Below are positions 1 to 64,000 of a stretch of DNA of 64,000 nucleotides, in pieces. The notes below the pieces were generated by a model. It had not been told where the DNA came from. It ran no database searches and worked only from the letters and a program-made list of their open reading frames with translations. Where the stretch lies: assembly GCA_951799445.1 (NCBI GenBank), contig OX637293.1:13950001-14014000 (forward strand). The letters run 5' to 3'. The stretch is from Pseudisothecium myosuroides (Eukaryota > Streptophyta > Bryopsida > Hypnales > Lembophyllaceae). Positions within the stretch are counted from its first letter, which is position 1. Every line of letters begins with the position of its first letter. A program made the position numbers and the translations under genes.

Positions 1-70
1 ATGAATGCAACAAACGTGGAAGTTTTGAATGATTTTTGATAGAAATTGGCCTTGGAATTTTAGGGGTTAA

Positions 71-703
71 CCCTTAAGTGCTCGAGGCACCAAATTTTGG
101 TGTCGACAAAACTTTGAAGTTAAATTAAACCTAACCAAGTTGCTATTTTTAGTAATTTATATTTTTCAAAAAATTCTTTTTGAAGTTTAGTTTTAGGATC
201 AAAAATCGATTAATTATGAAATTCTAGTCAAGATTTTGTGCAAGTATACCCATTGCAATCTTGACTCTTTGTAGTGTTGAGGGCTCTTGGAAATGAGCCT
301 CAAATACACTAGATCTTAGAGGAAAAATCACATTAGAAATTCATTTTAATAAACTGTAGAGTAGATTTTGAGAAGCTGTAAATTGATTGGAGTTATGCAT
401 GTTAGGTCCTTTCACCTCATATTTTTTTGTTGGCCAACTTTTTAGATTTGGCATGTGAAAAGAGGATTGAAAGACTTCAAGTCACTTTTGCATTTTTAAC
501 ACCCTCATGTTCAAACATTATAATCTTTCAATTCGTAAGTGATATTGTTGTGTTTTCTTTTCCTAAGTGACCTCTAACATGTCTAGTTTGAGTTTGTATG
601 ATTACAATTCATAAAAAAATGATACAACTTATCAAAATGTTGGCTTTTTGTTCAATTTAGAGCAAATTTCTAGAAGTTCTAAAAAGGCCTTGGGCATTTA
701 GAG
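71..703. mobile_element. TTAA-flanked TIR element (copy 1)
   Basis: The left end reads TTAA then CCCTTAAGTGCTCGAGGC, and the right end, read inward, is TTAA then CCTCTAAATGCCCAAGGC; 13 of 18 terminal bases match. The 633 bp between them hold no convincing ORF. The TTAA at 67-70 is also preceded by TTTAGGGG, so another element of the same kind may abut on the left and share the target. Assignment to a piggyBac-like group is inferred from the TTAA target and CCC start only. Confidence 0.6.
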
Positions 704-734
704 GTTAAATTGTATCATTGAATAGAAAACAAAT

Positions 735-2080
735 GTTTTTAAGAAATCTTTCAATATTATTTTGGAGTAAGAGGACTAAATTTGAAGAGTGTTTTACAAA
801 TTTCTCTCAAAACTTGATGATTATCATAGAATTTTACTAGACATTAGTAAAGTAAAAATTGAAAGAGATTTGGTAACTTTTCAATACTATCTAGGATATT
901 GACGAGAATTTTTGAAAAGCTCTTATAAAAGTTTACCACATCATGGTTGATATTTTCTTCAGGTATTAGTGACATTAAAAATAAAAGACATCAAAAGTTT
1001 CCTTAGGAAGTTTTCAACACTATCTTGGAGAGTATAGATAGATGCTTGAATAGTTTAAATCAATAAACTTATCCACATGATTGATATCTATTGTCAAATA
1101 CCATTAACATTGAAAAGAGAAAGAGTGAATGAATCCTTTAAACTTTGTTAACATTATCTTAACCCCTAAATGCCTCAATCTTTTTTTGAACTTTTGCACA
1201 TTTTTGCTTATATCTTTGTACAGAAATATCATTTATCATAATTTCGTGAATATGGTTGTTAAAAAATGTTATTAATTTCATGAATGTAGTTGTCTTTCCT
1301 ATATTCAAGTATTACATTGGATGAATGAGAAGTTGGTTGGACTAGAGAGTGCCTTGAAGCCCTCTATTCATTGTCCAGAATATGGACGTTGGAGTACTTT
1401 AGGATTAAAAACTAATGATTGTTTGAAAAGATTTTGAAGAAACTTCATGACATAATTAATGAATATTATCAAAAATTAAGAACATTAAGAACTTAGAGAT
1501 TGAAAAGTTTCTTAAAAACTTTTCAAGGTTATCTTAATAACTTGAATATATAATTGAATTTTTTTCTACAAATATCACAAAGCAATTGATGTTTAGCATA
1601 AAATATAACTCAAGTTAGAAAATAATTGATAAATTGGAAGATTCCTTGAAAAAATTTCAACACTATCTTGGAGAGTGGAGATAGGTGTTTGAAAAGTTTT
1701 CAACAAACTACACTATAAAATTGATGTTTATCATTGAATATTACAAGACATTAGAAAAACACATGGCAATAAAAGATTCTTTAAAAACTTACGAACCCTA
1801 TTAGAGAGATTAAGGATCTCGCCAAAGATAGATGTTAGAAAAAATTTCAACAAAATTTACTACATGATTGATGTTTATAATCAAATATTATTGACATTAG
1901 CATAGTAGTAATTAGTAAATGACATATTCCTAGGGAACTTTTCATTCATGTCTTAGAGATGGAGGATAGATTTTTAAAAGGTGTTCAATCTCGTGTTCAA
2001 TAAAGTATATTGTAGTTTTGATGTCTCTCATTAAATATTATCAATATTACAATTATAAAAATAGAAAATCAAAGATTTCT
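735..2080. repeat. Degenerate satellite, period about 130-150 bp
   Basis: Phrases such as 'caacactatcttggagag' and 'ttgatgtttatcattgaat' recur in variant form near 825, 885, 950, 1015, 1080, 1444, 1590, 1650, 1725, 1870, 1930 and 2018. Units are strongly diverged and AT-rich, and no ORF is conserved across them. The array is interrupted at 1163-1404 by a TTAA element. Exact period and copy number need a dot plot. Confidence 0.55.
1163..1404. mobile_element. TTAA-flanked MITE inside the satellite (copy 2)
   Basis: TTAA at 1159-1162 is followed by CCCCTAAATGCCTC, and GGAGTACTTTAGGA precedes TTAA at 1405-1408. The 242 bp insertion splits a satellite unit: 'aacattatctt' lies on the left and the unit's continuation '...tgtttgaaaag' on the right. 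The right terminus is degenerate. Confidence 0.5.
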
Positions 2081-2795
2081 TTAAAACTTTCCAATGCCAT
2101 ATTGGTGAGTAGGGGTATGACAGCAATGGTTGGTGTCCAATTCCCACCCTACAGTTTAGACTTTTCATCAAATATTTTTGACATTGAGAAATGGGAAGAA
2201 AAAAGATTTCTTAAGGTGAATACATCCAAGATTGCACCTTGCCTAAAACTACCATCATCACTCTATGTACATCTCTAAAATCAATATACACGTGCATATG
2301 TAGAAGAAACAATATTAAAACATCTACCAAAAATAAACTTTGATCTACTATAAATTTTGCATGCAGTATCCAAATGCCACATTTTTTAATGCGTTAGAGC
2401 TTCCTTTCACCAGCCAATAAGAAAATATGAAAATTTAACCATTCTAATAGTAGCAACTAGGCGCAATAGCAAAAAGTGGTGGATTTTGGGGTGCCCACCT
2501 CATTGTATACCAAATTTAAGATAAGACATTAAATCCGTTTCACAAAGTAGAACGAGAAAGGTAAAATTTGTGTTTTCTAGGGTAAAAGATACAAAAAAGC
2601 CCCCTATTTTGTGCTGTATTTAGGATATGTTGTAGACCTCCCGTAGCAAATTTGGGATATGTGATTGCAAAAATGAATTCAGAATTTGCAAATTTTTTCA
2701 TGTGTGACAAATAAAAAATTCCTACATTTTCTCCCGGGGTAAATCCACCTTGTTGGTTCGACTTTGTGAGAGGGCTTTAACGTCCCCCAAATTTA
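2081..2795. other. Gene-free AT-rich flank
   Basis: No gene recognised. Short frames here (for example 2018-2278 +) are AT-rich, start inside the satellite and resemble nothing known. Confidence 0.5.
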
Positions 2796-2842
2796 GAGCA
2801 TCTCCTGCAGCCCTCCAAATATTCCCTCCCTTCAAGAACTTG

Positions 2843-5134
2843 CACTAGAAGAAACCCGTGTTTTTCTTGATGTCAAAACAAAACTGCAACATAGAAGGCA
2901 AAACATACGGTGTCCGTGAGGACATCTAGATGTCTGAGAGACGGATTGCGGTTTAGGTAGAATTCCAAAGATGTTTCACATGATGGCAACAAATTTGAAT
3001 GAAAACAAGTTGGTGTTACCATTAACGTCGAGGTTTTTGATGACATATTCAATGACGAGCTGATGTCCTCAAGATCGTCAGCAAAAACATTGAGTGCCAC
3101 GTCAGCTTTGTTGACCCATTTTTATTGCGGGTAATTTTCCAAAAATTACTGCAATTTTGAATAAAACATTTGCCCGAGGTAAAAAAAAGGGACCGGGCAG
3201 TCATAGGGTAGTCTTTGGAAAAAAATGATGACGTGGCAAATGACGTGGCATGCCACGTGGAAATTGACTGACATGGCATCAAATAATGCTGACGTGGCAT
3301 GCCATGTCAGTATAGGAGGGCTGCATTGTAGGTATTCTATGCTTATTTCAGAGATGTCCGTGGAGACGTCGTATGAAACGTTGAGATGTCTACCAGGACG
3401 TTGCCTAAGACGTGATGACGTATTTGGAGACGTAGTTAGAGACGGCAAAATGTTTATGGAGACATCTATGGAGACCTGAGGACGTTTCAAAAGACACAAC
3501 TTCAATTAAGATGGGATACATTTACATTTCAATGTGACTTTTTACCTTATGCATTTAAGTACATTCTCTAGAAGTTCAACAAGCAATTGAGGGCGTCGTC
3601 TTAGATGTTCAACAATCTAGGGCATGATCAAAAATCATGCTTTCAACAAGATCAACTTCCATCATGGATTCCTGATGTATATGGCATGTTTTAGGCAATG
3701 CAAAATTTTGGATGTCTATGTAGAGTTGTAGACATTTGAAGACATTAGACAAGACATCAGGACGCAAAATCTAGCAATAAAATCAAATATTATTTTCTTA
3801 TAGTGTCATGTGCATAAGTGATCATGTATTAATTTTTCGTCTTTCAATTGCAATGTATAGGATCAATCCCTAAGTGTGAACTCATGCCTTCCCCCTCCCC
3901 TAAATGTTTAAAAGACATTGGTATGCCTTGAGACCTCCCCCATCACTATTTGGCAGACACTACTACGCCTTGAGAGACATAGATGCGGACAACCCTTTGT
4001 ATCTTGCAGATGTCTTCTCGGACATCTGTATGTTGGCCCACTGAAATATATAAAACTGATAGGTGCTAAGCTTCATCTTCCAACACAACCTTGTCTCCTT
4101 TTATGTCTCTAAGATCTTTGATAATCTTTGGGGGGACATAGAAGTAGACAACCCACTTTATCCTCTGGACGTCCTGCCGGACGTCTGCGTGTTGCTCCAT
4201 AGAAATTTAAGTCACGCATTTTAAATATCCCATATGGTTTGTTTTCCCTCCTACCACCCTACCTGTATAAAGAGACTATCTTCTTCCCTCTATATACTCA
4301 CATGAGGTGGCTTGTAGAGCCATGTGATATAGTTTTCCAATATGGTGTATTTTGTATAGCGTATTTTGTATGGTATATTGTATACTATGTATGGTGTACT
4401 ATATATTATGTACGGTATACTATGTATGATATGTTGTATTGGACATTGTAAAATGCATATGGATGTCATGTAGGATACCTAGATACGTGTGACTGTCCAT
4501 ATTGACATCATGCCAAATAGTACATTCAATCATATGAATGTCTAACATGACATCATTAAGTTCCCCTAAATCATCCTAAGCATTGCAAGAGGTATTCATA
4601 GTGAAATGCAGACGTCTACATTGATGTCACAAGATATGTAGATGTTAAATTTAACATCTCAAAAAACGTGTGGATGTCAAAGTTGATGTCTCAGAAAACA
4701 TCTAGATGTCTAAGATGACGTCTCCAAAAACAAAATTAAAATTCTTAAACAACAGAAAACTATGCTGACGTGGCATGCCACATCATCCTTGCTGGATGCC
4801 ACGTCATTTTTCCCGCTGCCACGTCAGGTGCCACCTCAGATGCCATGTCATGGACAAAATTGGATGAAAAAATTCCTACGTGGCTGCCCGTGCACGCGTG
4901 GCACTTAGGTGGCAGCCACATGGCAGCCTTTGAGGACCCCGTTGACCCATGTCATCTCTGATGTCTGCTAAAATCATGGTGACATCAGGCCATGTTATCT
5001 CAGATTTTTGATGTTTTTTGCGTGTCAACTTTGACGCGAAAAAAATGACATCCCCGATGACGCGTCAGACTACCGTCATGGACGTCGTGATGTCCAAAAT
5101 CGACGATCAGCAAAAACGCGAGTTTCTTCTAGTG
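2843..5134. mobile_element. Non-autonomous CACTA element (2.3 kb)
   Basis: It begins CACTAGAAGAAACCCGTG and ends with the inverse of CACTAGAAGAAACTCGCG; the similarity extends some 23 bp. TTG flanks both sides (2840-2842 and 5135-5137), a 3-bp duplication as expected for CACTA/EnSpm. The interior is filled with GACGTGGCA/TGCCACGTC palindromes (3230-3310, 4760-4930) and GACATCTAGATGTC-type inverted repeats (4600-4720), probably subterminal transposase-binding repeats. No coding gene was recognised. Its TIR differs from that of the neighbouring large CACTA, so it belongs to another family. Confidence 0.85.
4345..4445. repeat. Short tandem repeat of GTATACTAT-like units
   Basis: Variants of 'gtatactatgtat' and 'gtattttgtat' repeat for about 100 bp inside the smaller CACTA element. 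The frame read across it is Tyr-rich low complexity, not a gene. Confidence 0.55.
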
Positions 5135-5165
5135 TTGGATGAAAAGCAATCAATTCTAGTGTTTG

Positions 5166-5198
5166 CACTACAAGAAAATGGGGGTAAATGTGACTGCG
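5166..5198 (+). repeat. CACTA left terminal inverted repeat
   Basis: A 33-bp sequence identical, inverted, to 20002-20034. It starts with the diagnostic CACTA and is preceded by the target duplication TTG. Confidence 0.95.
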
Positions 5199-5850
5199 AA
5201 AAATGACTACGACGCGACTTCCAGAAGTCATTTTTGGAAAATGTGACTGGTTCATGACTGCAACTGCTGCAGTCGTCAGAATGTCATATGTTTTGCTCTA
5301 AAATCTACGAAAATTGAAGTAATGAAGAAAACTATTATCACCATCTTTTTCTTTCTTTTTCTTTCTGGGTGGAAGATGGATGATAAACTATGAGGTGGAA
5401 AGTGCCGCGGTTTAGGATCCCACGTGGACAGCCACGTCTCCAATCACGAAACAGTCGCGAACGAGTCACGCCGGACCCATGATAAATCTGACGTGGACCA
5501 CTCATAAAACTGACGTGGAAGGCCATGTGGCCAGTCATTCGGCAGTCGTAAACCAGTTGCGGTCAACCCCTCTAAAATCAGACGTGGACTGTGGCGGCGG
5601 GTTCACGCTCAGTCATTGTGAAGTTTCGGCGTAGTCATGCCGCAGTGTCCGGCAAGTCATTTTTTACCACTACTTACAGTCATTCAGAAGTCGCAATGCA
5701 GTCGTCGGAAGTGCGGAGAAGGACCTCACCGGTCATTTCTTAGTGGCGACTGCATTACAATGTAGTCGAGGGACTGTATGGGGGGGCCACATTCATAACT
5801 CCAAAGTCACTCTTCAGTCGTCTTACAGTCATATTTTTGTTTTTGTTCAG
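5199..5850. promoter_or_regulatory. CACTA left subterminal repeat region
   Basis: Many copies of TGACTG, CAGTCG, GTCACG and AGTCAT occur on both strands, for example around 5216-5270, 5440-5540 and 5690-5830. By analogy with En/Spm, such arrays bind the TNPA protein and form part of the transposition complex. The function is inferred from position and density. Confidence 0.6.
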
Positions 5851-6253
5851 TTCGCGAAAAGAACTATTACTTGCCGGCCAGTCACGGTGTAGTAGCGATG
5901 CTATTGTGCACGTAACAGCAGGCTCTCAAACGGAAGCGTCTTGCATCACTTGTGGCACGACCTGAGGACTGCATCCAGAACCAGTAGAAGGATCCGGAAA
6001 CAAGTAATTTGAAGGAGACTTTGACTACACTCCCCACATACAATTACGCAAGCATGGTGAACACTGACGCTAGCAATAACTTAACAGGCAATGCATTCCA
6101 CTGAACACCGTTGTCGACAATATGAGAGTTCTGCATTTCCACAAGAACATAAATGCGCTGCCTCTCAGCACTTACAAACACGTCTTGTCCAATCCTGTGT
6201 GCTCTGGACGCTGGTCTACTTCCTTGACCACATACCCGTAATCTAAGGCTGAA

Positions 6254-6574
6254 TCAAGTGCTGAACTTGACATTCTTTCCATGCCACATTACAGAGCTCC
6301 CTTTTGCGTGTTCAACTAGCTGCATGTCGGGGTCGAAGGCTGGGAACATGAGTGGCACTCCACCTTGCAAAATGTGAGAGACGTCGACCTTCAACCAGGG
6401 CACCGGAATATCCTTGAAGTGGAACGTCTGCTGCCCAGGTAGTCCACTGACCTTGCCCTTTGCCACTTTTTGGCGCACAGCCGCAGGGTTGAAGAGGAAC
6501 ACTTCGTCGCCGATGTAGAACTGCAGCAGTACACGCGTTAGGCATTGCAATGTGGACACGGTGGATAACATCAA
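6254..6574 (-). CDS. CACTA TNPA-type C-terminal exon (DUF8039-like)
   Basis: The frame reads, in order, IGDEVFLFNPAAVRQKVAKG, then VSGLPGQQTFHFKDIPVPWL, then VDVSHILQGGVPLMFP, and ends shortly after MWHGKNVKF. This order (a stretch starting a 'VAKG.V' strand, a G-x-x-x-F-H turn, 'V.V..ILQG..PL', then an alternating D-M-Q-L-V-E-H-A-x-G-S-x-V-x-W end) resembles the C-terminal domain of plant CACTA accessory proteins. There a final 'A.GS.V.WP' motif is usual. It lies on the - strand downstream of the FCP1-like ORF and is probably a separate exon. The exact splice sites were not fixed. Other function: none recognised. Confidence 0.5.
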   Translation of the reverse strand: MMLSTVSTLQCLTRVLLQFYIGDEVFLFNPAAVRQKVAKGKVSGLPGQQTFHFKDIPVPWLKVDVSHILQGGVPLMFPAFDPDMQLVEHAKGSSVMWHGKNVKFST

Positions 6575-7275
6575 GGATTCAGAGGCTTACGATAAGGGTG
6601 CACAAAGGGACGTCAAGTGAGCATGGGAGGACCTCGAAGACACGGTTGCGCATTTCCTTGCCGACTTTACCTTTACCAAACCTTCTACAGATGCTAATTT
6701 CCTCCTCACTTTGTTGTAGACCGTGGAAGAACCGCTATAAACAGGGCTATGACCAGACGGCGCCACCCCCCCTTCAGCCGATGCGGTCCACGTGCCACGC
6801 GCAAATCCATGACGACCCTGCCTGCTCGTGGCCCGTGCCAGTGCAACTGCGGCGTGACTAGTACGTGACTTCCTCGCAACTGAGTCCTGCGGAGTCTACT
6901 GGAAGTGAACTGCGCCAATACTCCCTCACAACTTCAACATGACTTCAATGACACTCGTGGCTCCTCTTTCCGACGACAAACTTTGAGGCTCAAAACAGCT
7001 AGATTGACTATAACGAAAAGGTATTTACGGGTTCACCTTGGCGTGCCACGCATCACGCTTCTTCTCCGGCGCCGCCTTCGCCCTCGTCTCCCATTGTTGC
7101 GGTTTCCCCTGCATGAACACGGAAACAATGTTAGTGACGCTGCGAAAGTGAAGGTGAGGGGACATGATCCGTGAATGCAACCACGTGGGTTGCCGATCCC
7201 CTCACCTTCTACAATATCAAGAAACTCGTAAGCTGAACCGTCACGGCGTTTTGAGATCATGTCATCAGTGGATTC

Positions 7276-8721
7276 CTACGCTAGTGACGGATACTTCAAA
7301 CGAAATGCAGCCACGTCTGAGCACTTGTGAAGCGCCTCCAAAAGCGGCCACAGATAGCACTTCAAGTATTCTTTGTCCTCAGCCAATGTCGACAACTCCG
7401 TCATATAGAACAGAGAATTCACGACCACATTTGCTGGGGGATTGCAGGCGACCCTACATAATTTACTGTCCACAATCACTGTGTTCTGGGCACTAAACTC
7501 AGGCCACGCTGCATAAACCTTTTCCAAATTTTTCCCCCACGATGCCGCCGATTCCTCTCCACCATCCCAAAACTCACACTGTTTACCTGACCAAGAGAAC
7601 AAAGGGACGGAATTTGGACCCCTGAATGGACCCACCATCATGGTTGGAACTATGTCGTCCACGAAAGACGTGCTCTTGTTGCCCCAAAAGGCCACTGCAA
7701 AGTGCACAAAGCAACGGGACAGAAATGGCTTCAGCCACGGCCTGAACACTACTCGCCTCTGCTCAGTCTTTGTTGAAGACCTGATTTTGCTGTTTGGGTT
7801 GGGTTCGGCAAGCAAGCTACAATCAAGCAAGGTCCCTTGGACATTGAACACTACTAACTTAGCCCTCCCCCGAGTACTCCCTACCGCCCCATTGCCCCCC
7901 ATCATTCCAGGCCGACCTTTTGTCAACATATTCTGAGGGACCCCAGTGCCAGCGTGTACCTTCACAAGAGACTTCACGTTCTTCTTTGTCTTCTTCTGAG
8001 AAGGATCCGCTTCGACAGGGGCGGCGCTTGCTTGGCTGACTGCGTCCACTTCCACGGGGGTAGGACTTGCTTTGATGACTGCCTCAGTGTCTATGGGGGC
8101 AGGAACGACAATGGGCGACCCCACAACATCCGGAGGCGCGTCCGGCATTTCCAGAGATGGTGCCGGGTGCTGCTCCATGGCAACCCCCGACGGTGGGTTC
8201 ACGGCTGGTTCTCGTGGTGTAGGCTTCTCCGTCGGTTTAGGTGACGTCTCCGCCGTTGGCTCCATCTCTTGTGTTGGAACCGTGACTGCTGCTGCCTCCG
8301 CCTCCGTTGTTGGCTCCATATCCCCAGTTGGCTCCGTCTCCGCTGCAGACGCCATTTCCTCGTCCTTCGTCGTCTTCTCAAGTGGCTCCATGTTATAAAC
8401 CCTGGTTTCATCATGTGGAGCATTGGGCACGCTACCGGTGCGGGCTGGTGACGCCAACTGCCCACCTGGTGCACTGTTTGTGGCATCCTCCACCATGCTT
8501 GCTTCCATGCCCGCTGGAGTAGACAAGATCACGGACGGCTCCGTCACGGTTGCCTCGCTCGGGGTTGAAGACTTCCGACCCAGTCGAGCATCCGGTGCAG
8601 GATCTTTCCCACGGTTCGCCACTTTCCACTTTCGAGGGGCTTCTGGAGACTTCTGACGCCCATTGCCCACGAATTCTAGACCATCGTCATCCGACAAGGT
8701 GACCTGCGCTGCCGAGGCCAT
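7276..8721 (-). CDS. FCP1/NIF-like pseudophosphatase ORF carried by the CACTA element
   Basis: The 481-codon ORF has a disordered N-terminal half rich in Pro, Thr, Glu and Ala (residues about 1-270), then a fold resembling the FCP1/NLI-interacting phosphatase family (about 285-480). Recognisable blocks are KLVVFNVQGTLLD, VVFRPWLKPFLSRCF, FAVAFWGNKS, NTVIVDSKLCRVACNPP and YLKCYLWPLLEAL. In active members the first block holds DxDxT; here both aspartates are replaced (N and Q), and the later DDSP-like motif reads VDSK. It is therefore probably catalytically dead. The TAG at 7276-7278 is followed in the same frame by ESTDDMISKRRDGSAYEFL up to a donor-like site near 7208, so the stop may be a mutation and the gene longer. 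It starts 30 bp after the end of the TNPA-like frame. Its role in transposition is unknown. Confidence 0.65.
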   Translation of the reverse strand: MASAAQVTLSDDDGLEFVGNGRQKSPEAPRKWKVANRGKDPAPDARLGRKSSTPSEATVTEPSVILSTPAGMEASMVEDATNSAPGGQLASPARTGSVPNAPHDETRVYNMEPLEKTTKDEEMASAAETEPTGDMEPTTEAEAAAVTVPTQEMEPTAETSPKPTEKPTPREPAVNPPSGVAMEQHPAPSLEMPDAPPDVVGSPIVVPAPIDTEAVIKASPTPVEVDAVSQASAAPVEADPSQKKTKKNVKSLVKVHAGTGVPQNMLTKGRPGMMGGNGAVGSTRGRAKLVVFNVQGTLLDCSLLAEPNPNSKIRSSTKTEQRRVVFRPWLKPFLSRCFVHFAVAFWGNKSTSFVDDIVPTMMVGPFRGPNSVPLFSWSGKQCEFWDGGEESAASWGKNLEKVYAAWPEFSAQNTVIVDSKLCRVACNPPANVVVNSLFYMTELSTLAEDKEYLKCYLWPLLEALHKCSDVAAFRLKYPSLA

Positions 8722-8751
8722 GATTTCCTCGACGGATGCTAGCTGAGCTCT

Positions 8752-11211
8752 TCAGCGCTTCTTCTTATCCAACCGACGTCCTGACGCTGACTTCGACGCA
8801 GACGGGCTGGCTTCCTCTACGATTGTGGCACGGCTCATAAAATTGGCAAACATGTTGCGGAGATCTTCAAGTGCTGCAGAAGACTTGTTTGCGGTCCTCT
8901 CAGCAGCATCAAATCTGCGGTCCACGTCCCGCTTCCACCCCGCCATGGTGGACTGTGTGACGAATTCACCTGACCCTGCAAACTGTAGTCTAGGACGCGT
9001 GGACAACACCAATACACGTAAATGAACATCACATCCTACCTCAGGACGGGAATTCAAGCTTTATGGCCACAAAGACGCCTGGACTCTTCAGTACTCCAGT
9101 GCGACTTATTAGTGACTGCGACACGACTTTCGATGCACTCAAAGAGGACATCACAGAGACTCTATGACAACTGACTGTGACTACTGCATGTCTGTGTCAC
9201 TACAGGGTTATAACTGAGGCAATAGTGACTAAGACTGCGACATGACTGAACGTGACTTTATGACGACTGTGGGGGGACTCCCATGCGACTGCAAAGTTAT
9301 TCCTTCTCAGCGTCCACTCCAATGCCAAGAGCGCTCCCGGTATGAAAACCATGTGGAAGATCGAATTGTATACTTCAAGATGTGCAACTTGATGCCACAC
9401 CAGGAGGCGAACCGTCAACATTGCGGCAAAAAGGCAACCTCCAAGAGTGCCATACCGTTGTCTGGGTTCGACAACCCATGGACCTCAATAGAAGCAAGCA
9501 GTTCAAATAATTTAGGCCATCTCCTACACAAGACGCCTCCATGCCATACTATAATACGCACAACTATAAGGAACACGATTGATAAGCACCCTAGAAAACG
9601 AGAACATATCGTCCCCGCCCCTCCTTCATCTGTAAGAGGAGGAATTTCGTCGGCCACATCAGTCACTCCTGGGCTGCTCAATCGGGCTTCACTCTGCATG
9701 GTGTAGGCCAAAAGAATTAAACACTTCCCACGATGGTAACATGCATCAAACATCACTTGCTCTCGTAGGACTGGAAATGCGAAAACCAAAAGAAGGCGGT
9801 TTTAAGAATAGAAAACAGGATCCCAAAGTGCTTACCACCTTTGACTTTTTAGCCGCTTTTCCTTTCTTGACCGTCTGCCCTTGGTTACCGATACATTGCT
9901 TGGTAGCGGCCATCTCCACAGCCTTCCGTCGTTGCGCTGGCATGTACCAATACTCCTTGAGACGGTTCCACTGCTCTCCATCTACGTGAATTGGGCAACT
10001 ATGATTCCCTCCTTGCCACCGGGTTTTCAGCCGCAAGCGCTCTTGCTTCAGATATCTTGTGATGGCAGTCCGAAACCCAATCATGCTAGGTGGATTTGGA
10101 CGGTACTCGAATTCCTGGTCCAACGAATCTCTCAGTCGCTGCACAGCTTGGGGCTTCTGCTTCCCCCACTCCACCACACTCATGTCCAAGATTTTTGGAA
10201 CCAGATTGCGAACAGCCTCGTCCCATGCGTTCTTCCCCTCCGACCACTGGTCTATGTCGCCATTCTCGAGGACTTCCACTCGAGCAAGCTTATTATCGGC
10301 GTGCACGCGCACTGTGTTGCCCACCTCGTAGTCTCACCTCACCCCCCGGTCGTAGGGTTCTTCTGCCGTCGATGCACCAGCCCATCCGCCCTGGTAAGGA
10401 GGAGGTGGGGCTTGCGACCACGGCGCAGGTGCTTGCGAGTGCTGGTGTGTCATGTAATGTCCTGGCACCCATTGGTAAGGAGGCGGGTACCCTCCCCCAT
10501 CCGCTGCCCACTTTTGCGTGGGAGGTCGAGAAATTGGCACAGAAGGTTGCGCGGCAACCTTCTTGGGAGACTTCTTTGGAATTGATGGCCCCCGTTGCCT
10601 CTTCCGCTTAAGCTGTGAAATGGGCTCCTCCAACGAGACATCGTCATCGCTGGAGTCAAATGCTGCGGCCGCTGCAAGCACGAGCCAATGGAGAAAGGCA
10701 AAAATTATCAACGGAATTTTGACGTTCGACTTTAGAAGTCACCAGGACCTTCAATTCTATCACATCCCATCCCTGCAATGCTGAACTTCCTGATCGGGAC
10801 CACCAACAAGGCATACAATTCCAACTCGCATGGCTAAACGACGAGACGAATTGTGGAATAAAACCCTAAACCCTAACCACGATTCAGCGACAAGCGTTAT
10901 GCCAATTTACCTGCCGTAACTGCCTCCGGCGTGACCAGCTGCTGGACATGGGAACAAGATATTGCTAAATTCATCATACCTTTGGCGATGGCCTCATCAT
11001 TAGACTCCGTCGCCTTGGAGGAGGAATCCGAGTGGCCGCTCATGTCGTCCGCAAAACGCACCCGTCTCCCCGCTGCTCTGCCGCGCAGTGCCTTCCTCCT
11101 CCCGCGTCCTCGAAGGCCCCGCTCCGAGCGCCTCACCGGCTCCTCTTCGCCAACGTCGTGCGTCTTTGTGGCATGAGGGTTATCCCTGCAATGCAGAACC
11201 CGCACATTCAA
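8752..11211 (-). pseudogene. TNPA-like CACTA accessory transposase gene (Transposase_24-like)
   Basis: Likely exons, 5' to 3' on the - strand, are 11211-10911 (basic, then Ser/Glu-rich), 10671-9836 and about 9000-8752; the linking exon(s) between 9836 and 9000 are uncertain. The second exon holds FRTAITRYLKQERLRLKTRW and DGEQWNRLKEYWYMPAQRRK, the signature of plant Ptta/En/Spm proteins, in which a basic helix is followed by 'W..L..YW..P....' . The last exon (AGWKRDVDRRFDAAERTANK and a Lys-rich end) looks coiled. A TGA at 10334-10336 interrupts an otherwise continuous frame (...EEPYDRGVR stop DYEVGNTVRVH...). In En/Spm, TNPA binds subterminal motifs; the same job is inferred here for the intact ancestor. 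Confidence 0.65.
10861..10876. repeat. Telo-box-like AAACCCTAAACCCTAA
   Basis: Two copies of the plant telomere unit lie in the predicted intron 10672-10910 of the TNPA-like gene. It could be a telo-box regulatory motif, usually found near starts of transcription, or chance. Confidence 0.5.
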
Positions 11212-12860
11212 GATGTGTACCTACGCCCTGAGAGCAAGAAGACGTTGAACCTCGACTAAGAGTATTGGACGAAGCGTTCAAAAACGCAAAATGGGCGTGG
11301 GACGAGGTTGCAAAACAGAAGAGAAAGCATCGGGGGAGATTGGCCGCAGTCAGGGTGCACAAGGGTTTGAGGGACCCCCGAGGGGATAGGGCCCACGTGG
11401 CCTTTTCGTGGAAATAGGTCCTGGGTTTCCCGAGGCAATCATGCATTAAATGCAGTTCCCCACATACACGACAGTTACGCGACTAGAACCAGTCACTCAA
11501 AAGTGAAGACTCTGATTTTGTGACTTCAGGACAACAGCAACACAACTGCTCAGGCGCTGACGTGGGAGGCGGCGCTCTTAAATTAAATACTGCCTCGGGA
11601 AACCCTACTGCGCCGCCCCTTTCCTTCAATTCATGGAAGACAGAGGTTAATGAGTAATGGTCTAAATGTCGGCATCACTGTAGCACGAGGACAAACTCCG
11701 CGCGTTCTACAGCGTCTACTACAAAGGGACAATATGTCGAACCCCTTCCCAGACGACCATGACGCCACGATGTTGCTAAGCCGTTGCAGTGCATGAAGAA
11801 TTCTTAATGTTCCGCACTAAAAAGGTAGAGACACCAGGGCACCGATGAACTTACAGCCGAGCGCGCGCTTTGATTATTGGCTGTATCTTCACGCGTACCT
11901 TAGCCACGTTCTGATCTCGCCACAATTTGTATGCAGACTTCTCTTGTGGCAGACTCTCCATCAAGGGGCCTTCACTACCTGCTCCTGACTTCCTTTGCTG
12001 CCGCTACATCAAGCAAGGGTAGTTCGTACCGTGCGTGACGGAGCGGAGTATGCACTGCGACTACAACGACTCGAAGAAGATCGAACCGCAGCGGTTCTAG
12101 TCGCCTGCGAGTAGGCTGCGTGTTCAGCTAGCTGTACTCGACACACACAGGCAAGAGGAACTCTGCGTGAGAGAGGTTAGTATTTCAAGTGCCTTGTTGA
12201 ATGATGAATCAGGGAGTTTGTTTTCATGATTAGGGAGGTAGATTTTGGCGGCTGAACATTAATTAGCGTCTGTAGTAATTATTATGGACTAATGTGCAAC
12301 TTGACAAATGCGACGTCCACGATCTCCCAAAGATTGGCCTTGAGCGCCTTCTTTATGGAAGAAGTAATGATTGGAAGAAAGTTCTAATCGTGAAATACAT
12401 CTACTCATTGATAATCATAACTTTACGCTAATTTACTGTCTGAGAGCTCAATTACGGTGCATTTGACGGGTACGACAGAGGTTGTGGAAGGGGGAGACGT
12501 CGTCTTTCCCCTTTGCCTGTCGCCTGTCGGATGGAAGTTACCAGTCGTGAATAATGACTACTGTGCAACTGACCCCAGTCACCCCAAAGTCATGTTGTCA
12601 ATGACGGGAATCAAGTTCAGGTTCGAATTCATTAATAATGAAAATTGTGGTTACAGCGCCCTCTCCTCCAGAGATCTGTTAGGGCCACGACATTATGCAA
12701 CTCAGTTGGCCGAGACTGTATTCAAATTAAAGCAGCGTCTTATCCGTTCATGATTCCGTGTCTTGGGTTCGTCACGTTGTTTCGAAATTGCAAAGTTTGC
12801 GGTTGTGTTAGTCCTCACGTTGCTTTATGAAATGGCAATGGACCCCCCCTTGCTCTTCCT
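11212..12860. other. CACTA internal intergenic region, probable 5' side of the TNPA-like gene
   Basis: No conserved coding sequence was recognised. A G-box core (cCACGTGg, near 11394) and clusters of CAGTCAC/GTGACTG (11470-11550, 12555-12600) are present. A 98-codon frame at 12457-12753 (+) has no recognisable domain and overlaps the motif cluster. Confidence 0.45.
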
Positions 12861-12869
12861 CATGGAATG

Positions 12870-14395
12870 AGGAACTCACTCAAGGAAGGTAACACCCTTT
12901 CTTCCATGTGGAATGTGGAACACTTTTCTTTTTCTTTTTCGAATCCTTTCTCCCAGTGTTCGTGATGATCCCTTTCTTTTTTTTAAATCCTTTCTTCCAT
13001 GCCCACCTGATGATCCCTTATTTTGAGGTTTAATCCTTTCTTCCATGTGTTTGTGTCGATTCCTTATTTCTCGGGTTTAGGATTTAGTCCATGCAGATGT
13101 GATGATCCCTTTCTTTTCGAATCCTTTCTTCCATGATGAAGGATGAACTCCCCTTTTTTTTTTAATCCTTTCTTCCATGTGGAAGGGGAAACACCCTTTT
13201 TTTTTGGTTTAGTCTTTTCTTCCATGATGAAGGATGAACTCCCTTTTTTTTAGAATCTTTTCTTCCATGTGGAAGAGGGAACACCCTTTCTTTTTGTAAA
13301 TCCTTTCTTCCATGGGGAAGGATGAACTCCCTTTTTGTTTTAGAATCCTTTCTTCCATGGGGAAGAATGACCTCCCTTTTTCTTTTGTAAATCCTTTCTT
13401 CCATGTGGAAGAATGAACTCCCTTTTTTTTTTGGAAATCCTTTCTTCCATATGTCAGAATGAACTCCCTTTTTTTTGTGAATCCTTTCTTCCATGTGGAA
13501 GAATGAACCTTTTTTTTTTTAAAATCCTTTCTTCCATGTGGAAGAATGAACTCCCTTTTTTTTTTAGAATCCTTTCTTCCATGGGGAAGAATGACCTCCC
13601 TTTTTTTTTTAAAAATCCTTTCTTCCATGTGGAAGAATGAACTCCCTTTTTTTTTTGTGAATCCTTTCTTCCATGTGGAAGGATGAACTCCCTTTTTTTT
13701 TTTTAAATCTTTTCTTCCATGTGGAAGAATGAACTCCCTTTTTATTTTGTGAATCCTTTCTTCCGTGGGGAAGGATGAACTCCCTTCTTTTTTTAGAATC
13801 CTTTCTTCCATGGGGAAGAATGACCTCCCTTTTTTTTTTTTAAATCCTTTCTTCCATGTGGAAGAATGAATTCCCTTTTTTTTTTAGAATCCTTTCTTCC
13901 ATGGGGAAGAATGACCTCCCTTTTTTTTTTTTAAATCCTTTCTTCCATGTGGAAGAATGAACTTTTTTTTTTGTGAATCCTTTCTTCCATGTGGAAGAAT
14001 GAACTCCCTTCTTTTTTTTTAAATCCTTTCTTCCATGTGGAAGGATGAACCTTCTTTTTTTTTTTTAAATCCTTTCTTCCATGTGGAAGAATGAACTCCC
14101 TTTGTTTTTTTGGTAACACCCTTTCTTCCATGTGGACGTGACGAACTCCCTTTTTTATTTGGTAACACCTTTTCTTCCATGTGGACGTGATGAACTCCCT
14201 CTTCACTCGTGGTTTGAATCCTTTCTTCCATGTGGAAGTAATGAACTCCCTTTTTTTTGGTTTAATCCTTTCTTCCGTATGGAAGAGTAAACCCCCCCTT
14301 TTTTGGGGTTTGAATCCTTTCTTCCATGTGGAAGAATGAACTCCCTTATTGTTTTGTTTTAAATCCTTTCTTCCATATGGAAGAGGGGACTGTCG
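12870..14395. repeat. Minisatellite, unit about 42-46 bp, some 33-35 copies
   Basis: The unit is roughly 'aatcctttcttccatgtggaag' followed by 'aatgaactccc' and a run of 5-12 T. It is regular from about 13190 to 14100 and looser at both edges. Each unit contains CTTCCATGTGGAAG, a small inverted repeat with a 5-bp stem. It lies between the divergent - and + strand genes of the CACTA element. The long - strand frames across it (Met-Glu-Glu-Arg and Lys-rich repeats) are a by-product of the T-runs. Confidence 0.95.
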
Positions 14396-15209
14396 TTACT
14401 TTGTTCTAAATTTGCAAATCGGTTGACTATTGGGTTTATCTTCTTGCAGAGAAATGGAAAACAACTGTGGGACTCACTTATATTTCATAATGCTTGATTG
14501 GTCGGCAAGAAGACACGCGTCCTGGGCTTTTTTGAATGCAGCTAGTTCAACCAAAATCCTAGTTTTCAGAAGACTAGCACTAGCGACAAAACGTGGCACA
14601 GAGTACCTAAAACAGTGGGAGGAGGACCATATCGTTAGCTTAAATTGAACATCACATTCTCTATGTTGGTCGACAACATGGCGGGAACGTTTTATAATAT
14701 GTGGACTCGTTCTCTGTCGTCTGCTCCTTCAGTACTTCTCATAGCATCGTCTTGTTCTTACCTCCTCCCATGCCCCCTGTCCTTCTAAAAGCCCCGTCCG
14801 CAGAACGGAGTCGGACGTTTCCATTGACATCGACACCTGAAACCTCTGTCCATCTGCCGGTCGCCACTACACGCGGTATGCAATTGCGACCCAAAGGCAA
14901 CGAAACTTAATGAGGTCAGCACACGAGTGCTTGTTCTGCTAACCCGAAGTGCCCGACACCACTCTAATAGTCACACAGTCGCAGAAAGCCCCGTTCTGGT
15001 CACTGGTTTGAGTCACGTGAAAGTCACCGATGGGGTCGGTGACTGTCATGCAACTGAATGAAGTCAGTCCTAAGTCGCCAGAAAGTCGCTGGAGTCACGA
15101 AATTCTACTTCACTTACACGCCGATGTTCACCGTCGAACTTGCACTGATGTTTGCGCGCTTCGTGATTGGGGTATAGGAAATCGAAGGATCCGCTTCTTA
15201 TCTGTACAG

Positions 15210-18200
15210 AAGATGATACCTGGCAGACTTCCCCTCTCTGATACTCATCGACAGCGGCTCAGAGATGAACGATTGTGGACGAGGGAGGTGCAACTGGCTT
15301 CTCGAGACAACGCCCGGAGACTGCACTATCCTTGCAGTAAATGCAAGGGTCGTAAGAAAATCTTGATTCGCAATGTGCGGGACCACCTCATTCACAACGG
15401 CAGGGATCCGGGTTCCAGAAGGTGGACTGGCCCAGACACTTTGGATTCCTCAGACGAAGAATGGGAGGAGGCCTTCTGGGCACCTCCTGAACAAGCTGCT
15501 GCGAAAGTTGACGTTGCAATAGATGTTCGGGGTATGGTGGACCAGGTGTTGCTACCTGTGGAAGAGGCAGGCAGCGCTGCAGAGCGATTCGAGGAAGAAG
15601 TTGTCTCCGCTTTCGCCGCAGCGGACTCCATCCAGGAAGAGTGCCGCCAAATGGATCTAGACGACGTTGCAGAAAGTGAAGAGTGTCGCGACACACCACC
15701 ACCCGGAGGGTTAGCCCAGACTGGCAGTGGGGATGACGAGCAGTCCGACGTGCGTGCACTGGAGGAGTCCATGACAATGTTGTACGATGGCACCCGGTCC
15801 AGTACACTAGCCACAACTGTGTTGTTGATGAATCTTTGCACGGTGCATGGCGTTAGCAACACTTGCGCCAACGAACTATTCAGCATCCTAAACCAGCATG
15901 TGCTACCCGAGAAGAATGCCTTGCCAAAGACATATCAAGCGGCAAAGTCCCTCATAGAGAAACTGGGGTTGTCTTACAACACGATTCACGCCTGCGAACA
16001 CGGGTGCGTGCTCTTCCGCGGGGAATACGCTGATGCACTCCGTTGCCCTAAGTGCGGTGGGCCTCGATATCGGGATGAAGTTCGGAAGGCCTTCCCTGTG
16101 AAGGTTCTACGTCATTTTCTAGTAATACCGAGGCTGCAGAGAATGTTCAAGAGCCCCACGTTGTCTAGGCTGATGGTGTGGCATCATAAGAACCATAGTG
16201 ACCAGGAGGGAGGGGACGGTCTCGTCCGTCATCCATGTGATTCAAAGGCTTGGCGTCACTTCCATGACAATGTTGACCCTACTTTTGCGAGTGACCCTCG
16301 GAATGCTCACTTTGCTTTGGCAGCAGACGACGTGAACCCCTTCAAGCAAAACCGGTCATCATGGTCCACATGACTAGTACTTTTGCTAAATTACAATGTC
16401 CCCCCCCCTGGCTCTGCACAAAAAAATTCTTCATGCTGCTAACGCTTCTAATTCCCGGGAGGGACTCAATGACATCCGAAGTATTTGATGTTTACCTGGA
16501 ACCTGTTGTAGATGAGTTCCTACAGCTTTGGTCCGGCGTTCCTGCACGCGATGTTACAAAGGATGCAGGCCAAAAGGCATTCCAGCTGCGCGCCATGTTG
16601 TTGTGGACAATCCACGACTTTCCTAGCTATGGGACAGTGGGAGGCTTCTCCCATCAGGGATACGCTGCATGTCCATGGTGCGGCATGAATCTAGGCGCTG
16701 AGCATTCCCTGGAATTGAACAAGCAAACGTACGAGGGGACTCGGCGCTGGTTACCTGAGCACCATCCTTTCAAGTCGTTTTCCATGAAGGAACACTTCAA
16801 TGGTGCCATGGAAACCAGAGCAGAACCAAAGGCAGTCACAGTGGAGGAGCAGCTGGCGCATGTAGCAGAGTTTCAAGCTTGGAAAGCAGGCAATCAACGA
16901 GCCCTGGACCCGTCCAAAATTCATGGAGTAAAGCGTATGAGCATTTTGTTCAGATTGCCGTACTGGAAGGTGAGTCTATGAAGCGGGCGGGACACTTTGT
17001 ACAACGCCTTGTGGACGCGACGTTGACGGAACTTCTTTGCGGCTTGGGAGTCACGTGGAAGTTTCCAGGAAGTCGTAAATAAGTAGCAGTCACATTAAGC
17101 TACAGGGAGGGAACTACTCGGCAACTGGGTACTGCTGTACTCGGTTGCCCTTGTTGCGTCCTTCACGAAGTCTTCTGTAGCACTTCGTACCAGGCCTGAC
17201 TCTCTGATTTTTTGCCTGTGTTTCTTACTTACAGGATCTCCTCATTCGGAATACGCTCGACGTCATGCACTGCGAAATGAACTTGGCCAAGAACTTCCTG
17301 AAAACCATAACTAGGAAGAAGGACACTGTAAAGGTAAGGAGGGACTTGCAAAGGCAGCAAATTCGGAGACACCTGTGGCTGATCCCGCACCCTAGGAAGG
17401 CCGGTAAGATGTTGAAGCTGCAGGCCTCATACGTATTGACTGAAGAGGAATTCGAGAGGTTTGCTAGGTGCATCGAGTCGTTGAAGACTCGAGCGGTTAT
17501 TCATCAGACCTTGGGAAGTGCATACGCAAAAAGAATTTTGGCGGCCTAAAATCCCATGACTACCACGTCTTGATGCAACAAGTCTTGCCCCTAGCGTTGC
17601 GCGGACTCATGAAACCTGGGCCACGCATGGCAGTGATGCAGATGTGCAAGGTATTCCGGTGCCTATGCACGAAGGTGTACAATCCCAATGATTTTCCCTC
17701 ACTCCAGTCTGACGTTGCTGAGAGCATGGCCTTGCTGGAGATTGAATTCCCCCCATCCTTCTTTGACATTATGACCCACCTCCCCTACCATCTAGCAAAG
17801 GAATTGGACTTGTGTGGACCAATGAGTGCCAAGTGGATGTATCCAGTGGAGCGTTACATGAAAGTATTGAAAAATCATATTCGAAATTTGGCCCGACCAG
17901 AGGTGTGCATGGCAGAGGGGTACTTGAAGAACGAGTGCATTGGCTTCATCACTAAGCACCTGCAGAGGTTTGAATTCACTCAGAGACGCGTGTGGGACGA
18001 AGATGAAGAAATTGGCGATGCTGAGGAAGTTCTTCAAGGCGCAGGGAAGCCATTTGTTATGACCGCTGCCCTACGAGACACCACACATGAGTACGTTCTC
18101 TCGAACGCGTCCGTTATGGAAGATTTCTACAGGTAAGTGCCCACTAAACGTAAAGGACGTGCGACTTACTATGTTGTCGATACCCTAAACCTGGAAGTAT

Positions 18201-19239
18201 TATTTGTTCTTACTTCTGCGTCGCAGTCTTCTATGTCATAGCGTTGATGAGAAAGACCCAAACCGGGTGTCAGTAGTGGAAGAGTGAGGGACAGTTGTGA
18301 CTGTGTTGTTCTGAAGTCATGTACGCGTGAAGGAGTACTCCTGAGTAGTGAACCGCGACTTATACACGACTTCTCTTGGTTATGTGGAAGTGCTGTCCAT
18401 GTTCCGGCCTCACTACTGTCCCGGTAGAGCGCCTGGCGCCTGAGTTGCGGCGTCTTGTTCAGTCCAGGTTTTGATGATAGTATAATCATGCAGGCGGGTC
18501 CCATCGCAGGAAATGGCGCGCCGAACAAAGGGTGGATGTGGAAACTCCAGCGCTCGCGGAGTGGATGGTCAGCGCAGTACGCAGTGCTGATCTGGATATG
18601 CGTAAATCTGAGGACAGCGATCGGTTGCTGCTCAGTGCGAAGCCTTCGCAGAGAGCCACGAGGTACAGCCGGATGACGGCTTTTGGAAACCACTTCCGAG
18701 TGGACGACGCAAGTAGCGCCGCATTGCGAACCTACAACAGCGGTGTGGCGTCTGTCTTTGAACAGCCTTCAGAGAATGCGATGGACTCATCTGTGAATTA
18801 CGTTGGGGTCTTGAAAGACATATTGGTGTTGGATTATGGAGGTCTCAGTATAGAAATCATTCTCTTGCGATGCGACTGGGTGAAGCCCAAAGACAATCGA
18901 GGGAATGCAACGTATATGCGAGACGACGCTGGTTTTCTTGTGGTGAACTTCTGACAAACGTTACCCCGCATGGCAGATCCCTTCATCTTCCCTAGCCAGG
19001 CCATGCAAGTGTTTTTCTCAGATGTAGCGGACAGGCTTGGATGGAAAGTTGTCCTGCGAAAAGAAGCGAGAGCAAGGCGGGAGGTTGTAGACAAAACATA
19101 CGCCTTCATCACCACCACCTCCGAGAGTGCCGGCTTGATTGCTCCTGAGATGATGCCAGGTCCCCCGCAGGTGCCGAATTTGGTGGGCGCCATTGAACTG
19201 TCTGAGGAAGAAAACTTGTTGGCGCATGAAGATTACTAG
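15210..19239 (+). pseudogene. CACTA transposase (tnp2 family, TNPD-like), broken
   Basis: Modelled exons are about 15210-16969, 17235-18132 and 18510-19239; an upstream start at 15030 runs through subterminal-type motifs and is doubtful, and TCTGTACAG before 15210 looks like an acceptor. Domains in order: an N-terminal Cys motif (YPCSKCKGRKK...LIHNG); a tnp2 domain with CPKCGGPRY, PPWLCTKKFFMLLTLLIPG and CPWCGMNLG; a DUF4218-type block (MTHLPYHLAKELDLCGPMSA, YPVERYMKVLKNHIRN); and a DUF4216-type block (YVGVLKDILVLDYGG, LRCDWVKP). Breaks: TGA at 16371-16373 where the family has Trp; a 9-C run at 16400-16408 that shifts frame; a frameshift near 17490-17500; and TGA at 18952-18954 inside DUF4216, after which the same frame continues (MADPFIFPSQAMQVFF). 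Introns 16970-17234 and 18133-18509 have GT-AG ends and matching phases (0 and 2). Confidence 0.9.
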
Positions 19240-19559
19240 CTGTTACCTTGGCTGTGCAGTCATATTTTCCTCTTGCGAAAGTAATGCTGTAGTCGAGGGA
19301 GTCGTGGAAGAGTCGCGTCGTGGGCACAAAATTCTCCGCGCTCCTGTCGACGCACAAGTATAGTGAAGCTTTTCCTATGTTGAACCTGTCATCTTCCAAG
19401 TAAAGGGCTCAATGTTCAGGGTGTTTGCATTCTGTGAACCCTTAAATCATCGGACTCAATCATGTCTTTAACGTATCTGCAATCACCCCGTTCGTCATGT
19501 ATTGAGCTTCCTTCATTTGGTATCGTTTCAATGTCGCAATGAGAACTATTTACCTACCT

Positions 19560-20001
19560 TTTAGTCGACGGAAAATGTTTGAAGTTGCTTTAGAGTCGCC
19601 CTAAACTCATATCAAAGTCGTGTCGAAGTTTCCTGCAGTGGCATCTGGCGACTGACTGTGACTCTGCTGTGGTCACCCCTCAACCTCCGTCCACGTCAGC
19701 GCTGCCTACGACACATGGGCATCGTGAAATTGACCTTGAAAGCCCCTTCAGTGAGCAAGAAGTCACTCTGAAGTTGTATGAAAGTGACGACTAGTCACTA
19801 AACGTAACTGCGACCTCCAAGAAAGAAAAGAAATGAACCGTGAAAGAAATAACGCGCAGGAAGCCTGCTTTTCATCCGTTTTTTGTCCTGAAGTCGTGGC
19901 CGCGACTGCAGACTGACTGGGACCCCAATGACAGAGGGCACAGCGTGCAATTAGAGAGGGACAGTCACCCTCACGACTGCAACTCAGGAATCCCGTGACT
20001 G
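19560..20001. promoter_or_regulatory. CACTA right subterminal repeat region
   Basis: It is dense in GTGACTG, AGTCAC, GTCGTGTCG and related motifs on both strands, mirroring the left subterminal region. Presumed TNPA-binding sites. Confidence 0.6.
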
Positions 20002-20034
20002 CGCAGTCACATTTACCCCCATTTTCTTGTAGTG
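20002..20034 (-). repeat. CACTA right terminal inverted repeat
   Basis: Exact inverse of 5166-5198, followed by the target duplication TTG (20035-20037). Confidence 0.95.
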
Positions 20035-20830
20035 TTGTTAGGCTCCGGCCTTCTCTTTCCCCTCTCAAAAAACCATTTCTAGCGGGGCCACTAATCCCTC
20101 TTCCGGTCCAAATTGTCTTGGAACTACACAGCAAACTTGTGTGGAATTCCCTGTGACTGATGTGGAGATTTTGTTGTTTTTCCCTACTAGTTTTGCCAAT
20201 TCCTATGTTTCCCGGTGTTCTAATGTCATTGTGGAGGGGATCTTCAAAGAATTCATATACAAAAGGAAATCTTAGGTTTTCTTAGAAGGGATTTTTATAA
20301 ACTCTCTCCAAATTCCCCATGTACAATCCAAATTGGTAGACTTTGCAACACATTTACACATCTTACATTTCAATGTTGTTTCCACCTAATATTTGGTAGA
20401 TTTTACAAGATGCAATTTGTCCCATATCGATTGTTAAGGCTACTGTGAGGTTGGACATATAAGACTTGTAAGTTGTCAATATTTAGCATTATGTATTTTA
20501 ATCACACAAGAAATCTAACAATTCCAGAGATTGTACATTTTAGAAACCTAAGGTTTTATAAAATATGAAATTTAAAATATTTAAACAAGTGAAATCTACA
20601 CATTATTGATAATTTTAATTCCTGAAATCTAAAGGGTCTAGATTAAAAATTCTGAAATGTACAAATCAATGAAATTCAAATCTACATAGAACTAAGATTT
20701 GAGACTGCAAAATCTACAAATTCTATTGATTATGCGCACTAAAATCTACAATAAAGTTAAATTTTACAGGCATAAATCTACATTCTAGAATACTGAATTT
20801 CATAAATTGAGTTGATTTGGTGGTGGGGAA

Positions 20831-20890
20831 AATAACACTGAAAAATGCACAATAACACTGAAAAATGCAAATAACACTGAAAAATGCACA
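20831..20890. repeat. Three tandem copies of 'aataacactgaaaaatgcac'
   Basis: Three near-identical 20-bp units, inside the right part of the PIF/Harbinger-like element. Confidence 0.85.
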
Positions 20891-21072
20891 AATTCTCCCT
20901 TGATAAAATTGTTAAAATTCCCTATCTCACATTTCCCTGTGAGAACTGGATTCCTTGTGTTTTGAAAAAACAATGGAATTCTATCATCGGAGGAGGAAAT
21001 TTGCAATAGAAAGCCCGCAGGGAATTCAAAAAACGTTTCTTGTGCTAGCAAGTCGTCATAATAAATACAAAT

Positions 21073-21152
21073 TGTGTGACTTGTGATTGGTTGGGAGTAT
21101 ATTTTGGGGAGTTGTGTGACTTGTGATTGGTTGGAAGTATGTTTTATGGAGT
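21073..21152. repeat. 40-bp tandem duplication
   Basis: 'gtgacttgtgattggttgg' recurs 40 bp apart (unit starts at 21073 and 21113) with few changes. Confidence 0.85.
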
Positions 21153-21247
21153 TGCACTATTGGGGATACAAGTGGCCATCTCCTCTTCATTGGACAGATC
21201 TTGAATCAAGGAGCGGGGTATCTAGAGGGCTGCAGGAGATGCTCTTA

Positions 21248-23039
21248 AGCAGGTGTTTCAGACTCCAAATGCAGTTTAGAGGGCGGGGATCTGGAGGGAG
21301 GGAGGGGTGGTCTGTCTCTCGAGTCTTGAGAGGCTCTAGTGACCATCCAAGTGTCCAATGACACAGCCACCCACCCACCTGGCAACCCTCCTTGTGATTT
21401 CGCACCCAGTAGTACTATTTCTAACTTACAAACTGTTACTGTACCCGTCTGTAAGCATATGGGCTCCAAAAATCCTGCCCCTGCAGCACGCCCAGTCTTG
21501 CCAAGTGGCTTCTACAGTAACATTCTGCTTGGAATGGACAGACCGGACGGACTGGCCTCGGGAATGCGAACATTGATACCTGCAGCAGACCTGATGTGTG
21601 AATTGGACAGCTTACGAACTGTTCACCCCATGTTTATCATCTCTGTATCAGCTTTGATTCCCTTTGCTAAGTTACTACAGTACCTTAAGTTATCAACAAT
21701 GGACGACGCTAGCAGACGGTGGAGGCTGCGTTGAGGTCTAATAATAACTTAAGTTGAGACTTATCTGCATTTGGTTGTGACCCTAACTACAAGATGTCCT
21801 CGCCGCGTGTGCATATCGATCTTTGATCAGTAACTTGGTTGTGTGCATCATCAGCCTAGATTGTCGCTCTCAACTGCTCTCAAATGGATTGACTCTAGAT
21901 CCATTTGGGAAGCGAAGCGGAGTGAAGTTCAGGTGGAGATGAATGTGCTGATGGTCCCGCAAGTTGGGGTACTCAGGACTGAAACGCACAAGTCATGGGT
22001 CAAATACTACAAATCGAAGCCGGGAGTGCAGTCACTCTGTACGAAGAAGTGTCTGGGTCAGTGTGTATGACGTCTGTGCAGAGAAGTGTGTAATGAAGAG
22101 TCTGTTTGTTCAAGATCCCACATCAAAGTTCACAAGAATGTTTTGAGAGTATAGTCTTACTCAAAGAGAGTTGTGGAGAGAATTCTAATTTTTTTCTAAA
22201 ACTAGTGCAAATCAAAAGTTCATTCATTTGAGACTCTAGAAAGAACTAAAACTGAGACATCCCTAAACAGGGCTTTGTCTCATCATAACCTAACTTGTAG
22301 CCAAAACAAGAAACATGGTATTTTATATATAAAACATCAAATATCATTCCACCAATAGTCAAAGTATTACCATGGTAAATATCACAAAGCTATTTAGAGT
22401 ATGTGTCAAATTAACTATTAAAGTGATTAAAAAAATACAATTATCTATATGTCTAACACCATAATATAAAGCTATGTTTGATGTTTGAAAAGGAGCTTGT
22501 TTTAAGATAACCAAAAACTGGATAATTTGGATCCGAAAGCTCAACCTCACCTGTGGCCTTCCCAAAATACAATACAAACTAATATGAAGTTAGTGAAGAT
22601 GTACGAGGTGTCTATAGATGATGCCAATTGTTATTTTAGGCAGACGCACCCATTTCTACAATTGTACACAATTCCATCATTATGTACCAATGGAGTACAT
22701 TCTAGAAAAAAATGTGCACCACTAGTATATGAGGGAGGAGCTCTCAAAGGATTGGGAATGGGTGCATCTACCTTATGTCAAAATTTCAAATAATCCAGTA
22801 AAGGAAATCAAATGTTACAAATAAATAAAGTACAATCCTAAACAACCTACAAACCAAAGAGACTTTTGCCATTTACGTTCAAGTCAAAAGTTTGAAGCTC
22901 AAAAGTGGCACAATTTTTTTCCACAATTCCAACCAAAATGACCAGTCACAAGACAAGGATGAGAATTGTCAAGGAAGAACTTCTATATGTTCACTAATAT
23001 AGTGGAAAATCCATGCATGTAGAAGAAATTAATGGGGTA
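21248..23039. other. Gene-free region
   Basis: A GC-richer stretch (21250-22100) has overlapping short frames on both strands (for example 21339-21734 +), none with recognisable domains or splice context. The remainder is AT-rich and featureless. Confidence 0.45.
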
Positions 23040-23447
23040 AGGTAGAACCACCCATAACCAATCAAATAAACAATTCCAATGTGACCTGGACTAGTGCAAG
23101 GCACAACAAATATTTTTAGAGGTGCACCAATAGAAATGACGGGGATTACAAAAAATTTGATAATTTTACTGTTTGATCTGAAGTTACTATGAATTTTGGG
23201 AGGCAAACAAGGCTTCGGATCCCATGGCCAATGTCTAAACTCTTCCAATTCCGATCATTCAAAACTTATTTCCTACTCATTTTTCCTACTTTCTTTCTCA
23301 CAATTTGGAACATGTGCCATAAACTTAATAGTTTCAATCTTGAAAAAAAAAATCTAAGCTTAAAAAAAACTGGTGCAACATTGGTCGGAAATAACTGCAC
23401 CTATAGGTTGAATATAGGTCACTAGTTAGGAATGGGTGGTTCGACCT
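23040..23447. mobile_element. TA-flanked TIR element, AGGTNGAACCACCC type
   Basis: The left end is TA then AGGTAGAACCACCCATAACC; the inverted right end is TA then AGGTCGAACCACCCATTCC. At 408 bp with no transposase, a MITE-like element is likely. The superfamily is uncertain; a TA target suggests Tc1/mariner type. Confidence 0.55.
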
Positions 23448-23449
23448 TA

Positions 23450-24616
23450 GTTACAGCAATAACCAAACCTTGGTTATGGAAATAAATCTAATTAAATAAC
23501 TACCTAAAGTGGGATGGGTGGGTGGTACTGTGTACCCAATATGCCATTTGAAATTTGAGATCCTATGCAAGTTATAATGTTCCAATAATGCAAATTAGGG
23601 ATCCAAATTTACCACTCAATCACATTATTAAAGAAAAAATATTGGTATATGTGCATGTGTGCATATGTGTGTATGCTAATCCACTTTAAATTTTTTTATT
23701 ATATTAAGGGATATAGAAAATCATCTAAAAATATATTAAATGTGCTTATAATATACCTATTAAAGGTTTAAAAAATGAACCAAGATTGGAAATTTAAGTT
23801 ATTAAAAAGCAATGACCAACATACATGTTTGATTTCCAACATCAAAAGGGCAAAGAATCATAGGGTTACTTTTCATAGGTAAATAGATTAGGGGTTTCTC
23901 CAATAATATAAATAAACAATAGTTGAAGAAGAAGAATCATTTTGACAATGCCCAAATCCAAATACCATAGTTTCATATCAGCTTCATAAAAAAGAATAAT
24001 TAAAAGGGTATCTAAAATTTTGAATATTTATTTACTTAGCTTGCCTCCCATTTTATATATAAAGATTGCCGAATTTATAGAAATTTATCTTGCATTTAAT
24101 TTATAAAAATTCAACTTGCTCTACATAATCTTGCATCTTTTCTTTGTCAATAATTATAAACATACACTGCAATTTATTTTTGCCTTACCACCTTGACCTG
24201 TTTTAAAGCACAATTTTTTACAAATTAAACATATTTCTTACATGCAACAAACCCTAACACTTAACAAAACCGTGACAAACAAGGTAGAGAGTTTAGGATT
24301 TGGAGGTCAAGATAAGGATTTAGGCAAATGTAGCCATGTCAAATGAAAGTAGCAACAAGCATCTAAAAATTGTAAAAACAACTTGGATGAATACCTAACT
24401 TATTATAATTATATTTTAAAATTTTCCAAATTTAATATATTATTTTTGGAATTGCCTAATTGTTTGTTGCACTTTAATTTATTATTAGACAAGAAGCTAC
24501 CCAAACCACTATGACACTACAATAATTTGTTTGTTGGCTTTAGACCAAAGAAGAGGAGGCTTTGCATTGACAAAAGTAACGTTTGAGAAAGTTTGAATAG
24601 GAGTTTACTTGAAGAA
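23450..24616. other. Gene-free AT-rich region
   Basis: No ORF of note, no recognised repeat. Confidence 0.5.
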
Positions 24617-24620
24617 TTAA

Positions 24621-26783
24621 TTCTTAAAGCTCATTGACTACGTTTTCACCAAAAATGCTCCAAAACTGCCATTTCTAGTACAAGTACCAAATTTTAGGAA
24701 AAAAACCATTTTTGAACATATCACAACTATTTTCTTGTAGTGTATGTAATCGTAGGTTCTAGTCGAATGCTGGTTTGAAAAGATGTGGAAAAAATTTCAA
24801 ACTTTTCCACCTTGTACATTGCAAGTTATTAGTGTTTGAATTGACAAAATCCTTTTGGGGGCCCTATGAAAAACAGGGCAGCTGCACTTTACAAGGTCAC
24901 ATTTGTATGAAAAAATGTCCAAAATGGTGGTGCTTCTTTGGATTTATTCTTCAAGTCAAGTTGGATACATGCTTGAAAAATTTCAAATCATTTGGAATGG
25001 TATAGTGGGGTACCATTCAAAATGGTGTTTTTGCATTCGTAGGGAAGGAAATTTTACATCTGCTAACTTTGACAGCCTCTCGAGGGCTAAAATATTGTTT
25101 TTTTGCCATGTAATTTTTGGCACAAGAACATCTTTATGTTGATAATATGTGTGCCAAATTTCAAGGTCAAAAGATTTACGCAAAAAAAGATATTTGAAAT
25201 CTACCAACATGTGTAGTTGTGAGAATGACTTTCTCTACTACCAACTTTGACACTCTTCCAAGGGTTGAAAAATTGTTTATTTACCATGAAATTTTTATTA
25301 TGGAATCAGCTCTATGTTAATAACATGTATGACAAATTTCAAGGTCAAAAGATTCACACAAAAAAAGAGATTCAAAATTTCCCAACATATATAGCTATGA
25401 GAAAAATTTCACTACTGCCAACTTTGACACTATCCCAAGGGCTGAAAAAAAAACATTTTACTATGAAATTTTTATTATGGAATCACCTCTATGTTAGTAA
25501 CATGTATGCCAAATTTCAAGGTCAAAATATTTACCAAAAAAAAGATATGCTAATTCTACCAACATATGTAGTTGTGAGAATGCTTTTTTACATCCATGTC
25601 AAAATTTACCCATAAAATGACACTATCCAAAGGGCTTAAAAAATCATTCTCACAACTACATATATTGGTAGAATTAGCATATATTTTTTTTTGGTAAATC
25701 TTTTGACCTTGAAATTTGGCATACATGTTACTAACACAGAGGTGATTCCATAATAAAAATTTTATGGTAAATAAACAATATTTGAACCATTGGAAGAATA
25801 TCAAAGTTGGTAATAGTGAAATTGTTTTTCACAACTACACATGTTGGTAGATTTCAATTTTTTTTTTTGCGTAAATCTTTTGACCTTGAAATTTGGCACA
25901 CGTATTATCAATATAGAGATGATTTGATGCCCAAAATCTTATGGTAAGAAAAATATATTTTAGCCCTCGGGAGGGTGTCAAAGTTGGCAGCATTGAAATT
26001 TTTTTCACCACTACACATGTTGGTAGACTTTGAATATCTTTTTTTTTGTGAATTTTTTGACCTTGAAATTTAGTACACATGTTATTAACATAAAGACATT
26101 TCCGTGCCAAAAATTTCATGGCAAAAAAGCAATTTTTCAGCCCTCGAGAGGCTATTAAAGTTGGCAAATTTGAATTTCCTTCCCTGTGAATGCAAAAACG
26201 CCATTTTGAATGGTACCCTACTGTACAACATATAGGAAAAAAATAGTAAGAAAATGATTCAAAACACTAATTTGTTAAGAATTTTGTTATAGAATTGAAA
26301 AATGCCAATCCAATGGTTGTAATGTTGTAATAAACAATCTATATCCTATGATTTTATTTTTTTCAAAAAACATTGAAAATTACTCAGTTAAATCAAGGAC
26401 TTCAAAGTTCATTCTAGAGTAGAGAATCTATAGTTGTCTGCAAACTAAAACTCCTCATAACTTTCATTTCATTTATCAAAATAGAATGATTCAAAGCTTA
26501 CATGCATATATAAATCTAGAAAATCAATTTCAATTTTTTTTTATAAAATCTGATTTTTCTAATCTATTCAGACTACTTGGCCAAGGAAAAAAACTACATA
26601 TCATACAATAACATTTTAACCATGCAGTCAAAAGTTATGAAAACTATTGGGCCTTAAAGAAAAAATCTCGTCCCTATGACATGTAAAAATTTCAAAGAAA
26701 AAAATAAAAACTCCATTCATAGTGAGCTGCCCAAAATTGCTATGTGGCCAAAAAACACAACTTGGTCCTTTAGAGGTTAGAGG
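24621..26783. mobile_element. 940-bp TTAA element (copy 3) carrying a foldback insertion
   Basis: Sequence outside 25003-26225 aligns along its length with the element at 30666-31602, starting 'ttttcaccaaaaatgctcc' and ending near CCTTTAGAGG. TTAA lies at 24617-24620 and 26784-26787. Without the insert and its 3-bp duplication it is 940 bp, against 937 bp for the other copy. The left terminus is degenerate (TTCTTAAAGC). Confidence 0.75.
25003..26222. mobile_element. Foldback element with about 590-bp inverted arms made of 178-bp repeats
   Basis: The two halves are inverse copies: 'ggtaccattcaaaatgg' near 25010 matches its inverse near 26203, and similarity continues inward. Each arm holds three head-to-tail units of about 178 bp, marked by 'caactttgacac' at about 25062, 25241 and 25418 and by its inverse near 25801, 25979 and 26156. 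The arms meet near 25600-25640. GTA flanks the element (25000-25002 and 26223-26225). The related element at 30666 lacks it and reads 'gaaattgtacaac' at the matching place, an empty site. No ORF. Confidence 0.85.
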
Positions 26784-26787
26784 TTAA

Positions 26788-29700
26788 AGAGACCTATGGG
26801 ATAGAGACTCTTGAAGTTTAGTTGCTTGTTTAGCCTCAAAAGTACTTTATATAAATACACCATATAATGTCTTATTAAATTCCCATTATGTATTGAAATA
26901 TGACTATATCTTTGTATGTATTATACACTAGAGTATGCAATTGTACTTAAACATGATAATGTAGTCAAGTATAATAGCACTAAGACACAAAACACAAATA
27001 AACAAATATAGAGTTATGACCAAAAAGGACCTCTAAGACCTTAAAGGATCATCACTACAACACAACTACAAACCAATACATCCTCTTCAATGAATTAAAA
27101 TGAGTATAGACAATAGAAAAAAAATTCATTTAAATGTTTGTCCACAGCTTTTGGTATTGGTACCATACAATTGGGTCTTATTCACCTTGTAAGTGTCAAA
27201 AAAATTACTTTGAGGGACTTCATGCATTCAACACCTGAGATTAGGTATTCTTTGGTTAGGCAAGAGTCTTTAATTTTTTCAATTCTCCTTTTTATAGGCT
27301 CCTCAACATTTCATTGTGTTTGACACAATTCTTTATAGAATCTACAACTTTCTTTGATTCTTGAGAGAGAGATTTATACGTCAAGCACTTTTGTAAATTA
27401 ATTTTGCATGCAATATTATTTATAGGACATGACATCTCTACTCACATATGTAATTCACAAAAATTAAGAAGCTCCGGATTTAGAATTTTGTATTTATTTT
27501 AGACAAAATGTTTGAATATTCTTAATTTTTTGGAAAATAGTATTTTTTATAATTATGTACTAAAAAAACTTGCATGTAGGACCTTTCCATATCATTGAAT
27601 TATACTCTAGTCATATAAGGTATTTTTGATTTCAAACCAAAAAATGCCATATATTGTATAGTATATTTTAGCACTTTTAGCATTTATTCCCAAAACTTGA
27701 TTTTGGAATTTAAATTAGTTTTTTAAAGCGTCATGGACCTTGACGGCATCTTAATCCATGAAATAATTGATAAATGGACTAATTGATGGATGAATATGCA
27801 CTACTTATGATTAGATGTGCCTAGTGTGTAAAAGCATCTTTGAGCCCAACCAATATATTGGTCCTCCAAATGTATTTCTAACTATTAAATGGTATACAAT
27901 TAAAGGCAAAATGGAAGGAGGTTCTAATTAATGCAAAAGAGATTGCAACATTTGGATACCATATGCAAAAGTTATGAAGAGTCAAAGTTTTTTTGGGTAG
28001 ATGTTCTAAAATCGTTTTATCAACATAGGTACATATTGATTTTGGAGATCTACACAAAATGATGATGGCAGTTTTAGACATAGTACAATTTTGAGTGTAC
28101 CTACCTTAGTGAATAGAGAATGGGACTTCCTATACCAATCCACAATCACTTTGGAAAAATATGGCAAAGTGCTCATGGAGCATATGAACCCTAGAAGGAC
28201 GGGTTGGTCACCATGGAAATCATCCCATTTGAATCATTTGCTTAAGAAAAATCCAAGAGCACTCATTGGAGGTCAAACTACTCTGCAAGACCTCCCCTTT
28301 TCACACAAGGATGAACATCTGCACTTTTGTATTACATACATAGAAGGATTCTTTGTCATCCATTGGACACTTAATGTCTACGGTGTCCTTCTAGGGTTAA
28401 GCAACTGCAGCGCTTTTGTAACTGTGTGCCACCAACTCATGAGCTTATCATCCAGCTTCTTACCCTCTCTAATAAGTTGGTTGAATTTGTGCACAATCAT
28501 TCAAGTGTTCTTTGACGTGCCACAGCAGTTGATGGTGTTTCTGGAGCAATATACAATGTGGACCTACTGTAGTGAAAGACTCCCTCCAATAATATTGTGT
28601 AGAGCAGTTTACAACTTACAGTTCATCTGAGCTGTTGTATTGATGAGAGGAGCTGCACAGCCCGATGTTAAGGTAACTACACCTAGTTTGGACCTCTCAG
28701 TCAAACTGATCACTCTAGATATTTGTCTAAAATGTACTCCTGTTATTTGTGAGTGAGTTTTAGAAATCCCTATTTTTAGCATCTTGAAAATGTGTAGTTT
28801 ATTCATTTGGTGTCCAAAACAAGCATTCCAAGAGAATTTAGAATCCCATTTTGACTACCAACAAGACCTCACAAAAAGTTTTTCAATATAATAATGGAAA
28901 CCATGCTGAATTGCTAATGATTGTGTGCAATTTTAGGTGTGATCAGCTTATTTGAACACAATATCAAAAACTCCCCATCTCCCAAAGACTCAGGATTGAC
29001 ATACAATATACTTGTTATTAAGGAATGTCCTTGACTGGTGGAACCTGGCTTGTTTCTTGCTCCTAGTGGACAAGTTCTTGCAACTGGTGATCAATTGATA
29101 GCAATAGTTGGGCCGACTCATTCTGATTCATTCTTGCTCCTTTGTGGGCTTGGAAAGTAGAACTTTCTTCAACAAACTCTTCATTCACAGTGGGCATACG
29201 ACCTGTGCAGAGTTACTCTTCTTCTGAGGTACCGTAGAGCTCGCTTGATGTTGTGCCAGATACACAAGTTCTTGGTCAGATGGGCTCAATATTCTTTCGC
29301 AGAAGGAAGCCCTTGATATATATAGAGAGAGATACTATAACAACAAACCCAGGTCTCTTCATAGAACATAGACTATTCTAGAATTGCTCTTGAAGGTTTC
29401 GTAGTTTCAGGAGGAATGACTGCCTGAACTGGTTGTCATGCACAATGACACCGGCAATTGAAAGTCTAGTTCCTTCAGGCTTCGTAAGCCGTTGTGTAAG
29501 TTATTAGCAAAACATTTGCACTGAAGTGTGTATGAATTGTTTTGGTTTCCAAGAATGGTTTGTTGCATTGTATTTGAAACAGCTTGCAGCCTTCTCAAGT
29601 TTTAGCACCACTCCCACAGTGGCACTAAGCTTACAGGCTTTGTTTCTCATTCTCTCTTTCATTTCGTTCAGTATATTATTCAAGTACACTAGAGTTGAAC

Positions 29701-30015
29701 TTGAGGTTCACAAAAAACTTCAATTCCGCACTTCAATTTACATTGTACCGACAAGTTTGAGTGCCCTAGCTACATGCTTGCCAAGCGTGCGGGTTTGCAG
29801 AAGGCAAAGGCTATCATGTCGGTAAGAGCAAGCTCAGTCAATACAGAGAGTTTTTTGAAATTGAAATTACGAATGTAAAGAGAATGTCTATCATCGGCAC
29901 AGGTCGTCGAATTCACAATGTCAACACTGTGGCAAGACAGTGTTGTCATATTACCTACGAAACCTAGATTTTGTTCACTATGAATTCACTGTGATCCTCT
30001 GTAGTAACAAATGTA
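26788..30015. other. Gene-poor region
   Basis: The longest frame is 28091-28630 (+, 179 codons). It overlaps a TIR element (28189-28396) and has no recognisable domain, so it is not called a gene. Slightly GC-richer sequence at 28990-29830 has no recognisable product on either strand. Confidence 0.45.
28189..28396. mobile_element. Small TIR element with CCCTAGAAGGAC ends
   Basis: A perfect 12-bp inverted repeat CCCTAGAAGGAC bounds 208 bp. The flanks are TGAA (28185-28188) and TTAA (28397-28400). It may belong to the TTAA-target group with one mutated target. Confidence 0.5.
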
Positions 30016-30364
30016 AGGTGAAAACACCCAAACTCATCGAAATAAGCAATTCAACATAGTTGGAGGCATCTTTTTCTAGTTTACTAGAAAAAAAATTTAG
30101 TACTAGATATTGGAAATCATGAATTTCCAAAAAAAAATCAGAATTTTTGGATAAGACATGTAATTTCTATGAATTTTCAAAGTGGAACTCTCTAGGCCAA
30201 TGAAACTGTCAGATAGCTTGGTTTTAAATTTGAAATCTGAAGAAATCAGTAGTCAACTAATTGAAGTTAAATTTGGGAACGGTTTAATGACGCTTGGGGG
30301 ACGCTTTTGATGGAAGTCTACTTGTCAAGAGTAGGTACAGGGACTATTTGGGGTGTTTTCACCT
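30016..30364. mobile_element. TA-flanked TIR element, AGGTGAAAACACCC type
   Basis: TGTAAGGTGAAAACACCC on the left is matched by GGGTGTTTTCACCTTACA on the right. With TA as target, the element is 349 bp. The ends resemble those of 23040-23447. No ORF. Confidence 0.6.
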
Positions 30365-30665
30365 TACATGTGATTTGTAAAACTTTGAAGTAACTACACT
30401 CAAAGACACATGTATAGGCTATGTGGAACTTTAGGCATGCAAGAGAATATGACAATGAAGAATTTTCATAAATTAAGCAGCAAGTATTTATGAAGCAAAA
30501 TGCAAGTGGTAGTATAAATTTAGAAGTTACAATGCATTAGTTATAAATTTTCAAAGATGAAGGGTGAAGAAGGCTATAAGTGTAAGGTAGGTAAATCTAC
30601 ATCCACCTAGTGTTTACTAAAAAAGATACTCATAGTATCTAAATGTTGCCTTAACAAGAATTTAA

Positions 30666-31602
30666 CCCCTAAAGGTTTTAGACTATGTTTTCACCAAAAA
30701 TGCTCCAAAACTGCCATTTCTAATATTAGTGCCAAATTTTTAGAAAAAAAACATCTTTAGACACATGTAACCGTAGGATCTCGTAGTAAACTTGTTTGAG
30801 AAGATGTGGAAAAAATTTCAGAATTTTCCACCATGTGGATTGCAAGATAATAGCGTTTGAATTGACAAAAATCCTTTTTTTGTCCTTGCGAAAATCTGGG
30901 CAGCTGCCCTTCACAAGGTCACATTTGTATGAAAAAATGTCCAAAATGGTGGTTACTCTTTGGATTCATTCTTCAAGGCAAGTTGTCTACATGCTTGAAA
31001 ATTTTCAGATCATTTGAAATTGTACAACATATAGGAAAAAAATAGTAAGTAGGAAGAGATAAAGAATGATTCAAAACACTAAATTGTTAAGAATTTATTT
31101 ATGGAATTGAAAAATGCCAATCCCAACGGTTGTAATGTTGTAATAAACAATCTACACCCAATGTGTGTGTTTTTTTCAAAAATATTGAAAATTGAGTTAA
31201 ATAAAGGACTTCAAACTTTATTTTAGAGTGGAGATTCCATAACTACCCTCAAACTAAGACTCCTCATAACTTTTGACTCATTGATCAGAATGGAATGATT
31301 CAAAGCTTCCCACTATATATAAATCTAAAGAACCAATTTCAAATTTTTATTTTTTTAAAAAGTGATTTTTAAAGAAGTTTTTTTTGTTGCCCGGGCTACC
31401 CGCCGATCAATGAAAATGACATATCATGCAATAACTTTTTAACCATGTAGTCAAAAGTTATGAAAATTGTTGGGCCTTAAGGCTACTCCTTGGGAAAATG
31501 TTGTGTGAAAATTTCATAGAAAAAAAAAAAAAAAAACTCCGCTCGTAGTGAGCTGCCCCAAAAAGCTATATTCTCAAAAAAGCATGTTCAGGGCTTTAGG
31601 GG
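30666..31602. mobile_element. 937-bp TTAA element (copy 4)
   Basis: It starts CCCCTAAAGG after TTAA (30662-30665) and ends CTTTAGGGG before TTAA (31603-31606). It aligns with 24621-26783 minus the foldback insert. No conserved ORF; similar short frames in the two copies reflect shared DNA. Confidence 0.8.
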
Positions 31603-31606
31603 TTAA

Positions 31607-34600
31607 ATTGAAAGAAGCTTTAGCTAAAATTGTCCCCGTACAAAGTTAGCTTCTTCACATTATTATAAATGGGCTCATTTGTTTTTCAAAATCTCAAAAA
31701 ATATTACATTTGCACTTTAATCTTTTATTTGTAAAATATATTTAAAAAAAATTCAAAATTCAAATATAAATAAAGAAATTATGACAACTCTATGAAGATG
31801 GTTATGATATGAACCGCCACAATAATGCTTTCAATGTTTAAAATGCACATAAAATGAAGCTTATACATGAAACTTCTCTAGATTGTACATTTAGTTATTT
31901 AAATTTTTTTTTGAATAGTTGTCATTCTATAAGAAAAGCATCCACTTTAATTTTCATTTCTCAATTTTATAAAGTAGCACTCTAAAAACTCATGATATAT
32001 AAAACTACAAGTGTCATATTTTTCCAAATTTAAAATCAATTCTTGAAATATGTCATTTTTTTAGACTATCTTTTTTGACCTTGTGGTGTTTAGTAGCATT
32101 TGTTTATAAAATTACATAAATAATACTACGTAAGATAGAAGATAGTTTATTGTTTGAAGGTAAAAATCATATAACATTGAAGAAAAAATAGGATTCTATA
32201 ATATTATTTTGAAAAAATCAATAAAATATTTTCAAATATACTTCAATATGCTATGAATATGCTAATTATATGTAGGCCTGTTTAAAATACCCATTTAAAG
32301 GCATGACAGTATCTAAACTTAAAAAAGGTGACATCTGTGAGTTTTTGACAAAATTTATCTCCTTAAGGCCTAGAGGGTAGTTCAAATTGTGGAGATGTAT
32401 CAAAAAATGCAATTCAGAATAATGATTTAATGATGAACTGAAACAAAAATTGTAAAAATGATATTTATAACATATCTATATGGTCAGGTCAATTCTTGCA
32501 CTAACCAATATTTTTTGATAAAATTTGAAACCAAGAATTGAAAATTCTTTTTACAAATGACTATAGATTGAAATATTTTGATTTTTCATAGTTTTTTTAT
32601 AGTTCATGATATTAAATTCTATTTATATTGATTTAAAAGATTTTTTATTTTATTTGTTTGTTGAAGTTGTTTTTTAAGGGTCATTGTTTGAACTAAAAAG
32701 TTAGTTGTTGAGGTCAAATACACTTGATTTATAGAAGGCTTGCAAATGAAATTTGTAAAAATTTGTACAATACAAATGTAAGAGAAAAAACACAAGAGTC
32801 TACAAATATTTAGATGAATGAAAAATGAAGATTCTTTCACGTTTTTTGTACTTGGGACACATTATGTTCATCCATTGTTTGAAATTTGGACACCAAGACT
32901 AGTTCTCTAGGGGATTCTGAATTGTCACATCTACCTTCAATATATATTTGAGCTATATTGAATCATTAGTCATTAAATTATGTTTGAAAATTGCTTTCGG
33001 GCATGGAATGTCTGAAATAAAATTTAATTAAATGTTCTTTCAAATATCTATGCATTGCAAATACAAAAAGAATATAATTGGTAATCACCAATGGCAAATT
33101 ATTAAAGGGTGGTTGCAAGAAAGATTAGCCGTTTTTAATAGCATTTTGTCAAAAACTGGATTTCAGACCTTGAATATCAAGAGTACTTTGAAGCTGAACA
33201 ATCTCAGCTGTTGTTAAAAAAAATCAATGGACAAAAGTACTATTGAAAGTACTATGGACTACTTGAGAGTAATGAAACATTACTATGTGAAAAAAAAGAT
33301 AGTTTGTCACAAAAAAAAGATACAACAAGGTACAAATTAATATCACCAAAAATGAAGTCAAAATCATCTTCAATGTTCAAAAGTACAAGTGTAAAGGAGC
33401 CCTGTTTGCACAAATGTGAAGAACATAAAAGAATGTACTTTTAGATGTCCCTAATTAGTAGGCATATGCCTCCCTATTGTGGGAATAGACTATAATTTTT
33501 TTAGCTCTATATCAATAAATTTTGGGCATTCTCCAATACTAGAAACTACAAATTGCCTCAAAGTGTGACAAATTAGTAAAATTGACTTTTAAATATATAT
33601 ATTTTTTAAATTTAAAAGAAGAGACATCATTACAATCAAGTTAGCCATTTGCAATAGGGTGTTTTAAGTTCATTGGGTCATGCTTCAAAAGTTATAGCAG
33701 ATGACAACTCCGTCACATTAAATGTGAGGCAAAATAGTATTGGTCTTTCTTGCAATCACCCTAAATTACCTATTTAGCTAAAAAGAGTATCTCCAAATAG
33801 TTCTTGAATACACATTTACGAAAAGATCTACACTATTAGGGTCTAAAATATTAGGAAATATTTATAGATATTTGTCAAATGAATTTATAAACTTTAGTTT
33901 TATGAGAATATTTCCAATGAAAATCAACATGCAACCATGACAATATTTTGTCTTGTTGTTTTCTTTTGAAGGGCTCGCCAAAAAAAGACCACATAGCACA
34001 ACGGTTACAGAATTCAATGGGCCCATGATAATGGTGTGCTTGGTAGTGAGGGGATGATAAGATAGTCTGCTCTAAAAGCGTCTGTCTCTTTCAAATTGCC
34101 CCTATAATTAGTTGTAAGATGGACATGAAGTGATCCTTAAATGAATCACTTTAGCCATTGAGTGAATTGAGGAAAAAATAATTTTTACTTATAAAAACCA
34201 ATCATTGTCTTTGATTTCTTCAAATCTCTGTATAAATTGCAAATGGATGGATTTTGGGAGACCTAAGGTCACAAATAGGTGTCTATGCCCCAAATCTTTG
34301 AAAATTCATAAGTAATGCAAAAATGCTTAGATAAATACAAAACCACTTGTGTCAAATTCCACACCTATTTTTCTTTCTTTGAAAAATGAGTTAAAAATAT
34401 TTATGTCCATAAAAGCCTATGAAAAAGGTGGACCAGCCTTTAAATGGTCGCTTTCAGAGCGGACTTCCTTAGTGAGGTACAAACGATCTCATTTCTTATC
34501 AAAACTTGTTGGACATTTCAACTAGCGCTTCAAGCAGCCATTCGAAGGACCATAATGCCAAGTCCAGTTTTCAAGGCAAATTTGGCACCATTCCATTGAA

Positions 34601-34727
34601 TAGTCAGAAAAGCCTTATAATTCATAATGAAGCCCCTCTTTCTACACTCTTAGATTTGCGAAAAGTATATATACGGACGTCTATGATGGTCTATTAAACT
34701 TGGCATTATGTCCCATAACGCTCTTAA
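31607..34727. other. Gene-free AT-rich region
   Basis: No ORF with recognisable features and no clear repeat. Poly-A/T tracts only. Confidence 0.5.
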
Positions 34728-35012
34728 GCCCGGCTCTCCAGCATTGTCTACACTAAATAGTGAAATCGGGTTGCCTAAACAATTAGGTTGCCTTCACCAG
34801 AGAAGTTACCTCATGGCTCACTGCTTGTGTAAATGGAGGCCATTCTCTAATCCCGAGCCATGAACTAGTACACCAACCCATACAACAAACATGATTCCTA
34901 CATCATTGCATCCTTCTATAGTAACTCTACATGTTTATATAGTGTAGAATGTCGAGAAATTAGTGTGGGGCAACCTCCTTTCACTATTTAGTGTAGTCTA
35001 TAGTGGATGCTC
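34728..35012. mobile_element. Tourist-like MITE (TAA target)
   Basis: A shared inverted segment, CTACACTAAATAGTGAAA, lies near both ends (34748 onward and inverse at 34979-34996). The right end is the inverse of GAGCATCCACTATAG. TAA lies outside both ends (34725-34727 and 35013-35015). The left end is more diverged. GAGCATC is also the start of the larger PIF/Harbinger-like element at 2796. Confidence 0.6.
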
Positions 35013-35771
35013 TAAGGCAAACAAATGTCTGCAGAGAAATGTCTGGATTGTTAGAGGGCCAACATGTATGTCTACATCATAACCAGTTGTTGACTTTTCA
35101 AAGCTATCATGGCATTGTCCCATTGACAATCCATCACCATTACCTTTACAAGTTGCAACTCATAACCTTCTTTCTTTTCAACTTGCTTCCTACACCATTG
35201 GATCATGAAGATCAAAGGTTGCGATTGAAAAATATACAACCACTTATGTACGAAAACCCATTCGCCTCTAGCGCGGCTCATTTGTTATCTAATACTCCGT
35301 ACATCGTAAACAGTAGACGCCTTCTTCCGTCTTCTCCCCCAATACTTGTATTCAACCATCCCTTGAGGACCGTGTCCCACAGTCCACTGAGTGTACGCCA
35401 CTGACGCTTCCTCTCACAGACACTCCGACTCTCTCGTCACTCCAGAAATGAAGGCTCCGTCCACAGTACTTAACACCACTGTATCCGCCATTATCCATCA
35501 ATAAGAAACCACTGCAACCTAAGCTTAAGCTTACCTTACTCATCATCATCACCATCCGCACCATCAGCAGCCTCACCATCTTCATCAGTTCTTCTTCTTC
35601 CATTTCCATTCGCAAACTAAACTGCACAGACTTGAATATTTATCTGAAAAGTAAAAACTGCAGACTCCGTCACAGGCAGTCCGACTCGAGGACGGACCGC
35701 AGGAAGCACATGATGCCCGCCGGCTAGACTGGCACAGCTCAGACCCCCGCGGGACCCCACACACACTTCCT

Positions 35772-35779
35772 TTTTATAG
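35772..35779 (+). promoter_or_regulatory. Possible TATA box of the WEB-family gene
   Basis: TTTTATAG lies in GC-richer sequence about 185 bp upstream of the leader splice donor at 35958. The implied transcription start is near 35805. Confidence 0.4.
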
Positions 35780-35839
35780 CCACTCCGGCATCGCCATCAA
35801 TTCTTTTGCAGCATTTGCAGCATTCTCGCACACTTTGGG

Positions 35840-35920
35840 ATGTTGGATTTGGCTCTACCATGTCGACGTTCTGGACGCCGGGTCGAGGAGCTTGCTAGCA
35901 GCAGCAGTAGCACTGTCTAG
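35840..35920 (+). other. Upstream ORF (26 codons) in the leader of the WEB-family gene
   Basis: ATG at 35840 opens a frame (MLDLALPCRRSGRRVEELAS, then Ser-rich) that stops before the leader donor. A second ATG at 35859 opens a 12-codon frame. Both precede the main ATG if the leader exon is as modelled. Confidence 0.4.
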
Positions 35921-35957
35921 TGTGGCGTTCGTGGTGTGGCCGTTTTTCTCTTTGCAG

Positions 35958-37115
35958 GTGAGTCGGAAATTCGCTTTCTTTTTTAAAAAAAAATTGATAA
36001 TTTTTTTTTTTCGGTTTGGGGAGTCATAAATGAATGGTGCAGTTTGGCGGTTTCGGTTTGGGTGTTGGGAGGCGGGGAGCGTTGGATTTGAGGGGCATTG
36101 CGAAGTGGGTTTGGGGAATCGCGACGTGGTTTTGCGGGGAATGGGAGATTCTAGTGGTTAGGGTTTTAGGGTTTGTGTGAGGGGAGGGTGTGTTTCTTGT
36201 GCGAATGGGGAAGAGTATTGCATAGGAGAGATGTTCTGGTTGTGAAGCGGTGAGAGTGGGTGAAGCTTGAAGCCAAAGGAATGAGACGACGTCCACGAGG
36301 TTGGCCGGGTTTAAATGATTGGGACTCGAATGTGTGATTATTAGATCTGCGGGAACGACAATCTGCAAAGTGGAGTTCAAAAGTTTGTGAAACCTGGGAA
36401 AGGGGGAATATGCGATCTTCGATTTTTTTCTCAACTGCAGCAAAAGGAGGCGCATAACGACCTTTTGCGAAAGGAATCTCTGTGAGAGAGATCTGGCCGC
36501 TGGGCTTTCTCAGAGAGAGTCGTGACCTTTTACTAGGCATTAGGTTTTTGATTTCATTTCTGAAACGTCAATATGGGCAGTGAAGGCATTGTAAGACGCT
36601 GGATTTGAAGTAATAGGCCTGCTTATGCTCCTTCTTCATTCCTGAAAGAGTTTTACACCTTTTTATTGGATCGTACTGGAATTTGAGATTGATAGTATAG
36701 AGGACTGTAGTGTATTTATAAAAATCTTAGGTCAATGAGATAGATCAACTTGTAGGGGACTCGTTTTGTGTAATGTTGTAGTAGAACTGCATGGCCTAGC
36801 AGCCGTTCCGGGCTTACACGCACTTCGCTTCATATATTGTTTGTGATTTATGAGGGTCCCCTAATGTACAAACTAGCTCTGGGATTGCCAAATTCATCTG
36901 CTTTGGCTGGAGGCTAGTTTGTGTAATGCGTGCGTATTGGTGTAGCTTTCCTTAGGCAAGGCCATTTTCGTCTGATATGCTATTAGAAAATTTGCACTTT
37001 CTGAAGGTGTTGGAAACAGAGTTCCATTTATCAATTCTATGTTTTCTTATCAATTCTAGTCCCTTTTTTCTCACACAAGGTTTTGAGTGTGTTGATTTGT
37101 TTCTTTGGCATGCAG
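35958..37115 (+). other. Leader (5' UTR) intron of the WEB-family gene
   Basis: TTTGCAG|GTGAGT is a consensus donor and GGCATGCAG|GG the acceptor; the main ATG follows 21 bp after the acceptor. The 1158-nt interval has no coding signal. Long leader introns often raise expression in plants. Confidence 0.6.
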
Positions 37116-37136
37116 GGTGAGTGAAGAGGTATCATC

Positions 37137-40100
37137 ATGGCGGAGCCGACGAATGCAGAAATTGATCTGTCGGCTCCGTTTGAGTCTGTGAAAGCTGCAG
37201 TGAGCATGTTTGGTGAAAAAATTCCGACCAAGACGCAAGGGAGCTCCCATCCTCACGTCTCGCATGCTCCACATGCACCAGGTTCACAGTACGTCGGCAC
37301 GTACCATAGTCCTAATCACCAAGCGGAGGTAGGCACGCATTTTGTTAGATTACGCATTTGATTGATCTTCTCAACTGCTTCAATTTCACTTGATATAAGA
37401 ACTATCCTTAAAGTCAATGATATTTCAGATTCGTTATTGAACTACAGAAAAGAAGCTTATTCCAGCACTTATAAATGACATTATTCATTAGAATTTAGCC
37501 CCTAGCTTTTTCACTGAAACAAAGTCAGCACCCCTAATGTGAATGAGCTTAAGGATTTCTCTATCGTTAATACTAATTTTGAGCTGCTGAATGCATGCCC
37601 TCTTGCAGAAAATTGTCGCCCTGGAAACCGAATTGCAGCGTGCTCATTCCGAAATCAACAACTACAAGCAACAACTAGCCACCCATGAAGCTGACACAAC
37701 CGAGTCAACGCTGAAACAATCCCCGTCACTGCCGCGCAAATTATCCGATGGCGCTCGTTGGGAGGATCACCTTGATGCAGTTCTGGGTCCACGGCCTAAG
37801 GCCGTGGTGTCTGAAGACCGTGACATGGAAAATGGCAGCCTACAGAAGGAGCTGGAACTTTCCAAGAGCCAGTATCTGAGTTCTTGTGCAGGTGACCCCA
37901 CTTTGCTACAGACTCCGAGAGCATACTGTTAAGTATATTGTTCAGTTGTTAGAGTTGGACTTTTGCGAGTCAGAGCGTTGCCTTCTTCGCAGTCCTTTTG
38001 CCAGAGAATTTGGCCTTCTTCACAGTTCTTTTGCACCCATGTTGTAGATGTGGAGAAAGCCAAGGCAGAGATTACCAGACTGCAGGCTGAAGTGACATCT
38101 AGTGCCGAGCTTGAAAGTGCAAAGCAAGAGGTGAACAGGTTGCAAGGCGTGGTCAATGCAGCTTGGAATCAGCACGGAGCTTTCACCACGGAGCTGGCAA
38201 GAGCCAAGGAGGAGATTGCAGGGCTTGAATCCCAGTTGCGTGGTGCGCAGGCTTCAAGTGCAGAGCTTGCACATGCTAAGGACGCCAACAATGTGTTGCG
38301 TTCCAGCTTGGACGCCTCTTCAACCGAGCTTTCCAAAACAAGAGAGGAGGTGCTCCAATTACAAGGGCAGCATGGGGAATCTCTTTCTCAGCTTGCAACT
38401 GCACAAAGGGAGAATGAGAAGCTGCAAACTGATTTGAGCATGGCACGGGGTAACTCTTCCACTGAGTTGACGTTGGCTAGGGAACAGATTGAAAAGCTGC
38501 ATGCTGAGGTCGAGTCCGTGCGGGGACAGCATGGAAACGAGCTTGCGAGTGCCAAACAGGAAATTTTGAACCTCCAGGAACAATTGAGCAATGTGTCTCA
38601 GCAGCCTCGGGAGATTCCAGAAACCCCGAATGAGTTGGAAGCAGCTAGAGATCAGATTGAAAAGTTGCATTCTGAGCAGAGTGTTGCGTTGATAGAGCTC
38701 GCAAAGCAGAGAGAAGAGATTGGGAGGCTCCAAAACGATCTAGGTGGCTCTGGGAGGCAAACTCAGGAGTTGAAGGAAGAGATTGGGAGATTGCAGGCTG
38801 ATCTGGTAGTGTTTCAATTTGGCGGTCCTCAATCCGGTTCCAGAGAGGTAGACACTGTGGATCCGGCAGTAATGGACGAGCTCACCATGGAGTTGATGGC
38901 GACGAACGAGCACCTAGAGAAAGCCACAGCAGCCAGGATGAAGGCTGAGGTAGAGCTCGCAGCTGCCAGAGAGGAGGCTGAGGAGGCTAGTGTCCTGAGA
39001 GCAGCTTTAGACAATGTTCGGGCTGAGCTGAAAGGAGCCAAGGAAGCAGAGCGAAAATTAGGTGACACAATGACAGTGACGGAGGAGCTACGAGCGCAGG
39101 TTGCACTGATGAAAGAGAGTGAAGCGAAGGCCGCTAAAGTTGCGGCCGAATCGAACGAGGAGTTGCTGTCCCTCAACACTGCACTTACCATGGTGAGGGA
39201 ATCCGAACAGGAGTTAAGCAAGCTGGTTGATGACTTGCGGTCGGAGGTTGAGGCTCTGAAGGCCGAGCTTGTGGCTGTCAAGGAATCTGAGGGGCAAATG
39301 AGAGAGTCGTACACGACGACTAAAACTGAGCTTGAGAGTGTGAGTACGGAGTTGTCGAAAGTGAGACAAGCCGAAGAGATGGCCAGTGGAATAGTTGCTA
39401 CATCTTCCGTTGAGTTGGAGGCTTTGACAGCTGAACTGGCGACTACCAAGGAAGGTGAATCACGAGCCAAGGCCGCGTTTACAGATTACAGCCTGAAGCT
39501 TCAAAGAATGAGAGTAGAACTGGAAGATGCTTCAAAGGTCGTCGACAAGGTACTCACAGATATGCTTTATCCTGTTTTTGAGACTTATTTGCTGCGCAGG
39601 TTGGGTTCTTTTGTAAGGTGATGTGCACAGATATTCTCCTTGGGAAGTAATTTCCTTCAGTGATCATCATTGACGTCCATTGAGTCTTTTTTGCAGGCAA
39701 GGGCATATAAAATCGACTTAGACGAAGCTAATGCGAAGCTGAAAAAGTTAGTGGAATCGGAGAGGACCATGTCCGCTTCCGTGGCATCTTTGCGAGCCGA
39801 AGTGAAGAATGCACGTGCAGAGATAGAATCTGTGAGAGAGGAGGGAGAAGCTGCGTTGGCTGAGAAAGAGGAGTCAATCGAAATGGAGATGACTCAGATG
39901 AGGACGGAATGGGAGGCTGCTGTGTCAGAAGAGGCCAAGCTGAGGGAGCAAGTGTCGACATTATCTGAAACTTCGACCAAGGTTTGTTGGGTCCACTCAT
40001 AGTGCATGTATTCAGGACGCGATTAGGTTCTTGCTTCTTGCAAGTTCCAACAATGCCAGAGATTTTACACTTTCGCGATGTAGTTAATTTTATTTAGCTA

Positions 40101-41420
40101 TTACTGAGTTGTTTGTTATTGGACATTGAAATAGTTGACGGAGGAAGTGGAGGAATTAAAGACGTCGTCTGCCTCAGCAAAGGAGGAAGCAGCGGCTGCG
40201 AAGCAAGAGTTGGAGCAAGCAAGATCTCGCATTGAGACGATAGAATCAAAATTGCAGGCAGCCCTTTTAGAGGTGGAGGTTGTGAAAGCAAGTGAAGAGA
40301 ACGCTCTTTCACAGGTCAGTCGTTTGCTTTTAGGTCCCGCTACTTTTTGGAATGTGGTGATCTCAATCTCGCTCAAAGCTAACAGACATTCATGTAGAGA
40401 CGTGGTATTGCATGCTACGGTTGTGCAGCACCCACAATGAAGTCTCCATTGAATCTTCAAGCATACTAGCGTTGGCAAAGACTAGGGTATCTGTTTAGCA
40501 ATGGGCCTATGTAGGAAGTCCATTCTGATGTTCGATGTGATATCCAGGGAAAGATCAGGACACATGATCCTGATGCTGAGGCAGAGGCAGAAGCAGAGGT
40601 CAAGGAGCCTGGAGCTGAGGTGACGGTCCCTCACGAGGAGTATCAAGCCTTGAAAAGAAAGGCACGTGAGGTGGAAGAATTGGCCAGCAAGCGCGTAGCG
40701 ATGGCGATGGCACAGGTGCTGGTCTCGTTACTTTAATGAGTCTGTAATTTGAGTACGTTTAATAGTTCAAAGTATCATGTAGTGTATATTTTTCTATTTT
40801 AACTCGTGTGTTGTCCTGGTAAAGTATGTTGGTCTCTTAAAATTCAGGCACTCCAAGATTTGAGATATCCGGGCTGTCACAGCACCTGTAGCTTATGTGG
40901 TGGATGTATGAACTGGGTTGGCCAGGTAGAGGCGGCCAAAGCGGGTGAGAAAGAGACGCAGAGCAAGTTGGAGTTGGCGAAGAGAGACATTGACGCCAGT
41001 CGTGCAGAGCTCAACGAAGCCTGGAGGAAACGGGAAGAAGCTGAACAAGCCAAGTTCGCAATAGAAGGGATGCTTCGTAACCAAAGAGGAGAGCGCCGGC
41101 ACGCGCATCACCACGCTCTCAACGGCGGTCACAACGGGGGTCTGATCGCTCCCATGGCCAGTCCCAGCAATGGTGTAGGGGACCGGCAAGGCTACATGGT
41201 GAGTCCCGTTTCTGGAAACTCCCAAACCAGCAGCCCTTTGCACGCGTCGTTCTCATTTGCCACTTTTGCAAGCCCAAGCTCGCCGTCCCAGCCCGCCAAT
41301 GAGTCTCTAGCGGAGGTTCTGAACATCAAGATGCCATCTGAGGAGAAGCAAAAGAAGGCCAGATTCTCATCCAAGATCGGGTCATACTTTGTGAAGAAGA
41401 AAGATACAGGGCCGAAGTAA
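37137..41420 (+). CDS. WEB-family coiled-coil protein (WEB1/PMI2-like, DUF827)
   Basis: Coding exons: 37137-37328, 37609-37891, 38048-39549, 39697-39981, 40135-40314, 40548-40715 and 40926-41420. Junctions are GT-AG with matching phases, and the sum is 3105 nt (1034 codons plus stop). The N-terminus has the family signature IDLSAPFESVKAAVSMFGE (residues about 9-27). Most of the rest is heptad-rich coiled coil with repeated ELA, AKEE and LQ segments. Near residue 850 comes the conserved EEYQALKRKAREVEELASKR, and the tail is basic (KKARFSSKIGSYFVKKKD). In Arabidopsis, WEB1 and PMI2 form a cytosolic complex needed for fast light-induced chloroplast movement via actin; the same role here is inferred from family only. 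The leader carries a long intron and possible uORFs. Confidence 0.88.
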
Positions 41421-41885
41421 TGTGGCTACTGTCTCATAGATTATCGTGAGTTTTCTATTTCTCCTTGACCTCGTTTGCAGTGGGTCTGATGAGAATGTCT
41501 AATCTTCTGGTTCCCACTTGCAAAGGCCTGCCAGACTGATATTGTAAACGAAGACGTGAGTTTTGCTGGCACATGTAGCTGTAAGATAATTGATGGCCCT
41601 GTCTCCATGGTTGAGAGGATCCTCAGTGGTCGGGTTGGACACAATTGCGTAGCCACCTGGGTTCGTAGAGGATTGAAAGAGACTGGCTTTCAAGGCGTCT
41701 AGAGATGCCGTCCATGCCACCTTTTCGAAGGTGCGTTGTATCATCGATTTTTTGATGTTTTGGGAAGTATTACATCGTTGTATTAATGAAATGGTTTTCT
41801 GGCGTTTTTGGGAAGAGTTCTGGTTCTGCTGTTTGGAGCTGTGGTTCTGTCTGGCGATCCATTTCTTATTATCATGTAGCCTTAA

Positions 41886-42766
41886 CCCCTCTTAGCGCTC
41901 GGACTCCCAGAATCTGGACGATGAACAGAACAGACGGAGGTTCCGACTTCCAACATCAGGAAAAAGCCCCAGTACTGAAGCAATAGGGGGGTACTTTCCT
42001 GATGAAGGGCTTTTTTGACCACAGAACTTCTCATTCTCATTCATCCAAACCAATGTTTGGCTTTTAAAAAACCACAATTTCTGTATGATGAATTTGATGA
42101 ACTTGAGGTAAATAATACTATCTCCGTCCCAAAACGATCTTCTTGTTGGACAAAATGTTCCAAATTAAGGCTAAAAATAACATTTAAAAAATCAGTTTCA
42201 TGCTATAAGTAGAGTTTGGTGCACTCTTATTGTCTTGTAAACTTTGAATTTTGGAGCCCTTTTCAAAGTGTAGTTTTGGAGTTTTGAAAAGAAGAATTTT
42301 TTAGGCATTTTCGAGGAGCACCAGTGGTCAATTAATTGTTTAGTGTGAGGTCGTAATTTTGTAGGCATTTAGTATATGCCCAAGACCATGTATGATCCTT
42401 TTTTCCACCCCTCAAAGCTTCATTTTCTTCAATTGGGCATTATTCAAAGAGATACAAAAAATAGAATGAGTAGTATTGATTGACCCTTTCACTCATTTCA
42501 TGTGTCTTTTGATTGATGATTGCATGGATGGAGGAGAAACTACTACTTGGAATTGTTTTGTTGGTCCCAAATTGCAATATAAAACCAAATCTGACCAATT
42601 TGCAACGTCACAAAGTACTACAGGAAGATCATTTTGGGACAAAAAATTAAGGCCAACAGGAAGATCATTTTGGGATGAAGGGAGTATATATTTATAAAGA
42701 TATAAGCAAAAATGTGCAAAAATTCAAGGAAGGATTCAAGAAAGGATTGGTTAACCTGCTAAGGGG
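41886..42766. mobile_element. TTAA element (copy 5) with a nested Stowaway-like MITE
   Basis: It starts CCCCTCTTAGCGCTC after TTAA (41882-41885) and ends GCTAAGGGG before TTAA (42767-42770). The 881 bp include the TA-flanked element 42118-42684. It lies just downstream of the WEB-family gene. Ends are partly diverged. Confidence 0.55.
42118..42684. mobile_element. Stowaway-like MITE (Tc1/mariner type)
   Basis: The left end CTATCTCCGTCCCAAAACG and the inverted right end CTCCCTTCATCCCAAAATG both continue into GATCTTC.TGTTGG. TA lies outside (42116-42117 and 42685-42686). The right terminal block is duplicated in tandem (near 42622 and 42659). The CTCCCTCCGT-like start is the Stowaway hallmark. 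Confidence 0.8.
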
Positions 42767-43267
42767 TTAACCAACACGTGTTTCCATTTTAAACATGTTG
42801 TCGTGGAGTGTTTTTAAATGTTATGTCTTGGTCTATGAATATATGTACATTTTCAGTTTGCCTATGCTAGAAAATAGCATCCAAGACACTTTGTGAGAAG
42901 CCTAAATGCATTGTTGTTCACTAGAATTCTTAATGGTTTATTGCTCTTGAATGCTTCTGATGTCATCTAGTTGGGGGATTGAACTGATCAATTACATTAA
43001 TAATGAAATTTAGTGTTATTTATCCTATAATGTACTACCCTAATGCTTATTTAGTTGACAAATAGTGTTTCATGTTGACAATTAGTGTTCATAGTGGATA
43101 TTAATTTAGTGCAAAGTGAACCATCTTGGTTCTAATTTAGTTTTTTGGTGGAAACTTAGTTGTCAATTAGTATTCGTGTTGCTATTTACTGTTGCAAAAC
43201 TAAATTTCATTCCTAGTATAGTATCAAAGAAAAGTTGAACATACACCTAAAGTAAGAGGTTCTTAAC

Positions 43268-43506
43268 CCCTGTGCGTCACAGAGCGGACAACAAAAATGA
43301 TTAGCTTTTCCGGAGCAGACGTAATAACTTCAACAATATTCGGTTGCAGAAGTTTTCACCGTTCTAATTTGCAGCCAACTTAGTGATGCATGCAAATCAA
43401 CAATTTCCAAGAAAATCCACCGTGCGGATTTCGAGATGATGAGGTTTGATCAACCAAGGATTTAGGTCTTGAAGATCTGAAAAACGTCCCCTCTAACACA
43501 CAGGGG
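43268..43506. mobile_element. TTAA-flanked MITE (copy 6)
   Basis: CCCCTGTGCGTCACAG follows TTAA (43264-43267), and CTAACACACAGGGG precedes TTAA (43507-43510). 239 bp, no ORF. Confidence 0.65.
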
Positions 43507-43519
43507 TTAAAGTGCTCAA

Positions 43520-43631
43520 GCTCTAAAATTGCCCACCTCCTCAAATGTACATTATTTCTACATGTTTCTTTTTCATTGTACCAACAATGTATAAATAGTG
43601 TCACATTTGAGGAGGTGGGCAATTTTAGAGC
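43520..43631. repeat. Perfect 29-bp inverted repeat with a 54-nt loop
   Basis: 43520-43548 (GCTCTAAAATTGCCCACC...) is the exact inverse of 43603-43631. A transcript of either strand would form a perfect 29-bp hairpin. It could be a snapback MITE or a small-RNA precursor. It sits 10 bp from the end of the TTAA element at 43506. Confidence 0.9.
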
Positions 43632-46228
43632 CAATGCCATTTCAACTTCAAAAATTTATAATTAATTCCACAAAGCTCCAAAAAATATGAAACAACTTGG
43701 ACTAGATGCCAATTCCATTTGTCTTTCAAGGAAAAGTTACTGAAAAATATTTCAAGAAGTTTCACCTTCCCAAATTCAGTTTCAGCTCTTAAATGGGAGC
43801 TTTATGGACCTCCTATCTTATGAGGAATCCACCATCAGATTAACCTCAGGAAATGGTGTATGAAAATCTGTGCTTACACTTACTCATATGCCTGCACGTG
43901 AGCCAAATTCTACTCTTGAATGTACTGAAAAGTACACAATTTCAACAGTTTTTTTTGCTGAAATTAACCCTGTAATGCTGCTTTGGGCACAAAGAGTCCG
44001 TTTGGATGACCTCGCCTAAGACTGCGGAATGGAAAAAAGCATTTTTTCATTCAATTTTTTATTTTCTAAAGTTGCATGAGTATGTTTTCAGTGAATAGTA
44101 TTGTAAATTTCCTAATTATGGTAATACTGAATTTTCTACTGAAGAAAGTGCTTAATCCAGAGATCATCCTTGTAGTGTCTTTTGGCTATTTCTTGCTATT
44201 TACTCTTGATGTGAATTTTAGGCATAAAAATGATATTTTTTGAAGTTGAGTTCAACTAATGAAATGAAGCTTATCAATTGTAGTTTCTACTCCAATTAGA
44301 TTTTTTGAAAAATTCTTAAATTTCAATATTTTATAGCAATATGAACTTTGGGCCTACAACCATGGTTTCCTAATTTTAAGTTTTAGAGTGATACAATAAT
44401 TTTGGTTTGTAACATGATGTTATACACTGTAATGTACATCTATGGTAAAAAATTTAGATTTTCTAAGTATATTTTCTATTTGATATGAATTTTCTTCATT
44501 TAAAAAAAAATTCACAGTAATTTCAAATTTTTTCCAAAAAATTTAAAAACTTTATGACTTAATAGTAGACATAACACTTCATCTTTATAAAATAAATATA
44601 AAAATTTCTATTCATAACTAGTTGCAAAATGGCAGCAAATGGAGTGATGGATAGTGAATCTTGAAAGCAATGGTCAAAGGCCCATCCTTCCACGAATAAT
44701 GTCAGACTTTTGAATCTCTTTTTTTAGTTGTTACCAACAATGGCAAAAGATTGGTCTAAAGGCTACTTTACACTTGGAATCAAGCCAATAAAAACTTTTG
44801 AGTACTTTGACAAGTCAAGCGCTTACAAATGGTATGACTTGATAGTTTTTAGAATCTATTCTTTTTTTAATTTGGTCCTGAGTATAAAATGGCCCGCAAC
44901 TTACATTGCTAACTATTTGATTTGTTTGTTGCATAATGAACATCTAACAAGTTTGCTTCTACTAGAATATTAAGGGAAGCTATTTGCCTCACTAAATAAT
45001 GTCATACAATCATTCAAATACACAAAAAGAATACGAAATAATACCATTAGACCTCAACTCTAATGAGTTGGCACCAAATGCCAACTTGCCACATGTAAAC
45101 ATCACTTTGTGATGTTTTGAATTGTCATGTTAATTGTCAAACGACAGGCATGCAATATTCAATTGTGGTTGAGTAAACTAGTTGCAAGTAAAAAGTTTGG
45201 AGATGACTCTTGACATTGATGTATAATTGTCGATTTTTAATTGTGCAGGTTTGTTTGTGCGACACTTGAAGAGTTTTATAAATGCATGCAAGACAAGTCG
45301 TTGACTTGTCATTACCAAACTTTGCAAGTAGAGAAGATAAAAGGAGAACTATGAATGAAAGTAAAAAAAATGGCCTTGGAAAATTTCCATTTACTTTGAA
45401 TTTGGTTTGCTATATTTCTAAAATGATATCCTATAATAAAAATAAAAAAAGAGCCAAGAGAAAATAGAAAAAGCTCAATAAGGAATGAATTGCAAACCTT
45501 TCTCAGTATTTATGGCTAAGATCAAGTATACTACATTTTAATCAATTTAATAGTTGATTCAAGGCTTAGTCTCATGCTATTAATCTAATTTTTCTAGGGG
45601 GCCAATCCACCTAATAATTTGCTTCCCAAACCCACATACATTGCCTTGGTCTTGAACTACTTCCTTGGTTAGCGCACCTTTTTTCCCCTCTTCTAAGGGA
45701 TCCAATCCAAAACCCAAACACGAAGATCATCTCATGGTTGCACGCCAAGATACAAGCTCTTCAATAGAGTGGTGGAAAAAGATACAAACTAATTCATCAT
45801 AAACCACCCCAAAAGAAACTACATGCATGACAATGACCAACCAATGCATGAGATTGTGCACAAAAGCATTTGGATTCTTTTTTCAAGTGTGTTGAGAGAT
45901 AACTTCTCAAGACTGCTATGGATGAAGAGGATTTATAATCAATCCCTATCAATAATCACACCAAGTGCACAATAAATACAATAAATTTAATGGACGCACC
46001 TCCATAACATTCTTGAGCTTCAAGGTAGGGAACCCTTTGCTTTCTAAGAATCAAGGCTCCTTTCACTATAGAACATCTTGAATGCAAGCTTGCCCATGCA
46101 TTGTGGGCCGTGGTAACTCGAATATACTTTTGTTATAGTGATACTGTAGAAGAAGAAGCCCCCCGCCTTCCTATTCAAGAATGTTCCTATTCAAGAATGT
46201 TATGCCATAAAAGTGTTCAAACAATGTC
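43632..46228. other. Gene-free AT-rich region
   Basis: No recognised gene. The 44728-44973 (+) frame has no known domain. The 3' end of the TTC39-like transcript presumably lies just left of 46229. Confidence 0.5.
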
Positions 46229-48110
46229 CTACAATGCATCAAAGAATATGTCACTGGTAGGAGCACCGTCGGTTGAATCTTCCGAGTCTTTCCACTCCCC
46301 GTCGTCATCAGTTGCTTCAACTGTGGTGCTTCTCTGAACAACCCACAATCGAAGTTAAGCCAACAAGGAATTCCTGTTCCCAACTCTTCAGGTAATCACA
46401 CCATAAAAGTGACACTAAACGGCAACAACACTAAATACGAGATTGACCATGGTTTCCATATTTAAGTGTAAAAACTTTTGTTTTGTTGTCTTGTTGGCAA
46501 TAAAAGAAGGAAATTTTAGATTCTCTTAGAATGCATGTTTTAAACATGGTATGAATAAACTGTGAATTTTCAAAGTGCTAAAAATAAGTATCCAAAACTG
46601 ACATTAGACTCTTGAGATTAGAGACTGTAAAATGTAACCTGGATCTTACAATCTACAAAACGTTTGATGTTCACTAAAAAATTCTTGAACTCGCTTCATT
46701 GGTCCCTCCTACAGTGGTTCCAGCAGTGGTACTGAAGATGTTTTGTCTACGATAAAACCATTAACTTCAAGTTCGTCTGCTCTCTTCTTATGCATCGTGA
46801 AATAGAAGGGAGAGGGCATACTGGGTTCAAGAATGGTATGTAGCTCCACAATCACAAACAAGGATTCTAATGAATATTACAACCACCGACTGAACTGATA
46901 CCAGAAATTGCGACAAAGCAAAAAATACTTTCAAGAGCACAAACCTCTTCCCCCATGAGATTCTGAATGGCTCCACGGGCAGCATGCACACGTCCCAAAA
47001 GGCGCCATAAGAAGTTGTAGTCTTGTTTGAAGCCTTCTGCCAACGCAAGCTCCTTCTTGGCCTGAAAGTAGAGGATATCAAAACTGTTAGGGACCTGTTA
47101 TAGAGATGTAAACAACTGTATCGCTTTCTGCACTGCCCAAAATAAATGAAAAAAGAATCCTTGATATTTGCACCATCCAGGATTTTGCCAAAGTACAATT
47201 TGACTCTTGTACCAAAAGTAATCACTCCACAGCTCTATAGTGATCTCACAAAAATCACTCCTACATGTGCTGGAATGCTTAAACAAACACATAGTCTCTT
47301 CTACCTTATTTCATAGGATTGCATTCCAAGGAATAGATTCAGAAGATTCCAAACAACATTCATGTTAAAAATCAAGTTTCGAAGGTAGCAAGGGCTGTTT
47401 CATGCCAAGTTTGCAATTTGCGTACCTCTAGTAAAAGGGAAAAATCACTGGCACTGTTTGAATCATCTTTGACTCGCTCTGTGTGTTGGATGATGAGCAG
47501 CAATGCACGTTCATATGCCGCCATGGGAATGCAGAAAAGCTCGCTCTCCACATAACACGTCGTCTCCCTGAAAAACGCGATTCTTTTGAGAATTTCTCAC
47601 AGACGACACTATCATGGTTATGCCCTAATTGCCCAAGCAGAAAATAGAAAGTCCAAATCGGCAGTTCATAGTCGATATGTTTTGAAACTTTACAGTTTTA
47701 AAACATATTTCTATAATTTAAAAAATGGCGGGTATGATAACTACTTTCTGTTAATACATTTTGTTACTCTCCTCAAAACGTTCTAATTATTTACTTCAAC
47801 TCCTGTAGATATGGAACCAATCACTTTGGGACATTTGAGCACTTATCCACGTTGAGATTACCTCACAAACTCCAGGCATGGACGAGCCTCATCAAGTTTT
47901 CCAAGTTCCCGCAAAGCTGTGCCTTTGATAAGATTGCACAAAGCCTGCTCATCGTCTGCTGTTTCATCTTCATCGTCCTGAAGTAAGAACAATATTTTAC
48001 TATCAGCCAACACCCAGATACCATAGGAAAAAGAAATGCAAATAAGCACCGGTAAAAAGAAAATTTCTTCACTGCGAAATCACATTCTAAACCACATCAG
48101 CATGTGTGTG

Positions 48111-48147
<37 letters not shown>

Positions 48148-51100
48148 CAATTTACCCAGATCAAAGAGAACAGCAATGGTGGGATATAAACCTCTGAAAA
48201 TTCTTCTTCAGAGCCTCGTTCATCGCCACGGGCCTCATTCTCTGGTGTATTCAATCCTGTCTCTGCCTCTTCGACAATGTGCACAATTCCTTCCAGTTTT
48301 TCTGCCGGCATCTACAAACAGAGAGCATCCACAAAAATCTGCCGCTATTAACCCTAAGTATCCAAATGGCCAACAGTGTCTGCTTTCATATCGATACGGG
48401 TTGAAATAAATCATTACTAATAGAAAGAAGACATCATGACCTACATTTTTTAACCAAAGAAATTGACGCTTTGAAAGCTACTATAATCCACTACTAGCTT
48501 CGAAAGTGGAGTTTTATCTTTAGTTTTAGGCAATAGAGGTTAATTAGTGATATGTATTCATGGGCAAGGTGAAAATCTATTGAGCTCATTGTAGATGATC
48601 AATGAAGACTATTTCGATTAATACCTACCTGAGGAAAAGAATTCCATAGATAGAGGAACTCGACTCCACAAATTTGTCCCTGCAAACCTTTCACTCCCTC
48701 CTCTGTGTCCAATGCATGGTCCTTCACCTGCAACACATACCTCAGCCTTAAAAATCGTCGTTTGCAAAAGACAATACAGGATTTGTCAAAGATCAAAATA
48801 GTTGAGACAACAATTAAGTAACAAATTGCCGACAAAAAGGAAAGAGAGGCTTTTAGTACACACAAAGGCGTGGAAATCAAATGCAGCAGCACCGCTTACT
48901 TTCCTCAAGGCATACTGCTCCTCAGCTAACACTCGGCCAGAGATTGTTCCACGCATGAGTCCTTTAACCTGATATCAGGAACAAATGTGAAAGAGAGAAA
49001 GAGTGGTTGTTCCAAATGAGTTGAATAACAAAAAGGCAGATACAGTCAGCCCTCCATTAGTGTTACCTCATAAGTGTTATGGAAATTTGCGCTCCCGTAA
49101 AATATAAACTATCAAGTGTTGAGTGTTGATATGAATTGTTTAGCTCCCTACTTCATTGATTTGACTTTGATAAGTGACAGAGTGGAAAAAGTTGAGATAA
49201 AAATGGAAATAGTTGTGGGATTCAAAGATGTTGACAGTGCACTTAAGACTTTGAAGAAATTTTTGGAGCAAAGACCTAATGACATCATCAAGAATATCCA
49301 AGCACTTCAAAAGCAAATACAATCTTGGCATGTAAAAAAATCTCATGAAACTACTATAGATTCTTTCTTTCAACTAGTTTAAATGAATGATGATGCATAT
49401 TTTTGGTACTTTCATCTTTTATTTTTAGACATTACATATTTACTTTTGAAGTCTTATAAATGTTATTTTTGTAAATGCTACATATTAGCGAGATCAATTT
49501 TCATAAGTGTTAGATGTTAATACTCTATATGTGTTACAGTATTGTCTGCGCCTGACCAGTAACACTTATGGAGGGCTGACTGTAAAATACAGGACAGTAT
49601 TCTTAGGTTTAGCAAATCTCATACACACCTTAGAGAACCTCATAACAGCGGCCTTGGATTCTCCACACATGGCAAGGCACACACCCTGTTGCCAGAACCA
49701 ACGTCAAGTCCGTCAAAAATCCAGAGATAGATCGTGAACTTCTTAACCTCTACATGCCCATATGGCTAGAAGTGTTTGCTTCCATCTCAACAGGACTTTA
49801 AATAATTATATAGGAAACTGCAAGGAATGTGACTAAATGTATCCATAGAAAGAAGAAATTATACCCTAGATGTTTAAAGAATGGAAATATGTATTGAATG
49901 TTACTGAAATCAACTATTAGATTCCGAATTAAGCTTTCTATTTTGAGCTTGGGCACTTAGGGGTTAATTTAGGTGGCAAACGAAGGTAGAAGACCCTTTC
50001 ATTTCATTGCAGGCACCGAAAAAACAGTTCATGTGAAAAGGGCCTACATGCAAGTAAGCAAAGAATGCCTTGGACCACACACTGTCTTCTTCCAGCTCTT
50101 CCCAGTACTTTTCTGCAGCTTTCCACTGCGTACATGAAACATAAAGTTTAGCTCAAATTTCTTCACACCTGCTTTAAGACCATAAAAATGTTCTGTGTAA
50201 CCGCAAAGAAAGGTGACTAGCTCACGGTGGGTTTAATGTTACCTCTAATTGCAACATGTGACTCAGTCCTAGTTCATAAACCCATGCATGTCGCAGTTTA
50301 AAAAACTTCGAATCGGGTGGTAATTTGAGTCCCTGCAAAAAGAGGACATACTTAATCCAAAATGCCACTTCCATATTTTCAGGAGTTGGGAGTAAATCAT
50401 TCAGGAAGATTCAAGGAACGTAACAACATGTAGCAATAGTAAGAAGAAATCAAATCCAACAAATTTGAACATTACAAACAAGTTTAAAATGTTACTATAA
50501 TCGACTATTAGCATCCAAAGTGGACTTCCTGTTTCTAGTTTGGGCATTAGGGGTTGAAGTATCATTGATGCGGTCAGTCTTGAAAATTGTCAGTCATGTT
50601 GATCTATTCAAGTATGAAGGTCTGCCACATTGCTACATCCAAGACCATACCTCTTCCAGTTTCAGAAAACAATCGAAAGACCCTGTCAAATCCCGCTTGA
50701 GCCTTTGCAGACGACCCCTGTAAAAGCTGCAATCAACATGCATCGAGTGTGTTATGTTGTGACGCTTGATGAATGTGTAAAACATAGAGCATAAATGCTG
50801 AGGATGTCAACAAGCTACCTGAGGAAAAAGCTGTCAGGGAAGTTAGTCTGTAGGATGCCAAGAACTCGTTCAGCACTTGCAATGTGTTCTTCCCTTTCCT
50901 GTGTAATCCAAGCAATACACAAGGTCACGATGATGACACATTATTGGGCCGTCTAAAAATATAACCCTCATTCTAGCCAAGGATTCCCGAACGTAAAATG
51001 ATCAATTTGATTGATCATACTGCAAAAATATCATTCAAATGGGACCAAACTTTACATCATCAATACCAGTGAAGAGCATTGCATGTGTTTATCAATCAAT

Positions 51101-53285
51101 TGGAAAGAAAAGAGCTTCCATATGACCTACTCAAAACTGCTAAAAATAATCCTGAGGCCCAGTTTGGGCGTCTTGGTCCTGTGCGGGATAAAGGATAAAA
51201 GTGTGCGACATCATAATTTTGAACTCACCTGTGGAATGGAGAAAAAGGACGGCAGGATCACGTGGTAGGATAATAGTAGTCTGAACAAAGGAACAATCGC
51301 ACAAATTACAAATGGGAACGAGGATTCTGAATGCAATATAATTCAACAAATAATCAAAAGCTATCAGCATGTTGCCCGTTCCACATTCACCCAGTGTCTG
51401 GAATGCTTCTGTAAGCCTAATTTGATTACGTACAGGACCACCTCATTTCATTCTTAACATTGGAAAGGTTATGCATGTCCTGAATATGAGTGCACATTAT
51501 TCAATAAGGGCAAATGAATGTATAATGTCAAGAGCGTTAAACCGTAAGTACCCAAATGGCTACATCCATATCTACAGGAGTTGGAACAAATCATTAATGA
51601 AGTTCACGGTAGGTAACAAAATGTAGCAACAGAAAGAAGAAGCCATACCCGACATTTTAAAATAGCTATACGTTTTGGAAATTACTAAAGTCTACTATCG
51701 GCTTCCAAAGTGCACTTTCTATTTTTAGCTTGGGCACTTCGAAGTTGATGTGAATTTTAGTACACTGTTTGGATAGAACTTAACCCTCTAGAATTCAAAA
51801 AACAACAATGGAAATGTTCATGTTATTTCAAAAAATCTTTGCGAACAATTAAAATTTGCTAGTTTTGGAATAGTTTAAACTATAAGATGCGCAGGAAAGG
51901 GTTAGATGCATACACGCCACCTACTGGAGCTCGAAGGCCGCCACCCTGGAGGCTTTGATCAATGGAGTCTAAGCCAGCGGTACGGTCACAAGGAAAGCCC
52001 AGCACAGAGAGAAGTCTTAACAGCCGGGGAGGCAACAAGGAGATAGCCAAGCTGAATCCACCGAAGCCGAGTTTCACCGCTCCGACATTGTGCTTGCTTC
52101 TGCTTCCAGCTTGCTATGGCAAACACAAAAAGGATTCTTACAAATCAAAGCTGTAGAAATCCTGCTTAGAAAACCTAACAAGTCCTCACGCACCACCGAT
52201 ATTGTGCTGTAGAAGTGGGATTGAATGGTCCAACAATGCATACCTGGTTTTTAAGAATACTATGGCAGTGTCTGTAACCCCCAATAGCGGTTCGCGTGAG
52301 CAAGGCTGCCTGCAAGGCACTAAGATTGATCAACAAAAAAAATTCTCGAAATACAACTTGAAAGCATCCCATAAGGTAGGGTATACTATTTCTGTCACTT
52401 TTAAACATTTAACCAAGATGTAGGAGTGTAACTTTGGGGATCACTTTAGTGCAGTAGAGAATATATCACTACGTATGAGTTTCTTCTGCAACCATTCAAA
52501 GTGGGAGGTTGTAGACCACTATTGAAGCGAAGGTAGACAACCCTATTTTCATTCAAAGATCGGTGGCTAGAGACGTTTGGCCAAGTCAAGCATACTCCTC
52601 TTGCTAACAAGTTTAACCTATTGCATGAGTTGCTGTTGGTAACAGGTGTCAATAAAGGAGACGGACTCAGGCCCTTACAATTTTGATACCATTTACCAGA
52701 GTATCTGCTTAAAAGGCCTAAACGAAGGGGCAAAAATACTCACCCTGAAGAAAGCAGCCATTGACTCCTCAAAGAAGCAAAGGATGGCAGACAAGAAAGT
52801 GGACTCTGCTTCGATGATGCGGCTGAAACACACGAACAACGCATTTCTAGTATCACTTTCGTTGATCACAAAAGAACTCATCCTTGAAATTCAGATCCAC
52901 AATTTAAAATATAGCACATTCCTTGAAAACTAGGCAAACATCACAAAATTTTCAAGTGGCGGAGTGTTCAAATTACCAGCTAAGTTCCACTTCAGTAATT
53001 TCTTCCTGCACCTTTGGAGAAGTGAAGTAGCCCATTCCCCAGGTGGCAATGCTAGTCACCCAGCCTTGTTTAGGTATATGCTCTCCAGCCTTACTGGCCG
53101 CTTCTTTCAGCATCTCCATGGCCTGCTTCCTGTCCTCCTCCGTGCCAGTAATGCCAGCCTTTGCAAACAGAATGACTGCATGGCAGTGAGTGAAGATGGG
53201 CACCACACCCGGATCCTGTTCCCTTGTTTTCACTCTCTCCTCTACGAAGGCCTCGGCTTCATCAAACTTGCCTTGAAGAAAGAGT
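46229..53285 (-). CDS. TTC39/IML2-family tetratricopeptide protein
   Basis: Exons on the - strand, 5' to 3': 53285-52977, 52822-52744, 52309-52244, 52113-51925, (uncertain, about 51288-51237), 50898-50819, 50717-50651, 50332-50243, 50125-50048, 49685-49629, 48968-48900, 48727-48629, 48311-48192, 47977-47862, 47567-47426, 47061-46945 and 46333-46229 (stop). Phases agree at every junction except around the uncertain exon. Hallmarks: LFLQGKFDEAEAFVEER at the start; FGGFSLAISLLPPRLLRLLS followed by VLGFPCDRTAGLD, the family's signature; TPR-like blocks (EEHIASAERVLGILQTNFPD, WVYELGLSHMLQLE, WKAAEKYWEELEEDSVW); VEFLYLWNSF; and LCNLIKGTALRELGKLDEAR near the end. Yeast IML2 acts in clearance of protein inclusions through lipid droplets; the plant role is unknown. 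The first exon and start codon lie upstream of 53285 and were not resolved. Introns hold five small transposons. Confidence 0.85.
48102..48146. repeat. (TG)n-(CA)n microsatellite in a TTC39-like intron
   Basis: TGTGTGTGTATA is followed by about 17 CA units, inside intron 47978-48191. Likely length-polymorphic. Confidence 0.95.
48352..48539. mobile_element. TTAA MITE in TTC39-like intron (copy 7)
   Basis: CCCTAAGTATCCAAATGGCC follows TTAA (48348-48351), and GGCAATAGAGG precedes TTAA (48540-48543). It is a sister of 49747, 50356 and 51541, sharing 'aaagaagaa', 'ctataatc.acta.tag' and 'aagtgga.tttct' blocks in the same order. Confidence 0.75.
49043..49582. mobile_element. Pogo-like (Tc1/mariner) relic in a TTC39-like intron
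   Basis: The ends are inverse copies (CAGTCAGCCCTCCATTAG / CAGTCAGCCCTCCATAAG, both running into TGTTAC) with TA outside (49041-49042 and 49583-49584). The + strand frame 49116-49382 keeps what looks like a transposase tail: FKDVDSALKTLKKFLEQR, then a terminal ETTIDSFF as at the C-terminus of pogo/Tigger-type DDE proteins. The catalytic domain is gone, so it is an internally deleted derivative. It lies wholly in intron 48969-49628. Confidence 0.75.
49747..49963. mobile_element. TTAA MITE in TTC39-like intron (copy 8)
   Basis: CCTCTACATGCCCATATGG follows TTAA (49743-49746); GGGCACTTAGGGG precedes TTAA (49964-49967). 217 bp, in intron 49686-50047. Confidence 0.8.
50356..50553. mobile_element. 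TTAA MITE in TTC39-like intron (copy 9)
   Basis: TTAA (50352-50355) then TCCAAAATGCC; the right end is GGGCATTAGGGG then TTGA. Interior matches copies 7, 8 and 10 ('caggagttgggagtaaatca', 'tcgactattagcatccaaag'). Intron 50333-50650. Confidence 0.7.
51541..51744. mobile_element. TTAA MITE in TTC39-like intron (copy 10)
   Basis: TTAA (51537-51540) then ACCGTAAGTACCCAAATGG; the right end is GGGCACTTCGAAG then TTGA. Same interior and orientation as copies 7-9. Confidence 0.7.
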
Positions 53286-54640
53286 CTGCTCCAAATCACC
53301 CCACATGGATTAGAGTCCATACCACCAGCACAAAGGGGTTGTGTTAAGAATAAATGCCAGGCAAAATGGCTCGAAATTAACCCACTTTTGCAAGAGATCC
53401 ACTAACCCTATGTGGTCCTACCTTCAATTTACAAACTGGGGGAGAATGGTAGCATACAGGATCCTAGTGTAACTAAAAAACCAGAGGTCAATGAGATCAA
53501 CCCCAAAAGAACCCCTTTTCTGTAAAATTGATTTTAGTCTCTAAGCATAATGGCCTAGCTGCTGATACCACAAACCCTACTCGATTTCCTCCGTAGAATT
53601 TGAATTTATGAGGGTCCCTAAAATTAGAAAGTAGACCAGAAACGATACTTGAAGTTCTTCATTCTGTACTAGTTCTTATTCTCAGTTTTCACAAGAGAGT
53701 AAACGTTGATGAGCCTGCCATTGATGCACTGAGACTAATGTCCAAAAAATAAGGGTTCAGGATTGAGCTACTTCCTTGAAAATCTCAAATTCTGACACAA
53801 TAGAAGACGTACGTATACGTACTACCAGCATTAGCACGTTGGGAGTAAACATACTTTGGCTAAACGTCTAATCTTCGACTGCAAATGAGGTTGACTACTA
53901 TCCCTCCAACAGTAACTAGTCTACAATGATTGCCTAAGAAATCATCGTATTCGATCTTCACTCTCATACCCAACATGCACTATAGTAATCTCCCAATGAA
54001 AGCTCACACTCCAACATAATCGTCAAAAATTGCATCCTCTACCTCAACCCTCATTTCATCCATACGCACACCCACTTGCATAAATCCCATCAACCCAATT
54101 CCCAATTCCACAAAACTCCACAAGAAAGAAGCACAGTCATCGCCATCATCAACCACAAGAAAAAGCATCGCCTCGCCTCGCCTCGCCCATGGCGGAGAAC
54201 CCAAGACGACCCAAAGCTGGGGCGGAGAGCCCAAGACGAACACCACCACCACCACCACAAGAACCCCCCCAAAACAACAAAAATGCAAGACGACGACGAC
54301 GACGAAGCATCATCCCAAAGCTTCTTCTTTTTTCCCAAGCAATCAATCCCTAATAAACTTACTTCAAAGCTTCTTCCGCTTCCTCGCAAGCCTCGTCCAC
54401 CGAAGCCACATGCTCATCGCCCTTCTCCACACTCCCCATCTCTCTCTCTCTCTGTCTCTCTCACACACACAAACCCCTTCCTTCCAAGCAAAACTAAACC
54501 AAGGCGTACTCACACACTCTACTCACTCTACTCACTCTACTCGCGCATTCAATCATTCACTTGTTCACTCTAAGCTCAGTTGCTTCTCTAAGTTTAAGTT
54601 ACACGCCTTCAATCGACTCCTGGAACACACCACACCACAC
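53286..54640. other. 5' side of the TTC39-like gene with simple repeats
   Basis: Presumed first intron, leader and promoter of the - strand gene. Simple repeats: CAC (54241-54258), GAC (54290-54305), CT with CA (54438-54475), and CTACTCA (54518-54542). Frames on both strands across 54004-54573 are low complexity and mutually overlapping; neither is called a gene. Confidence 0.45.
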
Positions 54641-54646
54641 CATCTC

Positions 54647-54674
54647 CAGGAACAATAGTATGATATTGTTCCTG
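54647..54674. repeat. Perfect 11-bp hairpin
   Basis: CAGGAACAATA, a 6-nt loop, then TATTGTTCCTG. Possible terminator-like or recombination-derived palindrome; function unknown. Confidence 0.8.
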
Positions 54675-55602
54675 CTCATCAATGCGCCATCCCTGGGTTT
54701 GTTGTGCTCAGATGGTGATGAGGATGATGACGATGGTGTTGTTCAGTGTTTGAGACTTTGGATGCGCGAGGTTGTGTTGAGTTGTAGGGTGGTGAGCTTG
54801 GAGTACGAGATTCTTTTGACAATAATTTGCTTCTTCGACTTTGCTTGCTTGGGAGCTGAGTAGATGACGAACTGATGAGCCAGTCCACCTACTCCGAGGG
54901 CTTCAAATAGAATACGGTATTGGCAAAGGGGATGAGATTACCGACATCTGGCAGCTTTGACCGGAGGCTTGCACTGTACTGGGGATTAGTTCAAGCCCTG
55001 AAAACCGGAGTCTACAGTAGTTCAAACTTCAAAGTTAGTCGGCTGGTGGAATTGGGAAAACAAGCGTTTGCAATTTGAAAACATCGGCAAAACCTTGCTT
55101 CTAAACGTAGTCCTCAACATTCCGATAGGATTTGGACCAAGTTCTCTAGTATTTGGTTACAATCTCCAGTTCTTGCTACTAGGGTCGGTTACTCTATTAG
55201 GTGGAACAAAGAGGGTCCTCCTCTTTGTTTGTTCTCTTAGTTCTCATTTCTTTTTGCTACTCATCTTCTCTTCATTTGCTCATTTTCTCTTCATTTGTCC
55301 AGCCTCTAGCTTGGCGGTTACTTTTTTCACTTAATACAATGGTTTCCATTTGTTATAAAAAAATAAAAATAAAAAAATATCGGCAAAAAAACATGGTGAA
55401 AAAATCCATGAAATTTCTATTTAGAATAAAAGTTAGAGAAAATAATCGGATTTGGTACTTGAAGAGCTGGTTTAGTATGGGAATTAAAGGAAAATAGTTG
55501 GTGAAACTCAAAAAATATCCTGAACACTATTCAAGCCTACATGGGGTGTAGGGTTTTTTTGTAGAGTGGATTGAATTTTCAAGGTACACTCAAACCTCTT
55601 TA
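54675..55602. other. Gene-free region
   Basis: Short frames only, no recognised product. Pyrimidine-rich 55200-55330. Confidence 0.4.
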
Positions 55603-55999
55603 CCCCTTAAAGGTTTGGTGGGGGGCATATATATATATAGCCTTGTATTTTATAATTAGTATATAAGTATGTACTAAAATATAGGAAGATATACACAGTT
55701 GGATTGAAAATTCAACAACTAATATTCTTCATGTAGAGGTCATTTTAATATCTAAACCTTCATTATGTTCAAATATGGCAATGGTTATGTTGAATATATG
55801 ACCATTTTGCAACTTCTAAGACATGTAGGGGGTACAATAATGATTTAAATTGGTATTTCTATGTGTCAATGGACCTAGCTCGATTTGAATATAAACTTTG
55901 GTAACTGGTGCATGTGTCAATTTATGCACCTTGTACGTCAAATCAACACATAAAATCTGGTATGTTGCAATCCAAATTGTACTCTTTATACCTTAAAGG
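55603..55999. mobile_element. TTAA-type element (copy 11)
   Basis: CCCCTTAAAGG follows TTTA (a mutated target, 55599-55602), and CCTTAAAGG precedes TTAA (56000-56003). 397 bp, includes a short AT run at 55627-55640. Confidence 0.45.
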
Positions 56000-56813
56000 T
56001 TAATCCGATGATTTGTAACATTCAAAATGTTCATTCTTAATTTTGATTTAAAACTTAGAAAACAAAGTCTAATAAAATAATTGTCTTTCAAATTCATTTG
56101 AAAAGTTTGAAAACATTCTACAATTCAATGAGTTATAACAATTGGAAGCTCTATGTCTTATAATCCAAACTACACAATATTGTATTTTTTTCATTTTATT
56201 TTTCATTTAAATATTATTTTCAAACTTAAATCACAAAATATTGTTTTTCATTCTAATAGTAATTTTTATTCATAATTCCAAATTGTTCTAATTTATATTT
56301 TACTTAATATAATCTTATGTACACATTCTAAAAAATCACAATAATTTGATTTTTCTACCACTAAATCTAATATAATCAACATCCATAGAAAAGTATTTAT
56401 TTACAAATGACGATTAAAAAAAATTACCAATTAATTATATAAAGGCTAAAATTAGCGTGGTGGTGCTTTGACTCTTGAAGGTCACTCTAAGAGAGTCTTC
56501 AGTTGGATGTAAAAAAGGAATAATTACTTGAAATTTTTCAACAATATTCTTCATGGCTACATTTACCTCTTGGAAATTTTCAAATTAATTGGGTAGAATC
56601 TATTATTGTTACCAATTTATTTTAATTTATTCATTTAAAATTTATAAAATTTATAATTCATTACAAATCTAATAGAGATTTTCACATTGATAGAGTGCTC
56701 ATAGTTTCATGTAACTCCAAAAATATTACACTGCAATTCAAATATATTTTATAAGGCTAGATTGGGTTCAAAAATAAAGTTTGACCACATAACAATGGAA
56801 CTACAGTAGAACC

Positions 56814-57001
56814 TCTCTTAGTGCATAGTGTTTGGACTATGCACTAAGAGAGGTTAATGCAGTTGGAGAGGTTTTCTACAGTAGTTTGGCTAATGTGGCT
56901 TCTCACTATGGGGCCTACAACTAATATTATTCACAAATATCACAAACTCTCTTACTGCATATTATACACTAAGATGGTATGTACTAAGAGAGGTTCTACT
57001 G
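56814..57001. mobile_element. Pogo-type MITE, CAGTAGAACCTCT ends
   Basis: CAGTAGAACCTCTCTTAGT on the left is matched by ACTAAGAGAGGTTCTACTG on the right, with TA outside (56812-56813 and 57002-57003). 188 bp. It contains an extra internal palindrome (CCTCTCTTAGTGCATAGT / inverse) next to the left end. Confidence 0.85.
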
Positions 57002-57003
57002 TA

Positions 57004-59665
57004 CTATAGTCTTCTAGAGGGTGAATGTGATCCTATCTTCAATGATATTTTGGAATTTTTGACACTTATCAAACTTGCAATCTAAGCCTCATAGACTAGA
57101 TGGTGAATTCTATCTTTGAAGCCAAATATCTAAACCTCATAAACCTATATGGCAAGTTCTATCCTTGATGCCTCTTTTAGGAGGTAGATCATAAATGGAA
57201 TTAACATTCTTTCGTCCTCCAAGAAATTTTCAAGTCTCCATAAGACAACGAGATTATTTGATCCCATAGCAAAGTTGGGTCGACTATATAGTAGTATATA
57301 TGCACCTTGCCATCATTTGAGTTTGAGCTCATGACCATCTCATTGGTGTGCTAAGGCCAAAGCCAATGAGTTAAGGTTGTAGGTGCCTTACCTTTAAAAT
57401 TATCATGATTGCTTGTAGCACATTTGTCTCACACTTTTAATCTAATTTTGATAAGTAGTATGGATGTCTCCTGGGCAATAAAATTAGAGAGAATAGAGAG
57501 TGTGAATTGATTTGTACCATTAGTGGATGGGGTGGAGATTAGACTATAGAATCAGATGTAGTAGAAAAAATCTTTCAAGGTCTATGACTTGTCTTTGAAA
57601 GGTCTACTTTGAGAGGTAGTTTCAAGTGAAAAGAGGTCACATTAATGTTGAATCTGTAGTTTTATTATATTTACTAAATTAAGGCAATTCATAAGGTGAG
57701 TTCTCTTAAAGTGATTGGCTATGAGTACTTTGACCCATAGGGTCTTCCAAAATTGTAGTCAATCCAATTTTCTAAATTGGCTTGCCTTTAATTCCAAGGA
57801 TTCAAAAATTCTATATCTTTTTTTCTATAGTGGATAAGAGTGTTGCTCACATCATTCTCTTCCTTAGACTAAATTTTTTTAGTATAAAGTATCATTCTTT
57901 GGTCTTCTTGATTTTCGCCTCTCATGGACTGAAAATTTATTCTCATACTGTCTAGTCTCTATTATAAAGGAGACCTTAGTTTCAATTACAAAACTTTATA
58001 ATTTTGGAAATTGGTATAACACAACAATATTTTAGCCTACACTACTTTATTTATTTATTCTATAAATAATATGGCCTTGAAAGATTTATAGCACATTCAC
58101 TTGTCTAATGGCTAATAGTAGAGGTGTTTGAATGTCATGGTGTGTCTGATTTGTAAAGCATGCCTACTATAATTGTCACTAATAACAATTAAGCATAATA
58201 ATTATTATTAAACAAGAATTATTTTTATTGGATTTTATTGATTACTGAAAGAGAATACCAAACCTTGTTTATAAAAAAATTGGATGTTGCAATGTATAAC
58301 TTCAAATAAAAAACCTATAGAATGCTCTTGAAGTAGAGGCTCAAAAATGTGTATTGTATCACGTAGTTACAGTTGGCACAAAATATTTCTAAAAATAGAT
58401 GTTGGATTTTTGTAATAATCTTTCAACAAAAAAAGATTGCATTAGAAAAAGAACAATATTTATTATTTTTAGTCATTTTTAAAGTCACATTTTTCAATTT
58501 TAATTAAAGATTTGACATCGCATTTGATATTATCTTGAAGTTCAAAATGTAGTTTATATCCATATAGAACTATAAATTAGAATAATATAGGAATTTCAAT
58601 TCCCAATGGCATGATTAAATAAACCTTATAAAATTGGGGTCAAATTTTTAATTTTTTAAAATTATATTTTCTATTTGATATGAATTTTCTTCAATTTCTC
58701 ATTAAAAAATAAAGATAATTTCCAATTGCTTAAAAGATTTTTATAACTTATGTGATTTCATCTTTGAAAAATAAAAACAAAAATTTTAGTCTTACAAACT
58801 AATAAATTGGAGGATACAATGAAGAATTTATTCAAGTGGTTCAATATAGTAATACCATCTAAAAGCAACAATCATAAGAGTTCTTGTATCTCTTGAGTGG
58901 CCATGTAGTGAAAGTTTTGTTCAAAAAAATTAGTAAAGTGTACGTAGTGAAGGATGTTGCAAGTAGAATGAGAATTTTCTTACTACTTGAAGAATATGTT
59001 AAAAAATTTTTGAAAGGGCAACACACTTTAGGCCTTTACAATGTGTCAAAGATTTAATAAGAAACAAAATATTTGAAAACTTAAAACAACAAAGAGTGAT
59101 ATATGAATAGAAGCACCATAAATAGCTACTTTCACTGGTCTACTCAACTTCTAAGTAGGAGACTAGGAGGTTTGGTTTGTTATGAGACAAATAAAAGGAG
59201 TTTGTTTTAAGGAAGTAGCACCTATTCCTATCATTTGAAGCAATTCTACATAGTTTGTAAATGCTGCTAGCTCCGTCATTCTTAATGATCTAAAGGTTGG
59301 TGGCAACAATGGGATTCTAAAAACATTTGTCCCAACCTAATATCCGCAAAAAGAAACCTAGCCCACTTCATAAACAAATTTGCATAGTGCCAAAATGGTT
59401 ACCAAAACCATCGTCAATACTATTGTTTGAGGAAGCACAACAAGTACAAGGTGCTTCATATGGGCAAGGCCAAGCTTTTTAGGAGAAGAGTGCTCTTTGA
59501 TCTCTTGACTTACCCCCATGAGGTCATCAACACGGCCAACGCCAATCGAAATTATAGAACAAAGCTTTTTAATGGGACAAGAATTGTGCCTACTTTGGAG
59601 GTTTTTAGTAGGACAGAGGGAGTCAATATGAAACTCCTTGAAGCACCTAAACTAGGGTCTAATGA
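57004..59665. other. Gene-free AT-rich region
   Basis: No recognised gene or repeat. The frame at 59427-59762 (+) ends in a tandem duplication and has no known domain. Confidence 0.45.
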
Positions 59666-59758
59666 AGTTTGGTACTACATTTCTTTTGTATTATTCTTAG
59701 TTAAGCCTTCCTTCAAAGTTTGGTACTATTTTTCTTTTGTACTATTCTTAGTTAACCC
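59666..59758. repeat. 51-bp tandem duplication
   Basis: 'agtttggtacta' with the following 'ttcttttgta.tattcttagttaa' occurs twice, 51 bp apart, directly left of a TTAA element. The second copy's terminal TTAA is that element's target. Confidence 0.75.
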
Positions 59759-59994
59759 TTAAATGTTGAGGCAGACGTTTTGTGTCCGATGGATGATAGT
59801 GAATCAAATTGTATAGGACAGAAGTGCAACTATTCATCCTCAAAATTTGTTGTGGAAAGGAAAGACCTTCTACAGTATTTTCACTTGCAATGAGTACTTT
59901 TGCAATTTTGGAGGCTAATGATTCACACACTAATAGAAAAGGATGATTTTGAGGATCACCAGATTTTGAGGATCACCCCTTCGGCATTTAAGGG
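59756..59994. mobile_element. TTAA-flanked MITE (copy 12)
   Basis: CCCTTAAATGTTGAGG follows TTAA (59752-59755), and the inverted right end CCCTTAAATGCCGAAGG abuts TTAA (59995-59998). 239 bp, no ORF. One of the best preserved pairs of ends. Confidence 0.8.
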
Positions 59995-59998
59995 TTAA

Positions 59999-60724
59999 GC
60001 CTTCTTTTGACAACTCTAGTACAAATTGGGGAGAAGTTTACAATTAACTTTAATGGCAATTGAAAATCATGAATTTCAAAAGAAAATTGGTGTGAATAGT
60101 ACCCAAATTTTTGAAAATTGATCTCTCTTTATTGTAATTCGATTTTGGTAAAGTAACATAACAATGTTCAAATGTCAATTTCAATAATGTACTCCACCAG
60201 TATAAATGCATCCATTAAAATATGGTGAAAATTGGAAACCACATCATATCACCTTACACTAAATCAATAGCACTATGTGTTGACATATTCCCAAGGCAAA
60301 AGTGAGACAGTTTTTGGCTTTTCTTTCTCATTACAATTTGAAACAGCTGGTCTACAAATTAAACTGTGGAGGATGTGCTCCATGAGCAGACAAACCTCAG
60401 ACAAAAGTCACAAAACTAAACTACACGATCAAGGACCCTTGGTAGCACTTTATAAAAAGTTCACTACAGCAAGATTCACTGCAAAACAAAATACCACAAA
60501 ACACCAAACAACATACAAATCCGTCAAAACGTGGCATTGACTAATGTAGGTATCTGAAAACGCCGAGTAAAAGTCACATATCTGAGCATACAGAATCACT
60601 GCAGCGAGCAAAACTATCCCAGAGACATAAACCCTAAAGCGGCATTTTCTAAAATCAACTTACAATGTCCCCCACAATGCAGGATCCCTTCAGAAGAGAC
60701 CAGAATGACACCACGCAAGCTTTA
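59999..60724. other. Intergenic / 3' region of U2AF65
   Basis: No coding gene. The part next to 60725 is probably the 3' UTR of the - strand U2AF65 gene; its polyadenylation site was not placed. Confidence 0.5.
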
Positions 60725-63700
60725 TTAACCTCCGTAATCCCCCGCTTCGAACTTGTCCTCCGGATAGTACACAGCAACTACCAAGTTTTCATCGAATCTC
60801 CGCCCATGAAGTGAAGCCTTCGCTTTTGCGGCACCAGCAATATCAGAATACTCGAGAAAGACCTGAGAAAAGGGAATCAACTGTTAAAGAAAGAACTGAC
60901 CTGGTACCAGAAGACGAGACTTATCTGTGACATTGAGTTGGAAAAAGTAGTTCTAGATAATGAAATCGATGAACAACTTTAAATAGGAGTTTAGAATTTG
61001 TTTCAGACCTTGCCCAATCCAGGAACATCTTCACCACCTCTGGGTCTTGGAATGACAACATTCACCAAGTTCCCTGCGACAAAAAAACAAGTAAATCAAA
61101 TGCTCCGACATCCACACCTGTCTCCAAAAAATCACAAACGAACCTGAATTCAACTGTGACAAGTTGCTACTAGATTGCTCCCTGGACACGTACCATACTT
61201 CCCGCATTCAGTCTTCATGTCTTCCAGGATTTCCTCGTACTCTTCGGTATCTTCCAGCTGACGGGGTGTTACAACCTTCACACATTTGCAAGCGATAAGT
61301 ATCCTAAAAGGTTAATACCCAATTCAGATCATGTCAGAAGAAGACAATATGTCCTCTTCCCACCCAATGCATAAAGTCTGCGACATAAACAAAAATAATC
61401 ACTCAAAATTAATATTCAAGACTACTTTTTTAGGGTCGAGAAAGCGAAATTACCTCGGTCAACGCGACAACCTTGGTAGGATTTTCTAATGCAAGGCCAT
61501 TTCCCATCCCAGTCATCATTGGGAACATTGACATGCCACCTAGGGCCACTGCATTGGCGCCACTAGCTTGTAATGCAAGTTTCTGCACATCCATGAGTTC
61601 GTGAGTACAGAACTATGCATTACCAGAGTTCAGAGAAAAACATGAAAAAACGATAGCATGCCAGAGTTACTAGACTGATTTTGATGTCATTATCGGGCAC
61701 GAGAAGAGTTAACGAATCCACAAAACAGTCCCAGAGCATCTTCCCAAGACTTCCCAAACATTTCAACGTTACCTGCATGGCAATTTGCTGTTGTGCATGC
61801 GCCAAAACATTTGCTTGATCAGGCTTGGGTTGTCCACTGCAACAACAGCACATAACATCAGATTAAAAATTTAAAAACAAAATATTCTTCAAGCCCTTGA
61901 AACTATGGAACATCTCATATGTATATCGAGTCAAAAATTCAACGAACATTATGTTTACTAGAACTAAACTAGTTGGTATCTTAGACAAGAAACAGTCTAA
62001 ATTGATTCTTACTAAATGCAGTAAGAATTCTTCATCGAAAAGATGAAATAAAGGATAGTTTCACATCCCATGGAGTCAACGGACATCCATACAAAGTATA
62101 ATACGTGGTATTGTAAGCATTGACTTTCCAAAGGAAAGCCAATGAACAAAAATGAATCCCAAGACCTGTAAGTGGACTAAAGCCAACCTTGCCGTGGCTC
62201 GGCGAACGTTTAAAGTCTTGTCATCCATTTTCATGCCATTAAGCGTTGCACAGGCAATATCCACAACTGAAGGATCCTGCGAAAGGAAAGTAGACACACA
62301 GACGGACAAAGTGAGCAAGATAAGCAAATTTCTCTACCTGGCAGACGCCCGACGCACGCTTAGAGTCTTATCGCCCATTTTCAAACCATTAAGTGCCGCT
62401 ATGGCAACGTCAGTAGTAACAGACGGGTCCTGCAGATAATGTGGTTGGTCACACCTCACAAGTTAACCACGAAGATGTCCAGCTAATTTAATTTAACTAA
62501 CTCTTCAGCCCTTATGCATGGAATCAAAGACAAACAAACTTAACAAACAATGTTTTCCAAAGGAATTAATTATTGAGTACTTCAGTAAAAACAAGATGTA
62601 AAAAATAAAATGGACAGTCTTTGAAACGAGTTGCAAATGACATACCTGATAAACACAGAAGCCATAACCTTTAGAGTTCCCAGTATCACGGTCCTTGACA
62701 AGATCAAAACCTCGCAGAGGTCTGGAAAACACAAAGAAAACGAAAAGATTAGTACCTTCCTGTTCGATCATACGATCAACCTAAAGCGAAGACCTCAATA
62801 CTAAATGCATGCAATCGAAGAAATCTTACCCAAAGGACTCAAGTAACTCTTTGATCTGAACCTCGGTCAAATAATAGGGCAAACCTCCAACAAAGATACG
62901 GTCAGGCCCATCAGCCCCTCCGGCAGCGCTTCTACAAGATTCAAAACAAATTAGTTTAATAAGCATCTACTTCAAAACGGGCGACGAGCACAACAATATA
63001 TCAGCTCCACAATTAGAACAACAATATACTAGCTCCACAATCATATACCAACTCCACAATTAGTACATGGCTTCAATTAATGCTGCAGATAAGATTGTAA
63101 TATATTCCACCACACCAAGTTTACAGTAAAATAAGAAAAACTCCTTCCTGTTGTTTACAGAAGGATTGAAAAAAGACAATACCGCTAACTGATTATTGAA
63201 AGTGGTGAAGATCATACCCAGGAGTTAAGCCGACTGCCGCCAGGTTGAGATGCGGACTAGGTTGACTTGGACCAAGAGTTGCGGCCATGGAAGGATTATA
63301 ATCACTCGGTCTTCTCACTCTTACAGAAACTCCCTGATATACGAAGTAAAGGTAAAGTGTTTCATCAGTTGTCTTCCAACATAATTCAGGTTAGAACAAA
63401 AGTAGGTGGCACAAAACTGTAGTTTCTGCAGAGCACAAAACTGACACGGGTGGTCACATGAAGCGCTATAGAGGAATCAAACAGGTATCAGGTCCTATTG
63501 ATACACCCTGGAGTGTCGAAAACCAGCCCTCTATGGTCAAAAAACAAGCGATCCAAACATTTAGACTCTCGACTCAAGTGTTCGGTTCTGTGCATCAGTA
63601 AATATGCCCCCATCGTGATAATGGGTAGGGCGACACCTTGAATCGAGGATAATCAACGTTTAATCCACAATGCAACATATTTTCCGGTTAGAAGAAAACT

Positions 63701-63864
63701 AGAAATAATAACCCAATAATAGTGATTTGTGAAATAATGAGATAGAAATACCTCAAAAATAATGCCATCCAGAGCCATAGCATTGCTAGCTTCTTCAACG
63801 GTCCGCATCTCAACAAACGCAAACTTCTTCTCTTGGTTGATGTACACGTTGACAACAGCGTCAC
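60725..63864 (-). CDS. U2AF65: U2AF large subunit (U2AF65), 3' two thirds
   Basis: Exons on the - strand: 63864-63752, 63333-63218, 62931-62830, 62721-62646, one of 62429-62338 or 62276-62188, 61836-61773, 61582-61454, 61275-61194, 61073-61009 and 60862-60725 (stop TAA). All junctions are GT-AG with matching phases, giving 324 or 323 codons. Visible parts: the end of RRM1 (KKFAFVEMRTVEEASNAM), the linker, RRM2 (RIFVGGLPYYLTE... NSKGYGFCVYQ), the linker GQPKPDQANVLAHAQQQIA, and the C-terminal UHM with its R-x-F motif (LHGRRFDENLVVAVYYPEDK). U2AF65 binds the polypyrimidine tract at 3' splice sites and recruits the U2 snRNP; the UHM contacts SF1. The RS domain and start of RRM1 lie beyond the right edge. 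Confidence 0.95.
62188..62429 (-). other. U2AF65: Tandem alternative RRM2 exons of U2AF65
   Basis: Exon 62429-62338 (92 nt) encodes DPSVTTDVAIAALNGLKMGD and KTLSVRRASA; exon 62276-62188 (89 nt) encodes DPSVVDIACATLNGMKMDDK and TLNVRRATA. Both have phase-0 acceptors and phase-2 donors and can splice to 61836. The intervening intron (62337-62277) is only 61 nt. Including both gives TGA 14 codons into the second; including neither gives TGA six codons on. Exactly one copy is therefore required. Confidence 0.85.
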
Positions 63865-64000
63865 CTAATACATAGAAAAAAAAGTGTTGTAATAAGTGGT
63901 TCAACAGCAAAAAAAAGTGCTGAATTCTGATGAATATATGAGATTGTCCTTTAGAACTTTCACGTGCGATTGCCAATTAAAAATCGCAGTAAGAAACGAT

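What the first reader, a model, noticed from the sequence alone, without database searches (positions are those of the whole stretch)
62188..62429. Predicted mutually exclusive exons in a core splicing factor
U2AF65 RRM2 is completed by either of two tandem homologous exons. They are separated by a 61-nt intron, share phases, and both double inclusion and double skipping cause early stops. The copies differ at about ten residues, in the RRM2 C-terminal helix and strand. Mutually exclusive exons are rare in plants; here they would give two U2AF65 isoforms with possibly different pyrimidine-tract preference, and the off-frame forms could feed nonsense-mediated decay.
Basis: partly seen in the sequence, partly recalled or inferred. 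Interest (0 to 1): 0.88.

Follow-up and report, generated by a model that had tools for sequence, protein, structure and literature searches.

The report
Swappable twin exons in moss U2AF65
A moss gene for the core splicing factor U2AF65 carries two back-to-back, related versions of one exon, both versions occur in moss and in liverwort U2AF65 proteins, and each messenger is therefore likely to use one or the other, much like the known twin-exon switch in U2AF1, the gene for its partner protein in humans.

Summary
On the minus strand, exon A (62338-62429, 92 nt) and exon B (62188-62276, 89 nt) are homologous, share phase and are separated by a 61-nt intron. Either alone keeps a U2AF65 frame open to the stop at 60725; both, or neither, gives an early stop. 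The source is a moss.

The strongest evidence is from relatives. Two Physcomitrium patens proteins agree in 299 of 299 residues of the compared region outside this exon, yet carry A or B. Marchantia carries B and Riccia sorocarpa A in orthologues 96% identical elsewhere (294/306). B-type peptides differ at one residue of 28 between mosses and liverworts. The pair likely predates the moss-liverwort split and is under purifying selection.

Mutual exclusion is inferred: branch-point motifs lie 17 and 26 nt from A's 5' splice site, both wrong forms hold stops, and no unusual RNA structure was seen. No reads were available. A changed pyrimidine-tract preference is unsupported: residues likely to contact RNA are the same in both. 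The nearest known system is human U2AF1 exons 3/Ab. Seven capped paper searches listed none I recognised as describing this in U2AF65.

The parts
62338..62429 (-). Exon A, 92 nt, DPSVTTDVAIAALNGLKMGDKTLSVRRASA(+AG)
   Evidence: A-type peptide in P. patens, Sphagnum, Calypogeia and Riccia sorocarpa proteins
62188..62276 (-). Exon B, 89 nt, DPSVVDIACATLNGMKMDDKTLNVRRATA(+AG)
   Evidence: B-type peptide in 7 of 181 held homologues: P. patens (3), a JGI contig that falls among mosses, Marchantia, Riccia fluitans, one unnamed transcriptome
62277..62337 (-). 61-nt intron between A and B; yUnAy motif matches 17 and 26 nt from A's 5' splice site; pyrimidine-rich 3' end
62646..62721 (-). Upstream exon E4 (RRM2, ends GYGFCVYQ)
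61773..61836 (-). Downstream exon E6 (SGQPKPDQ...)
62830..62931 (-). Exon E3, start of RRM2
63218..63333 (-). Exon E2, end of RRM1 and linker
63752..63864 (-). Exon E1, part of RRM1; the gene goes on upstream outside the window to a likely start at about G000:C7:14018048
61454..61582 (-). Exon E7, linker
61194..61275 (-). Exon E8, start of C-terminal UHM
61009..61073 (-). Exon E9, UHM
60725..60862 (-). Exon E10, end of UHM and TAA stop

Best explanation
Exons A and B are tandem homologous exons of a moss U2AF65 gene, and they are predicted to be spliced so that each mRNA holds exactly one of them, completing RRM2 (helix alpha2 to strand beta4) in either of two versions. Shown: the anatomy, the frames, and the presence of both versions in relatives' proteins. 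Inferred: U1 on A's 5' splice site and U2 on B's branch point, 17-26 nt apart, cannot act together, so A-to-B joining is blocked or poor; any mRNA with both or neither hits an early stop with several junctions downstream and is likely destroyed. Inferred: the choice is set at the 3' splice sites, where A's tract is poorer in pyrimidines than B's, so that U2AF levels could feed back on the choice. Inferred: the isoforms differ mainly on the alpha2/loop face, so they more likely differ in protein contacts or RRM1-RRM2 arrangement than in base recognition.
For: Frames: A alone and B alone both read to TAA; A+B and neither give early stops. Selection: 21 of 29 aligned residues kept, 13 of these 21 codons changed silently, dN 0.19; no dS could be computed (NG86 returned -1, YN00 nothing), which I read as saturation. 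Same-gene isoforms in P. patens: P0006 (A) and P0007 (B) identical in 299/299 compared residues outside the exon; over their whole lengths they differ besides only by one 15-residue stretch nearer the start. Orthologue swap in liverworts: Marchantia P0010 (B) against R. sorocarpa P0009 (A), 294/306 outside the exon; R. fluitans (B) and R. sorocarpa (A) are sisters, support 99. B differs at 1 of 28 residues between mosses and liverworts. Records too short to hold the introns exist for each form: P0122 (B, 572 aa on a 1937-nt contig) and P0003 (A, 344 aa on a 1696-nt contig). Spacing; the proposed threshold of about 50 nt is from PMC7969005 (passages). Paralogue control: the other U2AF65 gene of this genome (C6) has one copy of this exon at the same place.
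Against: No RNA reads of this species were available, so use of either exon here is untested. I saw both exons side by side in the DNA of this genome only; in relatives the case rests on proteins, some of which may be predicted models. The steric threshold was worked out in animals; mosses may splice a 61-nt intron, so exclusion may rest on decay rather than on a block. The branch points are motif matches. The splice-site contrast is modest: A's pyrimidine share (11/20) is matched by two other introns of the gene and exceeds a third, B's (15/20) is matched by two and exceeded by one. No B-type showed among the Sphagnum and vascular-plant proteins in the capped lists; clustering at 90% can hide isoforms either way. 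In P. patens a proteome study found few protein isoforms from alternative splicing overall (PMC5457400, passages).
Confidence: 0.86

Rival explanations
1. One exon is a decaying or rarely used relic; the gene works through a single form.
For: Both 5' splice sites are weak by eye (GTAGAG, GTTGGC: 5 of 8 consensus positions; two other introns of the gene also have 5; read). Ceratodon's two listed proteins carry an eroded A-like exon (P0012, P0087).
Against: B is identical in 28 of 28 residues to P. patens B and 27 of 28 to Marchantia B; A is identical to P. patens P0004. Many silent changes with protein kept.
Confidence: 0.06
2. The exons are alternative, but exclusion is not enforced by geometry: A-B splicing happens and yields a decay-prone mRNA that tunes U2AF65 level (poison double inclusion). 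This overlaps with the main reading rather than excluding it.
For: The double form has a stop at the 15th full codon of B, upstream of five remaining junctions. Human U2AF1 double-inclusion mRNA is downregulated by NMD (PMC5224494 introduction).
Against: The intron is 61 nt, shortest of the ten introns read here (next 108 nt), with branch-point matches 17 and 26 nt from the 5' splice site.
Confidence: 0.3
3. The choice is enforced by competing RNA secondary structures, as in insect Dscam-type clusters (comparison recalled).
For: A known mechanism for tandem exons (PMC6071210, abstract start in search listing).
Against: The 301-nt pair region folds no better than shuffles (z +0.97; 79 of 100 shuffles at least as stable). 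Longer spans were not folded.
Confidence: 0.04
4. A/B differences in relatives come from separate paralogous genes, and the tandem pair here is a local oddity.
For: P. patens has several U2AF65 loci (different contig lengths), and no relative's DNA could be read.
Against: P0006/P0007 are identical in 299/299 compared residues; Riccia A and B forms are sister orthologues.
Confidence: 0.04

Closest known systems
Vertebrate U2AF1 (U2AF35) exons 3 and Ab
   Same: Tandem homologous exons inside an RRM-type domain of a U2AF subunit; few residue changes (seven); both-in and both-out forms carry stops and are cut down by NMD (PMC5224494 introduction).
   Different: The small subunit, in animals; exons 67 nt each in the UHM. 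Here it is the large subunit in bryophytes, RRM2, with exons of 92 and 89 nt. Independent origin is inferred.
OGDH exons 4a/4b and alpha-tropomyosin mutually exclusive exons
   Same: Branch point of the second exon too close to the first exon's 5' splice site (human OGDH 25-41 nt; PMC7969005 passages; tropomyosin from a reference title there).
   Different: Branch points here are only motif matches, in a plant.
Other plant U2AF65 alternative splicing
   Same: A family survey reports alternative transcripts of U2AF65B in bryophytes, among them P. patens and Marchantia (PMC12027700 section 2.7).
   Different: It gives no event type there, and the words 'mutually exclusive' do not occur in the main text of that survey or of PMC8635922; supplements were not seen.

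Membership tests
U2AF65 (U2AF large subunit) | RS region, RRM1, RRM2 and C-terminal UHM in order | tested here: met
   93% identity to P. patens U2AF large subunit. In Pfam only RRM2 passes its cut-off on the window part; RRM1 is partial there. A stretch matching P. patens query residues 142-160 was not found in L009
Mutually exclusive exons | Tandem homologous exons of equal phase and similar length | tested here: met
Mutually exclusive exons | Both-in and both-out break the frame | tested here: met
Mutually exclusive exons | Each mRNA holds exactly one of the two | not testable with these tools
   No reads for this species; relatives' proteins show one or the other
Mutually exclusive exons | Both versions kept in related species | tested here: met
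   In proteins; not seen in relatives' DNA
Sterically enforced exclusion | 5' splice site to branch point under about 50 nt | tested here: inconclusive
   Motif matches at 17 and 26 nt; branch point not mapped
Structure-enforced exclusion | Excess RNA structure around the pair | tested here: not met
   z +0.97; only 301 nt folded

The most novel reading that the evidence does not exclude
The first land plants already had a two-state U2AF65, switched by twin RRM2 exons; bryophytes keep it and vascular plants lost exon B. U2AF thus gained the same kind of twin-exon switch twice, in the large subunit of plants and the small subunit of vertebrates, with the splicing factor's own level choosing its form. 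Exon B keeps the NGM found in all six named streptophyte-algal proteins held, whereas exon A shares NGL with nearly all vascular-plant proteins held.
Probability: 0.3. Interest if true: 0.85.

Novelty: new member of a known kind. Interest (0 to 1): 0.68.

Why it matters
Mutually exclusive exons are thought scarce in plants (general knowledge, not tested here). This pair lies in a core splicing factor, seems at least as old as the moss-liverwort split, and sits in genetically tractable mosses and liverworts. It makes testable whether two U2AF65 forms do different work, and whether both U2AF subunits took to the same kind of switch independently.

Tried and rejected
A third copy of the exon: none in the window. 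In the whole genome the only other U2AF65-type place found is the single-exon paralogue on C6. In one search all 61 candidates were scored, but exon A itself was only just under the cut-off (E 9.3e-4), so a more diverged stray copy could be missed.

RNA-structure control of the choice: no excess structure in 301 nt.

Contacts of the exon's residues with RNA in PMC4786784: the six residue names I tried are not in its text.

Proteomic support in P. patens: the main text of PMC5457400 does not mention U2AF; its supplements were not seen.

Papers on this switch: seven searches listed 20 of 47, 15 of 16 (13), 25 of 1,265 (20), 4 of 4 (28), 2 of 2 (31), 3 of 3 (53) and 0 (54) papers; none listed did I recognise as describing it. 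I read listings, and passages of some; subscription journals are not held.

AlphaFold models of an A form (P0005, mean pLDDT 68.0, pTM 0.34) and a B form (P0010, 61.9, 0.29) gave RRM2 with the same elements; they say nothing about affinity. Foldseek of the A model alone returned human U2AF65 structures first.

Dating the duplication: the exon has only 28 residues, so no exon tree was built; the NGM/NGL argument is one site. P0013's placement is unsupported (29-30), so I do not use it for dating. That tree put liverworts with vascular plants (support 79) rather than with mosses, and joined the long Ceratodon branch to the window (80); I do not lean on either.

Full report
What is there. On the minus strand ten exons in the window, one of them being A or B, spell the C-terminal 323-324 residues of a U2AF large subunit: the end of RRM1, RRM2, the linker and the UHM, to TAA at 60725. 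Upstream of the window in the same genome, tblastn finds further exons with the RS region, the first part of RRM1 and a start codon. Only a stretch matching query residues 142-160 was not found, and those splice sites were not checked, so the gene looks full-length. The closest known proteins are from Physcomitrium patens (93% over the A-form query; 278/293 outside the exon pair, 94.9%). In Pfam, RRM2 passes its cut-off in both forms; the cut RRM1 does not. Human U2AF65 chains match over RRM1-RRM2 and over the UHM. The source is a moss; the species was not identified. The genome held is 387.9 Mb in 222 contigs and the window is C7:13950001-14014000.

The pair. Between E4 and E6 lie exon A (92 nt) and exon B (89 nt), both preceded by AG and followed by GT, both starting in phase 0 and ending with two extra bases. 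A alone gives ...VYQ-DPSVTTDVAIAALNGLKMGDKTLSVRRASA-SGQ...; B alone gives ...VYQ-DPSVVDIACATLNGMKMDDKTLNVRRATA-SGQ.... Both reach the normal stop. A+B stops at the 15th full codon of B; skipping both stops after five codons of E6. In each case several exon junctions remain downstream, which is the usual setting for nonsense-mediated decay (general knowledge; not tested). A and B keep 21 of 29 aligned residues, with one extra residue in A; 13 of the 21 kept codons differ silently and dN is 0.19. The program gave no dS (NG86 -1, YN00 nothing), which I read as saturation. So the duplication is old and both copies were held by selection on protein. The resemblance is well above shuffles (44 against at most 27 in 2000), and the neighbouring introns score 14-16 against A, near the shuffle mean of 13.4.

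Relatives. Three protein searches listed the best 120 each of 1207, 196 and 299 matches, 181 different proteins in all. Seven of these 181 carry the B-type core ACATLNGMKMDDK: P. patens P0001, P0002 and P0007, a JGI contig P0122, Marchantia P0010, Riccia fluitans P0015, and P0013 from an unnamed transcriptome. Five of the 181 escaped the peptide pattern; their printed segments are A-like. The rest are A-like, or of other U2AF65 groups, or algal. P. patens P0006 and P0007 are identical over 299 of 299 compared residues outside the exon but carry A and B; over their whole lengths they differ besides only by one 15-residue stretch, another alternative segment. Marchantia P0010 (B) and R. sorocarpa P0009 (A) agree in 294 of 306 residues outside the exon. 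On a tree of the window and 34 of the 181 proteins, made without the exon columns (293 columns), R. fluitans (B) and R. sorocarpa (A) are sisters with support 99, and B forms lie in both the moss group (93) and the liverwort group (99). This is what alternative exons of one gene, each caught by different records, would give. Against this: none of the Sphagnum or vascular-plant proteins in these capped lists is B-type; Ceratodon's two listed proteins have an eroded A-like exon (P0012, P0087); the tree sets liverworts with vascular plants (79) rather than with mosses; and I had no plant DNA other than this genome to see both exons side by side elsewhere.

Use in RNA. P0122 is 572 residues on a 1937-nt contig, too short for the introns, so it comes from spliced sequence or a retrocopy, with B. 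P0003 is 344 residues on a 1696-nt contig, with A, though its first residues read into unspliced sequence. P0013 carries a transcript-assembly name and B. These support use of each form in some moss or relative; they do not show the choice in this species.

Paralogue control. The same genome has a second U2AF65-type gene on C6 (matches at 17230445-17232545). The borders of its matching exon are at the same places, the exon is single (DPSVMDIACAALNGLKMGDRTLTVRRASA), and the exon queries find no second copy in the 7 kb read.

How it likely works. The A-B intron is the shortest of the ten introns read (61 nt; next 108). Its branch-point motif matches lie 44 and 35 nt from the 3' end, so 17 and 26 nt from A's 5' splice site. 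In animals a distance under about 50 nt is a proposed steric limit, and human OGDH exons 4a/4b use 25-41 nt (PMC7969005, passages). Hence A-to-B joining is likely blocked or poor. B's 3' splice site is more pyrimidine-rich than A's (15 of 20 against 11 of 20; U 10 against 5). The contrast is modest: the other eight introns of the gene range from 10 to 17 of 20. Both 5' splice sites fit 5 of 8 consensus positions by eye, as do two others of the ten. Since U2AF65 itself reads such tracts, feedback of U2AF on the choice is a natural, untested idea. No excess RNA structure was found in 301 nt.

What the two forms may do. The exon covers helix alpha2 and strand beta4 of RRM2 in models of an A and a B form (A: 208-218 and 229-232 of P0005; B: 232-242 and 253-257 of P0010; modest overall confidence). 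In the 42 proteins aligned, the N, G, M, D, T, L, V, R, R and the first K of this segment are invariant, and the K of DKT nearly so; both exons have them all. From memory, the human equivalents of the DKT lysine and the RR arginine are among those that touch RNA. The G/D difference is at what I take to be human G326 (alignment, numbering recalled), in the alpha2-beta4 loop, reported as solvent-exposed and not touching RNA (PMC7408900, passages). I therefore lean to altered protein contacts or domain arrangement rather than new base preference.

Known systems. U2AF1, the human gene for the partner subunit, has tandem 67-nt exons 3 and Ab with seven residue differences; mRNAs that include or exclude both carry stops and are reduced by NMD (PMC5224494, abstract, introduction and passages; PMC4402522, passages). 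The moss pair looks built to work like that, in the other subunit. Two family surveys of plant U2AF65 do not use the words 'mutually exclusive' in their main text (PMC8635922, passages; PMC12027700, passages and section 2.7). Seven paper searches (lists capped) gave no report that I recognised. The P. patens isoforms themselves are already in public databases, so the raw facts are not wholly unseen.

Age. Moss and liverwort proteins include both forms, so the pair likely predates their split. B keeps NGM as do all six named streptophyte-algal proteins held (Chara twice, Closterium twice, Mesotaenium and Spirogloea, the last two named by recall from their tags); A shares NGL with nearly all vascular-plant proteins held, a few having NGI. 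This hints at a duplication before bryophytes and vascular plants parted, but it is a single site.

Noticed in passing
L009:2390-2650 (genome C7, upstream of the window): A short segment encoding QFGGLPGMPAQAMTQ sits behind what looks like a small intron; P. patens proteins exist with and without its counterpart, so it is likely a second alternative segment of the same gene.
   Followed up: partly
G000:C6:17230445-17232545 (L038): Second U2AF65-type gene of this moss, with a single copy of the RRM2 exon and an added FMGF at the next exon start, as in P. patens P0042.
   Followed up: partly
15021-18136: DNA transposon remnant or copy with Transposase_21 (tnp2) and DUF4218 matches; CACTA-like by recall.
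   Followed up: no
13120-14384: Tandem array of a 46-bp unit, about 27.5 copies, 81% matches.
   Followed up: no
7276-8751: Minus-strand open frame with an NLI-interacting-factor-like phosphatase match.
   Followed up: no
37933-39621: Long open frame with a WEMBL match, 'weak chloroplast movement under blue light'.
   Followed up: no
62125-62136 and 62554-62565: An identical 12-nt near-palindrome TTTCCAAAGGAA lies on either side of the exon pair; may be chance.
   Followed up: no
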